From: Eisenbergiella porci
GTDB lineage: Bacteria; Bacillota; Clostridia; Lachnospirales; Lachnospiraceae
Assembly: GCF_009696275.1 (NCBI RefSeq)
Contig: NZ_VUMI01000038.1
Coordinates: 1 to 54,444, forward strand
Direction of reading: 5' to 3'
DNA length: 54,444 nt
How positions within the stretch are numbered: the stretch's first letter is position 1; the number at the start of each line of letters is the position of its first letter. Under the pieces are notes generated by a model. The model was given only the letters and a program-made list of their open reading frames with translations. It was not told the DNA's origin and did no database searches. Made by a program: the position numbers and the translations under genes. Below are positions 1-54,444 of the stretch, piece after piece.

Positions 1-222
1 CGCTAATATTAGCGCATTGTCAATCATCAACAGAATAATACTAAAAATACGAAATAAATAAGTTTAAAAACTGAATAACTCGTGTTGCATTTCGTGTTGC
101 ATAGTATGGTATTATAATATAATTAAGCAGATTAAAATGCGAAAAACTGTATTATAATACAATGCATAATCCCGCATTTACGCCATTCCCCGTAAATACG
201 GGATGAGTTTCTTCCTATTAAA
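1..222. other. AT-rich non-coding flank with palindromes (end of a neighbouring element?)
   Basis: No gene is visible. The stretch holds a perfect 14-nt palindrome at 1-14 (CGCTAATATTAGCG), two copies of CGTGTTGCAT at 81-90 and 93-102, a 12-nt palindrome at 149-160 (GTATTATAATAC), and a hairpin with arms 171-182 and 191-202 that pair at 11 of 12 positions. Short direct repeats beside a tRNA/tmRNA 3' end are typical of integrase arm sites in elements using tyrosine recombinases. That this is the end of such an element lying to the left is inference. Confidence 0.4.
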
Positions 223-250
223 ATGGGTTCGACTCCCGTCTACTCCACTA
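223..250 (+). other. tmRNA/tRNA 3'-end fragment, probable attachment-site remnant
   Basis: The bases ATGGG-TTCGACT-CCCGT (223-239) form a T-arm with the conserved TTCGA loop. They are followed by an acceptor-like tail CTACTCCACTA, resembling the 3' end of tmRNA or a tRNA. Nothing upstream resembles the rest of either gene, so only the 3' end is present. Such partial copies are left at the far end of elements that integrate into tRNA or ssrA genes. The phage to the right carries a serine recombinase, which normally does not use such sites, so the fragment more likely belongs to another element. Confidence 0.5.
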
Positions 251-261
251 AATGAGTCTTA

Positions 262-294
262 TCCGAACACGGTCGGACCGCTTATATATAGCGG
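262..294. repeat. Two adjacent small hairpins
   Basis: TCCGA (262-266) pairs with TCGGA (273-277), and CCGC (278-281) pairs with GCGG (291-294) around an AT-only loop. They lie directly after the tmRNA-like tail and before the late-operon terminator. They could be the original terminator of the truncated RNA gene or part of the phage attachment region. No coding sequence is seen between 250 and 418. Confidence 0.3.
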
Positions 295-340
295 GTTCGT
301 GGCTTTTGCGTTTCGGTTGACTCTAGCAGAAAAAACACAA

Positions 341-377
341 TAAAAAAGGCCCGGGGATCTCTCCCCGGGTTCTTTTT
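341..377. terminator. Bidirectional intrinsic terminator ending the phage late operon
   Basis: CCCGGGGA (350-357) pairs perfectly with TCCCCGGG (362-369) around the loop TCTC. Read on the minus strand, the stem is followed by a run of T (complement of the A run at 342-347). Read on the plus strand, it is followed by TTCTTTTT. It lies 40 bases after the last lysis gene and would end the minus-strand late transcript. Confidence 0.85.
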
Positions 378-418
378 GTGCACTTTTACTATGTGAAAAT
401 GTGGATAACTTGCCGCCG

Positions 419-931
419 TTATTCCTGATCGGGTGGCTGCGCCTCAGCGGCGAGCTGCTGGATCGCTGTCGTGGCAACCGTAGCGGCCACGCTGGCGGCT
501 TTTACTGCAGTGTCCGCATCTTTCTCCGTCTCGGGCTTTTTCGGCTCTGTCTTGAGGTTTCTGCACGTCTCCTCGATCTTTGTCTCCAGATACTTCGAGA
601 GGTCTCCGTATATTTCAATGATCGCGTCCTTGACGTCAGTCGTGAGCATTTGCTCGGCAGCAGTCACCGCCTTGTTAAAGGCTGCGACCTGGGCCTCTTT
701 GTCGAATTTCCCGGCAGCTTTGAGGCTGTCGACGTATGTCTGGTTGACATACGCCACGGCCTGAGTGATGGCGCTGTTGGCCATTCCGATCAGAGCCGCA
801 AGATCCTCGCGGCCAGCTTCCAGAGCTTTGGCCTCGAGATACTCAGCCGCCTTATTGAGTAAGTTAAGCGCAAAGATCACGGCAATCACGACCGCGATCC
901 CGATCAATATGTTTCCGATGTTCTGCATCAT
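419..931 (-). CDS. Phage holin, LLH family
   Basis: This 170-residue protein has one N-terminal membrane segment (about residues 7-25) followed by a long, charged, largely helical domain with coiled-coil character and an acidic, proline-rich end. That is the layout of the LLH holin family. Such proteins permeabilise the membrane so that the endolysin reaches the wall. It is the last gene of the late operon, directly after the endolysin gene, and has an AAGGAGG site 10 bases before the first of two adjacent ATG codons. The family assignment is by architecture and position. Confidence 0.7.
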   Translation of the reverse strand: MMQNIGNILIGIAVVIAVIFALNLLNKAAEYLEAKALEAGREDLAALIGMANSAITQAVAYVNQTYVDSLKAAGKFDKEAQVAAFNKAVTAAEQMLTTDVKDAIIEIYGDLSKYLETKIEETCRNLKTEPKKPETEKDADTAVKAASVAATVATTAIQQLAAEAQPPDQE

Positions 932-946
932 AGTTCTGGTACCTCC

Positions 947-1789
947 TTATGCTTTTTTGAGGTATTTGCTGCTGCAGAAGCCGGTGTACTTTTTGCCGTT
1001 CACCGTTGCGACAACATAATACCACTTGACGCCGTTTGTCACATTGTAATAACCGTAGCACTGTACCGATGTACCGGCCGGCATTACTACCATAGACGCG
1101 TACTTTGTAGAGTCTGCGCCATATCTCAAATTGAGCTCGGTTGTAGTCTTATACTTTCCGGCTATGCTCTTGTCGAGCTTTTCGGCGCTCTGGAGCTTTG
1201 TGCTCAGTTTTGAGCCACTGTCGGAAACTGGCGCCGCTGTCTCTGTCGTTGTGATACCGGCTTTTTTGAGCATGTCGGCGCACTTTGCGCCGTTATCCAG
1301 GGCGGCCATTGTATGAGACGAAGCCTTCACGTAGATTGCACCGCGTACACAATACGCCGCGCTCGCAAGCATCGTCGTATCTGTTACGATTTTGTAGCCC
1401 AGGGCCTTGAGCGCCGACTTCATCGTTGAAGTAGTCCAGCCGTTGCTTCCGTATGTCGCGCCGGATCCCGATGCCACCGCTGCCACGTTCTGGAGGCTGC
1501 TGCAGTCGCAATTACACTTTCCAACCTTCGAGAGATCGTAGCCTACGGCTTTGGCCAGTGTGTTCAATGTGTTTCGATCACTCTGGCCGTACCCGATGTT
1601 GTCGTTTTTGCAAGCTGCCTCGATTGCTTTGGCGTGTTTTTCTCGGACGGTTGCGTTCGGGTGGATAGCAGCGAAGTCCCACGGCTTGCTATAAAATTCG
1701 CGGATACATACTTCGCGGCCAGTACCGTCGCCTTTTGTTCCGTTGATCGTGCCTTTTTCGGATATACTTGCGTGTCCTATTCTTGCCAT
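947..1789 (-). CDS. Endolysin: cysteine peptidase-type peptidoglycan hydrolase with C-terminal SH3 domain
   Basis: This 280-residue lysis enzyme cuts host peptidoglycan. The N-terminal half (about 1-165) looks like a bacteriophage amidase/NlpC-P60 fold, with a cysteine-rich CNCDCSSL stretch near residue 93-100 that probably holds the catalytic Cys and a later SSHTM carrying a candidate His. After a Ser/Thr-rich linker, residues about 210-280 form an SH3-type wall-binding module (LNLRYGAD... GVKWYYV... GFCSSKYL). It sits between two membrane-protein genes in a normal lysis cassette. The exact bond cleaved cannot be told from sequence. Confidence 0.75.
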   Translation of the reverse strand: MARIGHASISEKGTINGTKGDGTGREVCIREFYSKPWDFAAIHPNATVREKHAKAIEAACKNDNIGYGQSDRNTLNTLAKAVGYDLSKVGKCNCDCSSLQNVAAVASGSGATYGSNGWTTSTMKSALKALGYKIVTDTTMLASAAYCVRGAIYVKASSHTMAALDNGAKCADMLKKAGITTTETAAPVSDSGSKLSTKLQSAEKLDKSIAGKYKTTTELNLRYGADSTKYASMVVMPAGTSVQCYGYYNVTNGVKWYYVVATVNGKKYTGFCSSKYLKKA

Positions 1790-1799
1790 ATCGCACCTC

Positions 1800-2093
1800 C
1801 TATTCCTCCGGATCTGAGTCCGGAACTGTCTGGTCCTGATCTCCAGGGCCGTCGCTTGTTTTTAGTCCGAGCTTCTTGCGCTCGATGTCGAGCTTGATCA
1901 TATTCTCAGCTTTGGCCTTCCAGAAGTAGAAGCCGGTCGCTGCGGATAGCTCGGCAAAAATACCCGGGATGATGTACGCGAGGGCGCTGGTGTCCCCGGC
2001 GTGCCACATTAGAACGAAGGCAGCGACGACGATCGCCGCCGTTGCCACCGCTACCGTTGCGAGGATCCGCTTTGAAAATTCAATTTTTTTCAT
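1800..2093 (-). CDS. Small phage membrane protein, holin-like
   Basis: This 97-residue protein has two hydrophobic segments (about 10-29 and 36-57) and a charged, acidic C-terminus. It lies between the XhlA-like gene and the endolysin gene, and its start overlaps the end of the XhlA-like gene by 4 bases. Size, two-helix topology and place fit a phage holin. It probably acts with the XhlA-like protein. The assignment rests on topology and context only. Confidence 0.6.
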   Translation of the reverse strand: MKKIEFSKRILATVAVATAAIVVAAFVLMWHAGDTSALAYIIPGIFAELSAATGFYFWKAKAENMIKLDIERKKLGLKTSDGPGDQDQTVPDSDPEE

Positions 2094-2431
2094 GCTGTAC
2101 CTCCTCGTCGTTCAATGCCATGTTCTCGAGTCAGATGCTCGTCGATGCGGTTGTGGGCCGACTTCGCCGACTCATGTGCGCGACTTGCTTCGCTCGAGAT
2201 CTCTGACATTTGCCGGCTGATCTCGTCGATCCGGCCCTCGAGACGCTGCGTGTCTCTGTCTAGCTTGGACTCTATGCGTCCGACGCTTTCTTTGACATAC
2301 TTGAGATCGGTCTCCAGGGCTCCGGCAGCTTTTCCGTCGTTCTTGCTTGCTGTCTGTCTGCCGATGTAGAACGTGGCCACGGATAGCAGCAAGCCGACGA
2401 TCGTGATGGTGATGCTGAGGTCTGTGCTCAT
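2090..2431 (-). CDS. Haemolysin XhlA-like lysis-associated membrane protein
   Basis: This 113-residue protein has an N-terminal membrane helix (about 6-24) and then a long heptad-rich coiled coil (about 40-100), the shape of the XhlA family from PBSX-type prophages. XhlA works with a holin in membrane permeabilisation. The gene overlaps its downstream neighbour by 4 bases (ATGA), so the two are translationally coupled. The start has a GAAAGGAGG site a few bases upstream. Confidence 0.6.
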   Translation of the reverse strand: MSTDLSITITIVGLLLSVATFYIGRQTASKNDGKAAGALETDLKYVKESVGRIESKLDRDTQRLEGRIDEISRQMSEISSEASRAHESAKSAHNRIDEHLTREHGIERRGGTA

Positions 2432-2676
2432 AGCGTGCCTCCTTTCTCAAAAATAAAGCGACCAGGACGATCCTGATCGCTTATTCTTGCTGTGTCATTC
2501 CTCGATTGTGCTGCGGATGTTCGCTGCCAGGTTGATCTTGGCGACCGCCGGCAGCGCTTCGGCTTCCTCGACGTTATGTGCTGCATGAGTAGGCCGTAAA
2601 GGTCATTGATCACGTCTGCCTGGATCTGGATGATCCGGTTCTGTTTTTCTATAATTTCCGCCGTGTTTTTCAACAT
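2428..2676 (-). pseudogene. Small phage tail-module gene, frameshifted near 2573
   Basis: The open frame begins well (GGAGG site 8 bases before ATG; MLKNTAEIIEKQNRIIQ..., helical) through residue 34 (QHIT), then turns into an Arg/Ser-rich tail typical of out-of-frame reading. In the -1 frame from the same point the sequence continues sensibly (VEEAEALPAVAKINLAANIR STIEE) and stops at 2495. The intact protein would be about 60 residues. A single base appears to be missing near 2571-2576. It could be a real mutation, an assembly error or, less likely, recoding, since no good slippery heptamer is seen. Function unknown. Confidence 0.55.
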
Positions 2677-2690
2677 CCGAAGTACCTCCG

Positions 2691-2849
2691 TTATTCCGCA
2701 TACTCCTCGCCGGTGATTTCTTTGTATTCCTCGGGAGTGAGCTGGCCGGCGCGTACAAAAGTTTTTACGTCGTCCTTGGAATAATATTTCGGGTAGTACC
2801 TTTTCACGGTATTGAAAAGCCTTGATTTTGTCGTGGTTGTTTCTGCCAT
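2691..2849 (-). CDS. XkdX family phage protein
   Basis: This 52-residue protein has the pattern of the XkdX family: a basic, aromatic middle (FNTVKRYYPKYYSKDD), then a short helix and the ending TPEEYKEITGEEYAE. XkdX genes follow tail-fibre genes in PBSX-like phages and their function is not known. It starts just after the xkdW-like gene with an AGGTAAATTA leader. It was read directly from the minus strand because it is very short. Confidence 0.8.
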   Translation of the reverse strand: MAETTTTKSRLFNTVKRYYPKYYSKDDVKTFVRAGQLTPEEYKEITGEEYAE

Positions 2850-2850
2850 G

Positions 2851-3192
2851 TTAATTTACCTCCATTTGACTCATTTGGTTTAATAATATGTTTGCAAGTG
2901 TCTCGTCCTGGGCGCTCTGGGTTGCCATGATGCTCATTTGGTTCAGTAGGGCGTCGGCGTTCTCCTCCTCTTGCATCTCAAACCGTTCCAGTATAATCAG
3001 CATTTCTGGTGACTCCATGAGTTCCAGGTATTTTTCGTATTCTGCGAGGCTCATCTGGCGCTCCTCGTAGCTCCACGCATCGTTGCCTTCTTTGTCCTTA
3101 ATTTTGGTCGCGTTCCTCCTGAGGTACACGGTTGTTTTCCCGACCTCGACCGCTTTCGGCTCTGTGTAGCCGATCACTGTTTTCCATTTCAT
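2851..3192 (-). CDS. XkdW-like phage tail-region protein
   Basis: This 113-residue protein reads MKWKTVIGYTEP at its start, then short beta-like stretches with TTVYLRRNATKI, and ends in a helical region rich in Glu, Met and Gln. It resembles the XkdW-type proteins found between tail fibre and xkdX. I chose the ATG at 3192 because it has an AAAGGAG site 10 bases upstream; the longer frame to 3216 has none. Its first 95 bases overlap the end of the reverse transcriptase gene in another frame. This suggests that the DGR was inserted between the fibre gene and this one. Confidence 0.65.
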   Translation of the reverse strand: MKWKTVIGYTEPKAVEVGKTTVYLRRNATKIKDKEGNDAWSYEERQMSLAEYEKYLELMESPEMLIILERFEMQEEENADALLNQMSIMATQSAQDETLANILLNQMSQMEVN

Positions 3193-4276
3193 GCTTTTCG
3201 TTCTCCTTTCTCGCATGTTTTGAAACCATGCGCTTGAGTTGCTTTACGTTCACCTTTGGTTTTATTCTTTCGGCATAAACGCCGTACATGTCGGCATGCT
3301 CGAACCATCCCAGGTGGGAAAGCATTTGCTGGCCATCGTAAAAGGTTTTTCGCTCTTTCTTTGCGATTTTGTTCGCCTTTCTCGTAGTTTTCAACATGTG
3401 GCTTTCTCGCAATATGGTCCGGTTGCCATAAAATAGATAGCCGCACACATCGAGAGGTTTGCCGTGTTTCTTGCCGTGCCGATCCTCCCACTCGATCGGA
3501 AAAACCTGGTGGCTGTGGTTGATCTCCATGTTGTATTCGCGGCGCATGTAATCAATGACATCGCGCTCGACTTTGTGCAGCTTCTTTTTGTTTGGCCCGA
3601 ATATCACAAGGTCGTCCATGTGCCTGAGATAATGAGCAACGCCGTCCTGTTCTGTCAGCCAGTGGTCGAACGGCGTGAAAAGGAAGTGAATGTGCCATAC
3701 GCTTGTTGGCGATCCTGGAGCCAGTCCCAGAGGGCTGGCCCGGATCACCTTATCGTTCTCAATATTAAAATCTGCGTCTTTGACTTTCTCATGCCACCGG
3801 CGTATCAGGATGTCTTGATCGACTGACGGATAGCAGTGGTGCACGTCCATTTGTAGGCAATACCTCGTGCCCTTCGGATCGTTTCGGATCCATTTGCTGA
3901 TCACCTGAGCCGACTGCAGAGGTCCGCGCTTTTCCAGCGAGCCGTGTGCGTATTCGTAAAGACTATGCAAAACAATCGGGCGGATCTGCGAGATCAGGAC
4001 GTGCTGGATCATTTGGTCGTATTTGAACCGAGGTTTTGCAATTTCCCTCCGTTTCCGCTTGATGCCTTCCCGGATGGTGTGGAGCTCATACGTCTCGAAG
4101 CCGGTGTCGTGCCTGAGCATCATGTCCCGAACGATCTCCGCCTCTTTGTCGATGTTTTCGACAACTTTCCTGACGCACGCTTTTTTCATTTTCCCGTTTT
4201 TAGCCGCCTCGGTTATGCAATTTTTAATATTTCCCAGCTCTATGGCTGGAGCGTAAAGGTTTTTATATGTTATCAC
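3098..4276 (-). CDS. Reverse transcriptase of a diversity-generating retroelement
   Basis: This 392-residue RT should copy the template repeat RNA at 4461-4572 into adenine-mutated cDNA that replaces the variable repeat of the fibre gene. RT motifs are in order: QMDV (142-145, first catalytic Asp), LGLAPGSPTS (183-192), HMDD (219-222, the other catalytic Asps) and the LDVCGY region after 270. The N-terminal YKNLY...AAKNGK matches the start of DGR RTs. Two motifs are unusual: most DGR RTs have a GNLTSQ-like motif where this has GSPTSV, and Tyr of YxDD is His here. The start is GTG with no clear ribosome site. The last 32 residues are read out of frame through xkdW. Confidence 0.9.
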   Translation of the reverse strand: MITYKNLYAPAIELGNIKNCITEAAKNGKMKKACVRKVVENIDKEAEIVRDMMLRHDTGFETYELHTIREGIKRKRREIAKPRFKYDQMIQHVLISQIRPIVLHSLYEYAHGSLEKRGPLQSAQVISKWIRNDPKGTRYCLQMDVHHCYPSVDQDILIRRWHEKVKDADFNIENDKVIRASPLGLAPGSPTSVWHIHFLFTPFDHWLTEQDGVAHYLRHMDDLVIFGPNKKKLHKVERDVIDYMRREYNMEINHSHQVFPIEWEDRHGKKHGKPLDVCGYLFYGNRTILRESHMLKTTRKANKIAKKERKTFYDGQQMLSHLGWFEHADMYGVYAERIKPKVNVKQLKRMVSKHARKENEKHEMENSDRLHRAESGRGRENNRVPQEERDQN

Positions 4277-4460
4277 GTTATCGTGTAGCTTTTTGCTTAT
4301 CGCCTAAAGAGCTTTCGCGGATTGCTACCGGCCCCTTCCCTTGTCACCGCTTGCGCGGCCGGCTTAATTTTCCCTCGATCCGGTTGTCCGGTAGACGTGT
4401 TGCAACGCCCTGTGGGGTAGGTGTCGATCACGAGCATTTGGTTAATAGCCCCATGAATTG

Positions 4461-4572
4461 ATAAGCATGCGAAGGCCCGATGTTCCAATTCGAGTTCGAA
4501 AACGGATTGTTGACGTTGAAAGCAGCCCCAACATGAAGCCCGTTGTTGCAATTCGCGCCCCAGATCAGGAAA
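4461..4572 (-). repeat. DGR template repeat (TR)
   Basis: This 112-nt sequence aligns without gaps to 4699-4810. The 14 differences all lie where the minus (coding) strand of this copy has A, out of 23 A in the repeat, so this copy is the template and the other the mutated recipient. Nine AAY codons dominate, the usual design that lets Asn codons change widely without making stops. It lies between target and RT genes, the common DGR order. The repeat is open in the target frame. An ATG at 4619 follows an AGGAGGA with almost no spacing, so translation of a 63-residue peptide is doubtful. Confidence 0.95.
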
Positions 4573-4648
4573 CGGCCCAAAGATCGCTCGTGAAAGCCCC
4601 TAAGCGTATCGCTGCACATTCCTCCTATCTGTTTTGTTTTAAGTATTA

Positions 4649-4664
4649 CGGGGGCGATCCCCCG
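4649..4664. repeat. GC-rich hairpin between variable and template repeats
   Basis: CGGGGG (4649-4654) pairs perfectly with CCCCCG (4659-4664) around a 4-base loop CGAT. It lies 35 bases beyond the 3' end of the variable repeat and just after the fibre stop codon. In the Bordetella phage DGR a hairpin or cruciform just downstream of the variable repeat aids homing, and this may be its counterpart. No T run follows on either strand, so a simple terminator is less likely. Confidence 0.5.
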
Positions 4665-4677
4665 GTCCCCCCGACGG

Positions 4678-6288
4678 CTACGCCGCTTTCGGGTATTTAT
4701 AAGCAAGCGAAGGCCCGAGGGCCCAAGCCGAGTGCGAAAACGGAGCGTCGACGTGGAAAGCAGCCCCAACACGAAGCCCGTTGTTGCAATCCGCGCCCCA
4801 GAGCAGGAAATTAAGCTGCGTCGTATTCCACCAACATCCGTCCGGCTGATATGTGGTTTCTGATCCGCTTGCAACGATCGGGAACTCACCGAACTCGGTC
4901 ATTTTTGTTTTGGAAATATATCCGCCGCTTGTGCCAGTGATGGTGATGCCGGTGTCTGTGTAGCCAGATCCGTCCGTGTTGTATGGAGGGTATGCTTTTG
5001 TGAGTATGTGGCCGGCCGTATTATATACAACGCCGTACTTCCTATCCCAGCGATCGCCGTAGTAATTCTCCAGCCATAGGAACTTCACGGACGCGTTCCC
5101 ATTCGTGCCGTAGAACATACCCTTGTTTTTGAGCTGGCCGGTCTGGAGTAGTGAGCTAGCCGCTGAGCCCCCGTCATAATGGCCGCGGCCAAAGGTTGCC
5201 TGGAGATCCGACGATTTCCCCAGCAAGAACAAAAGATGGGTTACCATTTGCGCGTTCATCCAGTCGTCGAACTGCCAGCCGGATCCGTTTGCTTCGATCT
5301 GAGTCTTTTCAGTTGCTCCGGTTTGCGTATTCATCGGCGTCTGGCCGGCGAGAGATCTAACCTTGCCGCTTACGCTGGAGCCCTCGAACATAGGAAGGTA
5401 GATCGCATCCAGTTCCTCGCCGTTATACATGTGAGCGTAGCATTTGAAGTCGGTGTCGATCTGGACGTTTGAAACTCTCACATGTTGGCCGGTTGCATCT
5501 TGCCAGCGTTTGAAGTACATTTTCGGGAACTCGACCATGGCATTTCCGCCGTATGCCGTGTTGCTGATGTCGGACGCTGTTGAACCGTCCAGTTTGAAGC
5601 TCTGGTCGTCGTGGTTGAGCTCATAGTCCACGGTTCCGTCATATTTCAGCATAACCGGACGGATCGAGCGCATAAAAAACGTGTTGGCCCACCGACCGAG
5701 ATCAAACGCGCCGCTCGATTGGTTCACCGTCATCGGATCCCACTCGGCATTGTCTACGTCGGAGGGATATGAGATACGCGTCGCCGGGTTGCTGTCGTCC
5801 TGGTCAATATCAAAGCCATAAAGCTCGTATTGTTTAGGGGTTGCCTCGGCTTTATTTTGTGGGTTTCGATTGTAGACGCCTTGATCTGAATATGGGAACG
5901 CTGCGTAGTAGTAGGTTGTGCCATTGGCGAGCCCGGCGTCCTCGTATGGTACTTCTTTGTACTGCCCGAAGTTCTCGCGCTTAATATCAATAACCAGGCT
6001 GCCATCCTTTTCGGTTTCTGGGTACCCAGTTTCGCTTCGCATGATTTTCACGCCAGCAATAGTGCTGAGTACCTGGCTGTCGATGATCGTGTCTCCAGGT
6101 TCCTCGATGTATAACTTCGCGGACCCATCCCCGGCGAAGGCGGAGAACTTGATCATATTAGACGGAGCGATGCCGCCAGATCCGCCTTGTGCAATTTCTT
6201 GAACGGATGCGCTGATATTGTCGACCTTAGCCTTTACGGCGTCGAGTGTCGGTTTGTCTGCAATATAGATTTTGTTTTCCGGTGTCAT
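4678..6288 (-). CDS. DGR-diversified receptor-binding tail fibre protein
   Basis: This 536-residue virion protein probably contacts the host surface. The N-terminus (1-45) is helical and presumably joins the fibre base. Residues about 45-150 are beta-rich, with a fibronectin-III-like look (LANGTTYYYAAFPYSDQG). The C-terminal region ends in LLWGADCNNGL...GPSLAY, the CNNG-type C-type-lectin fold known from DGR targets. Residues about 493-530 are the variable repeat, in which 11 residues differ from the template-encoded ones, mostly Asn to Asp, His or Ala. The start overlaps the preceding gene by 4 bases and has an AGGAGG site. Confidence 0.9.
   Translation of the reverse strand: MTPENKIYIADKPTLDAVKAKVDNISASVQEIAQGGSGGIAPSNMIKFSAFAGDGSAKLYIEEPGDTIIDSQVLSTIAGVKIMRSETGYPETEKDGSLVIDIKRENFGQYKEVPYEDAGLANGTTYYYAAFPYSDQGVYNRNPQNKAEATPKQYELYGFDIDQDDSNPATRISYPSDVDNAEWDPMTVNQSSGAFDLGRWANTFFMRSIRPVMLKYDGTVDYELNHDDQSFKLDGSTASDISNTAYGGNAMVEFPKMYFKRWQDATGQHVRVSNVQIDTDFKCYAHMYNGEELDAIYLPMFEGSSVSGKVRSLAGQTPMNTQTGATEKTQIEANGSGWQFDDWMNAQMVTHLLFLLGKSSDLQATFGRGHYDGGSAASSLLQTGQLKNKGMFYGTNGNASVKFLWLENYYGDRWDRKYGVVYNTAGHILTKAYPPYNTDGSGYTDTGITITGTSGGYISKTKMTEFGEFPIVASGSETTYQPDGCWWNTTQLNFLLWGADCNNGLRVGAAFHVDAPFSHSAWALGPSLAYKYPKAA
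4699..4810 (-). repeat. DGR variable repeat (VR) in the fibre gene
   Basis: This is the recipient copy of the 112-nt repeat, encoding fibre residues about 493-530. Relative to the template the coding-strand changes are A to G, C or T only, at 14 sites, altering 11 codons (for example ATC to CTC, AAT to GAT or GCT, AAC to CAC, GAC or GCC, CAT to CGT or CTT). The CysAsnAsn codons are unchanged. The GC-rich 3' part (GGGCCTTCGC) is nearly identical in both copies and is the likely initiation-of-homing site. Beyond it identity stops. Confidence 0.95.
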
Positions 6289-6863
6289 GCCTCATTTACC
6301 TCCTGAATATAGATTAGCCCATTATTTACTCCCAGCCGGTACACGATTTGGGTTGTATCGTCTGTAATTTTGTTCGCATCTTCCGCGAGCATTAGGGCGC
6401 CAGTTCCAGCCACGATTGTTACATCGGCGCTGTTTGACACTGTTGCATAATACTCCTGGGTGATTGTTGAAGGCGTGAGCCCATTGTACGGTGGCAAGTA
6501 GTCGGCCACGATTGCGATTGCGATGGAATAGAGGATCGGATCGCTGTCCTCGTCCAGTTCGTTTTTCGCATAGATCCCGACCTCTCGAACATAGTACCCG
6601 GTGGTGAGGTCGATGTTCGTGATTACTCCAGTGAGGAGCACGCTGGTTTCTGTCGCCATCTCTTTTTTAGAAAATCCAAAGGTCTGTTTTTGGTTCTTGA
6701 GGCTCGTGCGTTGTTGGAGGCTTTCTCGTCTCTTTTCCTCCTCGGTGTACTCGCCATTTCCAGTAACCATGGCCGTGAATTGCATCTTTGCAACCCCGGC
6801 CTGACATTGTGCGAGAAGTGCGGCGCCTTCGTTGGTCATAACTGCGCTGTTAAAGTCTGCCAT
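6285..6863 (-). CDS. Phage tail-collar fibre protein (fibre N-terminal module)
   Basis: This 192-residue protein begins MADFNSAVMTNEGAALLAQ, typical of P2-like tail-fibre N-terminal (tail-collar) domains that attach to the baseplate, and contains the GYYVREVGIYAK beta strand conserved in that family. It is much shorter than a whole P2 fibre. The receptor-binding part is the separate downstream gene, so the two probably assemble into one fibre. An AAAGGAGG site precedes the ATG. Confidence 0.75.
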   Translation of the reverse strand: MADFNSAVMTNEGAALLAQCQAGVAKMQFTAMVTGNGEYTEEEKRRESLQQRTSLKNQKQTFGFSKKEMATETSVLLTGVITNIDLTTGYYVREVGIYAKNELDEDSDPILYSIAIAIVADYLPPYNGLTPSTITQEYYATVSNSADVTIVAGTGALMLAEDANKITDDTTQIVYRLGVNNGLIYIQEVNEA

Positions 6864-6864
6864 G

Positions 6865-7512
6865 TTATCCCTCCTTTATTGTGTTTTTTGTATATTGGTT
6901 GCCGTTCCCGGCACCTGACGCGATAGTTGCGGACACTGTTCGGACTTGTGAAAAGTCGTCCGTGATCACATTGGTTGTCCATTGTCTGGTAGCGCATCCG
7001 GCAAAAAGCGGCTGCGTGATCATTCTTTCGATTTCTATGGCCTCCACATGAGAGCGTGTGCTTTTTACGCGCTCGATCATGCTCAAAAAAGTCGCCATGC
7101 CATCCTCTGTCAGTGTTGCGTTGGTTCTTACTTTGAAGCAATACGGATCGCCGCCGTACTCAAACCACTCCATCACCTCGCCGACTCCGAAAGCAGCGGC
7201 CACAAGTTGTTCGACAGCCCATTTCGTGCCTCGCTTTTCTTTTACACTGTCCGAGACCTTCACGGTGGCCCTTTTTCTGTCGATTGGCCACGAGCTTTGC
7301 CACCAGTCAATGTCAAGCTCCCAGGCAAGCTCGTCGAGTTCCTCGTTTGTTAGCTCGTCGATTTTGTCCCAGGTGCGAAGCGACGAGATCCGGCCGGCCG
7401 GCTGACTGAAAAGAAGGTCGATTGCTTGGGCCAGCGCTTGGTTTGCATCGTCGTCACGCATCCATGCCGGGAGGAGTTTCAACATTTTGACGGCATCTAG
7501 TTTCATTCCCAT
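6865..7512 (-). CDS. Phage tail protein I (P2 gpI family)
   Basis: This 215-residue baseplate component resembles gpI of P2: an N-terminal LLPAWMRDDDANQALAQAID region, then LRTWDKIDELTNEELDELAWELDIDWW and KRATVKVSD, all typical of the family. gpI sits at the baseplate rim and links gpJ to the fibres. It lies between the baseplate J gene and the fibre genes, as in P2. An AAGGAGG site is 7 bases before the ATG at 7512. Confidence 0.85.
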   Translation of the reverse strand: MGMKLDAVKMLKLLPAWMRDDDANQALAQAIDLLFSQPAGRISSLRTWDKIDELTNEELDELAWELDIDWWQSSWPIDRKRATVKVSDSVKEKRGTKWAVEQLVAAAFGVGEVMEWFEYGGDPYCFKVRTNATLTEDGMATFLSMIERVKSTRSHVEAIEIERMITQPLFAGCATRQWTTNVITDDFSQVRTVSATIASGAGNGNQYTKNTIKEG

Positions 7513-7523
7513 AGGCCGCCTCC

Positions 7524-8651
7524 TTACTCGCTGTCTGTGATCGCGTGCGTTACTGTCAGATTTCCGGAGAACTTAGCCACTGTTGTTGAGTTCAGCTCCT
7601 TGAATGTCGGGCTTATCACCTCTACACGTACAGCGCCGACCGCGTCGTCGCTCCAGTTTGGAGCCAGGATCAGTTTGCGAAGGTAGTCCGGGTTTATGTC
7701 TCTGTTTAGCGCCGAGCCTTGCCAGTACACGTACTTGTCGATGGCTCCGCCGTCTCCTTCGATTGTTTCCACGCATGCGCTCTCGTCTGCCTCCGTGGTG
7801 TAGTATTTCAGCTCTATGTCGTAGGCTTCCACGCTCGGAGCCTGAACCTTCACCAGATCGGTGAGTGGCCGTATATCATCCGCGGAGCATTTTTCCAGGA
7901 CTTTCGCAAGTATTGACTCGTCCGGGATCTCTCCGCCGTAGCAGATCGGCGTTATCAATACGACGCCAGGAGAAGGCGAGCCGACCGCTGCATCTGCGAC
8001 GGTGCTGTCTGCTTCCATGGCCCAGTATTTGTATGCGTTAGGGGGACCGGCCACGCTCAGACTTGCGCCGGACGTTCGTATTCTGTCTCGATATGCGTCG
8101 TCCGTTTCCTCGTCAGATCCTCCGGATGTTGCTGCGGTGTTGCTTACGCTGTCAATGTATGGAACCGTATCGACTAGGACGTTGATCTGGCCGATTGTGA
8201 TGCCGTTGGCAGAGCTTCCCCCGGTTTCTGCAGTGACCGGAACATCCACAAAAGTGTCGCCCGCTGCTAGAACGGCCGTTGTGTCTGTTGCAAAATAATT
8301 TGTATAGTCCGAAGTGACTCTGGTCCCCTTCGGTATGATGATATTTTCCGAGATTGCTGTATTCAGTGAAAACCGCTCGGTTGTTGTTGCCGATACTGCT
8401 GCCGATCTGGTCACGTTCTCGCGTTCTCCGAGAGCGTCCAGGACTTCGCCCCTGGCATACCTGAGCATCTTTTGGCGGCACGCATCATTCACGGCATTGA
8501 ATAGGGCCACAACCAGCGGCACCATAGCTTCGCCGAATATGCGGCGTTCATCTCCTGGATATAGATCCTCGCCGCATTTGTTTTCCAGCGAACCGATCAC
8601 GATCTCATAAATCTCGGAGGCGTTCGTTTCGATGAATTTCAGGTCGCTCAT
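7524..8651 (-). CDS. Baseplate J family protein
   Basis: This 375-residue protein matches the baseplate J (P2 gpJ, Mu gp47) wedge family. It has an N-terminal helical part, VLDALGERENVTRSAA, a beta-rich middle (IIIPKGTRVTSDYTNYFATD) and the ETDDAYRDRIRTSGASLSVAG...YKYWAMEAD motif, which is near-diagnostic. It forms the baseplate wedge with gp25/gpW and gpI. Its start overlaps the gp25-like gene by 4 bases. Confidence 0.9.
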   Translation of the reverse strand: MSDLKFIETNASEIYEIVIGSLENKCGEDLYPGDERRIFGEAMVPLVVALFNAVNDACRQKMLRYARGEVLDALGERENVTRSAAVSATTTERFSLNTAISENIIIPKGTRVTSDYTNYFATDTTAVLAAGDTFVDVPVTAETGGSSANGITIGQINVLVDTVPYIDSVSNTAATSGGSDEETDDAYRDRIRTSGASLSVAGPPNAYKYWAMEADSTVADAAVGSPSPGVVLITPICYGGEIPDESILAKVLEKCSADDIRPLTDLVKVQAPSVEAYDIELKYYTTEADESACVETIEGDGGAIDKYVYWQGSALNRDINPDYLRKLILAPNWSDDAVGAVRVEVISPTFKELNSTTVAKFSGNLTVTHAITDSE

Positions 8652-8938
8652 GTTTCTTCCTCCTCGTCGTTAAAATTTACCGATAGATCTGCAACAATGC
8701 CGAAGTCGCCAACTCCATCCGGATCGCCGGCCTCGATGCTGTTGATCTCAACCCTCGGCTCGTATGTTTCCAGCAGCCACTCGGCGTCGGCAGCCATTTC
8801 GTCGGCGCTTTCTGCGGCCGGAGAGTCTACCAGCTCGCCGTCGATGCCTTTCAGCCTCTCGTATGGAACCGAAAAACGTGGCGTCTGGAGAAGGTTGGCC
8901 GCGCATGTCTGAGGCTCGCCGTTTCCTTTTCCTAGCAT
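8648..8938 (-). CDS. gp25/gpW-like baseplate wedge protein
   Basis: This 96-residue protein is just upstream of baseplate J, the fixed place of the GPW/gp25 family that forms the inner baseplate wedge. It contains AEWLLETYEPRVEINSIEA, matching the helix-turn-strand core of gp25 (in many members EPR is conserved). It ends with an acidic Glu tail. The start has a GGAGGG site 6 bases upstream. Confidence 0.7.
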   Translation of the reverse strand: MLGKGNGEPQTCAANLLQTPRFSVPYERLKGIDGELVDSPAAESADEMAADAEWLLETYEPRVEINSIEAGDPDGVGDFGIVADLSVNFNDEEEET

Positions 8939-8953
8939 GTGAGTCCCTCCTTG

Positions 8954-9391
8954 CTATTTTTTCTTTTTCTTTTTCTTATCCGCCTTGGATGCTCCCGATC
9001 TGCTTGACTTGTTGGACGGTTTGACGTTCTCCTCTGTGAACTCCAGAGAGATCTCGGCATACCGGAACCGGCCTTTGCCATCGTTTGTTACGCTTCCCAG
9101 GCTTACTTTTTGGAGCTGGAGGCGGTTGCTTTTCCATTTTTTTCCGTGGATGTATAGGTAATTGGTCTGCCCGATCAAGCCGCGCCAGGTGTAATACTCT
9201 TTTTGAGGATCCACGCCGGCGTTTGCGTGGCATGCGATCGAGAGTTTCACGCTCTCGAGCTCCAGGCTTTTCTTTTTACTTTTGGAGTCTTTGTCCTTTT
9301 TCTCGGCAGCAGTAGAGAAGCCCTCGAAACCTCTGATCTTCTTAGTGCTGATCGTGAAGGACTGATTGCCCCAGCGTCCCATTGTTGCCAT
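8954..9391 (-). CDS. Phage baseplate/tail protein, function unknown
   Basis: This 145-residue protein lies between the small gene at 9404 and the gp25-like gene in the baseplate cluster. It is beta-rich in the middle (SVKLSIACHANAG, QTNYLYIHGKKWKSNRLQLQKVSLGS) and carries a Ser/Lys-rich insert (about 31-41). It ends in a run of Lys after SRSGASKADKKK. Context points to a structural or assembly part of the baseplate hub. I do not recognise a named family. Confidence 0.6.
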   Translation of the reverse strand: MATMGRWGNQSFTISTKKIRGFEGFSTAAEKKDKDSKSKKKSLELESVKLSIACHANAGVDPQKEYYTWRGLIGQTNYLYIHGKKWKSNRLQLQKVSLGSVTNDGKGRFRYAEISLEFTEENVKPSNKSSRSGASKADKKKKKKK

Positions 9392-9403
9392 GAGCTTCCT
9401 CCT

Positions 9404-9610
9404 TTACATTTTGGCCAGGATCACGCCCGTCCCATCTGCGAAGGATAGGAAGGCAACCTGGTCACCTTTTTTTATGTCCTCGTCCTGGAGGTATTTCGGT
9501 ATCTTGTAGAACGTGCTCACGGCATCGATGTTGTCGATCGGCGCCACTCTGAGCATGTTCAGGTTTGCACCTTCTCCAACGGTGAGGACTGTGCCTTTGT
9601 TTGCGGTCAT
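9404..9610 (-). CDS. Small beta-rich phage baseplate protein, unknown
   Basis: This 68-residue protein is composed of short strands (GTVLTVGEGANLNMLRVAP, DQVAFLSFADGTGVILAKM), looking like a small OB or barrel fold. It begins directly after the stop of the gpD-like gene (TAA then ATG) with a GGAGGG site within that gene. In contractile-tail phages a small OB-fold spike or hub protein often lies here, but the match cannot be shown by eye. Confidence 0.55.
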   Translation of the reverse strand: MTANKGTVLTVGEGANLNMLRVAPIDNIDAVSTFYKIPKYLQDEDIKKGDQVAFLSFADGTGVILAKM

Positions 9611-10540
9611 TTAATATCCCTCCAGTGGTTTCCTCAGGAATATCGTGCTCTGGTTTTTGTGGAACTCGTGCCTTACGTGATGCACGAACAATGTCCCGGT
9701 CCATCCCTTAGGCACTGAGGAGCCACCCAGGGTGCATGTAACTCCGGCCGGTATTTCCGGGGAGAGTGTGGTTGTCATTTTCAGGCCGGTGAGGCCCTTG
9801 TTTTTATGCCTGAGAAGCCCGGCCGCATAAATCATACACTCGGCGTTGCTGGATGCCTGGAGGTTCCCGGGTTTTTCCGTGAGCTTTCTGGCAGCCCCAT
9901 TGTTTGCTGCGTACGCGCCTTTGAATTGGCCGACGCTTATCAATGCCGATCCGTATGCTTTGGCCGAATTATCAAAAAACTCGACAAAAGCGCCGTTTGT
10001 GTCTAGTTCCGCAACCGGATCCGCTGCCTCCAGTTCCTTTTCTTTGGCCATTATGATCCGGCCGTCGAATACGACCAGGGCAGCGCCCTCAAGTATTGCA
10101 AGTTTGGCCAGGAAGGCCGCGTCGCTTTCTACTTCTTGCTTGATATACTCGAAGTAGTTGTCGTCTACGCCTATTAGCTCGAAGCTCAGGCTGTTCCTTG
10201 CTGCAATTTCCCCACCGATCTGGCTCAGGTGAGCACGCTCCCAGGCTTTTGTCCTTGGGATCTCGCGCATGTCCGTCGGTGTGGTTGTTGCATATAGTAC
10301 GTGGCCACCGCTTGTCAATTCCTGGTCGAATATAAACAAGCGGCCAGTGTTCAGGCCGTCGCGTTGATAGGTGATAACATCGTCGATCTGTGGCCTCCAT
10401 GTCGTCCAGGCTTCGTCCTCAGGAAAGTGAAGCTCCAGGACATCGGAGCGCTCTGATCCGGTGTATAGGTCGGCCGCTGCCGCGATCGCTGTCACGTCTG
10501 CGGTGATGTCCTTACCGTTGTATGTTAATTTCTCAGCCAC
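9611..10540 (-). CDS. Phage late control gene D-like baseplate hub protein
   Basis: This 309-residue protein has the gpD/gp27-like hub pattern: a beta-rich N-terminus, DVLELHFPEDEAWTTWRPQIDDVI, a central FEYIKQEVESDAAFLAKLA stretch, and a C-terminal barrel (GSSVPKGWTGTLFVHHVRHEFHK). gpD forms the trimeric tail hub that carries the spike. The start is GTG with a GGAGGTGATCC site. The gpX gene lies directly upstream, as in P2-like phages. Confidence 0.8.
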   Translation of the reverse strand: MAEKLTYNGKDITADVTAIAAAADLYTGSERSDVLELHFPEDEAWTTWRPQIDDVITYQRDGLNTGRLFIFDQELTSGGHVLYATTTPTDMREIPRTKAWERAHLSQIGGEIAARNSLSFELIGVDDNYFEYIKQEVESDAAFLAKLAILEGAALVVFDGRIIMAKEKELEAADPVAELDTNGAFVEFFDNSAKAYGSALISVGQFKGAYAANNGAARKLTEKPGNLQASSNAECMIYAAGLLRHKNKGLTGLKMTTTLSPEIPAGVTCTLGGSSVPKGWTGTLFVHHVRHEFHKNQSTIFLRKPLEGY

Positions 10541-10544
10541 CGGA

Positions 10545-10760
10545 TCACCTCCTCCATGGTGGCGTTGTTTCTATGCCGTCAACATCCTCCACGATGGGTA
10601 TGATCAATTCGACGTCAGCGTCGAAAATAATCACGTCAGAGTAGTCTGGATTGGCTTCGATGATGGTCGTCGCCATCTTTTCCTCGTCGTAGAAGTTGAG
10701 GGCGATCATGTCAAACGTGTCGCCCTCTTTGGTTGTGTATTTGTAATACTTAGTAGCCAT
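10545..10760 (-). CDS. Tail protein X (LysM-like)
   Basis: This 71-residue protein begins MATKYYKYTTKEGDTFDMIA and continues NFYDEEKMATTIIEANPDYSDVI...LIIP, which is the LysM-like fold of P2 gpX. gpX binds hub and tape measure during baseplate assembly. I chose the ATG at 10760 because it has an AAAGGAG site upstream, whereas the longer frame to 10805 overlaps the tape-measure gene and lacks one. Its start overlaps the tape-measure end by 11 bases. Confidence 0.85.
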   Translation of the reverse strand: MATKYYKYTTKEGDTFDMIALNFYDEEKMATTIIEANPDYSDVIIFDADVELIIPIVEDVDGIETTPPWRR

Positions 10761-12936
10761 AAGCGGTCTGCTCCTTTCTTCTGATCCAGGTCTCGAGCCA
10801 GTCAAAGAACTCCTGGCCAGCCTCTCGGAGCTGCGCCATGATGTCCGGTCCGTCTCCGGTTGTGTTGACGGTCGGGTTGTAGCTCATACCTGAGAAGTCG
10901 TAGACGACGGTGTTGTTCTCGCTTGCAAGTTCGGAGAGCGAGAAGTCGTCCAGCGTTAGGAGTTGGCCAGCCAGCGAGCTCGTTGTCGTGTTCTGGTTTT
11001 GTCCCAGGACTCCGAGCATCTTGCCGGCTTCCATCCAGTAGCCGATATTGGCCGATCTGTATGCCTGGTCGAAGCTGATCACGGCCTCGGTGCCGGCCTC
11101 GCCGGCGATTGATACGCCGTCCGTGAAGCCTCCAGTTGCCAGCATTGGTATCGTCGGTATGCTAAACCCGAAGTGCTTGCCTCCTAGACCTGGCACCCAG
11201 TCCGGGACGTCGATGCTGATCGAATTGATCGCGCCGATCGCTTTATTCACCAGGCCGATGATCGCATTGATTGGCGTCTTTACGATGCCGACCAGTCCGG
11301 AGAAGGCGGCCTCGAATACAGAGGCGATAGTGCCGACCACGGAGATCACGCCCTCGATCACCGGCATGAGCCCCTGGATTGCAACCGTCAGAACGGTCGA
11401 TATGATAGAGGCAACGGTGGTAATTATAGGCATGAGCGTCTGGATCAGTGAGATCACCGGCGGCAAGAGCGTCGAGATCAGTTGTCCGGCTGCCGCGAGC
11501 ACGGGGCTCAGGGCTGTGAAAAGCTGCGTCACGATAGGAGCCAGGGCTGTCAATAATTCCTGGATCACGGGCAGCAGCGCGGTCACGATTTGAACGACCG
11601 GCGGGATGATCTGCTGGATAATATCCACCAGGATCGGGAGTACGGTCTCGATCAGTACCTGAATTATTGGCATGAGCGCGCTCACGATGGAGATCGCTGC
11701 CGGGATCAGGCTGGTCACAATTTCCACGATCGGCGGGATCACGCTGCTGGCGAGTACGCCGGCCATGCTTACGATCGGCGGGATCAGTTGCGTGAGAAGT
11801 GGGGCGATCTGAGGTACCAGATCTTGCACGATCGGGATGATTGCCTGGGCTAGTTGCCCCAGGATTGGCATGAGCTGAGTCATGGCGTCCGCTGCGATTG
11901 GCATGAGCTCATTGAGCGAGTCGAACAAAGTGCTCGCAAGTGGCTCAAACGCGACTTGAGCTTGCTGCTTGAATAGCTGCAATTTTTCCGCGAAGTCATA
12001 CGTGTCGCCGGCGCATCCGTTTATTGTTTCGCTTGAGCCTTCCAGCTCTGCAGTCAGATCTGCGACCGATAGGGTGCCGTCTCGTATAGCTGCTGCCATT
12101 GATGACGCTGCTTTCGATCCGAAGATCTCCGACGCGATTGTGGTCGCCTCTGTCATGCTTCCGGCGTTCTTGATCTGTTCGGAATATTTGGCCAGGCCTT
12201 CGCTTGCGCTCAGTCCTTCTTTTGCCAGAACTCCGACCGACTTTTTCAATGCACTCATAACCTCGTCGGCATTTACGCCAGCCTTGTCGAGCTGGCCCAG
12301 GAGCGCGGTGGTCTCCTCGAATGAGTAGCCCATTTCTTGCATCTGTGGCGCGAACTTCTGGACGTCTGCCATCAAGTCAGCGAAGCTGACGCCGGTGGAC
12401 TGGGAAGCCTTGAAAACGTAGTCCATTTTGTTCCCCATTTCGTCCGCGTCGATGTTCCACGCCTGGAAGGCCTGGGACGACTCCTCGATAACGCTGCCGA
12501 GATCCTCGCCGAGCATGTCAGCGACCTGGATCGCCTGGGTAGATATACCCTGGAGGGCCGGGCCAGTTAGGCCGAGCCTTGTGTTATAGTCTGCGATCGC
12601 CTGGCTCGCGTCCTCCATGGTGGTCGGTACTGCAGAGTACACGGCCTGGAAGTCGTCCTCGAGGGCTTCGAGAGCCTCGCCCGTTGCTCCGGTTCCGATC
12701 CTGATCGAGTCGTATGCCTTGTCAAACTCGCCGCCGAGCTCTGTGAGAGCTTTGCCGGCCTCAAATACCGCCTTCGTAGTTGCGATTGCGATGCCTCCAG
12801 CGGCCGCACCGACGGCCAGGGCTTTGACATTGATGCCGTCGAGCTTATCAACGACGCCACCTATACTTTTTTCGAGTGTAGGACTCAGAGTTCCGGCAAT
12901 TTCAACGATCGCCTGGAGTGTGTTGCTCTTTGCCAC
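10750..12936 (-). CDS. Tail tape measure protein
   Basis: This 728-residue protein sets tail length and is carried inside the tube. It begins with a helical region, then a TP901-type segment (about 60-320: GEFDKAYDSIRIGTG, DADEMGNKMDYVFKASQSTG, LASEIFGSKAASSMAA-like). It then has a long hydrophobic repeat region (about 345-520) built of units like LIPPIVSMAG, LVPQIAPLLTQ and LLPPVISLIQT. The C-terminus carries GEAGTEAVISFD. By the usual 0.15 nm per residue, a tail of about 110 nm is expected. The start is GTG with an AAGGAGG site, inside the frameshift region of the chaperone genes' end. Confidence 0.9.
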   Translation of the reverse strand: MAKSNTLQAIVEIAGTLSPTLEKSIGGVVDKLDGINVKALAVGAAAGGIAIATTKAVFEAGKALTELGGEFDKAYDSIRIGTGATGEALEALEDDFQAVYSAVPTTMEDASQAIADYNTRLGLTGPALQGISTQAIQVADMLGEDLGSVIEESSQAFQAWNIDADEMGNKMDYVFKASQSTGVSFADLMADVQKFAPQMQEMGYSFEETTALLGQLDKAGVNADEVMSALKKSVGVLAKEGLSASEGLAKYSEQIKNAGSMTEATTIASEIFGSKAASSMAAAIRDGTLSVADLTAELEGSSETINGCAGDTYDFAEKLQLFKQQAQVAFEPLASTLFDSLNELMPIAADAMTQLMPILGQLAQAIIPIVQDLVPQIAPLLTQLIPPIVSMAGVLASSVIPPIVEIVTSLIPAAISIVSALMPIIQVLIETVLPILVDIIQQIIPPVVQIVTALLPVIQELLTALAPIVTQLFTALSPVLAAAGQLISTLLPPVISLIQTLMPIITTVASIISTVLTVAIQGLMPVIEGVISVVGTIASVFEAAFSGLVGIVKTPINAIIGLVNKAIGAINSISIDVPDWVPGLGGKHFGFSIPTIPMLATGGFTDGVSIAGEAGTEAVISFDQAYRSANIGYWMEAGKMLGVLGQNQNTTTSSLAGQLLTLDDFSLSELASENNTVVYDFSGMSYNPTVNTTGDGPDIMAQLREAGQEFFDWLETWIRRKEQTAYGY

Positions 12937-12954
12937 GGTGCCACCTCCTTCCGG

Positions 12955-13478
12955 TTAAAAATATCTATTATGGCGGCCTTTTCCTTTGCCGCGCATTTGG
13001 TTTCGTTTTTGCTGTATTCTCTTATTTTCAGCAGCCAGATCCTCGGCTGCCTCTGCGTATTGGATCAGAAAATCCGTCAGGCGTTTCTGGCTGATCTCTG
13101 TTACGCTTGTGTGGTAGACTCTGGCGAAGTCTCTGATTGCTCGTCGGAGGTCTCGCCCTCTGATCCTTCCGACTTCATAATAAAATTTCGCCCGATCACA
13201 CTTATCTCGATGACGTCACGGCCTTTTACTCGCTCAACATCCTCGAATGTGTAGCCTTCATTGACTGCCAGGATGGCAGCGAAGCCGAGGTATAAGTGGA
13301 ACGGGTAGTCGAGCTCCATCGCTCCGGATCTGTTGCCGTTTGCATGTCCGGCTTTTGCCTTTCTGGTCTCCGCCTCAGCATAAAGCTCCGGCGTGATCTC
13401 GTTGGTGTCGTATTTGAGTTGTTTGACGTTCTTGCCGTCGATCTTGATCGGGTTTACAAGTGTTAATTTTCCTTGCAT
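12955..13478 (-). CDS. Long tail-assembly chaperone made by -1 frameshifting (gpGT/gpE'-like)
   Basis: After 99 codons of the short chaperone frame, a heptamer A-AAT-TTT (minus strand, 13188-13182) stands exactly in register for -1 slippage. The -1 frame then stays open for 75 residues (YYEVGRIRGRDLRRAIRDFA..., ending KGKGRHNRYF) and stops at 12955. The extension is coding-like, basic and helical, and fills what would otherwise be a gap before the tape-measure gene. Tail phages from lambda to P2 make two chaperones this way, and the long form binds the tape measure. The total would be 174 residues. Confidence 0.75.
13101..13478 (-). CDS. Tail assembly chaperone, short form (XkdN/gpG-like)
   Basis: This 125-residue protein begins MQGKLTLVNPIKIDGKNVKQL and contains ELYAEAETRKAKAG and HLYLGFAAILAVNEGYTFEDVERVKGRD, patterns of tail assembly chaperones that act on the tape measure. 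It ends in an acidic Ser/Glu-rich tail (GSEGETSDEQSETSPES), as lambda gpG-type short forms often do. It lies between the tail tube gene and the tape-measure gene, the fixed place of this family. GGAGG precedes the ATG. Confidence 0.8.
   Translation of the reverse strand: MQGKLTLVNPIKIDGKNVKQLKYDTNEITPELYAEAETRKAKAGHANGNRSGAMELDYPFHLYLGFAAILAVNEGYTFEDVERVKGRDVIEISVIGRNFIMKSEGSEGETSDEQSETSPESTTQA
13182..13188 (-). promoter_or_regulatory. Slippery heptamer AAATTTT for -1 ribosomal frameshifting
   Basis: On the minus strand the sequence reads CG-A-AAT-TTT-ATT in the chaperone frame, which fits the X-XXY-YYZ rule. Slipping back one base keeps AAA and TTT pairing in both sites. The next codon becomes TAT and the new frame runs open to 12955. 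No structure downstream was worked out. Confidence 0.7.
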
Positions 13479-13544
13479 GTGGGTTCCTCCTTAATAAATC
13501 AGGCCCAGGAGATCCCGGGCCCGTGTTTGCTTGGTTGTGTTGTA

Positions 13545-14042
13545 TTAGAGCAGCTTTTTCACGTCTGCCATGTAGTCCACGCCGTTGATCTTGAGGATCT
13601 GGTTGAGCCTATCAACCAGCAGCACCTCGGATCCGTCCACGTAGAGCTGATAGCGGAGCACTGTGTATGTGCCGCCGAGCTCTGTGGCGCTTCCTACTTC
13701 GACGCTGATGCCAGGGATCTCCTGAGGGACTACGTTGAGGAAAGCCTTGCATCCGACGTGTGAAACGTCACCGGATGCGTTGACCTTATCCTGAACCCAT
13801 CGGAACTCGACGGCCATCTTCTTGAGTTTATTCATGGAGCCGTAGCCCTTATCAACGCCGATCTTTGTGATCGTCATCGTCATGTCGTCAAGAAGCCCAG
13901 CGATCGGGAGCGATAAAGTTCCCATAGCCTGGAGATCTGCTGTCTGGAGCGCAAGAGACGGAAGCTCAAAAGAGACGTCCTCCGCTGCCTTTGTTTTGTC
14001 GACGTACATGCTGTCAGCAAGTACCGCGGTGTGTTTATCCAT
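13545..14042 (-). CDS. Major tail tube protein (P2 FII family)
   Basis: This 165-residue protein forms the inner tail tube. It contains DVSFELPSLALQTADLQAMGTLSLPIAG near the N-terminus and later KMAVEFRWVQDKVN and LLVDRLNQILKINGVD, as in the P2 FII tube family. It is placed directly after the sheath gene and before the chaperone genes, the expected order. The start follows the sheath stop closely. Confidence 0.9.
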   Translation of the reverse strand: MDKHTAVLADSMYVDKTKAAEDVSFELPSLALQTADLQAMGTLSLPIAGLLDDMTMTITKIGVDKGYGSMNKLKKMAVEFRWVQDKVNASGDVSHVGCKAFLNVVPQEIPGISVEVGSATELGGTYTVLRYQLYVDGSEVLLVDRLNQILKINGVDYMADVKKLL

Positions 14043-14045
14043 GTC

Positions 14046-15530
14046 TTACGCCTCCTCTCCAAAGAACGAGGAGAAGCCCTCGTCTGTATATGTTACCTTT
14101 GCTGTTGCCGACTTCATCGGTGGCGTAGGCGTTGCCATAATGTGGAACATAAAGTCGCCGTTGACCATATTGCTGGTAGGGTTTTCGCTCTCCAGGAAAA
14201 TGATCTCCGGATCTCCGATAAGTGCACCGACGCCCTTGAGCGCGTCGAGCTCGCCTTGCTCACTGATCACGATGCTGTCGCGATCGTTTGGAGTCATAGG
14301 GGCGTCAATCTGCGTTCCGTTTCGCTTCTGGAAACCGTTGGTACAGTGCATGAGCATACGGATATTGTTATCGAAGATAGCAGCCGCATCCATCGAGCCG
14401 TTGTACTGGTACGCGGCCGTATGAGGTCCCCACAACTTGAAAGTTCCCTCCCAGTAGATCAGGGTAGTGATACCTTTTTCGTTGAGGTCGTTGGCCTCCA
14501 TCTGGTCGAAGCCCTGATTTTTCGACTTGTCTCCAAAATATTGAGCTGTTGCCATGATGTCCTCGTTCGACGGGCTCTCGCATGGTACCGCATCATGTTC
14601 CATGTCTGTCGCCATCATTGTCGCCGTTGTGACTGTGCTGAGGTGGTAAACCTTGCCGGCGTTCTTGCTCATTGGCCAGCACACTTTCGAGATCTCTGAT
14701 GTGTACCCGTTCTTTTCTTTCCAGTCAATCGCCTTCGCGATGGTGTCGATGTCCGTGCCGCTTTCCTCGAGAGGGATGTCGGCGTTTACAAAAGCGTCCC
14801 AGTGTCCGTTGATCTTCTGGGCTGCTGAGCATAATGCTCGATATACTTCCGGAATTTGTGACCATCCAGGCGCGGCCATGATGTTGGTGATCGCGTTATG
14901 TCTCAAATACATGAGAGCCACGGCAGCGATGCCGGAGTATTCTCCGCTCTGTGATTTCTGTCCGATGATGTCAGAAGTCTCAACCATTGAAGGATCGACC
15001 TCGTAGAATGTAACGGATATTTCCCCATCGAGAGGATTGGAGTCATTCAGGGACGAGATCGTCACCTTTCCGCTTGTGAAGTTGTAGTCCACGGCGTAGT
15101 CCACGCCCTCGACCTTTTCTGCAATCGCAAGAGTGTCGAGGATCACTGTGTCGCTCAGGAAGGACGCGCGGCCGTTGGAGAACGCGAGCGTCTCTTTTGT
15201 GGCCACTGCCTTTCTGTGAACGTCAGGATCCAGCACGTTGATCATGTAGATCGGGCCTACGTTCTGGACTGTGTTGTTGAAGTGATAGTCCATGACTTCG
15301 CATAATGTGAAGCCGTTTCCTGGCTCCCAGTTGTCGGAATATCCGACCTTTTGCTGGGCCTCGCCGATGTTTCTCAATCGAACGGGAACATTTACCAGGT
15401 CGGCGTCGTCGTAGCCTCTGATCAGGTTAATCGGAGCCGTTCCGAAGTAGACGGCAATTTCATCCACCTGGGCTGTGCTCTTGACCTGGGAAGCTGTGCG
15501 CTCGCCATAGGTTCCGTGCAAATATGCCAT
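14046..15530 (-). CDS. Phage tail sheath protein
   Basis: This 494-residue protein is the contractile sheath. It begins MAYLHGTYGERTASQVKST and has the family's internal GEYSGIAAVALMYLRHNAITNIMAAPGWSQIP region, KINGHWDAFVNADIP, and a C-terminal half with TLIYWEGTFKLWGPHTAAYQY and IFLESENPTSNMVNG. These show a P2/Mu-like contractile tail, so the phage is a myovirus morphotype. It ends 4 bases before the tube gene. Confidence 0.92.
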   Translation of the reverse strand: MAYLHGTYGERTASQVKSTAQVDEIAVYFGTAPINLIRGYDDADLVNVPVRLRNIGEAQQKVGYSDNWEPGNGFTLCEVMDYHFNNTVQNVGPIYMINVLDPDVHRKAVATKETLAFSNGRASFLSDTVILDTLAIAEKVEGVDYAVDYNFTSGKVTISSLNDSNPLDGEISVTFYEVDPSMVETSDIIGQKSQSGEYSGIAAVALMYLRHNAITNIMAAPGWSQIPEVYRALCSAAQKINGHWDAFVNADIPLEESGTDIDTIAKAIDWKEKNGYTSEISKVCWPMSKNAGKVYHLSTVTTATMMATDMEHDAVPCESPSNEDIMATAQYFGDKSKNQGFDQMEANDLNEKGITTLIYWEGTFKLWGPHTAAYQYNGSMDAAAIFDNNIRMLMHCTNGFQKRNGTQIDAPMTPNDRDSIVISEQGELDALKGVGALIGDPEIIFLESENPTSNMVNGDFMFHIMATPTPPMKSATAKVTYTDEGFSSFFGEEA

Positions 15531-15548
15531 TGTTTGTGCCTCCTTTGC

Positions 15549-16175
15549 TTATAATAGGTCTGAGTAGCTGGCCGTCTTTTTCTCAGGAACGCCGCACGAT
15601 ATTGTGAAGCATACCCAGCCGAACCAGTACGGGTAAAAGTCCCATATTTCTCCGTCCTCCGTGAAGGGGCCGTATGTAATCGGGACTGACGAGTCCACTC
15701 TGACGCCGGCGATGATCTGGCTGCCTTCCAGTGCTGCGAGAGCGATGTCCTGGAAGTTGTAAAGATCTTTCCAGCCGTCCGAGTTTCGTTGGTATTCATC
15801 CTCCGGGCTGTCGTCCCGGATATATTTGTAGCCACCGAGCACCGTCGGATCCTCTACGGGGATCATGTTGTCGCCGGCGTGGTGGCCTGGGTTCCATGTC
15901 GAGAGGCTGAGCCTGATCTTCATGGTTCTGGAATGGTTCCGGATGTCGTCCGATCCTTCCATGAGCTGTACGCATACCGAAGGTATAGGAGCGACCGCCG
16001 TCGGTGCAAGCCGGTCTTTTGCCGGAACGTAGAGAGGGAAGGCCTCAGGGTTTTTATTCACGAGGTTATAGTCTCCGCCGTCCTGGTAGTCGTCCGGGAC
16101 TTTCAGCTCGATTTTGCTGCATATATTCTCGCTAACCCATTGTGTGAGGTTCTCGATGATCTGCTTGGTTGTCAT
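15549..16175 (-). CDS. Phage tail protein, possibly the tail terminator
   Basis: This 208-residue protein lies between the 104-residue connector-like gene and the sheath gene, where tail terminator or gpR-like proteins sit. It has an N-terminal helix (TTKQIIENLTQWVSENI), beta strands with AVAPIPSVCVQLMEG and MKIRLSLSTWNPG, and a Trp-rich C-terminus (WDFYPYWFGWVCFTI). Function is inferred from place only. Confidence 0.6.
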   Translation of the reverse strand: MTTKQIIENLTQWVSENICSKIELKVPDDYQDGGDYNLVNKNPEAFPLYVPAKDRLAPTAVAPIPSVCVQLMEGSDDIRNHSRTMKIRLSLSTWNPGHHAGDNMIPVEDPTVLGGYKYIRDDSPEDEYQRNSDGWKDLYNFQDIALAALEGSQIIAGVRVDSSVPITYGPFTEDGEIWDFYPYWFGWVCFTISCGVPEKKTASYSDLL

Positions 16176-16186
16176 GGCGTCCCTCC

Positions 16187-16501
16187 TTATCGTGTCGCGT
16201 TCTGTTTGAGTGCGATTGCCGCGACTCCAGTGTTCTCGCTCCAGTCAATGACCAGCATTTCGCGGCCGTCATAGTTGATAAATGAGCCCGGAGCTTTTCG
16301 CTTCGGGAGGTCGGCGACTCTGGCGTAAATCAATAGAGTGGCTTCGGCCAGGCCGAGAGTCGTGGTTTTTAATGACTGCAAGGCGTCCGCATCGGGGACG
16401 CACTGGATCGTCGTCCCCTCGACCTTGTGTTCCTCTCCGAAGTCCTCCAGCATGAAAAAGAGATCGGCCACATCGCCGGCCATCATTTCCTTGAGCGTCA
16501 T
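16187..16501 (-). CDS. Head-tail connector-like protein
   Basis: This 104-residue protein (MTLKEMMAGDVADLFFMLEDFGEEHKV; later TLLIYARVADLPKRKAPGSF) resembles small phage head-tail joining proteins: one helix and then a beta sheet, with a conserved FGEEH start of the sheet. It overlaps the previous gene by 4 bases (ATGA). Position between capsid and tail genes fits a stopper or adaptor. Confidence 0.6.
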   Translation of the reverse strand: MTLKEMMAGDVADLFFMLEDFGEEHKVEGTTIQCVPDADALQSLKTTTLGLAEATLLIYARVADLPKRKAPGSFINYDGREMLVIDWSENTGVAAIALKQNATR

Positions 16502-16959
16502 TCAGGCATAGCAGCGGAGAGGGCGGGAGCTTCGTCGTCCTCCTCACCGCCCAGATCTTCGTCCTGGTCGCCTTCATGCTCGGCGCGGGCCTTCTCGATC
16601 GCCTCAATGATGTCCTGGTTGGTTGCTTTTTTCGGCAGCTCAATTCCCAGATCGGTCGCGATCTGCGTGAGCTCCTTCTTGGTCATATCTGCGAGAGTTT
16701 TTTCAGGCTCCTGATCCGATTTCTGGTCGTTCTGGTCGCCCTGGTGAGCGTCCCCGTTGTCCTGGCCTTTACCGTCCGGATCCTGATCCGGATCTTCGTC
16801 CTGGTTTACTCCTCCGACGTATTCGGCAACGCCCAGTGCTACCAGGCGTGCCTCCTCGTCTTTGTCGCACGAGAACGGCTGGGCCTTTTTGTCCTTGGCC
16901 TCGACCGCTCCCGTCTTTTTATTCACGTAGCCGTATGTGCCGGCGATGATTTTGATCAT
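16498..16959 (-). CDS. Acidic phage head-region protein with a HeH/SAP-like C-terminal helix pair
   Basis: This 153-residue protein has three parts. A basic start (MIKIIAGTYGYVNKKTG) is followed by a very acidic Asp/Gln-rich linker (about 52-86), then a helix-extension-helix segment (ADMTKKELTQIATDLGIELPKKATNQDIIEAIEKA). Its end is again acidic. The helical part resembles SAP/HeH domains seen next to phage connector genes. It lies just after the capsid gene, so it may act in head completion. Function uncertain. Confidence 0.6.
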   Translation of the reverse strand: MIKIIAGTYGYVNKKTGAVEAKDKKAQPFSCDKDEEARLVALGVAEYVGGVNQDEDPDQDPDGKGQDNGDAHQGDQNDQKSDQEPEKTLADMTKKELTQIATDLGIELPKKATNQDIIEAIEKARAEHEGDQDEDLGGEEDDEAPALSAAMPE

Positions 16960-16987
16960 GTGGGTTGACCTCCTTGCTTGGTATAGA

Positions 16988-18055
16988 TTAGAGAACGCTC
17001 GCGCTGATCCATGCGTTCTGATTTCTTGGGATCAATAAAGGCTTAGCGCTGACCTTGAGGTTTCTCACCTCAGAGTTTGCGTCCGCTGTGTACTTAGGCA
17101 CGCGGCTCGCTGCGTAGGTGTGAAACTGTCCGTCAGACTGCTCGAGCTGTGTGACTGCTCCGTAAAGAGAGCGGCCGGATGCTGGAGCTGTGAGCACCAC
17201 GTTTCCGGATCCCATGAACGACTTGGTTGTTCCATCCTCGTCCTCAAATTCCTCGTCATATCCGATGAGGTTGATGTTCTTGCCGTGTACGTTAATCACG
17301 CCGACAAGTGTTGCACCGTCAGGAAGCTCCTGAGGGTTGATGCCTCCGAGCTGGATATTCTTAATGTCGAGCAGCTTTTGGATTGCCTCGTCATTGATCA
17401 CGATGTCAGCAACGTCCGGAGACATAACGAGATCGGATGCCGGGAGTCCTTTGCTTGTGAGCATCTTGACCATGGCGCCGATGTCTGCGAGGATCTTTGC
17501 GTCGGCTGCGTTCCACTTGGCTTTCGGCACGTACTTCGCGTCGTTTGTTCCGTCATAGAACTGGATAGCGTACTCCTCGTACTTGCCACCGAAGTCGTCG
17601 GCGTACTGCTTGAGCACGTAGCCATTGTTGAGCATAGCCTGGGCTGCCATGTATTCCTCGCGGCCGTCGATCAATGTGCTGAGCTCCTGGAGATCCAGGC
17701 CGAGGATCTGGGCCTCGCGCTGCTGTGGAGTGATCTGGCTGTAAAGGTTCTCACCGAAGCCCTTCTTGTTGAGGTCGTCGATGGTGAGAGGTCTCTGAGG
17801 CGCTACGAATGGCGGCACGTACTTCACGGTCTTGTAGCCCTCGCGTGCGATATTGATGCCGCCCTTTCTAGGCATTACAACCGGTGCGATCTTCTTGTTT
17901 CCGTTTCTGTACTCGACGAGCACTTCCTCAGTCGGGAAAATGTCAGTCGCCGGAGTGCAAGGGAAGTAGCGGTCACGCAAGAAGGTGCGGTGTGATGGCA
18001 TAGCCTGAACGGCTCCGATCATTGTCACTGTTCTGTAAATCTGTGGAATAGGCAT
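16988..18055 (-). CDS. Major capsid protein (lambda gpE family)
   Basis: This 355-residue protein has the gpE pattern: MPSHRTFLRDRYFP near the N-terminus, EVLVEYRNGNKKIAPVV, APQRPLTIDDLNKKGFGE, later KWNAADAKILADIGAMVKML and DLVMSPDVADIVINDEAI, and the ending strand SAKPLLIPRNQNAWISASVL. It forms the HK97-fold icosahedral shell with the decoration protein encoded upstream. An AGGAGGACGAAG site precedes the ATG at 18055. Confidence 0.92.
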   Translation of the reverse strand: MPIPQIYRTVTMIGAVQAMPSHRTFLRDRYFPCTPATDIFPTEEVLVEYRNGNKKIAPVVMPRKGGINIAREGYKTVKYVPPFVAPQRPLTIDDLNKKGFGENLYSQITPQQREAQILGLDLQELSTLIDGREEYMAAQAMLNNGYVLKQYADDFGGKYEEYAIQFYDGTNDAKYVPKAKWNAADAKILADIGAMVKMLTSKGLPASDLVMSPDVADIVINDEAIQKLLDIKNIQLGGINPQELPDGATLVGVINVHGKNINLIGYDEEFEDEDGTTKSFMGSGNVVLTAPASGRSLYGAVTQLEQSDGQFHTYAASRVPKYTADANSEVRNLKVSAKPLLIPRNQNAWISASVL

Positions 18056-18074
18056 TTACTTCGTCCTCCTTTTC

Positions 18075-18428
18075 TTAGTCTGCGACGGACTCGACGAAAA
18101 GTCCGACTTTTCTCATGTTTTCGATGTCCGCGTCTTTGAGTGTGTAGTCACTTGCTACAATGAGCGCGCCCTTGTTAAAGTTTCCGCTCTTGTATGCTGT
18201 TACGACTGTTGCGGCACCAGTTCCGACCACCTCGTCTGTGAGGATGCAATCAGGAGTCTGGCCCTCGGTTCCGGCGAAGATCTTGCCATCGGATCCGATC
18301 AGTGTGCCGCGTGCGAAGGTTTTGTCCTTCTCGACGGTGATGGTGATGCTCTTGACGTCGAGGCTGTGCTTTCCGTCAATGATCAAGCCGTCGTATGCAA
18401 AAGTTCCGATTGTTTCGTTTGCTTTCAT
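18075..18428 (-). CDS. Head decoration protein (lambda gpD-like)
   Basis: This 117-residue beta-rich protein lies between protease and capsid genes, the place of gpD-type decoration proteins that stabilise the shell. It has KSITITVEKDKTFARGTLIGSDGKI and NKGALIVASDYTLKD, typical of the family. The ribosome site and first bases upstream are part of a 26-bp repeat also present before the protease gene. Confidence 0.8.
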   Translation of the reverse strand: MKANETIGTFAYDGLIIDGKHSLDVKSITITVEKDKTFARGTLIGSDGKIFAGTEGQTPDCILTDEVVGTGAATVVTAYKSGNFNKGALIVASDYTLKDADIENMRKVGLFVESVAD

Positions 18429-18449
18429 TGGCTTAGTCCTCCTTTGCCT
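18424..18449. repeat. 26-bp direct repeat, copy 1 (before decoration gene)
   Basis: The 26 bases here are identical to 19682-19707. On the minus strand they encode the last residues AKED and stop of the preceding gene, the AAAGGAGG ribosome site and the ATG of the next gene. Copy 1 joins the protease and decoration genes; copy 2 joins portal and protease. Confidence 0.85.
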
Positions 18450-18852
18450 TGTTTGTAGGTGTGCCGAGGATCATCGCGATCGCGTCCTCCTCGCTCATTT
18501 CTGTCTCGCCTTCTGGCTTCTGTGGCTCAGGGTTGCCAGCGTTAGGGGTTGCTGTTACACCAGCGGCGCCACTTGCCTGGAAGTCGGCCTGAGTGTCTGC
18601 GACGTGTTGCTGTCCCTTCTGGGCGTCTCTCTGCATTACGCGGAGAGCGAGCTCGGAAGCTGTGCAAGCCTTCTCGCCGTACATGGCCTCGTTGATCATA
18701 TCCTGGTCACCGACTGCTGCCGCGATCTCGCTGATCCCTCTGAGGCGTTCGCGTTCGCTTGTGATCGCTGCTGAGACAGCCTCGTCGTGTGCCTGGGCTC
18801 TGATCTGCTGCACGAGCTCAGGTTCCTGGTTCTGTAATTCTTCCAGTGTCAT
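18433..18852 (-). CDS. Possible internal-start scaffold protein (Nu3-like)
   Basis: Within the protease gene an ATG at 18852 (MTLEELQNQEPELVQQIRA) is preceded on the coding strand by CCAAAGGAGGTACACAAA, a near-perfect ribosome site about 8 bases upstream. Translation from here would yield about 139 residues made almost entirely of helix with an acidic, disordered end: the properties of a capsid scaffold. Lambda makes Nu3 from the C gene in the same way. The site is seen; its use is inferred. Confidence 0.6.
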   Translation of the reverse strand: MTLEELQNQEPELVQQIRAQAHDEAVSAAITSERERLRGISEIAAAVGDQDMINEAMYGEKACTASELALRVMQRDAQKGQQHVADTQADFQASGAAGVTATPNAGNPEPQKPEGETEMSEEDAIAMILGTPTNKAKED

Positions 18853-19686
18853 TTTGTGTACCTCCTTTGGGTTTGTGTTTTTATTTGCATCCTTCGCCTG
18901 GCGTGCGGAAGCACCTGGCGCCGGGGTTGCACTAGGTTGTGTGGTTGCTTTTACTACTGGCACCGACTCAGGAATATGGTCGAAGCCTTTGGCGCTCATG
19001 CTGAGGCCGTTGACGGTGAGAGTGCTGCCGTCTTTTGTGATGCTCATACTTGGATCATCGCCGTCGATCACTTCGTCGATCCAGCCTTCCTCAAGAGCTT
19101 CGCGGCCAGTCATCCATTTTTCGGCGGCCATCTGGCTCCTGATCTTGTCGATCTCGATGCCTGTCTTTCCGTGATACTGTTCGGCGACCGCTGAGTTGGC
19201 TGCTTCCAGCCTTTTATTGACCAGAAGCAAGGCCTTGTGGTTGTATGCTCCATATAGCTCGGTGAGAGCCTCGTGGATCATAAACATCGAGCCGTTGTAT
19301 GCTTTGATGGTGTCGCATCCCATAGCGACGACTGTGGCAGCGCTGGCAGCTATGCCGTCGATTATTGCCACCGTGTTTCCTTTCAGCTCCTTGAGTCTGT
19401 TGGCGATGCCGATCGCTGTGTAAACATCCCCGCCGACCGAATTGATCCGGACGGTTATGTTCGCCGCGTCTTTGATTGTTGCCAGATCCTCCAGGAAGCC
19501 TTCCGGCGATGTGTAGAGTCCGTCCTCAGGTTCTCCGGTGAACCAGTTGGTCGGGCGATGGCTTACGATCTCACCGTATATGGTGATCTCAGCGTCGCCG
19601 TCGTTGCTGATCACGTTCCAGAAACGCGGAGCGGTCTGGCCTGATGGCGCCGGGCCGGCCAGGATCTTGATGCTGTTTTGCTTCAT
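18433..19686 (-). CDS. ClpP-like prohead maturation protease with scaffold domain
   Basis: This 417-residue protein processes the prohead. The ClpP-type domain (about 1-215) shows TVRINSVGGDVYTAIGIANRL, the catalytic Ser in IAASAATVVAM and the catalytic His in SMFMIHEAL. After a Pro/Ala linker comes a helical scaffold-like part (MTLEELQNQEPELVQQIRAQ...), as in lambda C/Nu3-like fusions. An internal start at the Met of MTLEELQN, preceded by an AAAGGAGG-type site near 18860, could make free scaffold as lambda Nu3 does. I chose ATG 19686 over the longer frame for its AAAGGAGG site. Confidence 0.88.
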   Translation of the reverse strand: MKQNSIKILAGPAPSGQTAPRFWNVISNDGDAEITIYGEIVSHRPTNWFTGEPEDGLYTSPEGFLEDLATIKDAANITVRINSVGGDVYTAIGIANRLKELKGNTVAIIDGIAASAATVVAMGCDTIKAYNGSMFMIHEALTELYGAYNHKALLLVNKRLEAANSAVAEQYHGKTGIEIDKIRSQMAAEKWMTGREALEEGWIDEVIDGDDPSMSITKDGSTLTVNGLSMSAKGFDHIPESVPVVKATTQPSATPAPGASARQAKDANKNTNPKEVHKMTLEELQNQEPELVQQIRAQAHDEAVSAAITSERERLRGISEIAAAVGDQDMINEAMYGEKACTASELALRVMQRDAQKGQQHVADTQADFQASGAAGVTATPNAGNPEPQKPEGETEMSEEDAIAMILGTPTNKAKED

Positions 19687-19707
19687 TGGCTTAGTCCTCC
19701 TTTGCCT
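19682..19707. repeat. 26-bp direct repeat, copy 2 (before protease gene)
   Basis: Identical to 18424-18449. It includes the end of the portal gene (AKED, stop), the AAAGGAGG site and the protease ATG. Two perfectly matching gene junctions 1.26 kb apart could recombine and delete the protease gene, so selection must keep the intervening gene. Confidence 0.85.
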
Positions 19708-21229
19708 GGGCCGCGTCACTTCCGGCGGCCTCTTTTAGTATTTTGTTTTCGTGGGCCAGTTGTGCCACATTGGACTCCCACTGGCCACCGTTGAGCTTGA
19801 TCGTGCTTTGCTCGTGAGTAGAGAAGCCGTGCTCGACGGCCTTGATCTCTGCCTCGATCTCCTTGGTAGGATCGAGCTGTCCCTGAGAAGGACCAACCCA
19901 TTCAGATCCGAGCCACGCTTCACGGATCAGCGGATCATTGAAAAAGCCAGGGGCCTGGATGCGTCCACGCGCCACGGCCTCAGACAGCCAGATCTCATAG
20001 ATTGGCTTGCAAAAATCAGACACGAACCACTCGCGGCGCATCTTGAAGGCCTTCCATGCTTCCAGGAGAGCGGCACGGCTCGCACTGTACGAGCTATTGA
20101 AACTCTTGAGAAGTAGGTCGGCCGGTATCTCTAGGGCGGCGCCACATTGTTCGCATAATGCTCGAATGAACGCGTCGAAGCCGCTGTTTGGTCTCGATGG
20201 TGTTCCGAAGGTTATGGACTCGCCCGGCTTCATGTAGTTGATCTGGCCCGGTCCCATTTCGTACTCGTCGTCGCTGTGATCTATCTGAGGTTGTCCGGCT
20301 TCGTTGTACGGATTTTCCTCGGGGTTCTCAGTCATAACGAACGCCGTGAAAAAGCTCTCGATCAGGGCAGCGGTCAGCTCGCTTTCTGTGTATCTCCGTA
20401 TCTGGAGAAGCGGCTCGATCACTTGGGCCAGGTAGCTGACGCCTCGGTATTGCTCCGGACGTTCTGACTCCATGATCTGGATAATGTTCGGCTGTCCGGT
20501 GAGGGATCCGTATGCTTCGACGCGAGTCCATTCACTGACGGCCATCTTGAGCTCGTTCGGGTAGTTGTTGCAAATGTAATACGCCACGATGGCGCCGTTC
20601 TTATCGACCTCTACGCCGTCGTAGATTTTGTTGCCGTTCTTCGCGATGCCTTCCGTCATATTCGAGAAGGTTGCGCCAGGTGATCCCGGTGTGCTTACTC
20701 GGTCAGCTTCGATTAGATGCAAGCGGAGAGAGTAGGGCGTGGCAGCAGTAGCGGGCACTTGCTTCATAATGCAAAAAACGTCGCCGGATAGGAGCCAGCT
20801 CATAAGAGCAAGCTGCTGGATCCCGTAGAAGTCATTGACGCCGGTCGCATCGCACGACTTCTTTCGCTTGGCCCATAGGTCAAACTCTGCCTCGGTCCTT
20901 CTTTGCCAGTCCTTGGCCGCTTCCGGACTTAGTCCCAGGAGCTCAGTGTTTGGACGTGCCTGGAGTTTTAAGCCGCACCCGATCACGTTTGTTCTGTTTG
21001 TCTTGATCGCACTCGTGGCAATAGGAGCGGCCATGTATAGCATCCTGGCCCGTTGCCGGAGTGTGTAGTTGTTTTCATCGATGTCCTGGTGTGCTCCGGA
21101 ACTGTATGCCAGGAAGCTCTTGAGAGCTTTCTTGTTCCAGCTTGCTCCGGCGTCACTATAACCCGAAGCGGATGCCCTTGGAGCTTTGCCACCGGTTCGC
21201 TTTACCTCGACGTTGTTTGTTTGTTCCAT
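19691..21229 (-). CDS. Portal protein (lambda gpB family)
   Basis: This 512-residue protein forms the dodecameric DNA gate of the head. It has the family pattern: YSDAGASWNKKALKSFLAYSSG, DENNYTLRQRARMLYMAAPIATSAIKTNRTNVIG near the N-terminus, WDLLxxGDVFC-like LMSWLLSGDVFCIMKQ, and later YRGVSYLAQVIEPLLQIRRYTESEL and GSEWVGPSQGQLDPTKEIEAE. It is coded between the gpW-like gene and the protease gene as in lambdoid head modules. Confidence 0.92.
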   Translation of the reverse strand: MEQTNNVEVKRTGGKAPRASASGYSDAGASWNKKALKSFLAYSSGAHQDIDENNYTLRQRARMLYMAAPIATSAIKTNRTNVIGCGLKLQARPNTELLGLSPEAAKDWQRRTEAEFDLWAKRKKSCDATGVNDFYGIQQLALMSWLLSGDVFCIMKQVPATAATPYSLRLHLIEADRVSTPGSPGATFSNMTEGIAKNGNKIYDGVEVDKNGAIVAYYICNNYPNELKMAVSEWTRVEAYGSLTGQPNIIQIMESERPEQYRGVSYLAQVIEPLLQIRRYTESELTAALIESFFTAFVMTENPEENPYNEAGQPQIDHSDDEYEMGPGQINYMKPGESITFGTPSRPNSGFDAFIRALCEQCGAALEIPADLLLKSFNSSYSASRAALLEAWKAFKMRREWFVSDFCKPIYEIWLSEAVARGRIQAPGFFNDPLIREAWLGSEWVGPSQGQLDPTKEIEAEIKAVEHGFSTHEQSTIKLNGGQWESNVAQLAHENKILKEAAGSDAAQAKED

Positions 21230-21241
21230 ATTGCCCCTCCT

Positions 21242-21481
21242 TTACCAGTCGCGCGGGATCACGCCGACCGCCTTGCGTGGAGTCTTGCACTCCAGCGCGG
21301 AGATCTCTGCCTCAATCTCTTTGATCGCCGTCCTCACTTGGGCGAGGTCGGTGTTGTACCTGGTAGCGTTTCTGGATCCTACGCCGTAGGACTGGACGCC
21401 TCCGGTGAGCATTTCCTTCTCGCGGCCTTTGTAGAGCTCGAGTCTCTCCTGGAGGTCTTTGATTTTCTCTTGCTTTGTCAT
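21242..21481 (-). CDS. gpW-like head-tail joining protein
   Basis: This 79-residue protein begins MTKQEKIKDLQERLELYKGREKEML, followed by a turn (GVQSYGVGSRNATRYN) and a helix (LAQVRTAIKEIEAEISALE). That fits phage gpW-like proteins, which join head and tail and lie between terminase and portal genes. I chose ATG 21481 because of its AAGGAGG site; the frame to 21499 lacks one and overlaps the terminase gene. Confidence 0.7.
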   Translation of the reverse strand: MTKQEKIKDLQERLELYKGREKEMLTGGVQSYGVGSRNATRYNTDLAQVRTAIKEIEAEISALECKTPRKAVGVIPRDW

Positions 21482-21492
21482 GGTGTGCCTCC

Positions 21493-23397
21493 TTACCATT
21501 CGCCGTCGTATATGTCACGGCGCTTGTTGTGTCTTTTTGGTGGTTCCGGTTTTGCTTTGGGTTCTTCCAGGCCTTTGAGCCTTCGCTCAATCGCATCCAG
21601 ATCCGGATCGACGATACGGTACCCGGCCAGTGCATAATTGCGAAGGTCGAGTGGCTCGTTTCTTTCGTGACCTGGCAGCTTTTTCCACGTCACTTTGTCG
21701 CGGCCGTTTGATCTTGTGAGTACCGGTGTCTCGGATAATAGGCCGTTAAAGTAGCCCGCGTCGTAGCCTCGGTCGTCATTATTTGGAAAGTGGCAATACT
21801 TGGTACCGCCAGGTTCCTGGACTTCCAGGGCGTTGTATATCATCGTTTTTCCGGCGTCAACTCCGATAGTGTAGAGCCAGCAGCGCACGCGCTTGTTGTC
21901 CCGGATTGGCACCTTGCTCGGCGGGTTAATGTATGGAATACCCTCGCCGCCTTTTCCTTTGATTGCGAACACATGCTTCGCGAGACGGGCGCGGCATTGT
22001 TCGTACACCTCCTGGGTGAAGTGACCGCCAGAGTCGACGCATGTGATCGAGATCTTGAGGCCTTTGCCGCTTGCGTATGTGTACGTGTGATCAATCAGGT
22101 CGTCGAGACGGTCCCACGGTTCTTGGGTGTCTGGCCGACCCATAATGTACCCGCGCTTGATCCCCCAGGTCTCGCCACCGTGTCCGTGGCCTACGACCTC
22201 GTACTCGAGACGGTTGTCCTGAGTGTCTACGCCGCAAGTTAAGACCAGAACTCCGTCCGGAAGCTCTGCGTCGTAGTGTTCGCGCCGGCCTAGCATTTCG
22301 TCGTCGTCCACGACTGCAGTGCGGTCCTCCCACAATTCCCCGAGGAGAGTGTTGCAGACTACCTTGAGCCGTTCCGGATCCCCTTGAGCATCCAGGAATT
22401 TGACGACGATCTTGCTCCATGGAGTCCACGGAGAAGCGAAGGCCGATAGCCAGAACGATCTCACGCCGTTCTCGTATGCCTCCGGATTGGTTGCGATCCA
22501 CTTGGCCGGCTGCTTTCGCATTTCGGCCTCTGTGCTAATACACCCGCACTCAGGGCACACATAATTGATGGCGCCGACGACCTTATTGGCCATGCGCCCG
22601 TTTGGTGCTTTTATTTTTTTATGTTGGAAGCGGATCCGCCCGAAGGTGATCTCGCTGTATTCCCCACAATGAGGGCAGCGGTGGCACCATCGCTCCTGGG
22701 TTCCCTGGTAGTAGCTCGTCTCGATGTTGCTGCGTCCTTTAATTGTTGGAGTTGATACCTCCACGGCCTTCGCGTTGTAGAAGGTCGCCTGGCGCGCTTC
22801 GGCAAGAGCCCAGGGATCGCCTTCGCTGCCGGCCGATATAGCCCAGCGATCTCGCTCGTCTCCGAGGATGTACCTGGCCGGGGTGGATGCCAGGGCGCTG
22901 GCGCTGTTCGATCCGGTGATGGTGAGCATGCCGCCAGGGAAGGACTTCTGGAGCACAGTGCTCGTTGTGTCTTTTCCTCTGATCTCTGTCACCTTCTGGC
23001 GTAGTACCTTTGAGTCTCTGACCATCGGTGAGATCCTCAAGCGGGAGAACTTTCGAGCATCTTCGAGAGAAGGCTGCGCGAATAGGATGGAGCCAGGATC
23101 CTGGTCCATAATGTACCCGATTATATTGAGCTCCAGCTCAGACTTGCCGACCTGGGAAGCTGCGACCATGACGATCTTCCTGACTTTCGGATCCGTGAAC
23201 GCTTTCATCGGTTCGGCCAGGTATGGTGTCCTCTTGGTTCTCCATGGTCCGGCCTCTGCCGAGTTCTCAGGGGAGAGGCGCCGGTATTTGTCAGCCCACT
23301 CGTCGACGGTTAGGTTCTCCGGCGGTTTGAAGTGTGCCACCTCTGGAGCGATCGCGGCGTTGAGAGCTGCCGCGGCCTTTTTAGTCGTCTTGCTCAT
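21493..23397 (-). CDS. Terminase large subunit (GpA family)
   Basis: This 634-residue packaging motor has an ATPase domain with Walker A at MVAASQVGKSE, Walker B near RYILGDERDRW, and a zinc-binding pair of Cys motifs (CHRCPHCG, later CPECGC) typical of GpA proteins. The C-terminal nuclease region holds LTCGVDTQDNRLEYEVVGHG and ITCVDSGGHFTQEVYE, with metal-binding Asp residues. GpA enzymes cut at cos sites, so cohesive-end packaging is expected. Its start overlaps the small-subunit gene by 17 bases. Confidence 0.93.
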   Translation of the reverse strand: MSKTTKKAAAALNAAIAPEVAHFKPPENLTVDEWADKYRRLSPENSAEAGPWRTKRTPYLAEPMKAFTDPKVRKIVMVAASQVGKSELELNIIGYIMDQDPGSILFAQPSLEDARKFSRLRISPMVRDSKVLRQKVTEIRGKDTTSTVLQKSFPGGMLTITGSNSASALASTPARYILGDERDRWAISAGSEGDPWALAEARQATFYNAKAVEVSTPTIKGRSNIETSYYQGTQERWCHRCPHCGEYSEITFGRIRFQHKKIKAPNGRMANKVVGAINYVCPECGCISTEAEMRKQPAKWIATNPEAYENGVRSFWLSAFASPWTPWSKIVVKFLDAQGDPERLKVVCNTLLGELWEDRTAVVDDDEMLGRREHYDAELPDGVLVLTCGVDTQDNRLEYEVVGHGHGGETWGIKRGYIMGRPDTQEPWDRLDDLIDHTYTYASGKGLKISITCVDSGGHFTQEVYEQCRARLAKHVFAIKGKGGEGIPYINPPSKVPIRDNKRVRCWLYTIGVDAGKTMIYNALEVQEPGGTKYCHFPNNDDRGYDAGYFNGLLSETPVLTRSNGRDKVTWKKLPGHERNEPLDLRNYALAGYRIVDPDLDAIERRLKGLEEPKAKPEPPKRHNKRRDIYDGEW

Positions 23398-23947
23398 CGG
23401 TGATCACCTCGCTCCAGCCTTCTCGGTCGCGCACGCGCTTCGCGTAGGCGTCCGGGTTGTACTCATACTGCGAGAGCTCCTCCAGGATCGCGTAACATTC
23501 GCGCCGGATTATCTCGGAGCACTCTGGCGCCGTGTTCACGTCTGCCACATCCACGGCCAGGCGGCCGGGTAGGGCGATGATCATGCTCCTGATTGCGTAC
23601 ACCAGGTCAGAAGTCATGGCGGCCACGTCCTCCGATCGGTGCATCCTTCCTTTGAGCTCGTCAAGTTGAAGCTGAGCGATCTCGGCCTTTGCGGTCTTGA
23701 GATCGGCCTCGGCTTTTTCCTTGGCCGCTGTGTTTTCGTTGTTCTTTTGTTCTCGACCGTTCGCCTTGTCGCTCAGGTATTTGATGTACGCCTGGATCGT
23801 AGGCAATAGGTCGTACTGGTTGGCGCCCTTGACCTTGACGGCCTGGATCACGCCTTCCTTTGTTAGCTGCTGGATCCTCCTGGTTGTGAGCCCGAATAGC
23901 TTGGCGATCACATCGGTGCTCTGGAGGTTCTGCTTCGCCTCAGCCAT
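23381..23947 (-). CDS. Terminase small subunit (Nu1-like)
   Basis: This 188-residue protein binds the packaging site and recruits the large subunit. The N-terminus is a winged-helix MerR/Nu1-like motif (STDVIAKLFGLTTRRIQQLTKEGVI...NQYDLLPTIQAYIKYL), followed by a long coiled coil (about 65-105) and a C-terminal region that should contact GpA. It lies directly before the large subunit and after a GC-rich gap. Confidence 0.88.
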   Translation of the reverse strand: MAEAKQNLQSTDVIAKLFGLTTRRIQQLTKEGVIQAVKVKGANQYDLLPTIQAYIKYLSDKANGREQKNNENTAAKEKAEADLKTAKAEIAQLQLDELKGRMHRSEDVAAMTSDLVYAIRSMIIALPGRLAVDVADVNTAPECSEIIRRECYAILEELSQYEYNPDAYAKRVRDREGWSEVITDEQDD

Positions 23948-23949
23948 GT

Positions 23950-24229
23950 GACCACCTCCTTGGAATTTGGCCGGAGGGATCCGGTCGCTCCGACGAAACG
24001 AAACGCCGGAAAATTTCCCAGCAAAAAATTTTCAGATTTTGGGCTCGCCAGCACCGCAGCCGTTTTGGACGCCTGGAAGGCCCCGTGGAGCGCGTCGCTT
24101 CGCGTTTGAACCTTCGAGTCGTCTTGCGCGTTGTTCTCGAGGCCGACGCGTGGGGCGCGGCCCTGGTGTGCGGCTCCTGGCGTGTGGCCCGTGGCCGTCC
24201 GGTCGTGCCCGGTGGAGTGGGGCGGAGTG
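23950..24229. other. GC-rich non-coding gap, candidate packaging (cos) site
   Basis: This is the longest gap inside the late operon. It has no ribosome sites or coding-like frames and begins AT-rich near 24000-24045 (AAAATTTCCCAGCAAAAAATTTTCAG-like) before turning very GC-rich with many CGCG and CGCTTCGCG steps. In lambda-type phages cos lies directly upstream of the small terminase gene, exactly this position. The cut site itself cannot be recognised. Confidence 0.45.
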
Positions 24230-24901
24230 TCAGCCCTTCCCCATGCGCGAGGCGTGGTACTCGAGACGCTTCGGCAGCTCCTCGCTGATCTTGTCCTGGA
24301 TGGCAGCGGCCACCTTCTCGTTTGTGATCATCTGCGGCACGCTGGTCGTCTTGATGCTGACGATGTCGGAGCGTTCTTCTCCTCGTCTCTGGAATGGTAT
24401 GTAGCCGTCGCCTCTGTTGGTCGCCAGGAACGGGGCCGGGGCGTACTTGCCGGAGAGCTCCACCTTCTGTCCTTTGTGGATTTCCACGGTGATGGTCTGA
24501 GCTTTCAGTGGCGCGGCCATTACGACCTCGCTTGCTGAGCTGGTTCCTTCTCCTGGAATGAGTCGAGGCTTCTGTCGCACGGTGCTCGGTTTCTTCGGCG
24601 ACATTTTGAAGTGTGTCGGTGTCAGGCTTCGGCCCTCGAACACGAGCTGGATGTTGTCGATCTGTGTGCCCTCGACCTTTATGCTCCCGGCTTTCTTTGC
24701 TCCGGTCATGGCGTCCTTGACTTCCTTTTTCTTGATGGTGTACTCGTCTGTCACGGCCTGAGATACCCAGCCAGGGGCTCGGCTTTTGAAGTCGGAGACG
24801 GTCCGGCTCAGTGCTTTCTCAGCGTCCTTGTTCATCGCCTTGAGGTTCTTGATCAGTTCCGCGTGGTTCTTGATGGCCACGCTCATGGATCCTTGTGCCA
24901 T
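24230..24901 (-). CDS. Minor tail protein Z-like
   Basis: This 223-residue protein resembles lambda gpZ-type minor tail proteins: an N-terminal helical part (NHAELIKNLKAMNKDAEKALSRTVSDF) with RAPGWVSQAVTDEYTIKKKEV, then a beta-rich part ending in KISEELPKRLEYHASRMGKG. gpZ normally lies among tail genes; here it is the first late gene, upstream of the packaging site and terminase. ATG 24901 has an AAGGAGG site. Confidence 0.65.
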   Translation of the reverse strand: MAQGSMSVAIKNHAELIKNLKAMNKDAEKALSRTVSDFKSRAPGWVSQAVTDEYTIKKKEVKDAMTGAKKAGSIKVEGTQIDNIQLVFEGRSLTPTHFKMSPKKPSTVRQKPRLIPGEGTSSASEVVMAAPLKAQTITVEIHKGQKVELSGKYAPAPFLATNRGDGYIPFQRRGEERSDIVSIKTTSVPQMITNEKVAAAIQDKISEELPKRLEYHASRMGKG

Positions 24902-24922
24902 GTCGTTCCTCCTTCCTTGTTG

Positions 24923-24957
24923 CAATAAAAAGAGGAGCGCCCTCGTGAGCTCTCCTC
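24923..24957 (-). terminator. Intrinsic terminator at the early-late border
   Basis: On the minus strand GAGGAGAGC (24957-24949) pairs with GCGCTCCTC (24940-24932), one mismatch, and is followed by TTTTTATTG. It lies just before the ribosome site of the first late gene and after the late regulator gene. Early transcripts would stop here, so late genes need either read-through or anti-termination. Confidence 0.75.
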
Positions 24958-25139
24958 GTTTCTGTCAGTGTATATAATACGGCGGTTGTTTGGCCGGTGC
25001 GTTCCAGCTTTATCCGTCTTTGTCTTTTCTTATCCGGATCTATCCCTCTATGATGCCCGCGTCGCTTTGTTCTTGCCGCCTTCCTTGGCTTTTATTTGTC
25101 CCGGTGATACATTGGAAGGGTACGGCATTTTTTGACGCT
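24958..25139 (-). promoter_or_regulatory. Probable late promoter region
   Basis: This 180-base gap follows the DUF1492 regulator gene. On the minus strand it holds three GGATA motifs within about 35 bases (25020-25060 region) and then a TATTATATAC box near 24980. That box lies upstream of the terminator at 24923-24957. No good -35 sequence is seen at the normal distance, as expected for an activator-dependent late promoter. The regulator gene next door is the likely activator. Confidence 0.4.
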
Positions 25140-25637
25140 CTACGAGGCTTCTGGCGCTTCGATCTCTGCCAGGTGTGCCAGTGCCTCACCGTGTTTATTG
25201 TATGCCCGCTTTAGGTACCCGCTGGTGTTCCTCTTGTAGTCTTTCTTCTTGTGGTACTGGATCCAGGCTACGTCCACCCAGTCCTCGGCGTCGATGTATC
25301 TCAGGCGAAGGATGCACCGCTCCTCGGCGTTGTCTAGTTGTTTGATGATGGCGTCGATCTTTCCCTCGTCGTATCGGATCTCTTTCAATAGGTGCGCGAT
25401 GTTTTCCTCGAGCTCGATCTTCCTGGCCACCTGGAGAGCCATCGGATCGCTTTCCGGTGTCCCTCCTGGCATGCCGTCGTATGTCTGAGCCTTTGGCGCT
25501 GTCATGGATGCCGTCAGTCTTTCCAGGCGCTCGCATTGGTTCTCGTACTCCCTGATTAGATCGACGTGAGCCTGGAGCCTCTCTTTGATCACCTCTGTCG
25601 GTTTTTTCTGCTGTTCGGTTGTTCCTTGCTCTTGCAT
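25140..25637 (-). CDS. DUF1492 family, sigma-like phage late transcription regulator
   Basis: This 165-residue protein has a helical N-terminus (TEVIKERLQAHVDLIREYENQCERLERL) and a C-terminal sigma-region-4-like helix-turn-helix (NAEERCILRLRYIDAEDWVDVAWIQYHKKKD...YLKRAYNKHG). DUF1492/ArpU-like proteins are the last early genes of many Firmicutes phages and switch on late transcription. It is the last gene before the late-operon control region, consistent with that. Confidence 0.8.
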   Translation of the reverse strand: MQEQGTTEQQKKPTEVIKERLQAHVDLIREYENQCERLERLTASMTAPKAQTYDGMPGGTPESDPMALQVARKIELEENIAHLLKEIRYDEGKIDAIIKQLDNAEERCILRLRYIDAEDWVDVAWIQYHKKKDYKRNTSGYLKRAYNKHGEALAHLAEIEAPEAS

Positions 25638-25652
25638 CCTTTGGTCCTCCTT

Positions 25653-27329
25653 TTACTCTATGCCGTCGAGTAGGGCGTCCCACTCAGATCTTGGCACTTC
25701 TTTTCCTTTTCTGATTAGTCGCACGCCTCCGATATCCCCGGTGTTTTTGGCGTACCTTCTGACGATCACGTCGCACCATTTCGGCTCGAGCTCGAGCGTG
25801 GCACAGTTTCTCCCGGTGTTCTCGCAGGCTATGAGGGTTGATCCGGATCCACCGAAGAAGTCGACCACGAGCTCTCCCGGGCGGCTGCTGCTTAGGATGG
25901 CCCGCTCGCACAGCACGATCGGCTTCGGTGTTGCGTGGCCGCCGGCGTCATCTCTCTCGCTCATGTTCGTGATTGGGAAACGCCACACATCGGTCATGAT
26001 CTCGTGCTCCTCACTGTCGTTGTGGGTGTTGTCGAAGAAGGCCCGTAGCTCCATCGCCTCGGCCTTCATGTTCTGGTACTCCGCGGACGGCTTATTACGC
26101 AGCTTCATAACTTGTTCATGAGAGAGGCTGAAGGCACGCCCTTTGAAGGCTTGCTGGAGCTTCTTGTAGTGCCGCTCTGGGATCGGGGTGAATTGCGATT
26201 TGCTAAACCAGTGCCCCCACATTTGGACTCCCGTGATCTCGGTGAGTTGCTTTGCTTTGAGCCCGACCTTCTGAGCCTCGCCGATCATGTAGTCGAGCAT
26301 GGCTTGGTATGCGTCGTTGAAATGATCTTTGTTGTTGTTGAAGCCTTCGACGCCGCACATAACAAAGAGGCATTTCTCGGTTTCTCTTGGGTAGCTCCGC
26401 ATGAGATCGCTATTCACGCCGAATGCCGAGTGCTTCGCCCATGTGATGTAGTTTCTGAATGTGATCTTGTTTGCTGCGATCATTGGCCGGAGAATGAAGG
26501 CGTAGATATCCATGAGGGGTTCGTCGATACCCCAACAGTACCAGCTCCCGTTTTCCTTCAGAATATCGAAGCTGAGCGCGATCCATTGTTTATTGAACTC
26601 GAGCAGATCGTTCTGGTTTTGGTTGTCGTTCTGGACGCCGTCGCTTTCTTTCCCCATGCCGTATGGCGGGTCGGTGAATACGAGATCAGCGCGTTGACCA
26701 CCCGTCGCTTTCTGGACGTCGGCCATCTTAAGGCTGTCTCCGCAGTAGAGGCGGTGATCGCCGAGAAGCCAAAGGTCGCCGGCCTCAGTGAACGGATCTT
26801 CTGGCGGTTCGTCCGTTTCCGTTTCGTCCCCCTGTTCGCCCGGGTTATCATCGTGCAGCGCCTCGCTCAGTGATGTGACCAGCTTCTCAACTTCCTCGTC
26901 GGTGTACCCGGTCTGGTCCAGATCAATCTCTCCGGTGTCGATTTCTGCGAACACGTCGGCGAGCATCTTCTGGTCGATCTCTGAGAGCTCCGCGATCCTA
27001 TTGTCCGCGATCAGGTCGGCATACTCCTCGGCCTCGCTTGCGTAGTCCTGGTAGTCGACCGGCGCTTGCTCCATGTTCCCGAGCTGGGCGGCCATGAGTC
27101 GGCCGTGGCCTTTTACTATGTACCCGGAGCGGGTGCTCACTGTGATCGGCTGCCTCCAGCCTCCGTTCTTGATGATCTTGGCCAGGAGCTTGATCTGGTC
27201 GTCTGGGTGCTTGTTGGGGTTCGCCGGGTTCGGTATTAGCTTTATGATGTCAACGATCTCGTCGTGCGCACAATATACCGGTATCCCTCCGGCCATTCCT
27301 TTCGGTTTTACTTCCTTGTCTTTGCTCAT
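25653..27329 (-). CDS. ParB-domain DNA methyltransferase
   Basis: This 558-residue fusion starts with a ParB/sulfiredoxin-type domain (about 20-120: IIKLIPNPANPNKHPDDQ, VKGHGRLMAAQLG). The methyltransferase part follows, with TDPPYG (219-224, motif IV) before a C-terminal FFGGSGSTLIACE (SAM-binding motif I), the order of beta-class N6-adenine or N4-cytosine enzymes. It probably marks phage DNA against host restriction. ATG 27329 was chosen for its AAAGGAGG site. It overlaps the upstream gene by 4 bases. Confidence 0.88.
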   Translation of the reverse strand: MSKDKEVKPKGMAGGIPVYCAHDEIVDIIKLIPNPANPNKHPDDQIKLLAKIIKNGGWRQPITVSTRSGYIVKGHGRLMAAQLGNMEQAPVDYQDYASEAEEYADLIADNRIAELSEIDQKMLADVFAEIDTGEIDLDQTGYTDEEVEKLVTSLSEALHDDNPGEQGDETETDEPPEDPFTEAGDLWLLGDHRLYCGDSLKMADVQKATGGQRADLVFTDPPYGMGKESDGVQNDNQNQNDLLEFNKQWIALSFDILKENGSWYCWGIDEPLMDIYAFILRPMIAANKITFRNYITWAKHSAFGVNSDLMRSYPRETEKCLFVMCGVEGFNNNKDHFNDAYQAMLDYMIGEAQKVGLKAKQLTEITGVQMWGHWFSKSQFTPIPERHYKKLQQAFKGRAFSLSHEQVMKLRNKPSAEYQNMKAEAMELRAFFDNTHNDSEEHEIMTDVWRFPITNMSERDDAGGHATPKPIVLCERAILSSSRPGELVVDFFGGSGSTLIACENTGRNCATLELEPKWCDVIVRRYAKNTGDIGGVRLIRKGKEVPRSEWDALLDGIE

Positions 27330-27655
27330 TGTCTGTGTGTCCTCCTTTGGTTTCTTTCTTCTTTGTAGCGATCGCGTGCAATCGCATCCCACTCGATCCG
27401 CTGGCCGCACCAGTGGCACCAGGAGTCCGGCACTCGGATCCATCTGCCGCATGTAGGGCAGCAGTACCCGAAGTCGTCCTTTTTAATTGCCAGGGCCGTC
27501 GTCTCATACCTGGCCGTCATTCTTGCGGCACTCTGGCACGCTGCATCGTAGTCGCTTATGATGTCGCATGCCTCGGCGACTGCTGCCGCCTGATCACCTT
27601 CGAGCCCCTCGATGGCTTCCAGGACCTTGATGATCTTGCTATACTCAGCCGTCAA
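27326..27655 (-). CDS. Small zinc-ribbon phage protein, TTG start
   Basis: This protein has a helical N-terminus (TAEYSKIIKVLEAIEGLEGDQAAAVAEA) and a C-terminal two-Cys-pair zinc ribbon (CCPTCGRWIRVPDSWCHWCGQRI). The coding-like part begins at a TTG (27655) that overlaps the stop of the previous gene (TTGA), which suggests translational coupling; upstream residues in the frame look non-coding. About 109 residues. Function unknown; it could bind nucleic acid. Confidence 0.65.
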   Translation of the reverse strand: MTAEYSKIIKVLEAIEGLEGDQAAAVAEACDIISDYDAACQSAARMTARYETTALAIKKDDFGYCCPTCGRWIRVPDSWCHWCGQRIEWDAIARDRYKEERNQRRTHRQ

Positions 27656-28086
27656 TAGCGGATGCCTCTGCCTTCTCTGTCTATCTTCTCGGCCTTCTCT
27701 CTGTATTCTTTGGCCATCTTTGCGAGAGGGCAGCGGCCGCACGCTTCCTCGGTCTGGTTTTCCGGCTCAGGTTCCGGGCACGTTGCCATTATCAGACTGC
27801 AGAAGCCCGGGCCCTTTTTGCCTTCTTTTTGCCTCTGGAGTCCGACCAGGTTCCTGAGCTTGCTTGCCTGGTCCTTCCTGGCTGGGTTGTTCGGATGCCC
27901 TGGCATGTACTTCGGATCCATGTCGAGCACTTTGGCGATGTTGAAGATCTCAGGACCTCTTGGTATTCGTTTTCCCTCTGCGTATCTTCTCAGGGCTGTC
28001 GGTGTTACGTGTGAGCGTTCTGCAATTTCCTCAAGAGAGAGCGGTGAGGCCTCAATAGCCTCGGCTAGTTTTTCGTGTGCTTTCAT
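27652..28086 (-). CDS. XRE-type HTH regulator with Cys-rich C-terminus
   Basis: The 144-residue protein has an N-terminal helix-turn-helix (MKAHEKLAEAIEASPLSLEEIAERSHVTPTALRRYAEGKR) and a C-terminal part with four Cys (CSLIMATCPEPE...EACGRCPLA), possibly a metal or Fe-S site. It sits among DNA methyltransferase genes in the early operon, so it could be a regulator of the late switch. ATG 28086 is chosen for its GAAGGAGG site. Confidence 0.7.
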   Translation of the reverse strand: MKAHEKLAEAIEASPLSLEEIAERSHVTPTALRRYAEGKRIPRGPEIFNIAKVLDMDPKYMPGHPNNPARKDQASKLRNLVGLQRQKEGKKGPGFCSLIMATCPEPEPENQTEEACGRCPLAKMAKEYREKAEKIDREGRGIRY

Positions 28087-28847
28087 GTGGTTCCTCCTTC
28101 TTTCTTTACTCGTTCGGCAGCTATGTCGGCCCACTTTCGGCCGTCGAGCTGCTTGTGCTTGCTTTTACATGTTCCGTTGTCGAAGCCGATCCAGTCCCTT
28201 CCCTCGAGCTCAGCGGCGACGAGAGTGCTCCCGCTGCCGCATGCGTTATCCAGGACGACGTCCCCGGTGTTTGTATATGTCCGGATGATCCAGCGGAGGA
28301 GAGCGATCGGTTTCTGTGTTGGGTGTATGCTGCTTTTCTGTTTATCTGAACCGAAGCGGAGCACCGACCTCGGGTACCGGTCTGTGTTTCCTCCTCCGGA
28401 GATCGTTCGTGTTTTCTGGTAGTTCGTGCCGTCGTTCGTCTTTGTGTATCTGTTTACCGGTTTGTGCCCGGTGCTCATTTGCGGGTTGTATGTCGGCGGC
28501 TTCTTGTAGAATACGGCCAGATCCTCGTGGGCTCTCAGTGGCATGAGTTTCGCGTTCAGGAAGCCGGTGGCGTTTGGTTTTTCCCATATCAGGCTGTACC
28601 GGTACATGCTGCGTCCGGCCATGATCAGCTCTGCAGTGAAGGCTCCAGATCCAAAAAGCACGATGGCGCCGCGTGGCTTTATTATCCTCCGGTATTGCTC
28701 CCAGAGTTCGTCCATGTCGATCGGTGTGTCCCATCCGTTGGCTGTTGCTCCGTATGGAAGGTCGCACAATATGAGATCCACCGACTCACTGGCCAGGTGT
28801 TTCATGCCTTCTATGGCGTCGATGTCATAGACTCGCTTTTTCTCCAT
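28083..28847 (-). CDS. DNA methyltransferase (N4-cytosine/N6-adenine type)
   Basis: This 254-residue enzyme shows DLPYG at 29-33 (motif IV) and a C-terminal DNACGSGSTLVAAE (motif I), giving the beta-class order. A target-recognition stretch lies between (KPPTYNPQMSTGHKPVNRY). It is the second of three phage methyltransferases and should modify phage DNA. The start overlaps the small gene upstream by 23 bases and its end overlaps the HTH gene by 4. Confidence 0.88.
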   Translation of the reverse strand: MEKKRVYDIDAIEGMKHLASESVDLILCDLPYGATANGWDTPIDMDELWEQYRRIIKPRGAIVLFGSGAFTAELIMAGRSMYRYSLIWEKPNATGFLNAKLMPLRAHEDLAVFYKKPPTYNPQMSTGHKPVNRYTKTNDGTNYQKTRTISGGGNTDRYPRSVLRFGSDKQKSSIHPTQKPIALLRWIIRTYTNTGDVVLDNACGSGSTLVAAELEGRDWIGFDNGTCKSKHKQLDGRKWADIAAERVKKEGGTT

Positions 28848-28995
28848 GCTTTTCCTCCTTGTGGTTCTCTATATACTCAGTCAGCGCCGCGACGACGGTC
28901 TCGGCCTCGTTTCTGCTTAATTCGTAGCCGCAAAACGAGAACATCCCGCGGACCGCGTGGTCTTTTATGCTTTCAATTATTCTCCCTGGCTCCAT
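28825..28995 (-). CDS. Small phage protein, unknown
   Basis: This 56-residue frame (MEPGRIIESIKDHAVRGMFS...ELSRNEAETVVAALTEYIEN) is predicted to be mostly helical. It has a GGAGG site about 10 bases before ATG and lies between the glycosylase and methyltransferase genes, overlapping each by about 23 bases. It fills an otherwise empty gap. Function unknown. Confidence 0.6.
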   Translation of the reverse strand: MEPGRIIESIKDHAVRGMFSFCGYELSRNEAETVVAALTEYIENHKEEKHGEKASL

Positions 28996-29836
28996 GTTCT
29001 TCGCACCTCCTCGTTTGCATGTAGTAGAAGATCCACTGCTGCACGATGCCGGCTGTCCCGATGTAATTCTCTACCGGGAACTTTCCGCCGTATTCATTGG
29101 CCACGACTTTTCTGATCCAGGTATCGATCGGGAAGCTCTCTTTATGTCCCAGGCCGTAAAGGCATATACAGTCGGCCACCTTGTCACCTATGCCGTAGAT
29201 GCTTTTCAGGTACGTCCTGGCGTCTGCGTAGTCCATGGCGGCCAGCTTGATCAGGTTCACCTTGCCGCTTGCGACGTTCTGGGCCAGTGTCGCGATGTAT
29301 TTGTCGCGATAGCCGAGGCCGAGTCCCTGGAGCGCTTCCAGGTCTGTCAATTTCTCAGGATCCGGGAAGGTTGTGTATTCGTCACCGTTCGCTGCCGTTC
29401 GCCGCTCTCCGAAGTATTCACACATGGCGTCGATCGTTTTCTTGATCCGCGGGATGTTGTTGTTCTGGCTTATCATAAAGCTGACCATTATCTCCCAGAG
29501 TTCCTGGTTGAGCACGACGACTTCCTGAGCTGCTGCCTCCAGTATCTTTTTAATGAATTGATCGCCGGCCTGGTCCATTTTCTCGGCCTGGCTCAGCGCT
29601 TTGTTGTATAATCGGCCAGCCTGGTCGAAGTAGTTTTCCCAGTATGCCGCGTATGCTGTGTCGGTGATCGCAATCATGAACGGGTTGATCTGTCTGGCCC
29701 TGGTGTATGCTCCAGCGGACGGGATCCCGAAGCATCCGTCGCCGAGTTTCTTCCATCGGAAGCACTGGCCGCTTGCTGCGATTTTTTCCAGGTCGATCGC
29801 GTGGTCAAAAATTATTTTGTGCTCATTGGTTTCCAT
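28973..29836 (-). CDS. OGG-type 8-oxoguanine DNA glycosylase/lyase
   Basis: This 287-residue base-excision repair enzyme has the N-terminal OGG domain, a central MISQNNNIPRIKKTIDAMCEYFG and the helix-hairpin-helix GIGDKVADCICLYGLGHKESFPIDTW with the catalytic Lys (GDKVAD) and Asp (PIDTW). It removes oxidised guanine and nicks the strand. Such a gene is unusual in a phage early operon next to RecU and methyltransferases. I chose ATG 29836 with its GAGGAAGG site. It overlaps recU by 14 bases. Confidence 0.88.
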   Translation of the reverse strand: METNEHKIIFDHAIDLEKIAASGQCFRWKKLGDGCFGIPSAGAYTRARQINPFMIAITDTAYAAYWENYFDQAGRLYNKALSQAEKMDQAGDQFIKKILEAAAQEVVVLNQELWEIMVSFMISQNNNIPRIKKTIDAMCEYFGERRTAANGDEYTTFPDPEKLTDLEALQGLGLGYRDKYIATLAQNVASGKVNLIKLAAMDYADARTYLKSIYGIGDKVADCICLYGLGHKESFPIDTWIRKVVANEYGGKFPVENYIGTAGIVQQWIFYYMQTRRCEEHGARENN

Positions 29837-30437
29837 CTGTTTCGCCTTCCTCTCCGTATTCAAGCTCTACGCCATCCAGGACCTTGATCACGCCGGCCAT
29901 GTAGGCCACGCGGAACGGTTCAAGCTCCGTCTGTTTGATGTGCTTGTGTCCGTATATCTTTTCCATGTCTCTCCAAACTTCCCAGGGGATCCGGTAGAAG
30001 TCCTGGAGCCCGATGCTCACAACGACAAAAGCAGCAGCGCCGAGCTGGTAGTGTGTCTCCAGGGCCTTGATCTGTTCTTCGGTGAGTCTGCTGGCTTCGA
30101 TCCGGTCTCCGTCTGTGTGTTTTGCCTCGAATACGATCGAGCGACCTCCGGTGAGTGTTCCTTTGAAGTCCGGCTGTCCGCTTTTCGTGTAGCATGCCTC
30201 GAAGCGTCCGGCTCCTATTGGCCGGATCGGTTTCATCGGTTCCGGTGTCTTTTCTATGTATGCCAGGTTTAGATCTCGGTAGAAGTCGAGAGAAGCCTGG
30301 AGCATGCTCTCGAAGTGTTCCCCGGCAATCCTTGACTGTCTGCCTTTTATCCTTCTTTCATAGTTGGCCACCTTTCCGATGGCCTCGCTTGCTGTCGGAT
30401 CCGGGTAGCCTTCCCGGTTTTTCCCTTTTGCTGCCAT
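29823..30437 (-). CDS. recU: Holliday junction resolvase RecU
   Basis: This 204-residue resolvase shows the RecU core: MLQASLDFYRDLNLAYIEKTPEPM, GQPDFKGTL and SIVFEAKHTDGDRI, which holds the metal-binding Asp and Glu, then an HYQLGAAAFVVVSIG strand and the FYRIPWEVW motif. It resolves replication or recombination junctions made by the ERF annealase and SSB encoded upstream in the same operon. GGAGG precedes the ATG. Confidence 0.92.
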   Translation of the reverse strand: MAAKGKNREGYPDPTASEAIGKVANYERRIKGRQSRIAGEHFESMLQASLDFYRDLNLAYIEKTPEPMKPIRPIGAGRFEACYTKSGQPDFKGTLTGGRSIVFEAKHTDGDRIEASRLTEEQIKALETHYQLGAAAFVVVSIGLQDFYRIPWEVWRDMEKIYGHKHIKQTELEPFRVAYMAGVIKVLDGVELEYGEEGETDGNQ

Positions 30438-30513
30438 GTAGTACCTCCTTGATCTTGTACCTGAGGACCTGTGTGATCTGGCTCAAGTACGGGTGTTTTT
30501 GCTTATATCCCAT
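30358..30513 (-). CDS. Small ORF overlapping the start of recU
   Basis: A 51-residue frame (MGYKQKHPYLSQITQVLRYKIKEVLHGSK...) has an AGGAGGCGCGC-ATG start and fills the gap between the DUF4406-like gene and recU. Its last 80 bases overlap recU in another frame and look non-coding there. It may be a real short peptide gene truncated by chance extension, or merely a leader that couples translation into recU. Confidence 0.4.
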   Translation of the reverse strand: MGYKQKHPYLSQITQVLRYKIKEVLHGSKREKPGRLPGSDSKRGHRKGGQL

Positions 30514-30522
30514 GCGCGCCTC

Positions 30523-30927
30523 CTATGTTGCTGGCATTAGCGCCGGAGCTGCTGCGCTGTCTGCAGCGTCTTTTGCTGCCTTCGGTCTTGTGAAGTATTC
30601 AATATCCACGATCTTGATGCCGTGGCTCTTTGCGTATTCGATTTCCCTGGCCATGCCTTCGCTTGGCTCCATTACTCCCAGACCTTCGACTGCGATGGTA
30701 TCACATAGATCTAGGAGCTCGATGCCTTTGGCCAGTCCGTAGGCTCTGCAGTCTGGATCTCGGTCGTCCATAAACTGTGGGAAGTATAAGTGCGGCGCGA
30801 TCGGCATGAGCTCCGGGTGGAGTCTTGCTACGATCTCACAATAGTGGCGCGCTCTGCGGATGTTTTCCGCTTCGCTAACCTTGCTACTCCCTCGGAACGG
30901 CGAGCATATATAAACCATGTTTTTCAT
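30523..30927 (-). CDS. DUF4406-like protein (nucleoside 2-deoxyribosyltransferase-like fold)
   Basis: This 134-residue protein begins MKNMVYICSPFRGSS and later has PIAPHLYFPQFMDD and VEGLGVMEPSEGMAREIEYA, which match the phage DUF4406 / DUF7768 group with a deoxyribosyltransferase-like Rossmann fold. It may act on nucleotides or signals in infected cells; the substrate is unknown. Its last part is Ala-rich. Confidence 0.75.
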   Translation of the reverse strand: MKNMVYICSPFRGSSKVSEAENIRRARHYCEIVARLHPELMPIAPHLYFPQFMDDRDPDCRAYGLAKGIELLDLCDTIAVEGLGVMEPSEGMAREIEYAKSHGIKIVDIEYFTRPKAAKDAADSAAAPALMPAT

Positions 30928-31094
30928 GTCTTGTCCTCCTTCTTTGTTTTTCGATCCATTTCCTCAAGTCTGTCTAGGTGTGCCTTTGTTGTTATTGCAT
31001 AGCGTCCGCCGTCTGTTTCGATCCTTGTCGGATGGCAAATAAACGGTTTTCCTGTCAATGCTTTTACCACATTCTCGGCGTCAGTTCTCGTCAT
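30924..31094 (-). CDS. Small phage protein, unknown
   Basis: This 56-residue protein (MTRTDAENVVKALTGKPFICHPTRIETDGGRYAITTKAHL...) has a helix-strand-strand-helix pattern and a charged Lys/Asp end. It overlaps the next gene by 4 bases and has an AAGGAGG site before ATG 31094. Function unknown. Confidence 0.65.
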   Translation of the reverse strand: MTRTDAENVVKALTGKPFICHPTRIETDGGRYAITTKAHLDRLEEMDRKTKKEDKT

Positions 31095-31107
31095 TGTCTG
31101 TACCTCC

Positions 31108-31671
31108 TTAAATGACCTTGATCGTCTGTTTTCCGTCACCTCCTGGCTGCCATACGAACCAGGAATAGCTTGTCGCGTCCGTTCCTTTTCCGGTGAAGCT
31201 CGGCCGCTTGTGTAGTGTGTATAGTCCGGCCAGTTGGTTCTCTGGATCCTTCCAGAACTCGAAGCGAGCGTCTGACTCCAGGAAGGCCGTGCGGAGTAGG
31301 AAGATCACCATGCCGCCAGGTTTCACGAGCTCGAGGCTCCTCTTGACGAAGGCCATGGCCTCCGAGAACGGTGGGTTGCCGATGATCAGGTCGTATGGTT
31401 CGAGCTCGGCCGTCATATAGTCGCCGATGATCACCCGGTCGGCGAGTGGCTCCAGGTGTTCGCGTTCCTCCTCGCGTATCTCAAGTGCGTCGATGTGCAT
31501 GCCTTCGTATCTTCTCAGGGCCTTTACTATGTTTCCGGATCCGGCTCCTGGCTCAAGTACGCGCCACCCCCCCCTCAGAGGGAGAGCGTCGAGGAGCGCG
31601 TTGATCGCGTCGTCTGGTGTAGGGTAGAAGTCATTGTCCCTTCTTTTGGTTCCTCTGTTTGTTGCGCTCAT
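31108..31671 (-). CDS. Class I SAM-dependent DNA methyltransferase
   Basis: This 187-residue protein has DNDFYPTPDDAI, VLEPGAGSGNIV (SAM-binding motif I, about 38-49) and GNPPF (98-102, catalytic motif of N6-adenine methyltransferases). It lacks a large target-recognition domain and is short for an independent enzyme. It is the third methyltransferase of the phage and probably helps block restriction. Confidence 0.8.
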   Translation of the reverse strand: MSATNRGTKRRDNDFYPTPDDAINALLDALPLRGGWRVLEPGAGSGNIVKALRRYEGMHIDALEIREEEREHLEPLADRVIIGDYMTAELEPYDLIIGNPPFSEAMAFVKRSLELVKPGGMVIFLLRTAFLESDARFEFWKDPENQLAGLYTLHKRPSFTGKGTDATSYSWFVWQPGGDGKQTIKVI

Positions 31672-31760
31672 TGTGTGTACCTCCTTTTTGTTGTGGGCTC
31701 TCTATTTTCCCAGGAGAGCCGTGGCCCTCCTGGATGTTTCCGACACTTATGCCGGGAAGT

Positions 31761-32504
31761 TTATGCGATTATTGTGATCTGCTCGCGGTTCTCGATGTCG
31801 GCCAGCTCGTCCTCCAGGTATTTCTTGACGTTTCCGACTGCTTGGGACTTCCAGAGCCCTCCGTCTGCTGCCACGAGCTTGAATACCGGTTCGCCGCCTC
31901 TGCCTTCGCTGATCCTGAAAATAAAATCACTTTCAGGCTGATCGACCTCGAGGAAGGTGCGGTATGGAGTCAGGTGCACCGGGTTCGGTACCAGCGCTTG
32001 TTCTTTGGTTGTTATTCCGGTTTTGATCACCGCTTGCTGGGTGATGCCATCGTCCGAGAATGTCTGCGACTGAGCGTTGACGATATTACTGGCCAGGATT
32101 GCCACGGCCTCGCGGTCGTCAGTTTTTCCACTCTGGAAGCATGACTGCAGAGAGATCAGGAAGCCTTCCTGGCTGTATTCTCTGCCATACTCAAACTGTG
32201 GCAGCAGCGCGGTCGCTGTGAAAAGCTCCTCGCGATCTCTTTCCTCCAGTAGTCCGGAGTAGAGTCGCACCTCTGTCGGGCTCACGACCTGGATGATCAT
32301 GTGCTCGCGGAGCTCGTCGCGCCTCTGCTTTATGTAGTCCACCAGGGATGTGAGGGTTGTTGCCTCGATTGGCTTCGCCTTCTCTGGCTTGTCGTATCTC
32401 GTGAGGTTCTTCGTGCAGTATGTCTTGCCGTTGATTTCGATAGTCTTAGGATCCTGAGCCTCGACGGCCAGGCTTGTGATGTATGCGATTGCTTCTTTGA
32501 TCAT
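31761..32504 (-). CDS. Phage early protein, unknown
   Basis: The 247-residue protein begins MIKEAIAYITSLAVEAQDPKTIEINGKTY and continues LTSLVDYIKQRRDELREHMIIQVVSPTEVRLYSG and later HLTPYRTFLEVDQPESDFIFRISE. The pattern is of mixed alpha and beta with no catalytic motif seen. Proteins of this kind are common in early operons of Firmicutes phages beside replication genes. I do not know its function. An 89-base gap to the methyltransferase gene holds only a weak hairpin. Confidence 0.6.
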   Translation of the reverse strand: MIKEAIAYITSLAVEAQDPKTIEINGKTYCTKNLTRYDKPEKAKPIEATTLTSLVDYIKQRRDELREHMIIQVVSPTEVRLYSGLLEERDREELFTATALLPQFEYGREYSQEGFLISLQSCFQSGKTDDREAVAILASNIVNAQSQTFSDDGITQQAVIKTGITTKEQALVPNPVHLTPYRTFLEVDQPESDFIFRISEGRGGEPVFKLVAADGGLWKSQAVGNVKKYLEDELADIENREQITIIA

Positions 32505-32517
32505 TTTCTTTTCCTCC

Positions 32518-33027
32518 TTATGCTTGCGCTGTTTTTCCCATTGGTACGACCTTTCCGGTCAAGATCTCACCAGTTTCAGGATCGAAGTCCTCGTCCTGGG
32601 CCTTGTTTCTATTTCTCAAGTCAAGAGGCTTGCCGGCCGGCTTTTCTGGCTCCTGAGCCTCTTGGGGTTCGTCCTCCTTGCTCTCTGCAAGGTCGTCGAA
32701 CGACATTTGGCCGCGTATCTGGCCATCGTACTCGGCGATCTCTAGCTGACCGGTCCTCATGTTCACGCCCATGATCATCTGGGTGTCGATGGCCTCCGTC
32801 GCTGCGAGGGTAGTGGTGACGCCGATCTGTGTGCTCACGAGCTGCCTGGTCTTATTTGGCGCAAAAGTTAGTGTGATCGTGATCTTTCTCTTTTTCGTGG
32901 CGTCGGTGTTCATGTTCTGGATGTTCTCGCCCACCTGGACGAGTGCCTCGTTGACCTTCTCCGCAAAAGCTCCACCGCATAGGGTGTTGAGGTCGACGCT
33001 GCTTTTTACTGCTTGTTTCTTGCTCAT
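32518..33027 (-). CDS. Phage replication-region protein, unknown
   Basis: This 169-residue protein has an alpha/beta start (LNTLCGGAFAEKVNEALVQVGENIQNMNTDATKKRKITITLTFAPNK) and TRQLVSTQIGVTTTLAATEAI, then a long disordered acidic tail. It lies between the helicase-loader gene and the unknown protein at 31761, so a role in phage replication is likely but not shown. Confidence 0.55.
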   Translation of the reverse strand: MSKKQAVKSSVDLNTLCGGAFAEKVNEALVQVGENIQNMNTDATKKRKITITLTFAPNKTRQLVSTQIGVTTTLAATEAIDTQMIMGVNMRTGQLEIAEYDGQIRGQMSFDDLAESKEDEPQEAQEPEKPAGKPLDLRNRNKAQDEDFDPETGEILTGKVVPMGKTAQA

Positions 33028-33746
33028 ATGTTTCCTCCTTTATCTCCAGGATCTTTCTGATCCGTGGGTGCTTTTCTATCCCCCAGGAGCGAAGGCTCCG
33101 TGGTGTCTGCGTTAATTGCCAGCGGTTGCATCCCGCTCAGCCGTCTGTATATGTTCTCGTGCTCGATGCGTCGCGCCTGAGCTATCTCCAGTGACTTCCC
33201 GGCGCCTCCCGCTGCCGATCTGTCCTCTATGGCCTCGATCTGCTTCCTGAGAGTAGGGGAGAGTTGAGCCTTCTGGCGTTCTCGCTCATATACTGGCTTG
33301 TATTGGTCCATGAAGGCCACCCGGTCAAGTCCAGGTTTTCCGCCTCTGTATGCCTGGCGGTGCATTTCGATCAGCGTCGTCCATCCGATCGACTCGACGG
33401 CCCGGCGTATCATTTCCGGCATGTCCGCCAGAGCTGCCTCTCCTCCGAACTCACCGTGGCCGGCGATCAGGTCGCTCACCAGTAGCCACGCCTGATCCGG
33501 CGGCAGTAGGTCCGGGTTGGATGCCCTGGCCATGAGCTCGCGGATCTCTGCGATGCTTGGCGGCCACTTGCTCGTCTGTATGTGTTGGTTGGTCGCTATT
33601 GCCACGAGCTCGACCGGATCGTCTGCGAACTGTGTGGCCCAGAGGGCGATTGTGTCCTCTATGGCCTCAATGCTGTCGAAGCGTGCCGCGTTCGGGTATG
33701 CTCTGACGATCACCATGACCAGCTCGGTCGCGTTCTTTTCTGTCAT
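33024..33746 (-). CDS. Replicative helicase loader/inhibitor-like protein
   Basis: The 240-residue protein starts MTEKNATELVMVIVRAYPNAARFDSIEAIEDTIALWATQFADDPVE and KWPPSIAEIREL, the pattern of G39P-like helicase loader/inhibitor N-domains, which recruit the host replicative helicase. A long charged C-terminus follows (ERQKAQLSPTLRKQIEAIE...). ATG 33746 is preceded by GAGGAGG. It should work with the replication protein encoded just upstream. Confidence 0.75.
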   Translation of the reverse strand: MTEKNATELVMVIVRAYPNAARFDSIEAIEDTIALWATQFADDPVELVAIATNQHIQTSKWPPSIAEIRELMARASNPDLLPPDQAWLLVSDLIAGHGEFGGEAALADMPEMIRRAVESIGWTTLIEMHRQAYRGGKPGLDRVAFMDQYKPVYERERQKAQLSPTLRKQIEAIEDRSAAGGAGKSLEIAQARRIEHENIYRRLSGMQPLAINADTTEPSLLGDRKAPTDQKDPGDKGGNI

Positions 33747-33747
33747 G

Positions 33748-34530
33748 TTATCCCTCCTCGAACGATGCCAGCTTCTCCTTGAGGTATCTGCCGGCGTCAA
33801 ATTTCTGGCCGGATCCTTGTGGTGCGGTTGATCCGGATGCTGCTGCCGGTTCCAGTTCATCATCCCAGCGCCCTTGGTTCAGCCATGTGGCCGGGTTTGG
33901 TATGTACTGGCCGTTGTTCCTGGTCCATTGTGCTGAGTTCTTTGCCTTCTGGACTGCTGCCAGGATCCGCTCAAACAACTCGGCGTTTGGTTTGATCCGC
34001 TTCCAGGAGTTTTTCGCTGCTTGCTTCCCGACTTTCTTCGGGTAGAGCTTCCAGAACTCGTCGAAGCGACGATCCTGGAGCGGTTCTTTCTTCGCGTTGT
34101 CACCATCCGGCTCGGCCGGTGGTGTATATACTGTTTTTTCTGTTTCTGTTTCTGTATCTGTATCTGTGACTGTTTCTGTTTCTGTATCAGGTTTTGTAGG
34201 TTTTTTAGAAAACCTTTTGGTTTCTTTTGGTTCTTCTTGGTTTTCTATTTCTGCATTTGCTTTTTTAGGTCTGCCGCCTTTCGAGCCGTTTTGCCTCAGT
34301 CTTTCGCATTTTTCCTCGTATTTCTGACGATCGCGGTCAAGTTGGGCTCGTATGAACGAGTAGGCCATGCTGACCGCTCCTGGTTGGAGAGTGGGCTCCG
34401 GTTTATCAGGATCCTCATGTGAGAATATTGCACGAAGCAGTTGGCCCGCTTCGGCGTCAGTCAGTTGATCGAGGTGCTGCGCGTAGTCCAGGTATAAGAC
34501 AAAGCCCTTTTTCCCGTCATTCTCTGCCAT
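33748..34530 (-). CDS. Phage replication initiator-like protein (DUF6291 with C-terminal loader motif)
   Basis: This 260-residue protein begins KKGFVLYLDYAQHLDQLTDAEAGQLLRAIFSHED (DUF6291 family). A Lys-Pro and Thr/Glu-rich linker follows (about 90-145) and then a conserved C-domain: DRRFDEFWKLYPKKVGKQAAKNSWKRI... and GQYIPNPATWLNQGRWDDEL, as in phage replisome organisers. A 48-bp tract of eight near-identical hexamers lies in the linker coding sequence. Confidence 0.75.
   Translation of the reverse strand: MAENDGKKGFVLYLDYAQHLDQLTDAEAGQLLRAIFSHEDPDKPEPTLQPGAVSMAYSFIRAQLDRDRQKYEEKCERLRQNGSKGGRPKKANAEIENQEEPKETKRFSKKPTKPDTETETVTDTDTETETEKTVYTPPAEPDGDNAKKEPLQDRRFDEFWKLYPKKVGKQAAKNSWKRIKPNAELFERILAAVQKAKNSAQWTRNNGQYIPNPATWLNQGRWDDELEPAAASGSTAPQGSGQKFDAGRYLKEKLASFEEG
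34141..34188. repeat. Hexanucleotide tandem repeat in linker coding sequence
   Basis: Eight near-identical 6-bp units of the TGTTTC or TGTATC type follow in tandem. Coding on the minus strand they give alternating Thr and Glu or Asp. Changes in copy number keep the reading frame and would only vary the linker length of the replication protein. Confidence 0.8.
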
Positions 34531-34551
34531 ACCGGCACCTCCTTCGTGTTT

Positions 34552-34989
34552 TTAATTGAATGGTAGCTCTCCGGCGATGTCGTCCGGTATATTCATAAAG
34601 CCGTCGCCGTCTACTGGTCCGGTGGGAGCGGGCTTGCTATTTCCGGTGTGGCTCTGGTTTGCCGCTTTGCTTTCTGCGAACTCCTGGGACTCGATGATCA
34701 CGTCCAGGGTGTAGACTTTGTTGCCGTCCTTGTTGGTATAGCTGCCGCTTTGCAAGTGGCCCTCGATCACGATCTTCGTGCCTTGGGCCAGATACTTCTC
34801 GGCGAACTCTGCCAGCTTGCCGAAGGCCACGCAAGGTATGAAGTCGGCCGACTGCTGGTTGTCGCTGTTTCTGCTTTGTCTACGATCGACGGCGAGAGTG
34901 TACCGGGCAATCGCCATCGGCTCAGCTCCTTGTGTGTATCTTATTTCTGGATTTCTGGTGAGTCGTCCCACCTCAATTACTTTATTCAT
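34552..34989 (-). CDS. ssb: Single-stranded DNA-binding protein
   Basis: This 145-residue SSB has the OB-fold start MNKVIEVGRLTRNPEIRYTQGAEPMAIARYTLAVDR, then FIPCVAFGKLAEFAEKYLAQGTKIVIEGHLQSGSYTNKDGNKVYTLDVII. It ends in the interaction tip DDIAGELPFN, close to the usual DDDLPF. It binds ssDNA in phage replication and recombination with ERF. Confidence 0.95.
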   Translation of the reverse strand: MNKVIEVGRLTRNPEIRYTQGAEPMAIARYTLAVDRRQSRNSDNQQSADFIPCVAFGKLAEFAEKYLAQGTKIVIEGHLQSGSYTNKDGNKVYTLDVIIESQEFAESKAANQSHTGNSKPAPTGPVDGDGFMNIPDDIAGELPFN

Positions 34990-35425
34990 GCGCTTTTCTC
35001 CATTCTTCCATTGTGTAGTAGTTAGGTTTTGGCGGTAGGATGATCTCGCGTTCTTTTTTCTCTTGTGTTACCTTCGAGATCCCCCCACGGCAAAACGGGC
35101 AGTCGATATACTCGCGAGACACCGGTTGACGCGTCTCGACTATGCTTCCACACTGGCAGCGGTAGCGGTACATGGTCGTTTTGATCGTTGTCGTGACCGG
35201 TCCGCCGTATGACTTGCTCAGTGCTTCGAGCTCCTCAAGCTCGTCCTCTCGGATCTGTATCGCTTTTTCGCATCTTCCGGTGGTTCCTCCGCCTAGTCCG
35301 TACACATACTCGGCGTCTCTTTTTTTCTGTTCAAACTCCTGGATCTCTTTCTGCAGTCTGGCTTTTCTCACGTTTATGAGGTCCTGGATCTGCTGCTGGA
35401 TTGGTTTCGCTGGTTTGTGGCTCAT
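34982..35425 (-). CDS. Zinc-ribbon phage protein, unknown
   Basis: This 147-residue protein has a coiled-coil N-half (QQQIQDLINVRKARLQKEIQEFEQKKRDAEYVY) and a C-terminal zinc ribbon (YRCQCGSIVETRQ...DCPFCRGG). It lies between ERF and SSB genes. ATG 35425 has an AAGGAGG site and overlaps the ERF gene end by 4 bases. Function unknown. Confidence 0.65.
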   Translation of the reverse strand: MSHKPAKPIQQQIQDLINVRKARLQKEIQEFEQKKRDAEYVYGLGGGTTGRCEKAIQIREDELEELEALSKSYGGPVTTTIKTTMYRYRCQCGSIVETRQPVSREYIDCPFCRGGISKVTQEKKEREIILPPKPNYYTMEEWRKAHE

Positions 35426-36294
35426 ACTGGGCCTCCTTCCTGGTTGCTTGCCTGGCTTGCTGCCTGGCGGTCGAGAGCTGTGCAAGTGTCGTCATATTGC
35501 TTGCGGCTCATAGCTCCCGGATCGCTTACGTTGAATTTTTTGAGGATCCAGGCGTCAACGTCTGCCGGAGTCACCCCAGCAGCTTCGCCCTTCTTGTACA
35601 TGCGGTTGAGCTGTGCCTCTGTAAGCCGCTTCTGGTCCCCTCCGCTCGATCCCGCTGCCTGGTGGTTGCTGGTGTTTCGGTACCCTCCGGTGTATTCTGT
35701 TTCAGCATCCAGGGGCCGCGTGTTGTCCTTGTTGTCCGGATCATCCTGGCCCTGGTCAATGCCGAGAAGCTCGAAAAAGTAGTATTTCAAGCAATAGGTG
35801 AAGGCGGAGCCTTTTGCCTTGTCTGGTCCGGCGTCATTGGTTCCCAGGGCGTGAAGCATGACGCTCATGCGATCCTCTGGGTTGTCGATGTTGATCCATT
35901 CCATGGCCAGGTCGCCCTCGTAGATCCACACCATGCGCTCACCGTTTTTGGTGTGCTGGATGTAGTTGGTGTAGAATACCGGGTCCCCGTTGTCTGCGTG
36001 CCTTGTTGCCGCCTCCTCGTTTATGGATAGCAGCACCCCGAGCTCATTCATGGCCGGAGTGAGGTGCTCGTAAATGTCGTCCAGGTTGATATATGCGTAC
36101 TTTACGCTGTCACTTTTCTGGCTCTTTGGGATCCTTGGGATCCTTTTCTTAATTTCCACGAGCTTGGCCACCAGTGGGAGAGAGCGCAGATCCTTCACCG
36201 GAGCCTCTGCCTTCTTTTCTGGGGCTGCCGCCTTTGTCGTGGTTTCTTTTGTGCCGGTCTTGGCCGGTGTGGTCTTTGTCGTAGCTGCTGCCAT
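35422..36294 (-). CDS. ERF-family single-strand annealing recombinase
   Basis: The 290-residue protein has a Thr/Lys/Ala-rich start and then the ERF core (about 37-170): LVAKLVEIKKRIPRIPKSQKSDSVKYAYINLDDIYEHLTPAMNELG and KAKGSAFTYCLKYYFFELLGIDQGQDD, a diagnostic stretch of the family. It promotes annealing of complementary phage DNA ends. The partners SSB, Gam-like protein and RecU are in the same operon. Confidence 0.88.
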   Translation of the reverse strand: MAAATTKTTPAKTGTKETTTKAAAPEKKAEAPVKDLRSLPLVAKLVEIKKRIPRIPKSQKSDSVKYAYINLDDIYEHLTPAMNELGVLLSINEEAATRHADNGDPVFYTNYIQHTKNGERMVWIYEGDLAMEWINIDNPEDRMSVMLHALGTNDAGPDKAKGSAFTYCLKYYFFELLGIDQGQDDPDNKDNTRPLDAETEYTGGYRNTSNHQAAGSSGGDQKRLTEAQLNRMYKKGEAAGVTPADVDAWILKKFNVSDPGAMSRKQYDDTCTALDRQAASQASNQEGGPV

Positions 36295-36306
36295 GTTATC
36301 CCTCCT

Positions 36307-36912
36307 TTATAGCTTGATGTCGAACGTGTCCGGCTTTTCCTCGACGCGGATGCACTCGACCATTTCGCCGGTATCTGTCAGGATCGCGTTGCCGTCCTGG
36401 AATGTGAGGAGCTTTTTGAACTCGCCCCACTTTGGCTCCTGGGTGGTCTTTATATAGTCGTCCATGCCTTCCGCTGCCAGGTAGTCCAGAAGCTCGTCCT
36501 TGTCATATTTCTGAGTGACTCCGCCTTTCTTGAGGACCAGCGTGCCGCTCAAGAGCTTGTACGTCTCCTGGGTTTTGGTCTTTTTATGCTCAACGGTTCC
36601 AAAATACTGAGCCAGGCAGCTCGTGAGGAAGGCGGTGCGACGTTCCGCGCGCGTCTTTTCGGCTTCGATCTTCTCCTGGATCTTTGCGATCTGCGTTTCT
36701 GCCAGCTCTTTGAGTCTCTCGTAGTCTGAGCGCTCCTCTGCGATCTTGCGGATGGCCCAGTCAGCCACCTCGTCGTTGTCTATCGTGAAGCACGGACGCC
36801 CACCCTCGGCCTGATCCTGGTCGGATCCTTCCACGTAGCCGGTGGAGTAGTCGATTGACTCCAGGGCCTCGGTTAATGTTTCCTCTGTTGCGATAATATT
36901 CATGTTCTCCAT
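36307..36912 (-). CDS. Gam-like host-nuclease inhibitor
   Basis: This 201-residue protein has VADWAIRKIAEERSDYERLKELAETQIAKIQEKIEAEKTR, a long coiled coil, then RTAFLTSCLAQYFGTVEHKKTKTQETYKLLSGTLVLKK, which matches the Mu Gam-like family that shields DNA ends from host exonucleases. It lies next to ERF, as in many recombination cassettes. ATG 36912 is chosen for its AAGGAGG site. Confidence 0.8.
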   Translation of the reverse strand: MENMNIIATEETLTEALESIDYSTGYVEGSDQDQAEGGRPCFTIDNDEVADWAIRKIAEERSDYERLKELAETQIAKIQEKIEAEKTRAERRTAFLTSCLAQYFGTVEHKKTKTQETYKLLSGTLVLKKGGVTQKYDKDELLDYLAAEGMDDYIKTTQEPKWGEFKKLLTFQDGNAILTDTGEMVECIRVEEKPDTFDIKL

Positions 36913-36923
36913 GTCGTTCCTCC

Positions 36924-37559
36924 TTATTTTTCCTTGTAAAATGTTAAGGCACCATGCTCGAAAAGCCGATCGAGGTGCGTGCTGTGCCATGTTTCTCCGT
37001 CTGTGGTTGTCTCGAAGTATAGAGCACCCTGGCTTTCGTCCCATCCAGACATAACCAGATCGAGAGCCTCCCAGCAGTCGGCGTCCGGTTCCACCCGGTC
37101 GTATCTTCCGTTTTGGTATGGCGCGAAGGCGTTCCGCTGCGTGATCACTCCCTCGATGGTGTCAGGGAACCTGTCACTCCAGACTCGGTTGAGAATGACC
37201 AGGATCACGAGAGCCTTGCACTCTGTGTCCTCGCTTTCAGCTTCGGCCATGGCCATCTTGGCCATCATGTAGGACTCGTCTGCATCCCAGTCCATGGAAC
37301 CGATCAGTCTTGTGGTCGTTTCTTCTGTCGCGGCCTCGGTCTCAATTTGAGTCGTCGGCTCCTCTGTTGTTGGCTCTGGCTTTTCTGTTGTCAGTTGAGG
37401 GGCCTGGTCTTTTCTTCCGATGTTGGCCAGCTTGGATATGCCAGCCACCAGGCCGGCGATGATAGCGGCGACGATCAGGATCCGGACCGTGTATGCGATA
37501 GGGTATCGCTTCGCGAGCCTTCTTTGCCTCTTGAAAAATCTCTTGATTTTTGTTATCAT
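36924..37559 (-). CDS. Membrane-anchored SleB-type cell wall hydrolase
   Basis: This 211-residue protein has a basic start, one membrane helix (about 23-43), a Thr/Glu-rich stalk (about 53-85) and a C-domain of the SleB hydrolase type (MMAKMAMAEAESEDTECKALVILVILNRVW...FPDTIEGVITQRNAFAPYQNGRY). SleB enzymes cut peptidoglycan. It is in the early operon, away from the lysis cassette, so it may act on the wall during lysogeny, entry or superinfection. The ribosome site is weak. Confidence 0.8.
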   Translation of the reverse strand: MITKIKRFFKRQRRLAKRYPIAYTVRILIVAAIIAGLVAGISKLANIGRKDQAPQLTTEKPEPTTEEPTTQIETEAATEETTTRLIGSMDWDADESYMMAKMAMAEAESEDTECKALVILVILNRVWSDRFPDTIEGVITQRNAFAPYQNGRYDRVEPDADCWEALDLVMSGWDESQGALYFETTTDGETWHSTHLDRLFEHGALTFYKEK

Positions 37560-37633
37560 AGTTGTGGACTTCCTCTGAGTTGTGGGCTCTGGGAATGATC
37601 CACGGCGTCGGTCATATTGGCCGGCGCCACTTT

Positions 37634-37792
37634 TTATGCCTTGCCGGCGTAGCGTCTTTGCTTCCATGCTTCGTACTCCTTTTGTGTGTTATTGTCTGCG
37701 AAGGCTCTGCGGACCGCGTCAGCCAGCGATCTGTATAGCACGGCGCTCACTGGCTCCGGCATCTTTTCTGGTTGTATCTTTACTGTCTGCAT
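37634..37792 (-). CDS. Small phage protein, unknown
   Basis: This 52-residue protein (MQTVKIQPEKMPEPVSAVLYRSLADAVRRAFADNNTQKEYEAWKQ) is helical and basic at its end. AAGGAGG precedes ATG 37792. It lies in the early operon between the SleB-type hydrolase and a zinc-ribbon gene. Confidence 0.6.
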   Translation of the reverse strand: MQTVKIQPEKMPEPVSAVLYRSLADAVRRAFADNNTQKEYEAWKQRRYAGKA

Positions 37793-37892
37793 GCTTTTCC
37801 TCCTTTTTCTTCTGATCATGGCAGTCGCAACGCTCCCCAGGATCCAGGGCGCTCCCACAATACGGGCAAGCGTAGAACTCGTTATATTTCAA
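37719..37892 (-). CDS. Small zinc-ribbon protein, TTG start coupled by TTGA
   Basis: From a TTG at 37892 the frame encodes about 57 residues: KYNEFYACPYCGSALDPGERCDCHD, a clear zinc ribbon, then a charged tail. The TTG overlaps the stop of the upstream gene (TTGA), and GAGGAGGTG lies 6 bases before it. The final 74 bases overlap the next gene in another frame. Translational coupling is likely. Confidence 0.65.
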   Translation of the reverse strand: MKYNEFYACPYCGSALDPGERCDCHDQKKKEEKHADSKDTTRKDAGASERRAIQIAG

Positions 37893-38278
37893 ATTTTTTC
37901 ACCTCCTCTTTGTGCTTTGATTGCCTTTTTTATCAGTTGGTTCCTCCATTTCTTCCGAACCCTTGGCCGCCCGTGCTTGTATAGGTGCCATTGTCTCGGT
38001 GTGGCCACGCTGTGGATGATCTCGTCCTCATATTTTGGCCAGGTGTTCCAGAAAGCGTCCGCGATGTTCCTGAACGTGTCGACGATCGCATCCACAACCG
38101 GCCTCATAGAGTCGGCGAAAGCTCTCCCGAAGGCCACGAGTGCATCTGTGAGCTGCTGCGCGGCTTCCGCCATCGTGCCATCCACCGCATCGACCTCAGG
38201 AACTGCAGAGAGCTCAGCGACCTGGGTGATCGTTTTCCCGCCGATGGTGATCTGTGTTGTTTCTTCCTTTGGTGGCAT
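37889..38278 (-). CDS. Phage early protein, unknown
   Basis: This 129-residue protein (MPPKEETTQITIGGKTITQVAELS, then ALVAFGRAFADSMRPVVDAIVDTFRNIADAFWNTWPKYED) has an amphipathic helical core and a basic end (HGRPRVRKKWRNQLIKKAIK). I recognise no family. Its stop overlaps the TTG start downstream. Confidence 0.6.
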   Translation of the reverse strand: MPPKEETTQITIGGKTITQVAELSAVPEVDAVDGTMAEAAQQLTDALVAFGRAFADSMRPVVDAIVDTFRNIADAFWNTWPKYEDEIIHSVATPRQWHLYKHGRPRVRKKWRNQLIKKAIKAQRGGEKI

Positions 38279-38292
38279 GTCGCTCCTCCTTC

Positions 38293-38550
38293 CTATGCGG
38301 TGGCTACTGCAGCCCCAGGCTCCGGCGTTTTAGAAAAAAGGTAAGCGATCGTCATGCCTGGGAAGTATGCTTCCTGGATCGCGAAGGCGTCGGCGATTGT
38401 AAAGTCGCCGTTTCCGACGCCTCTCATGTAGTCGTAAATGCTGCTTTTGCTTTTTCCAGTCGCCTGGCAGAGATCCTGGATCTCAACGCCGGTGCGGCTC
38501 ATTTCTGCCACCAGGTTCGGGTATTTCGGCGCGCTCTTTGGCTTTCTCAT
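38293..38550 (-). CDS. Cro/XRE-like small HTH protein
   Basis: The 85-residue protein has a lambda-repressor-like helix-turn-helix (NLVAEMSRTGVEIQDLCQATGKSKSSIYDYMRGVGNGDFTIADAFAIQEAYF). It lies second in the leftward early operon, the usual place of a Cro-like repressor or CII-like activator that opposes the lysogenic repressor. It could bind the same operators. Confidence 0.75.
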   Translation of the reverse strand: MRKPKSAPKYPNLVAEMSRTGVEIQDLCQATGKSKSSIYDYMRGVGNGDFTIADAFAIQEAYFPGMTIAYLFSKTPEPGAAVATA

Positions 38551-38565
38551 ATTGTTCCTCCTTTC

Positions 38566-38841
38566 TTAGTGCTCAGCTATTGAAAAGCTGACGTTTGAAA
38601 TTCTGTTAAGTTCCCACATGATCGCCTCGATCGTGTAGTCTGTTTCGCTATGATCTTTGATGTCTTTGGCGATTTCTGCCAGTTTGTCAGCCTTGAAGTT
38701 CGTGCCAGCATCCTCCATGTCGTAGATGCTGTTGAGTAGGTTGCTGTACGCCTGGCAGTCGCCTCGTGTGTACCATTCTTTTGATATGCAAAGGCTCCTT
38801 ACATCGTCGGCGCTCAAGTTTCTGTGTTCTGTGTATTCCAT
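38566..38841 (-). CDS. First early-operon protein, unknown
   Basis: This 91-residue protein (MEYTEHRNLSADDVRSLCISKEWYTRGDCQAYSNLLNSI...) starts at ATG 38841 with a near-perfect AAAGGAGGAACC site. It is the first product of the leftward early promoter and all-helical by composition. It has no known match by eye. Its place suggests a role right after induction. Confidence 0.65.
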   Translation of the reverse strand: MEYTEHRNLSADDVRSLCISKEWYTRGDCQAYSNLLNSIYDMEDAGTNFKADKLAEIAKDIKDHSETDYTIEAIMWELNRISNVSFSIAEH

Positions 38842-38862
38842 GCGGTTCCTCCTTTTTTGATT

Positions 38863-38878
38863 TTCCGCACGTGCGGAA
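38863..38878. promoter_or_regulatory. Repressor operator O1
   Basis: The 16-bp perfect palindrome TTCCGCACGTGCGGAA lies between the early promoter's -10 box and the first early gene. It shares the pattern TTCC..CGT..GGAA with the two other copies (38896-38911, 38937-38952). A repressor bound here would cover the start of leftward transcription. Confidence 0.85.
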
Positions 38879-38889
38879 ATTATGTTATT

Positions 38890-38918
38890 ATAATATTCCA
38901 CCCGTACGGAATTGTCAA
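38890..38918 (-). promoter_or_regulatory. Leftward early promoter
   Basis: Minus strand: TTGACA (38918-38913), 17-base spacer, TATTAT (38895-38890). The spacer is occupied exactly by operator O2, so a bound repressor would block the polymerase. It drives the early operon that begins at 38841. Confidence 0.85.
38896..38911. promoter_or_regulatory. Repressor operator O2
   Basis: TTCCACCCGTACGGAA is an imperfect copy of the operator palindrome. It fills the spacer of the leftward promoter. Centre-to-centre distances are 33 bp to O1 and 41 bp to O3. Confidence 0.85.
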
Positions 38919-38936
38919 GAGATAAAGTGGATTTTT

Positions 38937-38952
38937 TTCCGTTCGTGTGGAA
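38937..38952. promoter_or_regulatory. Repressor operator O3
   Basis: TTCCGTTCGTGTGGAA lies directly upstream of the -35 box of the rightward repressor promoter. By position it may serve autoregulation of the repressor, either as repression or as activation. Confidence 0.8.
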
Positions 38953-38957
38953 AAGTC

Positions 38958-38986
38958 TTGATTTTATGGTGTTTTTCCGGTATAAT
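38958..38986 (+). promoter_or_regulatory. Repressor (lysogeny) promoter
   Basis: TTGATT (38958-38963), 17-base spacer, TATAAT (38981-38986), followed by an AAGGAGGTG ribosome site and the repressor ATG at 39012. It drives the repressor and possibly the channel and recombinase genes. Confidence 0.85.
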
Positions 38987-39011
38987 GGAAAATGTGAAGG
39001 AGGTGAAAAAG

Positions 39012-39371
39012 ATGCGCGAATTGCTCGAAAAGTATCTAAAAGCCAGAGGGATCAGCGTTGTTGAGTTTGCTCAGGAAGCTGAGGTTTCAAAAACAACGAT
39101 TTACGATCTCTTAAAGGGCGAAAAGGATGCTACAAAAATTTACGCAAATCAGGCAATAAAAATAGCGAAGGCCATGAATATCAGCGTCGAGGAGCTGTAT
39201 GGTCGTAAACTCCCGGAGCCCACACCTGAGAGGAAGCAAGAGAGCCTGACAAGCGACGAGCGTGTTCTGCTGGATGTCTGGAGATGTGCCACCGATGCCG
39301 CGCGAGAGTCGGCGATGATGGTGCTCCGGTGCAATCCGGCACCGGTTGTGAAAAAAGAGACGGCAATGTGA
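39012..39371 (+). CDS. Phage repressor (XRE family)
   Basis: The 119-residue protein has an N-terminal helix-turn-helix (LLEKYLKARGISVVEFAQEAEVSKTTIYDLLKGEKDATKIYANQAIKIAKAMNISVEELYG) and a short C-terminal helical part. It is shorter than CI-type repressors and has no LexA-like protease domain, so it may not self-cleave. The start at ATG 39012 follows AAGGAGGTG. It is divergent from the early operon and should bind the three operators. Confidence 0.85.
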   Translation: MRELLEKYLKARGISVVEFAQEAEVSKTTIYDLLKGEKDATKIYANQAIKIAKAMNISVEELYGRKLPEPTPERKQESLTSDERVLLDVWRCATDAARESAMMVLRCNPAPVVKKETAM

Positions 39372-39401
39372 TCGTTGTCGATTTCACACGACACAAAAGA
39401 G

Positions 39402-39421
39402 GCCCGCGATAAAAAGCGGGC
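39402..39421 (+). terminator. Hairpin after the repressor gene
   Basis: GCCCGC (39402-39407) pairs with GCGGGC (39416-39421) around an A-rich loop. Only a weak T run follows (TGACTTTG), so it could be a partial terminator, which would lower channel and recombinase transcription relative to the repressor. Confidence 0.5.
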
Positions 39422-39425
39422 TGAC

Positions 39426-39462
39426 TTTGTGCACATATTACAAGAGGAGGCGACTGCATGGA
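39426..39462 (+). repeat. 37-bp leader repeat, copy 1 (before channel)
   Basis: This 37-bp sequence includes the ribosome site and first codons of the channel gene. It matches 40218-40254 in front of the recombinase at 33 of 37 positions, the differences being single changes plus one dinucleotide. The repeat brackets the channel gene exactly. Confidence 0.9.
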
Positions 39463-40213
39463 AATGAAACCAAGGCTGGAGAAGTTTTACGATGTTGCAA
39501 CCGGAATTTTGGCGCTGTTTGCTGTATCTCTGGCTATCATTGACATGGATCGGGGGCTTAACGAATGGCAGCGCATAGCTGACAACATCGTGCTTGCTGT
39601 TTTTGTTGTCGATTATGTCGTGCGACTCTGTATTGCAAAGAATAAAAAAATATTTTTCAAAGAAAATATTTTTGACCTTGTTGCTATTTTTCCGTTTAAT
39701 TCATTTTTTAGAGCTTTTAGGATTGTTAGGCTTGCAAAGTTGGCAAAATTGGTAAAACTTTCAAAAATGTCGCGCCTTGTCTCTTATAGTCTCAGACTCT
39801 TGAAACGTGTTCGGGCTTTCTTAGATACGAACGGTTTCAAGTATGTTTTAGCGTTGAGCTGCGGGCTTGTCGCGATTGGTGGCGTTGCTATTCATTTTGC
39901 TGAGGGTATGGAGCTGTCGGACGGCTTTTGGTGGGCCTTTGTTACGACAACAACCGTAGGCTACGGAGATATTTCTCCCAGCACGGCGACCGGGCGCGCC
40001 ATAGCCATTATTTTAATGATTACCGGTATTGGTTTGATTGGTTCCCTAACGAGTACAATTACGTCTTTTTTTCTCAACCTAAAACCAGAAAAGCCGGAGC
40101 ATAAAGACGAGATACTCTCGGTTGTGCGGGCTCAGCTTGACGACCTTGAAAAAATGAGCAACGAGGATATTGATAGAATTTGTGAAATATTACAGACGTA
40201 CAAAAAGAAGTGA
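39458..40213 (+). CDS. Voltage-gated-type potassium channel (prophage cargo)
   Basis: The 251-residue protein has six membrane helices: S1 about 14-30, S2 43-60, S3 69-80, an S4-like segment (84-105) with Arg/Lys at every third place (R85, R88, R91, K94, K97, K100, K103), S5 127-147, pore loop and S6 179-206. The selectivity filter TVGYGD is at 166-171. A soluble helical tail follows. It would be a tetramer that conducts K+ in the inner membrane. Composition is clearly AT-richer than the neighbouring phage genes. It lies between repressor and recombinase, where lysogen-expressed immunity genes sit. Confidence 0.92.
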   Translation: MEMKPRLEKFYDVATGILALFAVSLAIIDMDRGLNEWQRIADNIVLAVFVVDYVVRLCIAKNKKIFFKENIFDLVAIFPFNSFFRAFRIVRLAKLAKLVKLSKMSRLVSYSLRLLKRVRAFLDTNGFKYVLALSCGLVAIGGVAIHFAEGMELSDGFWWAFVTTTTVGYGDISPSTATGRAIAIILMITGIGLIGSLTSTITSFFLNLKPEKPEHKDEILSVVRAQLDDLEKMSNEDIDRICEILQTYKKK

Positions 40214-40217
40214 CGTT

Positions 40218-40254
40218 TTTGTGCTCATATTACGAGAGGAGGCGATAGCATGGA
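40218..40254 (+). repeat. 37-bp leader repeat, copy 2 (before recombinase)
   Basis: Matches 39426-39462 at 33 of 37 positions and supplies the recombinase ribosome site (AGAGGAGG) and ATG. Such flanking copies suggest the channel gene was inserted by duplication of the original repressor-recombinase junction. Confidence 0.9.
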
Positions 40255-41863
40255 TCAAGTTGGTGTGATCTATGCGCGTTTCTCCAGCCACGCCCAGCGC
40301 GAGGAGTCGATTGAGGACCAGCTCAGAGAGTGCCACGCCTTCGCGGAGCGCAACGGGATCCGGATCGTTGAGGAATACTGCGACCAGGCCCTCACCGGAA
40401 AAACGGACGCAAGGCCGGCGTTCCAGCGTATGGTTAGAGACTCGGCAAAGGGCCGTTTCAGCATCGTGATCACCTATAAGGTGGACCGCTTCGCCAGGAA
40501 CCGGTACGACTCGGCCACATACAAGGCCAGGCTCAAGAAAAACGGTGTCCGGGTGCTCTATGCAAAAGAGACGATACCAGACGGGCCGGAAGGGATCATT
40601 CTGGAGAGCGTTCTGGAAGGATATGCCGAGTATTATTCCGCGAACCTTGCGCAAAATATCACGAGAGGGCTGGAGGGAAATGCTTTGAATTGTAGGACCA
40701 ACGGCGTCGTGGTTTTAGGATATAAAAAGAGTGACGACGACCATTATGAGATAGACGAGACGACCGCGCCGATCGTGCGCGAGATCTTCGAGAAGTATGC
40801 GTCCGGAGTCAAACAGATGGAGATCTGCGAGGAACTCAATGCCAGAGGCCTTAGGACGACACGGGGCGGGCCGTTTAATAAAAATAGCCTCGTGCGCATC
40901 CTGAAAAACCGGAAATATATCGGCGAATACCATTACATGGACGTCACGGTACCCGGAGGCATGCCGGCCATAATATCCGTCGAGCTGTTCGAGGATGTAC
41001 AACAAAAGCTCAAGAGAGGTAGACGCGCCCCGTCGAAGGACTGGAGCTGCGCGGACTTCCTTCTCACCGGCAAGCTGTTCTGTGGAGAATGTGGCGAGCC
41101 TATGGTTGGCACTTCTGGCCATGGCCGGAGCGGCCGCAAGTATAATTATTATATATGCGGGGCGAAAAAGCGCCGCCAGGGATGCAAAAAAGAAAACGTG
41201 GCCCAGGATTGGATCGAGGAGGTTGTTCTGGCGTACACGATGGAAGTCGTGCTCCAGGACGACACGATCCAGGAGATCGCTGACGGTGTGATGGACTTCC
41301 TGGCCAGAGAGGCAGCAGACGACGGCGTTCTGGTCAGCCTGGAAGCCCGTCTGGCCGAGGTCAAAACGTCGGTCAAAAACTTAATGAAGGCGATCGAGGC
41401 CGGGATTATTACGAAGGCCACGACCGAGCGCATGATGGAGCTGGAGAACGAGCGTGTTGAGCTCGAGGATGCGATTGCGATCGAGAAAATAAAAGAGCCA
41501 GAGATCGAGAGGGATCAGGTGGTTTTCTTCCTGGAGAAGTTCCGGGACGGAGATCTGAACGATCCAGCTTTTCGGTTGAGGCTTGTCGAGGCCTTTGTCT
41601 CGTCCGTGTACCTATGGGACGACGGCCGCATCGACATCAATTACAATTATACCGGCCAGGGCTCGAAGGTTTCGCTGGACCAGGCCGCCGACATCGTCTC
41701 AAAAATAGCCGGAGGAGACGGTTCGGACTTAGACTCGTCTGGTCCATTAAAAACACTGATAAAATGGGGCTTTTTTGGACACGATTTTAAAAAGGTAATA
41801 CCTGGAATTGTTCAAGGCTTTCCTGCAAATTCAATTTATTATTATTTTGGGGCTATGGAGTAG
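40250..41863 (+). CDS. Large serine recombinase (integrase)
   Basis: This 537-residue recombinase carries the catalytic resolvase domain (Ser12 in YARFSS, later DRFARN and YAEYYSANLAQNITRGLEGNAL), a recombinase domain (residues about 155-265) and a zinc ribbon (CGECGEPMVG...CGAKKRRQGC). A long coiled coil follows (about 355-430) and then the C-terminus. It integrates and excises the phage between attP and attB. The last 35 codons (from about 41750) are much AT-richer than the rest, hinting that the attachment site or a recombined end lies in the gene's 3' part. Confidence 0.92.
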   Translation: MDQVGVIYARFSSHAQREESIEDQLRECHAFAERNGIRIVEEYCDQALTGKTDARPAFQRMVRDSAKGRFSIVITYKVDRFARNRYDSATYKARLKKNGVRVLYAKETIPDGPEGIILESVLEGYAEYYSANLAQNITRGLEGNALNCRTNGVVVLGYKKSDDDHYEIDETTAPIVREIFEKYASGVKQMEICEELNARGLRTTRGGPFNKNSLVRILKNRKYIGEYHYMDVTVPGGMPAIISVELFEDVQQKLKRGRRAPSKDWSCADFLLTGKLFCGECGEPMVGTSGHGRSGRKYNYYICGAKKRRQGCKKENVAQDWIEEVVLAYTMEVVLQDDTIQEIADGVMDFLAREAADDGVLVSLEARLAEVKTSVKNLMKAIEAGIITKATTERMMELENERVELEDAIAIEKIKEPEIERDQVVFFLEKFRDGDLNDPAFRLRLVEAFVSSVYLWDDGRIDINYNYTGQGSKVSLDQAADIVSKIAGGDGSDLDSSGPLKTLIKWGFFGHDFKKVIPGIVQGFPANSIYYYFGAME

Positions 41864-41883
41864 AAGACTTAGGTTTTCTACTC
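41858..41883 (+). repeat. Hairpin spanning the recombinase stop codon
   Basis: GAGTAGAA (41858-41865) pairs perfectly with TTCTACTC (41876-41883) around the loop GACTTAGGTT. The recombinase stop codon lies inside the first arm. The following TATTTTA is only weakly T-rich. It is either the terminator of the recombinase gene or part of the attachment site. Confidence 0.4.
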
Positions 41884-41952
41884 TATTTTATAGTATAACA
41901 GAACGGAAAACGTACATAAATGAAGCAACAGGCTTCATGGGGAGGGAACAAT

Positions 41953-42111
41953 ATGCACAAGGAATACTTACTCAGCTGCTTTGACATGACAAAAATGGAA
42001 GATGAAAATGAATTCTTTGAATCCTTCGATGAGATGGAGCTTTTTATAGAGCAAAATAAAGAAAATATAATAATTGACGGGACATATCATCTGGAGGAGC
42101 TCAATCTCTAA
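41953..42111 (+). CDS. Small acidic protein, unknown
   Basis: The 52-residue protein (MHKEYLLSCFDMTKMEDENEFFESFDEMELFIEQN...) is acidic and rich in Phe. The ATG at 41953 has a GGGAGGG site; the longer frame from 41920 lacks one. It lies between the phage right end and a broken MATE gene. Composition and place suggest the host chromosome, but it could be the last phage gene. Confidence 0.5.
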   Translation: MHKEYLLSCFDMTKMEDENEFFESFDEMELFIEQNKENIIIDGTYHLEELNL

Positions 42112-42143
42112 GGAAGACATGACAGGAGGCTCACAGAAGCTTT

Positions 42144-43096
42144 ATGGCAGCAACAAGAAAAAAAGATACGCTTATGACAGAGGGCGCTATCTGGAAAAAC
42201 ATTCTTCTGTTTGCACTTCCCCTGATGCTGGGGAATATTTTTCAGCAGCTTTACAATACGGTAGACAGTATTGTGGTGGGCAATTTTGTGGGAAAAGAAG
42301 CACTTGCGGCGGTGGGTACAACGGACAGCATCATAAATACCTTTATCGGATTTTTTTCCGGACTGGCGACCGGTTCGGGGATTATTATATCCCAGTATTT
42401 TGGCGAGAAAAATGAAAAGGGTGTGCGCGGAAGGTAAGAATCAATCCGGTGATGACTCGTAAAATATTTCAAATCGATCTGCCTTCCGCGCTGCAGATGG
42501 CGGTTACTTCGTTTTCCAATGTATTTGTCCAGTCCTATATCAATCATTTTGGTTCTGCTGCCATGGCAGGCTGGTCCTCTTATGGGAAAATAGATAAATT
42601 CTGCCTGCTTCCCATTCAGAGTATTTCGATGGGGGTAACCACCTTTGTAGGCCAGAATCTGGGCGCCAGAAAGCTTGAAAGAGTGAAGCGGAGTACCAGG
42701 GTGGGGCTCATGATTTGTTTTGGTATAGCCCTTGTTATCATTATTCCGGTGTGGCTTGCCGCCGGCTCGCTTGTGAGGCTTTTTAACCAGAGCCCGGATG
42801 TCCTGTCCTATGGCACGTTGTTTGTCCGCCTTGAAATGCCGTTCTATTTTGCGCTGTGTATCAATCAGATATACGCGGGGACGCTCAGAGGCGTGGGAAA
42901 TACAAAGGCGCCCATGGTGATCATGATGTCCTGCTTCATTGTTTTCCGGCAGGTGTATCTGTTTTCCGTTTCTCATATTACCGAGTCAATCATCTGGGTA
43001 GCGCTGGGGTATCCCTTTGGCTGGATTCTGTGCAGCCTGTGCCTTGTTCTTTATTTCAGGCATACCAATCTGGAGAAGTACAGGGTGGCCGGATAA
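42144..43096 (+). pseudogene. MATE-family exporter with internal deletion and frameshift
   Basis: The first part (42144-42437, 97 residues) has the MATE N-terminus (ILLFALPLMLGNIFQQLYNTVDSIVVG...GIIISQYFGEKNEKG). After a stop, frame 42449-43096 continues with the second half of a MATE protein (LPSALQMAVTSFSNVFVQSYINHFGSAAMAGWSSYGKI...). About 130-140 residues (helices 3-6) of a normal 450-residue exporter are missing and the frames do not match. A single deletion near 42425-42435 explains both. It was a multidrug or organic cation exporter; it is inactive now. Confidence 0.85.
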
Positions 43097-43216
43097 TGGG
43101 AGAATGCCGTTCTGTAAAATCGGCGGCAAACGGCTGTAACGGATTTTTCAGCCGCAGGTAAAGCACTGGATAAGTACAGACCGCATATAATATCAAAAAC
43201 AGGAAATGGGTGGAAT

Positions 43217-44035
43217 ATGTATTTTGTAAAGACATCCGATGATATAAATCTTGCTGTCTATGATTATAACCCCAAGGGAAAGAAAGCGGTGCTTCTGATT
43301 CATGGCTGGCCGCTGTCCCATCTGATGTATGAATACCAGCTGGAGATGCTGATTTCCTGCGGTTACAGGGTAATCACCATGGATTTGAGAGGCTTTGGAA
43401 ATTCCGATGTGCCTGCAGACGGCTACTGTTATGACCAGATGGCGGAGGATATTTATAAAGTGGTGTGTGCGCTGCGACTGAACCGGTTTACGCTGGCCGG
43501 ATTTTCCATGGGCGGGGCTGTCGTGCTCCGGTATATGAAAAAATTCCAGGGATACGGCGTGGAGCGGCTGATTCTGCTTGCCGCCGCAGCGCCCAGCTGG
43601 ACCAGGAGAGAGGGCTTCCCTTACGGGCTGACCAGGGAATATGTGAACGGGCTTATCAGGGAAGCCTGTACGGATCGTCCCAGGCTGGCCTGTAAATTCA
43701 GCCATGAACAGCTTTTTGCAAGCTGCCAGTCCGAGCCTTTGAAAAACTGGTTTGAGGATATAGCCCTTTCCGCTTCAGGGATCGGTACGGTGCAGGCGGC
43801 CATTGCGCTGCGGGATGAGGATGGTAGAAATGATCTGAAGGCTGTTGATGTCCCAACTGTGATCATCCATGGGAAAAAGGATGTGGTGGTATCCAGTCTG
43901 CTGGCGGAGTATCAGCACATGGCAATCCAGGGCTCCAAGCTGTATGAGCTGGAAAACAGCGGGCACGGTATCGTTTATGATGAGTTGGAACGTTTTAACG
44001 ATTTGTTTTTGATGGCGGTGGAAGGAAAGTGCTGA
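43217..44035 (+). CDS. Alpha/beta hydrolase
   Basis: The 272-residue protein has the hydrolase fold: LLIHGWPLSHLMYEYQ (oxyanion loop), DLRGFGNSD, the nucleophile elbow GFSMGG (Ser), a late Asp in IIHGKKDVVV and the catalytic His in ENSGHGIVYDE. It resembles non-haem chloroperoxidase or arylesterase-type enzymes. No signal peptide, so it is cytoplasmic. The substrate cannot be told. Confidence 0.88.
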   Translation: MYFVKTSDDINLAVYDYNPKGKKAVLLIHGWPLSHLMYEYQLEMLISCGYRVITMDLRGFGNSDVPADGYCYDQMAEDIYKVVCALRLNRFTLAGFSMGGAVVLRYMKKFQGYGVERLILLAAAAPSWTRREGFPYGLTREYVNGLIREACTDRPRLACKFSHEQLFASCQSEPLKNWFEDIALSASGIGTVQAAIALRDEDGRNDLKAVDVPTVIIHGKKDVVVSSLLAEYQHMAIQGSKLYELENSGHGIVYDELERFNDLFLMAVEGKC

Positions 44036-44087
44036 TACCAACCGTTTTTACTTCAAGGTTTTATGAAATATATAGAGAAAGCAAAAA

Positions 44088-44118
44088 AGGCAGATATCCT
44101 TTTCCGGGATACCTGCCT
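44088..44118 (-). terminator. Convergent intrinsic terminator
   Basis: AGGCAGATATCC (44088-44099) pairs with GGATACCTGCCT (44107-44118), one mismatch. On the minus strand it is followed by a T run (complement of 44082-44087), ending the DUF3006 gene. It may also act for the hydrolase gene on the plus strand. Confidence 0.7.
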
Positions 44119-44131
44119 TCTCTGTCATGCT

Positions 44132-44344
44132 TCAGCCAAACAGCCTTTTCCTTTTTTCTTCAATCCTTCTGCGCCGCTCCTGTGTTGCGTCGCTGTCTAC
44201 TCGGTAAACGCCATCCTCATACACCAATACGTCGCCCTCCATGGACTGTGGCGGCAATTCGCAGCGGGGGACAAGAAGGGTGGTGCGGTCTTCCTTTTCA
44301 CAGACTGCGTTATCACCTTCAAAACGATCAATGATATAGCTCAT
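44132..44344 (-). CDS. DUF3006 family protein
   Basis: The 70-residue protein (MSYIIDRFEGDNAVCEKEDRTTLLVPRCELPPQSMEGDVLVYEDGVYRVD, then a basic helix) matches the short DUF3006 family. I chose ATG 44344 for its AAAGGAG site. DUF3006 genes often lie behind genes of ComEC-like secreted metallo-beta-lactamase proteins, as here. The function is unknown. Confidence 0.85.
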   Translation of the reverse strand: MSYIIDRFEGDNAVCEKEDRTTLLVPRCELPPQSMEGDVLVYEDGVYRVDSDATQERRRRIEEKRKRLFG

Positions 44345-44379
44345 AAATTCTCCTTTCAGCCCTGTAACCCGGGCGGACA

Positions 44380-45561
44380 TCAGGGATTGCACTGACTGCA
44401 GGGCGAATAGCCCATGCCGGTTATTTCCTCCCTGCTTCCTTCATAGTAAATTTTATTGGCCTCCTTCATCTGGGCAACAGAGGCGCAGTCCGGGTAGTGG
44501 AACTTCATGCTGTTTTTATTCAGTACATAGGTAGCCGCCTTAGGAGCATCTTCCTGCACAGTTCCCGGCAAAGCTTCCCCGGAGCCTGGGGAAGCGGCGG
44601 TTTCCCATGTGATTCGGCTTCCGTCTGAAGTGGCTATCAGCGTTCCATGTTCATCCGTACGGTATACCCTGATGCCGGAGGAGGACAGCTTTTCCATGGT
44701 TTCCCTGTGAGGATGGCCGTAGCTGTTGTCTGTTCCGCAGGAAATCACTGCACAGGAGGGGCTGACCGCCTGGAGGAATTCATCGCAGGTGGAAGTGGAA
44801 CTGCCATGATGGCCCAGCTTCAGGACGTCGGCCTTCAGGGAAAGGCCGCTTTCCGTCATGGCTTTTTCCGAAGGCGCCTCCGCATCGCCGCACATAACAA
44901 AGGCATTGGAGCCAAAGGCCAGCCGGATTCCAACGGACAGGTTGTTCAGATCACCGTCCTTTGCCGCCTGTTCGGCAATGTCTGCGGCAGGGGAGAGAAT
45001 GGTAAAATCAGCCTCTCCAAGAGAATAGGTATCGCCCGGCTCTGGTCTGGTGACCCGAAGCTCCTTTTCCAGAAGCGCATCCAGCACATCCTCATAGGTC
45101 CGCGTTGTATGGGATACGTCTGGCATGATGACCGTGCCGATGTCAAATGCACGGATAACGTCGTCCATCCCGCCGATATGATCCTCATGGGGATGTGTTC
45201 CTATCAGATAGGATAGCTTTGTAACTCCCAGAGATTGTAAATATGCGGTGACGGTGGGACCGCTTTCATTGGTGCCGGCGTCCACCAGCATATTTTCCGC
45301 TCCTGACTGGATGAGTATGGAATCTCCCTGTCCCACGTCGATGAAATGTACTTTTAGTACCCCGGCAGCATCCGGCGCCGGAACCGGCTGGGCTGCCGTT
45401 TCCTCAGACCTGCTCATTTCACCCGGGCCGGATACTGCGGAGGCGCATCCTGTAAAAATGAGGGAAGCGCACAACGCCAGAGAAGCGGAAAACAGGAACC
45501 TTCGGAAAGTACCGTATCCGTTTCTGCGTACTGCATACATATGTTTTAAATTCGCTTTCAT
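44380..45561 (-). CDS. Secreted ComEC/Rec2-type metallo-beta-lactamase lipoprotein
   Basis: The 393-residue protein has a lipoprotein signal (about 1-39 with LIFTGC lipobox). A metallo-beta-lactamase domain follows: VHFIDVGQGDSILIQ, THPHEDHIGG (metal-binding motif), VMCGDAE, LKLGHHGSS and SYGHPH. The C-terminal domain ATYVLNKNSMKFHYPDC...CSQC resembles Ada-type metal-binding modules. It is likely an extracellular nuclease or phosphodiesterase. It is followed by the DUF3006 gene after a 35-base gap. Confidence 0.88.
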   Translation of the reverse strand: MKANLKHMYAVRRNGYGTFRRFLFSASLALCASLIFTGCASAVSGPGEMSRSEETAAQPVPAPDAAGVLKVHFIDVGQGDSILIQSGAENMLVDAGTNESGPTVTAYLQSLGVTKLSYLIGTHPHEDHIGGMDDVIRAFDIGTVIMPDVSHTTRTYEDVLDALLEKELRVTRPEPGDTYSLGEADFTILSPAADIAEQAAKDGDLNNLSVGIRLAFGSNAFVMCGDAEAPSEKAMTESGLSLKADVLKLGHHGSSTSTCDEFLQAVSPSCAVISCGTDNSYGHPHRETMEKLSSSGIRVYRTDEHGTLIATSDGSRITWETAASPGSGEALPGTVQEDAPKAATYVLNKNSMKFHYPDCASVAQMKEANKIYYEGSREEITGMGYSPCSQCNP

Positions 45562-45622
45562 GTTCTAATCCTCCTGACACTTTATGATATAACAGATTCC
45601 CGCGGAAGAAAAGAAAAAAATA

Positions 45623-45681
45623 AGGCATGTGCCAACCGCCATTTTCCGTCCTGTTACGGGACTGGCGGTTGGCACATGCCT
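45623..45681 (-). terminator. Intrinsic terminator with 19-bp perfect stem
   Basis: Positions 45623-45641 pair perfectly with 45663-45681 (AGGCATGTGCCAACCGCCA and its complement) around a 21-base loop. On the minus strand the stem is followed by a T-rich run (complement of 45607-45622), so it ends the rubrerythrin transcript. No gene between 45562 and 45694. Confidence 0.9.
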
Positions 45682-45694
45682 TTTCAGGGCCTTC

Positions 45695-46291
45695 CTATTC
45701 GCTGAAGGGAGCCATGGATACGCGGATAAAATAGCCTTTGTCGTGATCGCAGACCGGGCATTTTTCCGGCGCATTTGTACCGGTGTATACATAGCCGCAG
45801 TTTAAGCAGATCCAGCCGGTTTCCACATCGGAAACAAAAAGCCTGTTCTGTTCCATAAGCTGGGCAAACTTCCCGAAGCGGTCTCCGTGTGTTTTTTCAA
45901 TTGCGGAGATCATATGGAAGGATGCGGCAACCCTGGAGAAGCCTTCCTCCGCGGCTTTGTCTCCAAAAGCCTTATAAATCGGATCATATTCTTCATATTC
46001 ATTGTGCTGTGCGGACAGAAGAAGCTGCTTTATATCAGGATAAATATCTACAGGGTAGCCGCCGTCCACAACGATGGTTTCTCCCGCAAGCTCCTTTAAG
46101 TGATTATAAAAAATTTCTGCATGCTCCTTTTCCTGGTTGGCCGTAAATGTAAAAACGGCTTCAATAACATGAAGGCCATCCTTTTTAGCCTGGGAGGCTG
46201 CAAATGTATAACGGTTTCTTGCCTGACTTTCACCTGCAAAGGCACGCATCAGGTTATCCTTTGTTTCACTGTTCCTGAAATCAATGGGCAT
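45695..46291 (-). CDS. Rubrerythrin
   Basis: The 198-residue peroxide-reducing protein has the diiron four-helix domain (LMRAFAGESQARNRYTFAA, FTANQEKEHAEIF, AASFHMISAIEKTHGDRF) with the Glu and ExxH ligands, and a C-terminal rubredoxin domain (WICLNCGYVYTG...EKCPVCDHDKGYF). It scavenges H2O2 in anaerobes. I chose ATG 46291, 9 bases after AAGGAG; another ATG is 6 bases further upstream. Confidence 0.93.
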   Translation of the reverse strand: MPIDFRNSETKDNLMRAFAGESQARNRYTFAASQAKKDGLHVIEAVFTFTANQEKEHAEIFYNHLKELAGETIVVDGGYPVDIYPDIKQLLLSAQHNEYEEYDPIYKAFGDKAAEEGFSRVAASFHMISAIEKTHGDRFGKFAQLMEQNRLFVSDVETGWICLNCGYVYTGTNAPEKCPVCDHDKGYFIRVSMAPFSE

Positions 46292-46462
46292 TTTCATCCA
46301 CTCCTTTTCTGATATGGTTATTTCTAGTATGGGCAGCGGGAAAAGGTTTATACTTTTTTTATAGTAAGTTTTCAGCCAGTTAATTGCAATTTGTGTACAT
46401 AAGGGTAAAATGAAGAACAGAGTAGCAGACACAAGAGTCTGTATGAATGGGAGACATGTAAA

Positions 46463-46858
46463 ATGAAAGAAAAACTGATACGGTTTATGCAGGGCAGGTA
46501 TGGGGTGGACCAGTTTACCAGATTCCTGATGGGAGTGGCGCTGGCGTGCATGATCATTTCTCTTTTTACCAGAAATGCCGTCTGGTCGTTTCTGATCTTA
46601 TTAGTTCTGGTTTACAGCTATTTCCGTATGTTCTCCAAAAATATCCAAAAGCGCTATGCGGAAAATCAGAAATATCTGCAGATGACTGCCGGAATCAGAA
46701 AAAAATGGGCATCCTTCCAGAGGGATATGAAGGACAGAAAAACCCATCACATTTACAGATGCCCTGGCTGCAAACAGAAAATCAGGGTTCCGAAGGGAAA
46801 AGGGAAAATCGCAATCCGCTGCCCGAAGTGTCAAACGGAATTTATCAAGAAGAGCTGA
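46463..46858 (+). CDS. Membrane protein with C-terminal zinc ribbon
   Basis: The 131-residue protein has two hydrophobic segments (about 19-35 and 40-54), a basic linker and a C-terminal zinc ribbon (YRCPGCKQKIRVPKGKGKIAIRCPKCQTEF). It is the first gene of a plus-strand group with the DUF5685 and J-domain genes. Function unknown; such proteins are common in Clostridia. Confidence 0.75.
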   Translation: MKEKLIRFMQGRYGVDQFTRFLMGVALACMIISLFTRNAVWSFLILLVLVYSYFRMFSKNIQKRYAENQKYLQMTAGIRKKWASFQRDMKDRKTHHIYRCPGCKQKIRVPKGKGKIAIRCPKCQTEFIKKS

Positions 46859-46870
46859 CGGGAGAAAAAT

Positions 46871-47710
46871 ATGTTCGGGTACGTAATTGTTAACAAACAG
46901 GAATTGAAATTCAGGGATTTTGATTTATATCAGTCCTATTATTGCGGCTTCTGCCGGGAGCTTAAGGAGAGATACGGTGTAAAGGGCCAGATTACGGTAA
47001 CCTATGACATGACGTTTCTGATTCTGCTTCTGACAGGCCTTTATGAAACTGAGGACAAAGTAAGCGAGTGTAAGTGCATTGCCCATCCCTTTGACAAACA
47101 TCCCACAAGAAGGAATTCCTTTACGGAATATGCGGCGGATATGAACATCCTCCTTACCTATTATCAATGTATGGACGACTGGGAGGATGAGAAAAAGGTA
47201 TGGAAGAGAGGTTATGCAGGCATCCTGAAAAAAGCCTTCCGGGACACATCGGCAAGGTACCCGGAAAAGGCCGAGGTAATTTCCGCCCAACTGAATGCGC
47301 TCCATGAATATGAAAAAAAAGGAGAAAAAAATCTTGACATTGTAGCAGGGTGTTTTGGTAATATAATGTCGGAGATTTTTGCCTTCAGAAAAGACGAGTG
47401 GGAGGAAGACCTTCGCAGGATGGGCTTTTTTCTGGGGAAGTATATTTATTTGATGGACGCTTATGAAGATATGGAAAAGGATGAAAAAAACGGAAACTTC
47501 AATCCCTTCCTTTCCATGCGCGGCGAGAGCGGTTTTGATGATAAGGTTTATCAGATTTTAAGAATGATGATGGCAGAGTGCTCCAGAGCGTTTGAAAAAC
47601 TCCCCATTCTTGAGAATACGGATATTCTCCGGAATATTCTTTACTCCGGCGTCTGGTGCCGGTACGAGATGGTAAGAGGCAGAAGAAAGGAACAGCAGGA
47701 AAATGCGTGA
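46871..47710 (+). CDS. DUF5685 family protein
   Basis: The 279-residue protein ([36 protein letters not shown], then [64 protein letters not shown]) matches DUF5685. It has CGFC and two DDxxD-like acidic motifs in helices that resemble isoprenoid synthases, a hint only. Its end overlaps the J-domain gene by 8 bases, so they are coupled. Confidence 0.85.
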
Positions 47711-48446
47711 CCCGTATCAGGTACTGGGTGTATCCCGTGATGCATCTGACGAAGAAATTAAAAAAGCGTATCGAGCACTGAGCAGAAAATATCACCCCGA
47801 TGCCAATGTCAACAATCCGAATAAGGAACAGGCGGAAGAAAAGTTCAAGGAGATCCAGCAGGCTTACCAGCGGATTATGGATGAAAGACAGCATGGAACC
47901 TCCAGCAGCTATTCAGGAAGCTCCGGCTCCGGAAGCTATGGAGGCGGTTACCAAAATTACGGCGGTTTCGGTGATTTTGAAGATTTATTCGGCAGCTTCG
48001 GCTTTGGCGGCCAGAGCTACCGGAGACAGCAGAGCGCTGCGGGCGGTGACGAGTATACGGTTCACATGAACGCGGCCTTTAACTATATCCAGAGCAGACA
48101 TTTCAGGGAAGCCCTTAACGTCCTTTCCGGCATCAGTGAGAGAACTGCAAAATGGTATTATTACAGCTCCATTGCCAATTCAGGGCTTGGAAATAATGTG
48201 ATAGCCCTGGAGCATGCAAAGAAAGCAGCGGCGATGGAACCGGGAAACCAGCAGTATCGAGTATGGCAGCAGCAGATGGAATCCGGCGGAAGCTGGTATC
48301 AGACACAGCAGTCCCCTTACGGAATGCCGGCAATGGACGGAAGCAACTGGTGCCTGAAGCTCTGCATTGCGAACCTGATCTGCAACATGTGCTGCGGGGG
48401 CGGCGGCCTGTGCTGCGGAGGCGGCATTCCAATAGGAAGGTTCTGA
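47703..48446 (+). CDS. DnaJ-domain (J-domain) protein
   Basis: The 247-residue protein has a J domain ([36 protein letters not shown], with HPD) and then a Ser/Gly-rich linker. A TPR-like helical part follows ([37 protein letters not shown]), and the Cys/Gly-rich end has [14 protein letters not shown]. It should recruit an Hsp70. No Cys-rich central zinc domain, so it is a co-chaperone and not DnaJ itself. Confidence 0.88.
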
Positions 48447-48489
48447 TGCGCCTGCCATTTTGCGGCAGGAAAAGAAAGGAGTACGGAAT

Positions 48490-49014
48490 ATGGACGTAAT
48501 GGTTATATATTCAAGCCGTACCGGGAATACAAAAAAAGTGGCGACCAGTATATTTGCGGCGATCCCAGGAGAGTCCAAGGATATGCAGCCGATAGAAGAA
48601 TATAACGGTAAGGATGCGGAAACCTATTTTATAGGCTTCTGGACGGATCAGGGAACCTGTGATATGCGGGTGGTGGATTTGCTGTCTGAGCTGGAAGGTA
48701 AAAATGTGGCGCTGTTTGGCACCTGCGGCATGGGCGCCAATATGGAATATTATAAAAGTATCGAACAGAAGGTAAAGGTCTGGCTTCCGGAAACCTGCAG
48801 ATATTTTGGCGCATATATGTGCCAGGGAAAAATGCCCATGCAGGTCCGTCAGAAATATGAAATGATGGAGAAAAACGGGATGGGTGAGGAAAAAATCAAA
48901 CCGCTGCTCCGCAATTTTGACGAAGCGCTCCTGCATCCCGACAGTGAGGATTTGAAAGCAGCCGCAGCCTTTGCCGCAGATATTGTGGAACGGATAAAAA
49001 ATGATGAATGCTGA
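48490..49014 (+). CDS. Flavodoxin-like protein
   Basis: The 174-residue protein begins MVIYSSRTGNTKKVATSIF, the phosphate-binding loop of flavodoxins. GFWTDQGTCDMRVVDLLSELEGKNVALFGTCGMG follows. FMN-binding electron carrier is likely. ATG 48490 has an AAAGGAG site. It is the last gene of the group, with a terminator directly after. Confidence 0.85.
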   Translation: MDVMVIYSSRTGNTKKVATSIFAAIPGESKDMQPIEEYNGKDAETYFIGFWTDQGTCDMRVVDLLSELEGKNVALFGTCGMGANMEYYKSIEQKVKVWLPETCRYFGAYMCQGKMPMQVRQKYEMMEKNGMGEEKIKPLLRNFDEALLHPDSEDLKAAAAFAADIVERIKNDEC

Positions 49015-49020
49015 AAAAAG

Positions 49021-49056
49021 CTGCGTAGGGCCAACAGACGGCCTTACGCAGTTTTT
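49021..49056 (+). terminator. Intrinsic terminator after the flavodoxin gene
   Basis: CTGCGTAGGGCC (49021-49032) pairs with GGCCTTACGCAG (49040-49051) with one G-T wobble and is followed by TTTTT. It separates this group from the MATE exporter gene. Confidence 0.85.
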
Positions 49057-49141
49057 GCATTTTTTTACAAAAACGTTTGTAATCTCTTTTCGTATATGAT
49101 ATACCACATATAGAAATAATAAGCGGAAGCGGGGAGAAATT

Positions 49142-50494
49142 ATGACAAGGGATATGACAGAAGGCAGGCCGTTAAAGCTCATACTGGGGTTTGCGGTGCC
49201 TCTTTTATTCGGAAATCTGTTCCAGCAGTTCTATAATCTTGTGGATACCATAATTGTGGGGAAATTTCTGGGAGTGAAATCATTGGCTGCAGTGGGAAGC
49301 ACAGGCTCCATAAATTTTCTGATTATCGGTTTCTGCATGGGCATCTGCAACGGCTTTGCAATTCCAATAGCGCAGAGCTTTGGGGCCAAAAATGATAAGA
49401 CGCTTAGAAAATATGTGGCGAACAGCACCTGGCTTGCGCTGTTTTTTGCGGTGGTGATGACAATTGCCACAGTGCTTTTGTGCAGGCCCATTCTCCGGCT
49501 CATGCGGACACCGGAGGATATTATCGGTGGCGCCTATACCTATATTGTAATTATTTTTGCAGGGATACCGGCGACAATTCTTTATAATATGGTTTCCGGT
49601 ATCCTGCGGGCCATGGGTGACAGCAAAACGCCTTTGTATTTCCTGATATTGTCGGCATTCCTGAATATCCTGCTGGATCTGATCTGCATTGTAGTGCTGC
49701 ACATGGGTGTGTCGGGAGCTGCCCTGGCCACGGTTGTATCCCAGGCTGTTTCAGGAGTGAGCTGTCTGACTTATATGCGCAAAAAATTCGATATCCTTCA
49801 TGTGAGAAAGGATGAATGGAAGCTGGAGGCACAATATGTAAAGAACCTGTGCGGCATGGGAATCCCCATGGGACTGCAGTATTCCGTAACTGCAATCGGC
49901 AGCGTTATTCTCCAGAGCGCGGTGAATTCCCTGGGTTCGGTGGCAGTAGCCTCCATGACGGCGGCAAGCAGAATCGGCGGCTTTTTTGCCTGTCCTTTTG
50001 ATGCGCTGGGGGCTACTATGGCGACCTATGCGGGGCAGAATATCGGGGCGGGGAAGCCGGAGCGTATCCGCAGGGGCATCAAAACAGCCAATATTATCGG
50101 CGCAGCCTATGCGGCAGTGGCATTAACCGTGATGTTTTTTGCCGGAGGAAGCCTTGCGCTGCTGTTTGTGGACAGGACGGAAACGGAGATACTTTCCAAT
50201 GTAAGGCTGTTTCTGCTGTGCAACGCATTGTTCTATTTCCCGCTGGCCCTTGTAAATAATATCCGTTTTCTGATTCAGGGAATGGGCTACAGTATGCTTG
50301 CCATATTGTCCGGGGTGAGTGAGATGATAGCAAGGGCGCTTGCCGGCTTCCTGCTCGTTCCCGTGTTTGGCTTTGTGGCAGCAGGTTTTGCGAGCCCGCT
50401 GGCCTGGGTGCTGGCCGATATATTTTTAATCGTGGCCTATTTTAAGGTCATGAAGAAAACGGAACGGCTGTTCACAGATAAAAACCAGGCATGA
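49142..50494 (+). CDS. MATE-family multidrug efflux transporter
   Basis: The 450-residue protein is a full-length 12-helix MATE exporter: PLKLILGFAVPLLFGNLFQQFYNLVDTIIVG near the start, PIAQSFGAKND, the middle repeat IPMGLQYSVTAIGSVILQSAVNSLGSVAVASMTAASRIGGF, and GQNIGAGKPERIRRG. It exports drugs or cationic dyes with Na+ or H+. It is the intact counterpart of the deleted copy at 42144. Confidence 0.92.
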   Translation: MTRDMTEGRPLKLILGFAVPLLFGNLFQQFYNLVDTIIVGKFLGVKSLAAVGSTGSINFLIIGFCMGICNGFAIPIAQSFGAKNDKTLRKYVANSTWLALFFAVVMTIATVLLCRPILRLMRTPEDIIGGAYTYIVIIFAGIPATILYNMVSGILRAMGDSKTPLYFLILSAFLNILLDLICIVVLHMGVSGAALATVVSQAVSGVSCLTYMRKKFDILHVRKDEWKLEAQYVKNLCGMGIPMGLQYSVTAIGSVILQSAVNSLGSVAVASMTAASRIGGFFACPFDALGATMATYAGQNIGAGKPERIRRGIKTANIIGAAYAAVALTVMFFAGGSLALLFVDRTETEILSNVRLFLLCNALFYFPLALVNNIRFLIQGMGYSMLAILSGVSEMIARALAGFLLVPVFGFVAAGFASPLAWVLADIFLIVAYFKVMKKTERLFTDKNQA

Positions 50495-50691
50495 TGCAGT
50501 ATTCGGTATACTGTAATAAAAGCTGTGCAGCGCCGGCTGAAAAGTTGGAAAAACTCTGAAAAGTTCACATGTTTTTCATAAATATCTGTTACACTGTTAT
50601 TACATACAGAATAAAGGACCGGATGGAGGCAGTGCCGGTTATAATATTAGAGAGAAGGCCGGTTATCAGGAACGGCGGAATCGAGGTTGGT

Positions 50692-51369
50692 ATGGATCGG
50701 ACAAAAATACTGGTTGTGGATGACGAAAGCAGAATGCGCAAGCTGGTAAAGGACTTTCTCCAGAAAAACAATTACGATGTGGTGGAGGCAGGAGACGGAA
50801 GCGAGGCGCTGGATATTTTTTTTGAACAAAATGACATTGCATTGATCATTCTGGACGTTATGATGCCGAAGATGGACGGCTGGCAGGTATGCAGGGAAGT
50901 CAGGAATTATTCCAAGGTCCCCATCATCATGCTCACGGCCAAAGGAGATGAAAAGGATGAGCTTCAGGGCTTCGCTCTGGGAGTGGATGAGTATATTTCC
51001 AAACCCTTCAGTCCCAAGATACTGGTAGCCCGCGTGGAGGCGATTCTGCGCAGATCCGGCAAAACGGCTTCCGGAGACGTCATGGAAGCGGGAGGAATCC
51101 ACCTGGATAAAGCCGCGCATATGGTAACCATAGACGGTGAGAACGTGGATTTAAGCTACAAGGAATTTGAGCTTCTTACTTATTTTATGGAGAACAGGGG
51201 AATTGCGCTGTCACGGGAGAAAATTCTCAACAACGTCTGGAATTACGACTACTTTGGTGACGCAAGAACCATAGACACCCACGTAAAAAAACTCCGCAGC
51301 AAGCTGGGCCCCAAAGGCGACATGATAAAAACAATCTGGGGAATGGGCTATAAATTTGAGGTTGAATAA
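50692..51369 (+). CDS. OmpR/PhoB-type response regulator
   Basis: The 225-residue protein has a receiver domain (ILVVDDESRMRKLVKDFL, phospho-acceptor Asp in IILDVMMPKMDGW, Lys in ISKPFSP) and a winged-helix DNA-binding domain (LDKAAHMVTIDGENVDLSYKEFELLTYFMENRGIALSREKIL...DTHVKKLRSKLG). ATG 50692 follows GAGGT. The longer frame from 50569 lacks a ribosome site. The sensor kinase is the next gene. No clear promoter was read in the 197-base gap before it. Confidence 0.93.
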   Translation: MDRTKILVVDDESRMRKLVKDFLQKNNYDVVEAGDGSEALDIFFEQNDIALIILDVMMPKMDGWQVCREVRNYSKVPIIMLTAKGDEKDELQGFALGVDEYISKPFSPKILVARVEAILRRSGKTASGDVMEAGGIHLDKAAHMVTIDGENVDLSYKEFELLTYFMENRGIALSREKILNNVWNYDYFGDARTIDTHVKKLRSKLGPKGDMIKTIWGMGYKFEVE

Positions 51370-51436
51370 GTGTGGATTACATTCCCCTGGAATGGGATAT
51401 AAATTCGAGGTTGAATAAGTATAAATTACATTCCCC
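51340..51436 (+). repeat. Imperfect 48-bp tandem duplication across the response-regulator stop
   Basis: The stretch 51340-51388, coding for GMGYKFEVE, stop and the following bases to CATTCCCCT, is repeated at 51389-51436 with a few changes. The second copy is out of any gene, between the response regulator and the kinase gene. Confidence 0.85.
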
Positions 51437-51458
51437 GGCAGCATGAACGGAGCGGATT

Positions 51459-53030
51459 ATGAAATATTCTATCAGAAAACAGTTTGCTTATATATTTATC
51501 GGATTAATGGCCGGCACAATTTTATTGTGCTGGTTTATTAATAATACCTTTCTGGAAAGATATTATTTCCATAACAAACAGACGGTAGTTATGGATGCAT
51601 ATAATCAGATGAATGCCGCAGCCCAGAAGGGGAGTATCAGTTCGGATGATTTTGACATTCATCTGCAGCAGCTCAGTGCGAGATACAATATTTCTATTCT
51701 TGTACTGGACGAAGACTCCGAAACCATCAGAGTCAGCGGAGGCGATCCTGCCATATTGAAAATAGAGCTGTGGAATCATGTTCTTTTTGACAGCGCGGAA
51801 GGCTCTGAGAAGCTGTATCCTGATACGCCGGAACCTAAAAGCGGCCCGGGCGGAGGCAAGGCTTCTAAATATGAAGAAAACATAATCACCAATAAAACCC
51901 TGGTACGCAATGACAGCCCCTTTTATATTGTCCAGCTTGTAACAAGCAACCGGGTCAGCATGGAATACCTGGATATGTGGGGCTTCCTTGATAATGGCAA
52001 TCTTTTTTTTATAAGGACGGCACTGGAGGGAATCAGGGACAGCGTTGATATTGCCAACCGTTTCCTGGCCTATGTGGGGATTGCGGCTACGGTAGCCAGC
52101 GGTATTATTATCTGGATCGTTTCTAAAAAAATAACAGATCCCATACTGGAGCTTGCCCATATTTCAGAACGGATGACCCACCTGGATTTCGATGCCAGAT
52201 ATAAAGGGCGGAGTTTTAATGAAATTGCCATTCTGGGAAATCATATTAATCAGATGGCGGATACTCTGGAAGTTACGATTTCAGAATTGAAGACGGCCAA
52301 TAATGAACTGCAGAAGGATATTGAAAGAAAGAATGAAGTTGATGAGATGCGTAAGGAATTCCTTTCCAATGTCTCTCATGAACTGAAGACTCCCATAGCC
52401 CTGATTCAGGGCTATGCAGAGGGGTTAAAGGAAGGGATAAATGACGACGACGAGGAAAGCAGGAATTTTTACTGCGACGTTATCATAGATGAATCCGGGA
52501 AAATGAATAATATGGTGAAAAAGCTTCTCACGCTGAATCAGCTGGAATTCGGCAATGAAGTAATAACAATGGAACGCTTTGATATAGTGATGCTGATCCA
52601 CAATTACATCCAGTCTGCGGAGATCCTCATCAGGCAAAATGATGCCACTGTCCGCTTTGAACAGGATACACCTGTTTATGTATGGGGAGATGAATTCAAG
52701 ACGGAAGAAGTCTTTATGAATTATTTCAGCAATGCCCTGAACCATCTGGACGGCGAACGGATCGTGGATATCAAACTGACCCAGGAAAGCAAAACGGTAA
52801 GGGTTTCCGTATTTAACACCGGAATTCCCGTCCCGGAGGATTCACTTCCTCATTTATGGGAAAAATTTTACAAAGTGGATAAAGCCAGGACAAGAGAATA
52901 TGGCGGCAGCGGAGTGGGCCTTTCTATTGTAAAAGCAATCCAGGAATCTATGAATCAGAAGTACGGAGTGGTCAACTATGAAAACGGGGTAGAGTTCTGG
53001 TTTGAGCTGGAGAAGGTGACGGACAGGTGA
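51459..53030 (+). CDS. Sensor histidine kinase
   Basis: The 523-residue kinase has membrane helices at about 10-28 and 200-220 flanking an extracellular sensing domain (about 30-195). A HAMP domain follows (KKITDPILELAHISERMTHLDF), then the H-box FLSNVSHELKTPIALIQGYAEGL and an ATPase with KFYKVDKARTREYGGSGVGLSIVK. VanS/CpxA-like. With the response regulator upstream it forms a two-component system, possibly sensing wall stress or drugs; signal unknown. The neighbouring MATE gene might be its target. Confidence 0.93.
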   Translation: MKYSIRKQFAYIFIGLMAGTILLCWFINNTFLERYYFHNKQTVVMDAYNQMNAAAQKGSISSDDFDIHLQQLSARYNISILVLDEDSETIRVSGGDPAILKIELWNHVLFDSAEGSEKLYPDTPEPKSGPGGGKASKYEENIITNKTLVRNDSPFYIVQLVTSNRVSMEYLDMWGFLDNGNLFFIRTALEGIRDSVDIANRFLAYVGIAATVASGIIIWIVSKKITDPILELAHISERMTHLDFDARYKGRSFNEIAILGNHINQMADTLEVTISELKTANNELQKDIERKNEVDEMRKEFLSNVSHELKTPIALIQGYAEGLKEGINDDDEESRNFYCDVIIDESGKMNNMVKKLLTLNQLEFGNEVITMERFDIVMLIHNYIQSAEILIRQNDATVRFEQDTPVYVWGDEFKTEEVFMNYFSNALNHLDGERIVDIKLTQESKTVRVSVFNTGIPVPEDSLPHLWEKFYKVDKARTREYGGSGVGLSIVKAIQESMNQKYGVVNYENGVEFWFELEKVTDR

Positions 53031-53189
53031 AAATCCTTTCCGTTGCCGGGGTCCCCTTTTAACAGCGGCCAAAAGATCATTACACTCATGTGAAGTCTGC
53101 GATATTTATAATAATTTAAGAAAACTCTCAAAGAAGAAACACAGAATGCACACATTTTTTTTGTAAAATAACAGCATTCAGAGCAGAGG

Positions 53190-53227
53190 GGGCTTTGTTT
53201 TTCGGATTGGAAAACAGGGCCCTTTTT
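53190..53227 (+). terminator. Terminator of the two-component operon
   Basis: GGGCTTTGTTTT (53190-53201) pairs with AAAACAGGGCCC (53211-53222), two U-G pairs included, followed by TTTTT. Between 53031 and 53321 no gene is seen apart from this hairpin. Confidence 0.75.
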
Positions 53228-53321
53228 GTTGAAGGTGGGTTGTCCTGCATAGTGCGGCGGCTTCGGCTTCATTTCAGAACGAATTTATAAAATGCCTGCG
53301 CTCAGGCAGATGGGGGCCACT

Positions 53322-53978
53322 ATGACGAATGAACAATATTATGCGCTGATGGAATCGTATCATAATGCATGCCAGATGATGCTGACCCGGCTGGAGGTGC
53401 TCAATCATACTCTTTATGAAAAAACCACAGTATGTCCCATCCATAATATCCAGCACCGGATGAAGGAAAAAAAGAGCATCGAGGAAAAATTGCTCCGGCT
53501 GAAGCTGACCTCCAGTATTGCCAATGCCAGAGACTACCTTCAGGACGTGGCAGGCATTCGCATTATCTGTTTTTTTGTAGAGGATATTTACAATCTGGCA
53601 AAAGCGGTGAAACGCCAGACGGACCTTGTAATTATAAAAGAAAGGGATTACATCAGCTGCCCGAAAGTAAACGGTTACAGAAGCTTCCATCTAGTAGTCG
53701 GGGTGCCTGTTTATTATCGGGATACCATGGAGTATTTTCCTGTTGAAATCCAGATGAGAACCATGGCTATGGATTTGTGGGCCAGCATGGAACACCGTGT
53801 CTGCTATAAAAAAGAAATGGAGGAAGCGGAAAAACAGAGACGCCGCAAGGCTTTTACCGAATATGCCGGACTCCTGGAGGAATTGGAGAAGCAGTTCGAG
53901 ATATATAATGAAACCGCAGGAATACTGGAAGAATCACAGGTTTCATGGGAAAGTAAAAAGAATTTGAAAAGAATTTGA
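53322..53978 (+). CDS. RelA/SpoT-domain small alarmone synthetase (GTP pyrophosphokinase family)
   Basis: The protein (about 218 residues) has the synthetase domain: NIQHRMKEKKSIEEKL, ARDYLQDVAGIRIICFFVEDIYNLAKAV, INGYRSFHLVV-like VNGYRSFHLVVGVP, and VEIQMRTMAMDLWASMEHRV. No hydrolase, TGS or ACT domain, as in RelQ-type proteins. It makes (p)ppGpp in the stringent response. ATG 53322 follows GGGGGCC; the frame to 53292 has no ribosome site. Confidence 0.85.
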   Translation: MTNEQYYALMESYHNACQMMLTRLEVLNHTLYEKTTVCPIHNIQHRMKEKKSIEEKLLRLKLTSSIANARDYLQDVAGIRIICFFVEDIYNLAKAVKRQTDLVIIKERDYISCPKVNGYRSFHLVVGVPVYYRDTMEYFPVEIQMRTMAMDLWASMEHRVCYKKEMEEAEKQRRRKAFTEYAGLLEELEKQFEIYNETAGILEESQVSWESKKNLKRI

Positions 53979-53997
53979 AAAAAATGTAAAATTGTAG

Positions 53998-54026
53998 TTG
54001 ACAAAGTCGAATCAGGATGATAGAAT
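53998..54026 (+). promoter_or_regulatory. rRNA promoter P1
   Basis: TTGACA (53998-54003), 17-base spacer, TAGAAT (54021-54026). AT-rich A tracts lie just upstream, as in UP elements of rRNA promoters. Confidence 0.8.
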
Positions 54027-54094
54027 CAATTTCGTTGCCGGTTGAACCGCTGCAACAACAACTTGAAAGAAACAAAAAAAGTTAAAAAAAGTGC

Positions 54095-54123
54095 TTGACA
54101 GTCCAAATGACATGTGATAAGAT
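54095..54123 (+). promoter_or_regulatory. rRNA promoter P2
   Basis: TTGACA (54095-54100), 17-base spacer, TAAGAT (54118-54123), with A-rich bases upstream. It lies about 210 bases before the 16S gene. Confidence 0.85.
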
Positions 54124-54332
54124 GTCAACTGTTGCGGCTGAGAAAGCAGCACACAGAACCTTGACAAATAAACAGTAATGCAACCCTGAAAATTCTAAAA
54201 AAGAAAATTCAGAGAACAAGTTTTAAAGCTTCGGAAGAAGACCTTTAAGACACCCAAAAACAGTAAGAAACGCTTGGAAACAAGCAACGGTTAAACATTA
54301 GCTAGAGTTAATCTTAACTGGGTTAAACACTT

Positions 54333-54444
<112 letters not shown>

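What the first reader, a model, noticed from the sequence alone, without database searches (positions are those of the whole stretch)
3098..4810. A diversity-generating retroelement with strictly adenine-specific divergence
A gapless 112-nt repeat pair (TR 4461-4572, VR 4699-4810) has 14 mismatches, all at template adenines on the coding strand, none at the other bases. Eleven codons of the fibre protein's C-terminal lectin-like domain are changed. The RT and fibre genes are both open, so the phage appears to be actively re-targeting its receptor-binding tip. This asymmetry is the hallmark of mutagenic homing.
Basis: partly seen in the sequence, partly recalled or inferred. Interest (0 to 1): 0.85.

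Follow-up and report, generated by a model that had tools for sequence, protein, structure and literature searches.

The report
Phage DGR with altered RT motifs
A virus carried in a bacterial genome has a known kind of gene-rewriting machine that varies its tail fibre only at template adenines, but the enzyme for it has unusual letters at positions thought to matter for this trick.

Summary
TR 4461-4572 and VR 4699-4810 pair without gaps; all 14 mismatches lie at the 23 TR adenines (p 3.4e-12); 11 fibre codons change. It is a diversity-generating retroelement (DGR) in a prophage with contractile-tail genes: RT of the DGR clade and fold, tail-fibre target, spacer RNA resembling Rfam RT-4, hairpin after VR. 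That part is ordinary. YxDD is HMDD, and (I/V/L)GxxxSQ is PGSPTSV. Three IMG/VR contigs (63-68% RT identity) share HMDD and SV; none of 159 other distinct clade RTs compared does. This lineage still diversifies at adenines: identical TRs, three different VRs, 40 of 42 mismatches at A; two contigs differ at 15 of 111 VR sites but 9 of 5610 others. Six other RTs with a changed Y or Q also have A-biased VRs. So neither the YxDD tyrosine nor the SQ glutamine seems needed for adenine-specific mutagenesis. No bAvd match was found in this genome. Recent activity is inferred from the relatives, not shown for this prophage.

The parts
3098..4276 (-). DGR reverse transcriptase, 392 aa, GTG start; motif 3 QMDVHHCYPSVD, motif 4 GLAPGSPTSVWHIH, motif 5 RHMDD
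   Evidence: Pfam RVT_1 3.3e-10; phrog_1423 1.6e-62; AlphaFold model pLDDT 88.6, best PDB match 8ub7, a DGR RT, E 1.7e-17; motifs
4277..4460 (-). TR-RT spacer, likely structured RNA (candidate RT-recruiting and priming region; role inferred)
   Evidence: RT-4 (RF03025) match at 4295-4419, 38.9 bits, E 3.8e-5, below the gathering score of 73.5; weak RT-18 match, 20 bits, E 0.87, at 4293-4358. L001, L002, L003: RT-4 45.7 bits each, also below gathering. Conserved with L001-L003
4461..4572 (-). Template repeat (TR), 112 nt, 23 A, none in a third codon position of the fibre frame
4649..4664 (-). Hairpin-like inverted repeat CGGGGG-ATCG-CCCCCG after VR and the fibre stop, in the place of the BPP-1 stem-loop
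   Evidence: sequence; conserved and longer in L001-L003; folded beside L001 and BPP-1, where the window's G/C runs gave a shifted pairing
4699..4810 (-). Variable repeat (VR), 3' end of the fibre gene; 14 of 14 mismatches at TR adenines
4678..6288 (-). DGR target: tail fibre, 536 aa, VR at its C terminus
   Evidence: phrog_5302 tail protein 2.5e-76; no Pfam or NCBIfam match; best PDB fold match TaqVP 5vf4, E 4.7e-6, TM 0.28/0.37; fibronectin type III domains among the next matches
6285..6863 (-). Tail-collar fibre protein next to the target gene
   Evidence: PF12571 9.9e-6; phrog_7037 tail fiber protein 2.3e-39
2851..3216 (-). Small phage ORF (phrog_20201, unknown function) overlapping the RT 3' end by 119 nt; a likelier start, with AGGAG upstream, is the ATG at 3192

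Best explanation
This is a prophage DGR. The 23 adenines of TR are copied with errors by the RT, which is recruited by the RNA between TR and its own gene; the mutated cDNA replaces VR at the 3' end of the tail-fibre gene, up to a boundary next to a hairpin. So the fibre tip can vary at up to 14 codons without gaining a stop. The RT belongs to a derived DGR lineage that changed several near-invariant active-site residues (YMDD to HMDD, SQ to SV, P to A, Y to P, N to H, F to C) and kept adenine-specific mutagenesis. Shown here: anatomy, A-specificity, clade and fold membership, lineage-specific substitutions, VR hotspot between near-identical relatives. Inferred: the homing steps, recruitment by the spacer RNA, activity of this copy, role in receptor binding.
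For: A-specific repeat pair. RT nested on the DGR side of a quick tree: split from 12 RTs taken as non-DGR 98%, inner nodes 95% and 97%, lineage 100% SH-aLRT, stem branch 1.11. Best fold match is a DGR RT. L001, L002 and L003 (63-68% RT identity, HMDD and SV) have identical TRs and three different VRs: 14 of 15, 12 of 13 and 14 of 14 mismatches at A. L001 and L003 differ at 15 of 111 VR sites and 9 of 5610 others (Fisher p 9e-21). Window and L001 RTs: 198 of 369 nucleotide differences are at codon position 3, and 125 of 232 identical residues have changed codon, which fits purifying selection. 0 of 159 other distinct RTs carry C148, A186, P190, V193, H197 or H219. Same order as BPP-1, whose annotated repeats give 18 of 22 mismatches at A. 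Spacer RNA and hairpin.
Against: No reads were examined, so activity of this copy is untested; its VR shows only past homing. bAvd, whose loss lowered BPP-1 DGR activity (PMC12875486, passages), was not found in the genome. The lectin fold of the VR domain rests on a low-confidence part of the model. The lineage is 4 sequences, 3 of them closely related contigs. The tree is a quick one, with a long-branch warning for other rows.
Confidence: 0.88

Rival explanations
1. The variant RT is inactive or nearly so; VR here and in the relatives was written in trans by another, canonical DGR RT in the same cell (for example the RT on contig C121).
For: The genome has a second DGR RT with YLDD and SQ and its own TR/VR, 15 of 17 mismatches at A.
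Against: That RT is 38% identical, has another TR, and its spacer matches RT-18, while the window's matches RT-4 better. The variant RT looks to be under purifying selection, and its unusual residues are shared by window and L001 at 63% identity. VR varies among L001-L003, whose RTs are near-identical and open, L003 being cut by its contig end.
Confidence: 0.07
2. A DGR relic: once active, VR now fixed, RT decaying (first step: loss of YxDD and SQ).
For: PMC3521204 (passages) suggests that some elements with many non-A changes may no longer work; PMC4244168 (passages) reads SQ changes as probable inactivation or sequencing errors.
Against: No non-A mismatch in the 112 nt pair; open RT that looks to be under purifying selection; the same motifs in relatives with a VR hotspot. 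PMC3521204 itself finds A exchanges in DGRs with altered SQ.
Confidence: 0.05
3. An ordinary DGR; the motif changes have no bearing on how adenines are chosen or on the enzyme's behaviour.
For: A-specificity like that of other clade members (54 of 57 against 1874 of 2120 mismatches; p 0.20) and no significant difference in spectrum (p 0.16). Other RTs with a changed Y or Q also have A-biased pairs.
Against: Nine conserved columns carry residues seen in none of 159 other RTs and shared by window and L001, on one long stem branch, which does not look like loose drift.
Confidence: 0.35

Closest known systems
BPP-1 DGR (Bordetella phage BPP-1: mtd, avd, TR, brt)
   Same: Gene order VR-TR-RT on one strand, A-specific VR in a tail protein, hairpin just after VR; RT fold, 8ub7 being a DGR RT whose sequence agrees with brt over the aligned part
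   Different: 126 nt between TR and VR, with no avd there, and no bAvd match in the genome; HMDD for YMDD, V for Q187, P for I181; the spacer lacks the TAGTA motif and looks unrelated by eye; the target is a larger fibre
Compact DGRs of this RT clade (loci L005-L009, L034-L057, L064-L221)
   Same: RT clade, VR-TR-RT order in loci with a detected pair, fibre relatives in 136 loci, RT-18 spacer RNA in 6 of 9 loci scanned
   Different: Near-invariant Y and Q in their RTs: Y 156 of 159, Q 157 of 159
Phages Butyrivibrio Arawn, Lactobacillus LBR48, Faecalibacterium FP_Epona
   Same: RT similarity only: 39.5%, 32.8%, 29.4% identity over 91-94% of the query
   Different: All 91 matched phage records are under 60% identity; their motifs and repeats were not examined
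Thermus aquaticus variable protein TaqVP (5vf4)
   Same: Best PDB fold match of the fibre model
   Different: TM 0.28/0.37 and a low-confidence VR domain; the fibre has further domains

Membership tests
DGR | TR/VR pair with substitutions confined to TR adenines | tested here: met
   14 of 14
DGR | VR at the 3' end of an open target gene, no stop reachable by A-to-N | tested here: met
DGR | RT of the DGR clade next to TR | tested here: met
   tree, fold
DGR | (I/V/L)GxxxSQ in RT motif 4 (characteristic; last two residues vary in 15 of 155 elements in PMC3521204, so not treated as defining) | tested here: not met
   PGSPTSV in the window, LGAPTSV in L001-L003
DGR | YxDD (Y, or F in 14%, in PMC3521204) in RT motif 5; the two D are the catalytic residues | tested here: not met
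   HMDD: Y absent, both D present
DGR | Boundary (IMH-like) and hairpin 3' of VR | tested here: met
   Similarity ends 3' of 4461/4699; hairpin 4649-4664
DGR | Avd accessory protein (present in BPP-1; not treated as defining) | tested here: not met
   PF22296: 0 of 19 genomes or records, G000 among them; 14 built-in control genomes also 0. Positive control: 5 of 6 other genomes with RT hits. No other accessory family was tried
DGR | C-type lectin fold of the variable domain (common, not universal; recalled) | tested here: inconclusive
   TaqVP best match but weak
DGR | Homing seen in reads or experiment | not testable with these tools
   no reads held; comparison of contigs only
Rfam RT-4 RNA (RF03025) | Score at or above the gathering cut-off of 73.5 bits | tested here: not met
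   38.9 bits, E 3.8e-5: a likely distant relative, not filed as a member

The most novel reading that the evidence does not exclude
A lineage of phage DGR RTs rebuilt its active site (no YxDD tyrosine, no SQ glutamine, and in this prophage no hydrophobic I/L at the bRT I181 position) and still mutates only at template adenines. The determinants of adenine specificity must then lie in what is left in common (for example the R74-equivalent R77, G188, W194) or in the RNA, not in the SQ motif proposed for it.
Probability: 0.5. Interest if true: 0.62.

Novelty: new variant of a known kind. Interest (0 to 1): 0.45.

Why it matters
Why DGR RTs err only at template adenines is not settled, and the SQ motif has been proposed as the cause (PMC3521204, passages read). 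That survey of 155 elements reports Y or F in YxDD and, besides SQ, the dipeptides SP, SH, NQ, PA, AQ, VQ; neither H nor SV is in the passages I read. One library search for a DGR term with HMDD shows 0 occurrences of HMDD in the 12 papers listed of 29; the other 17 were not shown. The library lacks most subscription papers, so this is not proof of absence in print. A natural lineage without both residues and with A-specific VRs, plus six further variants, is a ready comparison set for testing the idea.

Tried and rejected
More of the HMDD/SV lineage: viral-contig scans with the window RT, a lineage alignment and the L001 RT gave only the same three contigs (one search also gave 24 others without the motifs). 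A genome-contig scan with the lineage alignment gave no relative. Samples of 200, 398 and 392 whole genomes of family, phylum and order (overlapping) gave none beyond G000: motifs of loci L006-L033 were read (L015 and L031 without the motif) and of the 7 new loci; some searches were cut at E 1e-60, so weaker hits there were not seen. The lineage is rare or poorly sampled.

The mutation spectrum of the lineage (17 C, 21 G, 16 T) does not differ significantly from the others (407 C, 943 G, 524 T; p 0.16). dN/dS failed with a math error and was replaced by codon-position counts. Model coordinates were not among the files in my Python box, so contacts between V193 and H219 were not measured. A hairpin with TAGTA..CGAAA upstream of the RT looked new (strict pattern 44 of 165 loci, 0 of 165 shuffled) but 6 of 9 loci scanned match Rfam RT-18, so I dropped it as a novelty. 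I built no covariance model. Chance origin of the repeat pair is rejected by the p value.

Sampling caveats. One of the two patterns in each A3 scan contains the motif-4 Q, so Q counts there are inflated; among 76 RTs whose discovery did not need motif 4, Q is 74 and Y 74; of 190 loci with an RT, 26 with identical cores, 2 with motif gaps and 3 lineage loci were left out, giving 159; a second check leaves 158; 158 of 191 loci gave a repeat pair of at least 70 nt; 133 others with at least 5 mismatches were counted, 13 of them with under 70% of mismatches at A. The six variant pairs were picked by a filter asking for at least half of the mismatches at one base. The 12 non-DGR rows of the tree were chosen by me from their motifs.
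Full report
OBSERVATION. On the minus strand TR (4461-4572) and VR (4699-4810) align over 112 nt without gaps. All 14 mismatches fall on the 23 TR adenines and none on the 89 other bases (p 3.4e-12); 11 codons of the fibre change. TR has no A at third codon positions of the fibre frame, no A-to-N change can make a stop, and 14 codons can vary. In the 6.1 Mb genome a TR search finds TR, this VR and two short chance-level hits.

SETTING. The window is contig C82 of a 149-contig genome. Minus-strand phage genes run from terminase (21493-23397) through portal, protease, major head protein, tail sheath (14046-15530), tape measure and baseplate to the fibres and the DGR, so the phage has a contractile tail. 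A large serine recombinase lies at 40250-41863 on the plus strand, followed by genes of bacterial type and the start of a 16S rRNA at the right end. This fits a prophage whose left end meets the contig end (inference).

WHAT IT IS. The RT matches RVT_1 and phrog_1423; its model (pLDDT 88.6) is closest to a DGR RT, 8ub7. In a quick tree of 87 rows it lies inside the side that holds the DGR RTs (the tool warns of long branches for other rows). The fibre matches phrog_5302, and its model's best PDB match is TaqVP, a DGR variable protein, but with low TM (0.28/0.37) and low confidence in the VR domain. Order and hairpin agree with BPP-1. The spacer between TR and RT resembles Rfam RT-4 below its gathering score.

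THE UNUSUAL PART. Against 159 other distinct RTs of the clade, window and L001 share residues seen in none of the others: C148 (F or Y in 158, one gap), A186 (P in 155), P190 (Y in 154), V193 (Q in 157), H197 (N in 158), F200 (L in 159), D211 (L in 151), H219 (Y in 156), M250 (L in 156). P187 is the window's alone (L in L001-L003; L 98, I 60, K 1 in the others). By the alignment and the numbering checked, V193 corresponds to bRT Q187, P187 to I181, R77 to R74, and H219 to the Y of YMDD. That I181 and R74 of bRT affect adenine mutagenesis is recalled (Handa and colleagues 2021; not held). HIV RT P157 is part of the template grip and Q151 of the dNTP pocket (PMC2850067, passages); PMC3521204 equates P157 with the DGR Q (passages).

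DOES IT STILL WORK? L001, L002 and L003 carry the same unusual motifs (L003 cut by its contig end), have identical TRs, and VRs with 14 of 15, 12 of 13 and 14 of 14 mismatches at A. L001 and L003 differ at 15 of 111 VR sites but 9 of 5610 others; L001 and L002 at 18 of 111 and 82 of 5231; L002 and L003 at 13 of 111 and 76 of 4423. Of 20 VR sites that vary among the three, 18 are TR adenines and 2 are T. The lineage of four has 54 of 57 mismatches at A (one of the three misses is the window's boundary base), the others 1874 of 2120. Other RTs with a changed Y or Q also have A-biased pairs: L054 (NVDD) 19 of 21, L056 (FCDD) 20 of 21, L103 (WMDD) 19 of 19, L162 (SH) 15 of 15, L204 (SK) 11 of 11, L232 (NMDD with SP) 18 of 20 (motifs). 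These pairs passed a filter of at least half of the mismatches at one base, so the set is not blind to bias. L232 is a second case where Y and Q changed together.

ACCESSORY PROTEIN. bAvd (PF22296) gave 0 of 19 genomes or records, the window's genome among them, and 5 of 6 other genomes with RT hits as positive control. 15 of the 19 are virus records, several short, so absence is firm only for the 4 genomes. The 126 nt between TR and VR leave no room for an avd gene there.

VERDICT. The finding is right and of a known kind. The added value is a derived RT lineage that keeps adenine specificity without YxDD and SQ. Its activity is inferred from relatives.

Noticed in passing
L005 (G000 contig C121: RT 3902-5017): The same genome carries a second DGR with a canonical RT (YLDD, SQ), a TR/VR pair with 15 of 17 mismatches at A, a homologous fibre (phmmer E 2.2e-92) and an RT-18 spacer RNA.
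   Followed up: partly
L232: A same-family genome has a DGR RT with NMDD and SP, again both motifs changed together, with 18 of 20 mismatches at TR adenines.
   Followed up: partly
L005, L006, L045, L048, L069, L175: Rfam RT-18 RNA lies between TR and the RT gene in these 6 of 9 loci scanned, suggesting that RT-18 (and RT-4) RNAs are parts of DGR template transcripts.
   Followed up: partly
L133, L166, L160, L107, L131, L210, L219, L171, L170, L215, L211, L187, L192: 13 of 133 clade repeat pairs have under 70% of mismatches at A; some may be wrong pairs or decayed DGRs.
   Followed up: no
window 25653-27452: 599 aa protein with ParB-like and DNA methyltransferase matches in the prophage.
   Followed up: no
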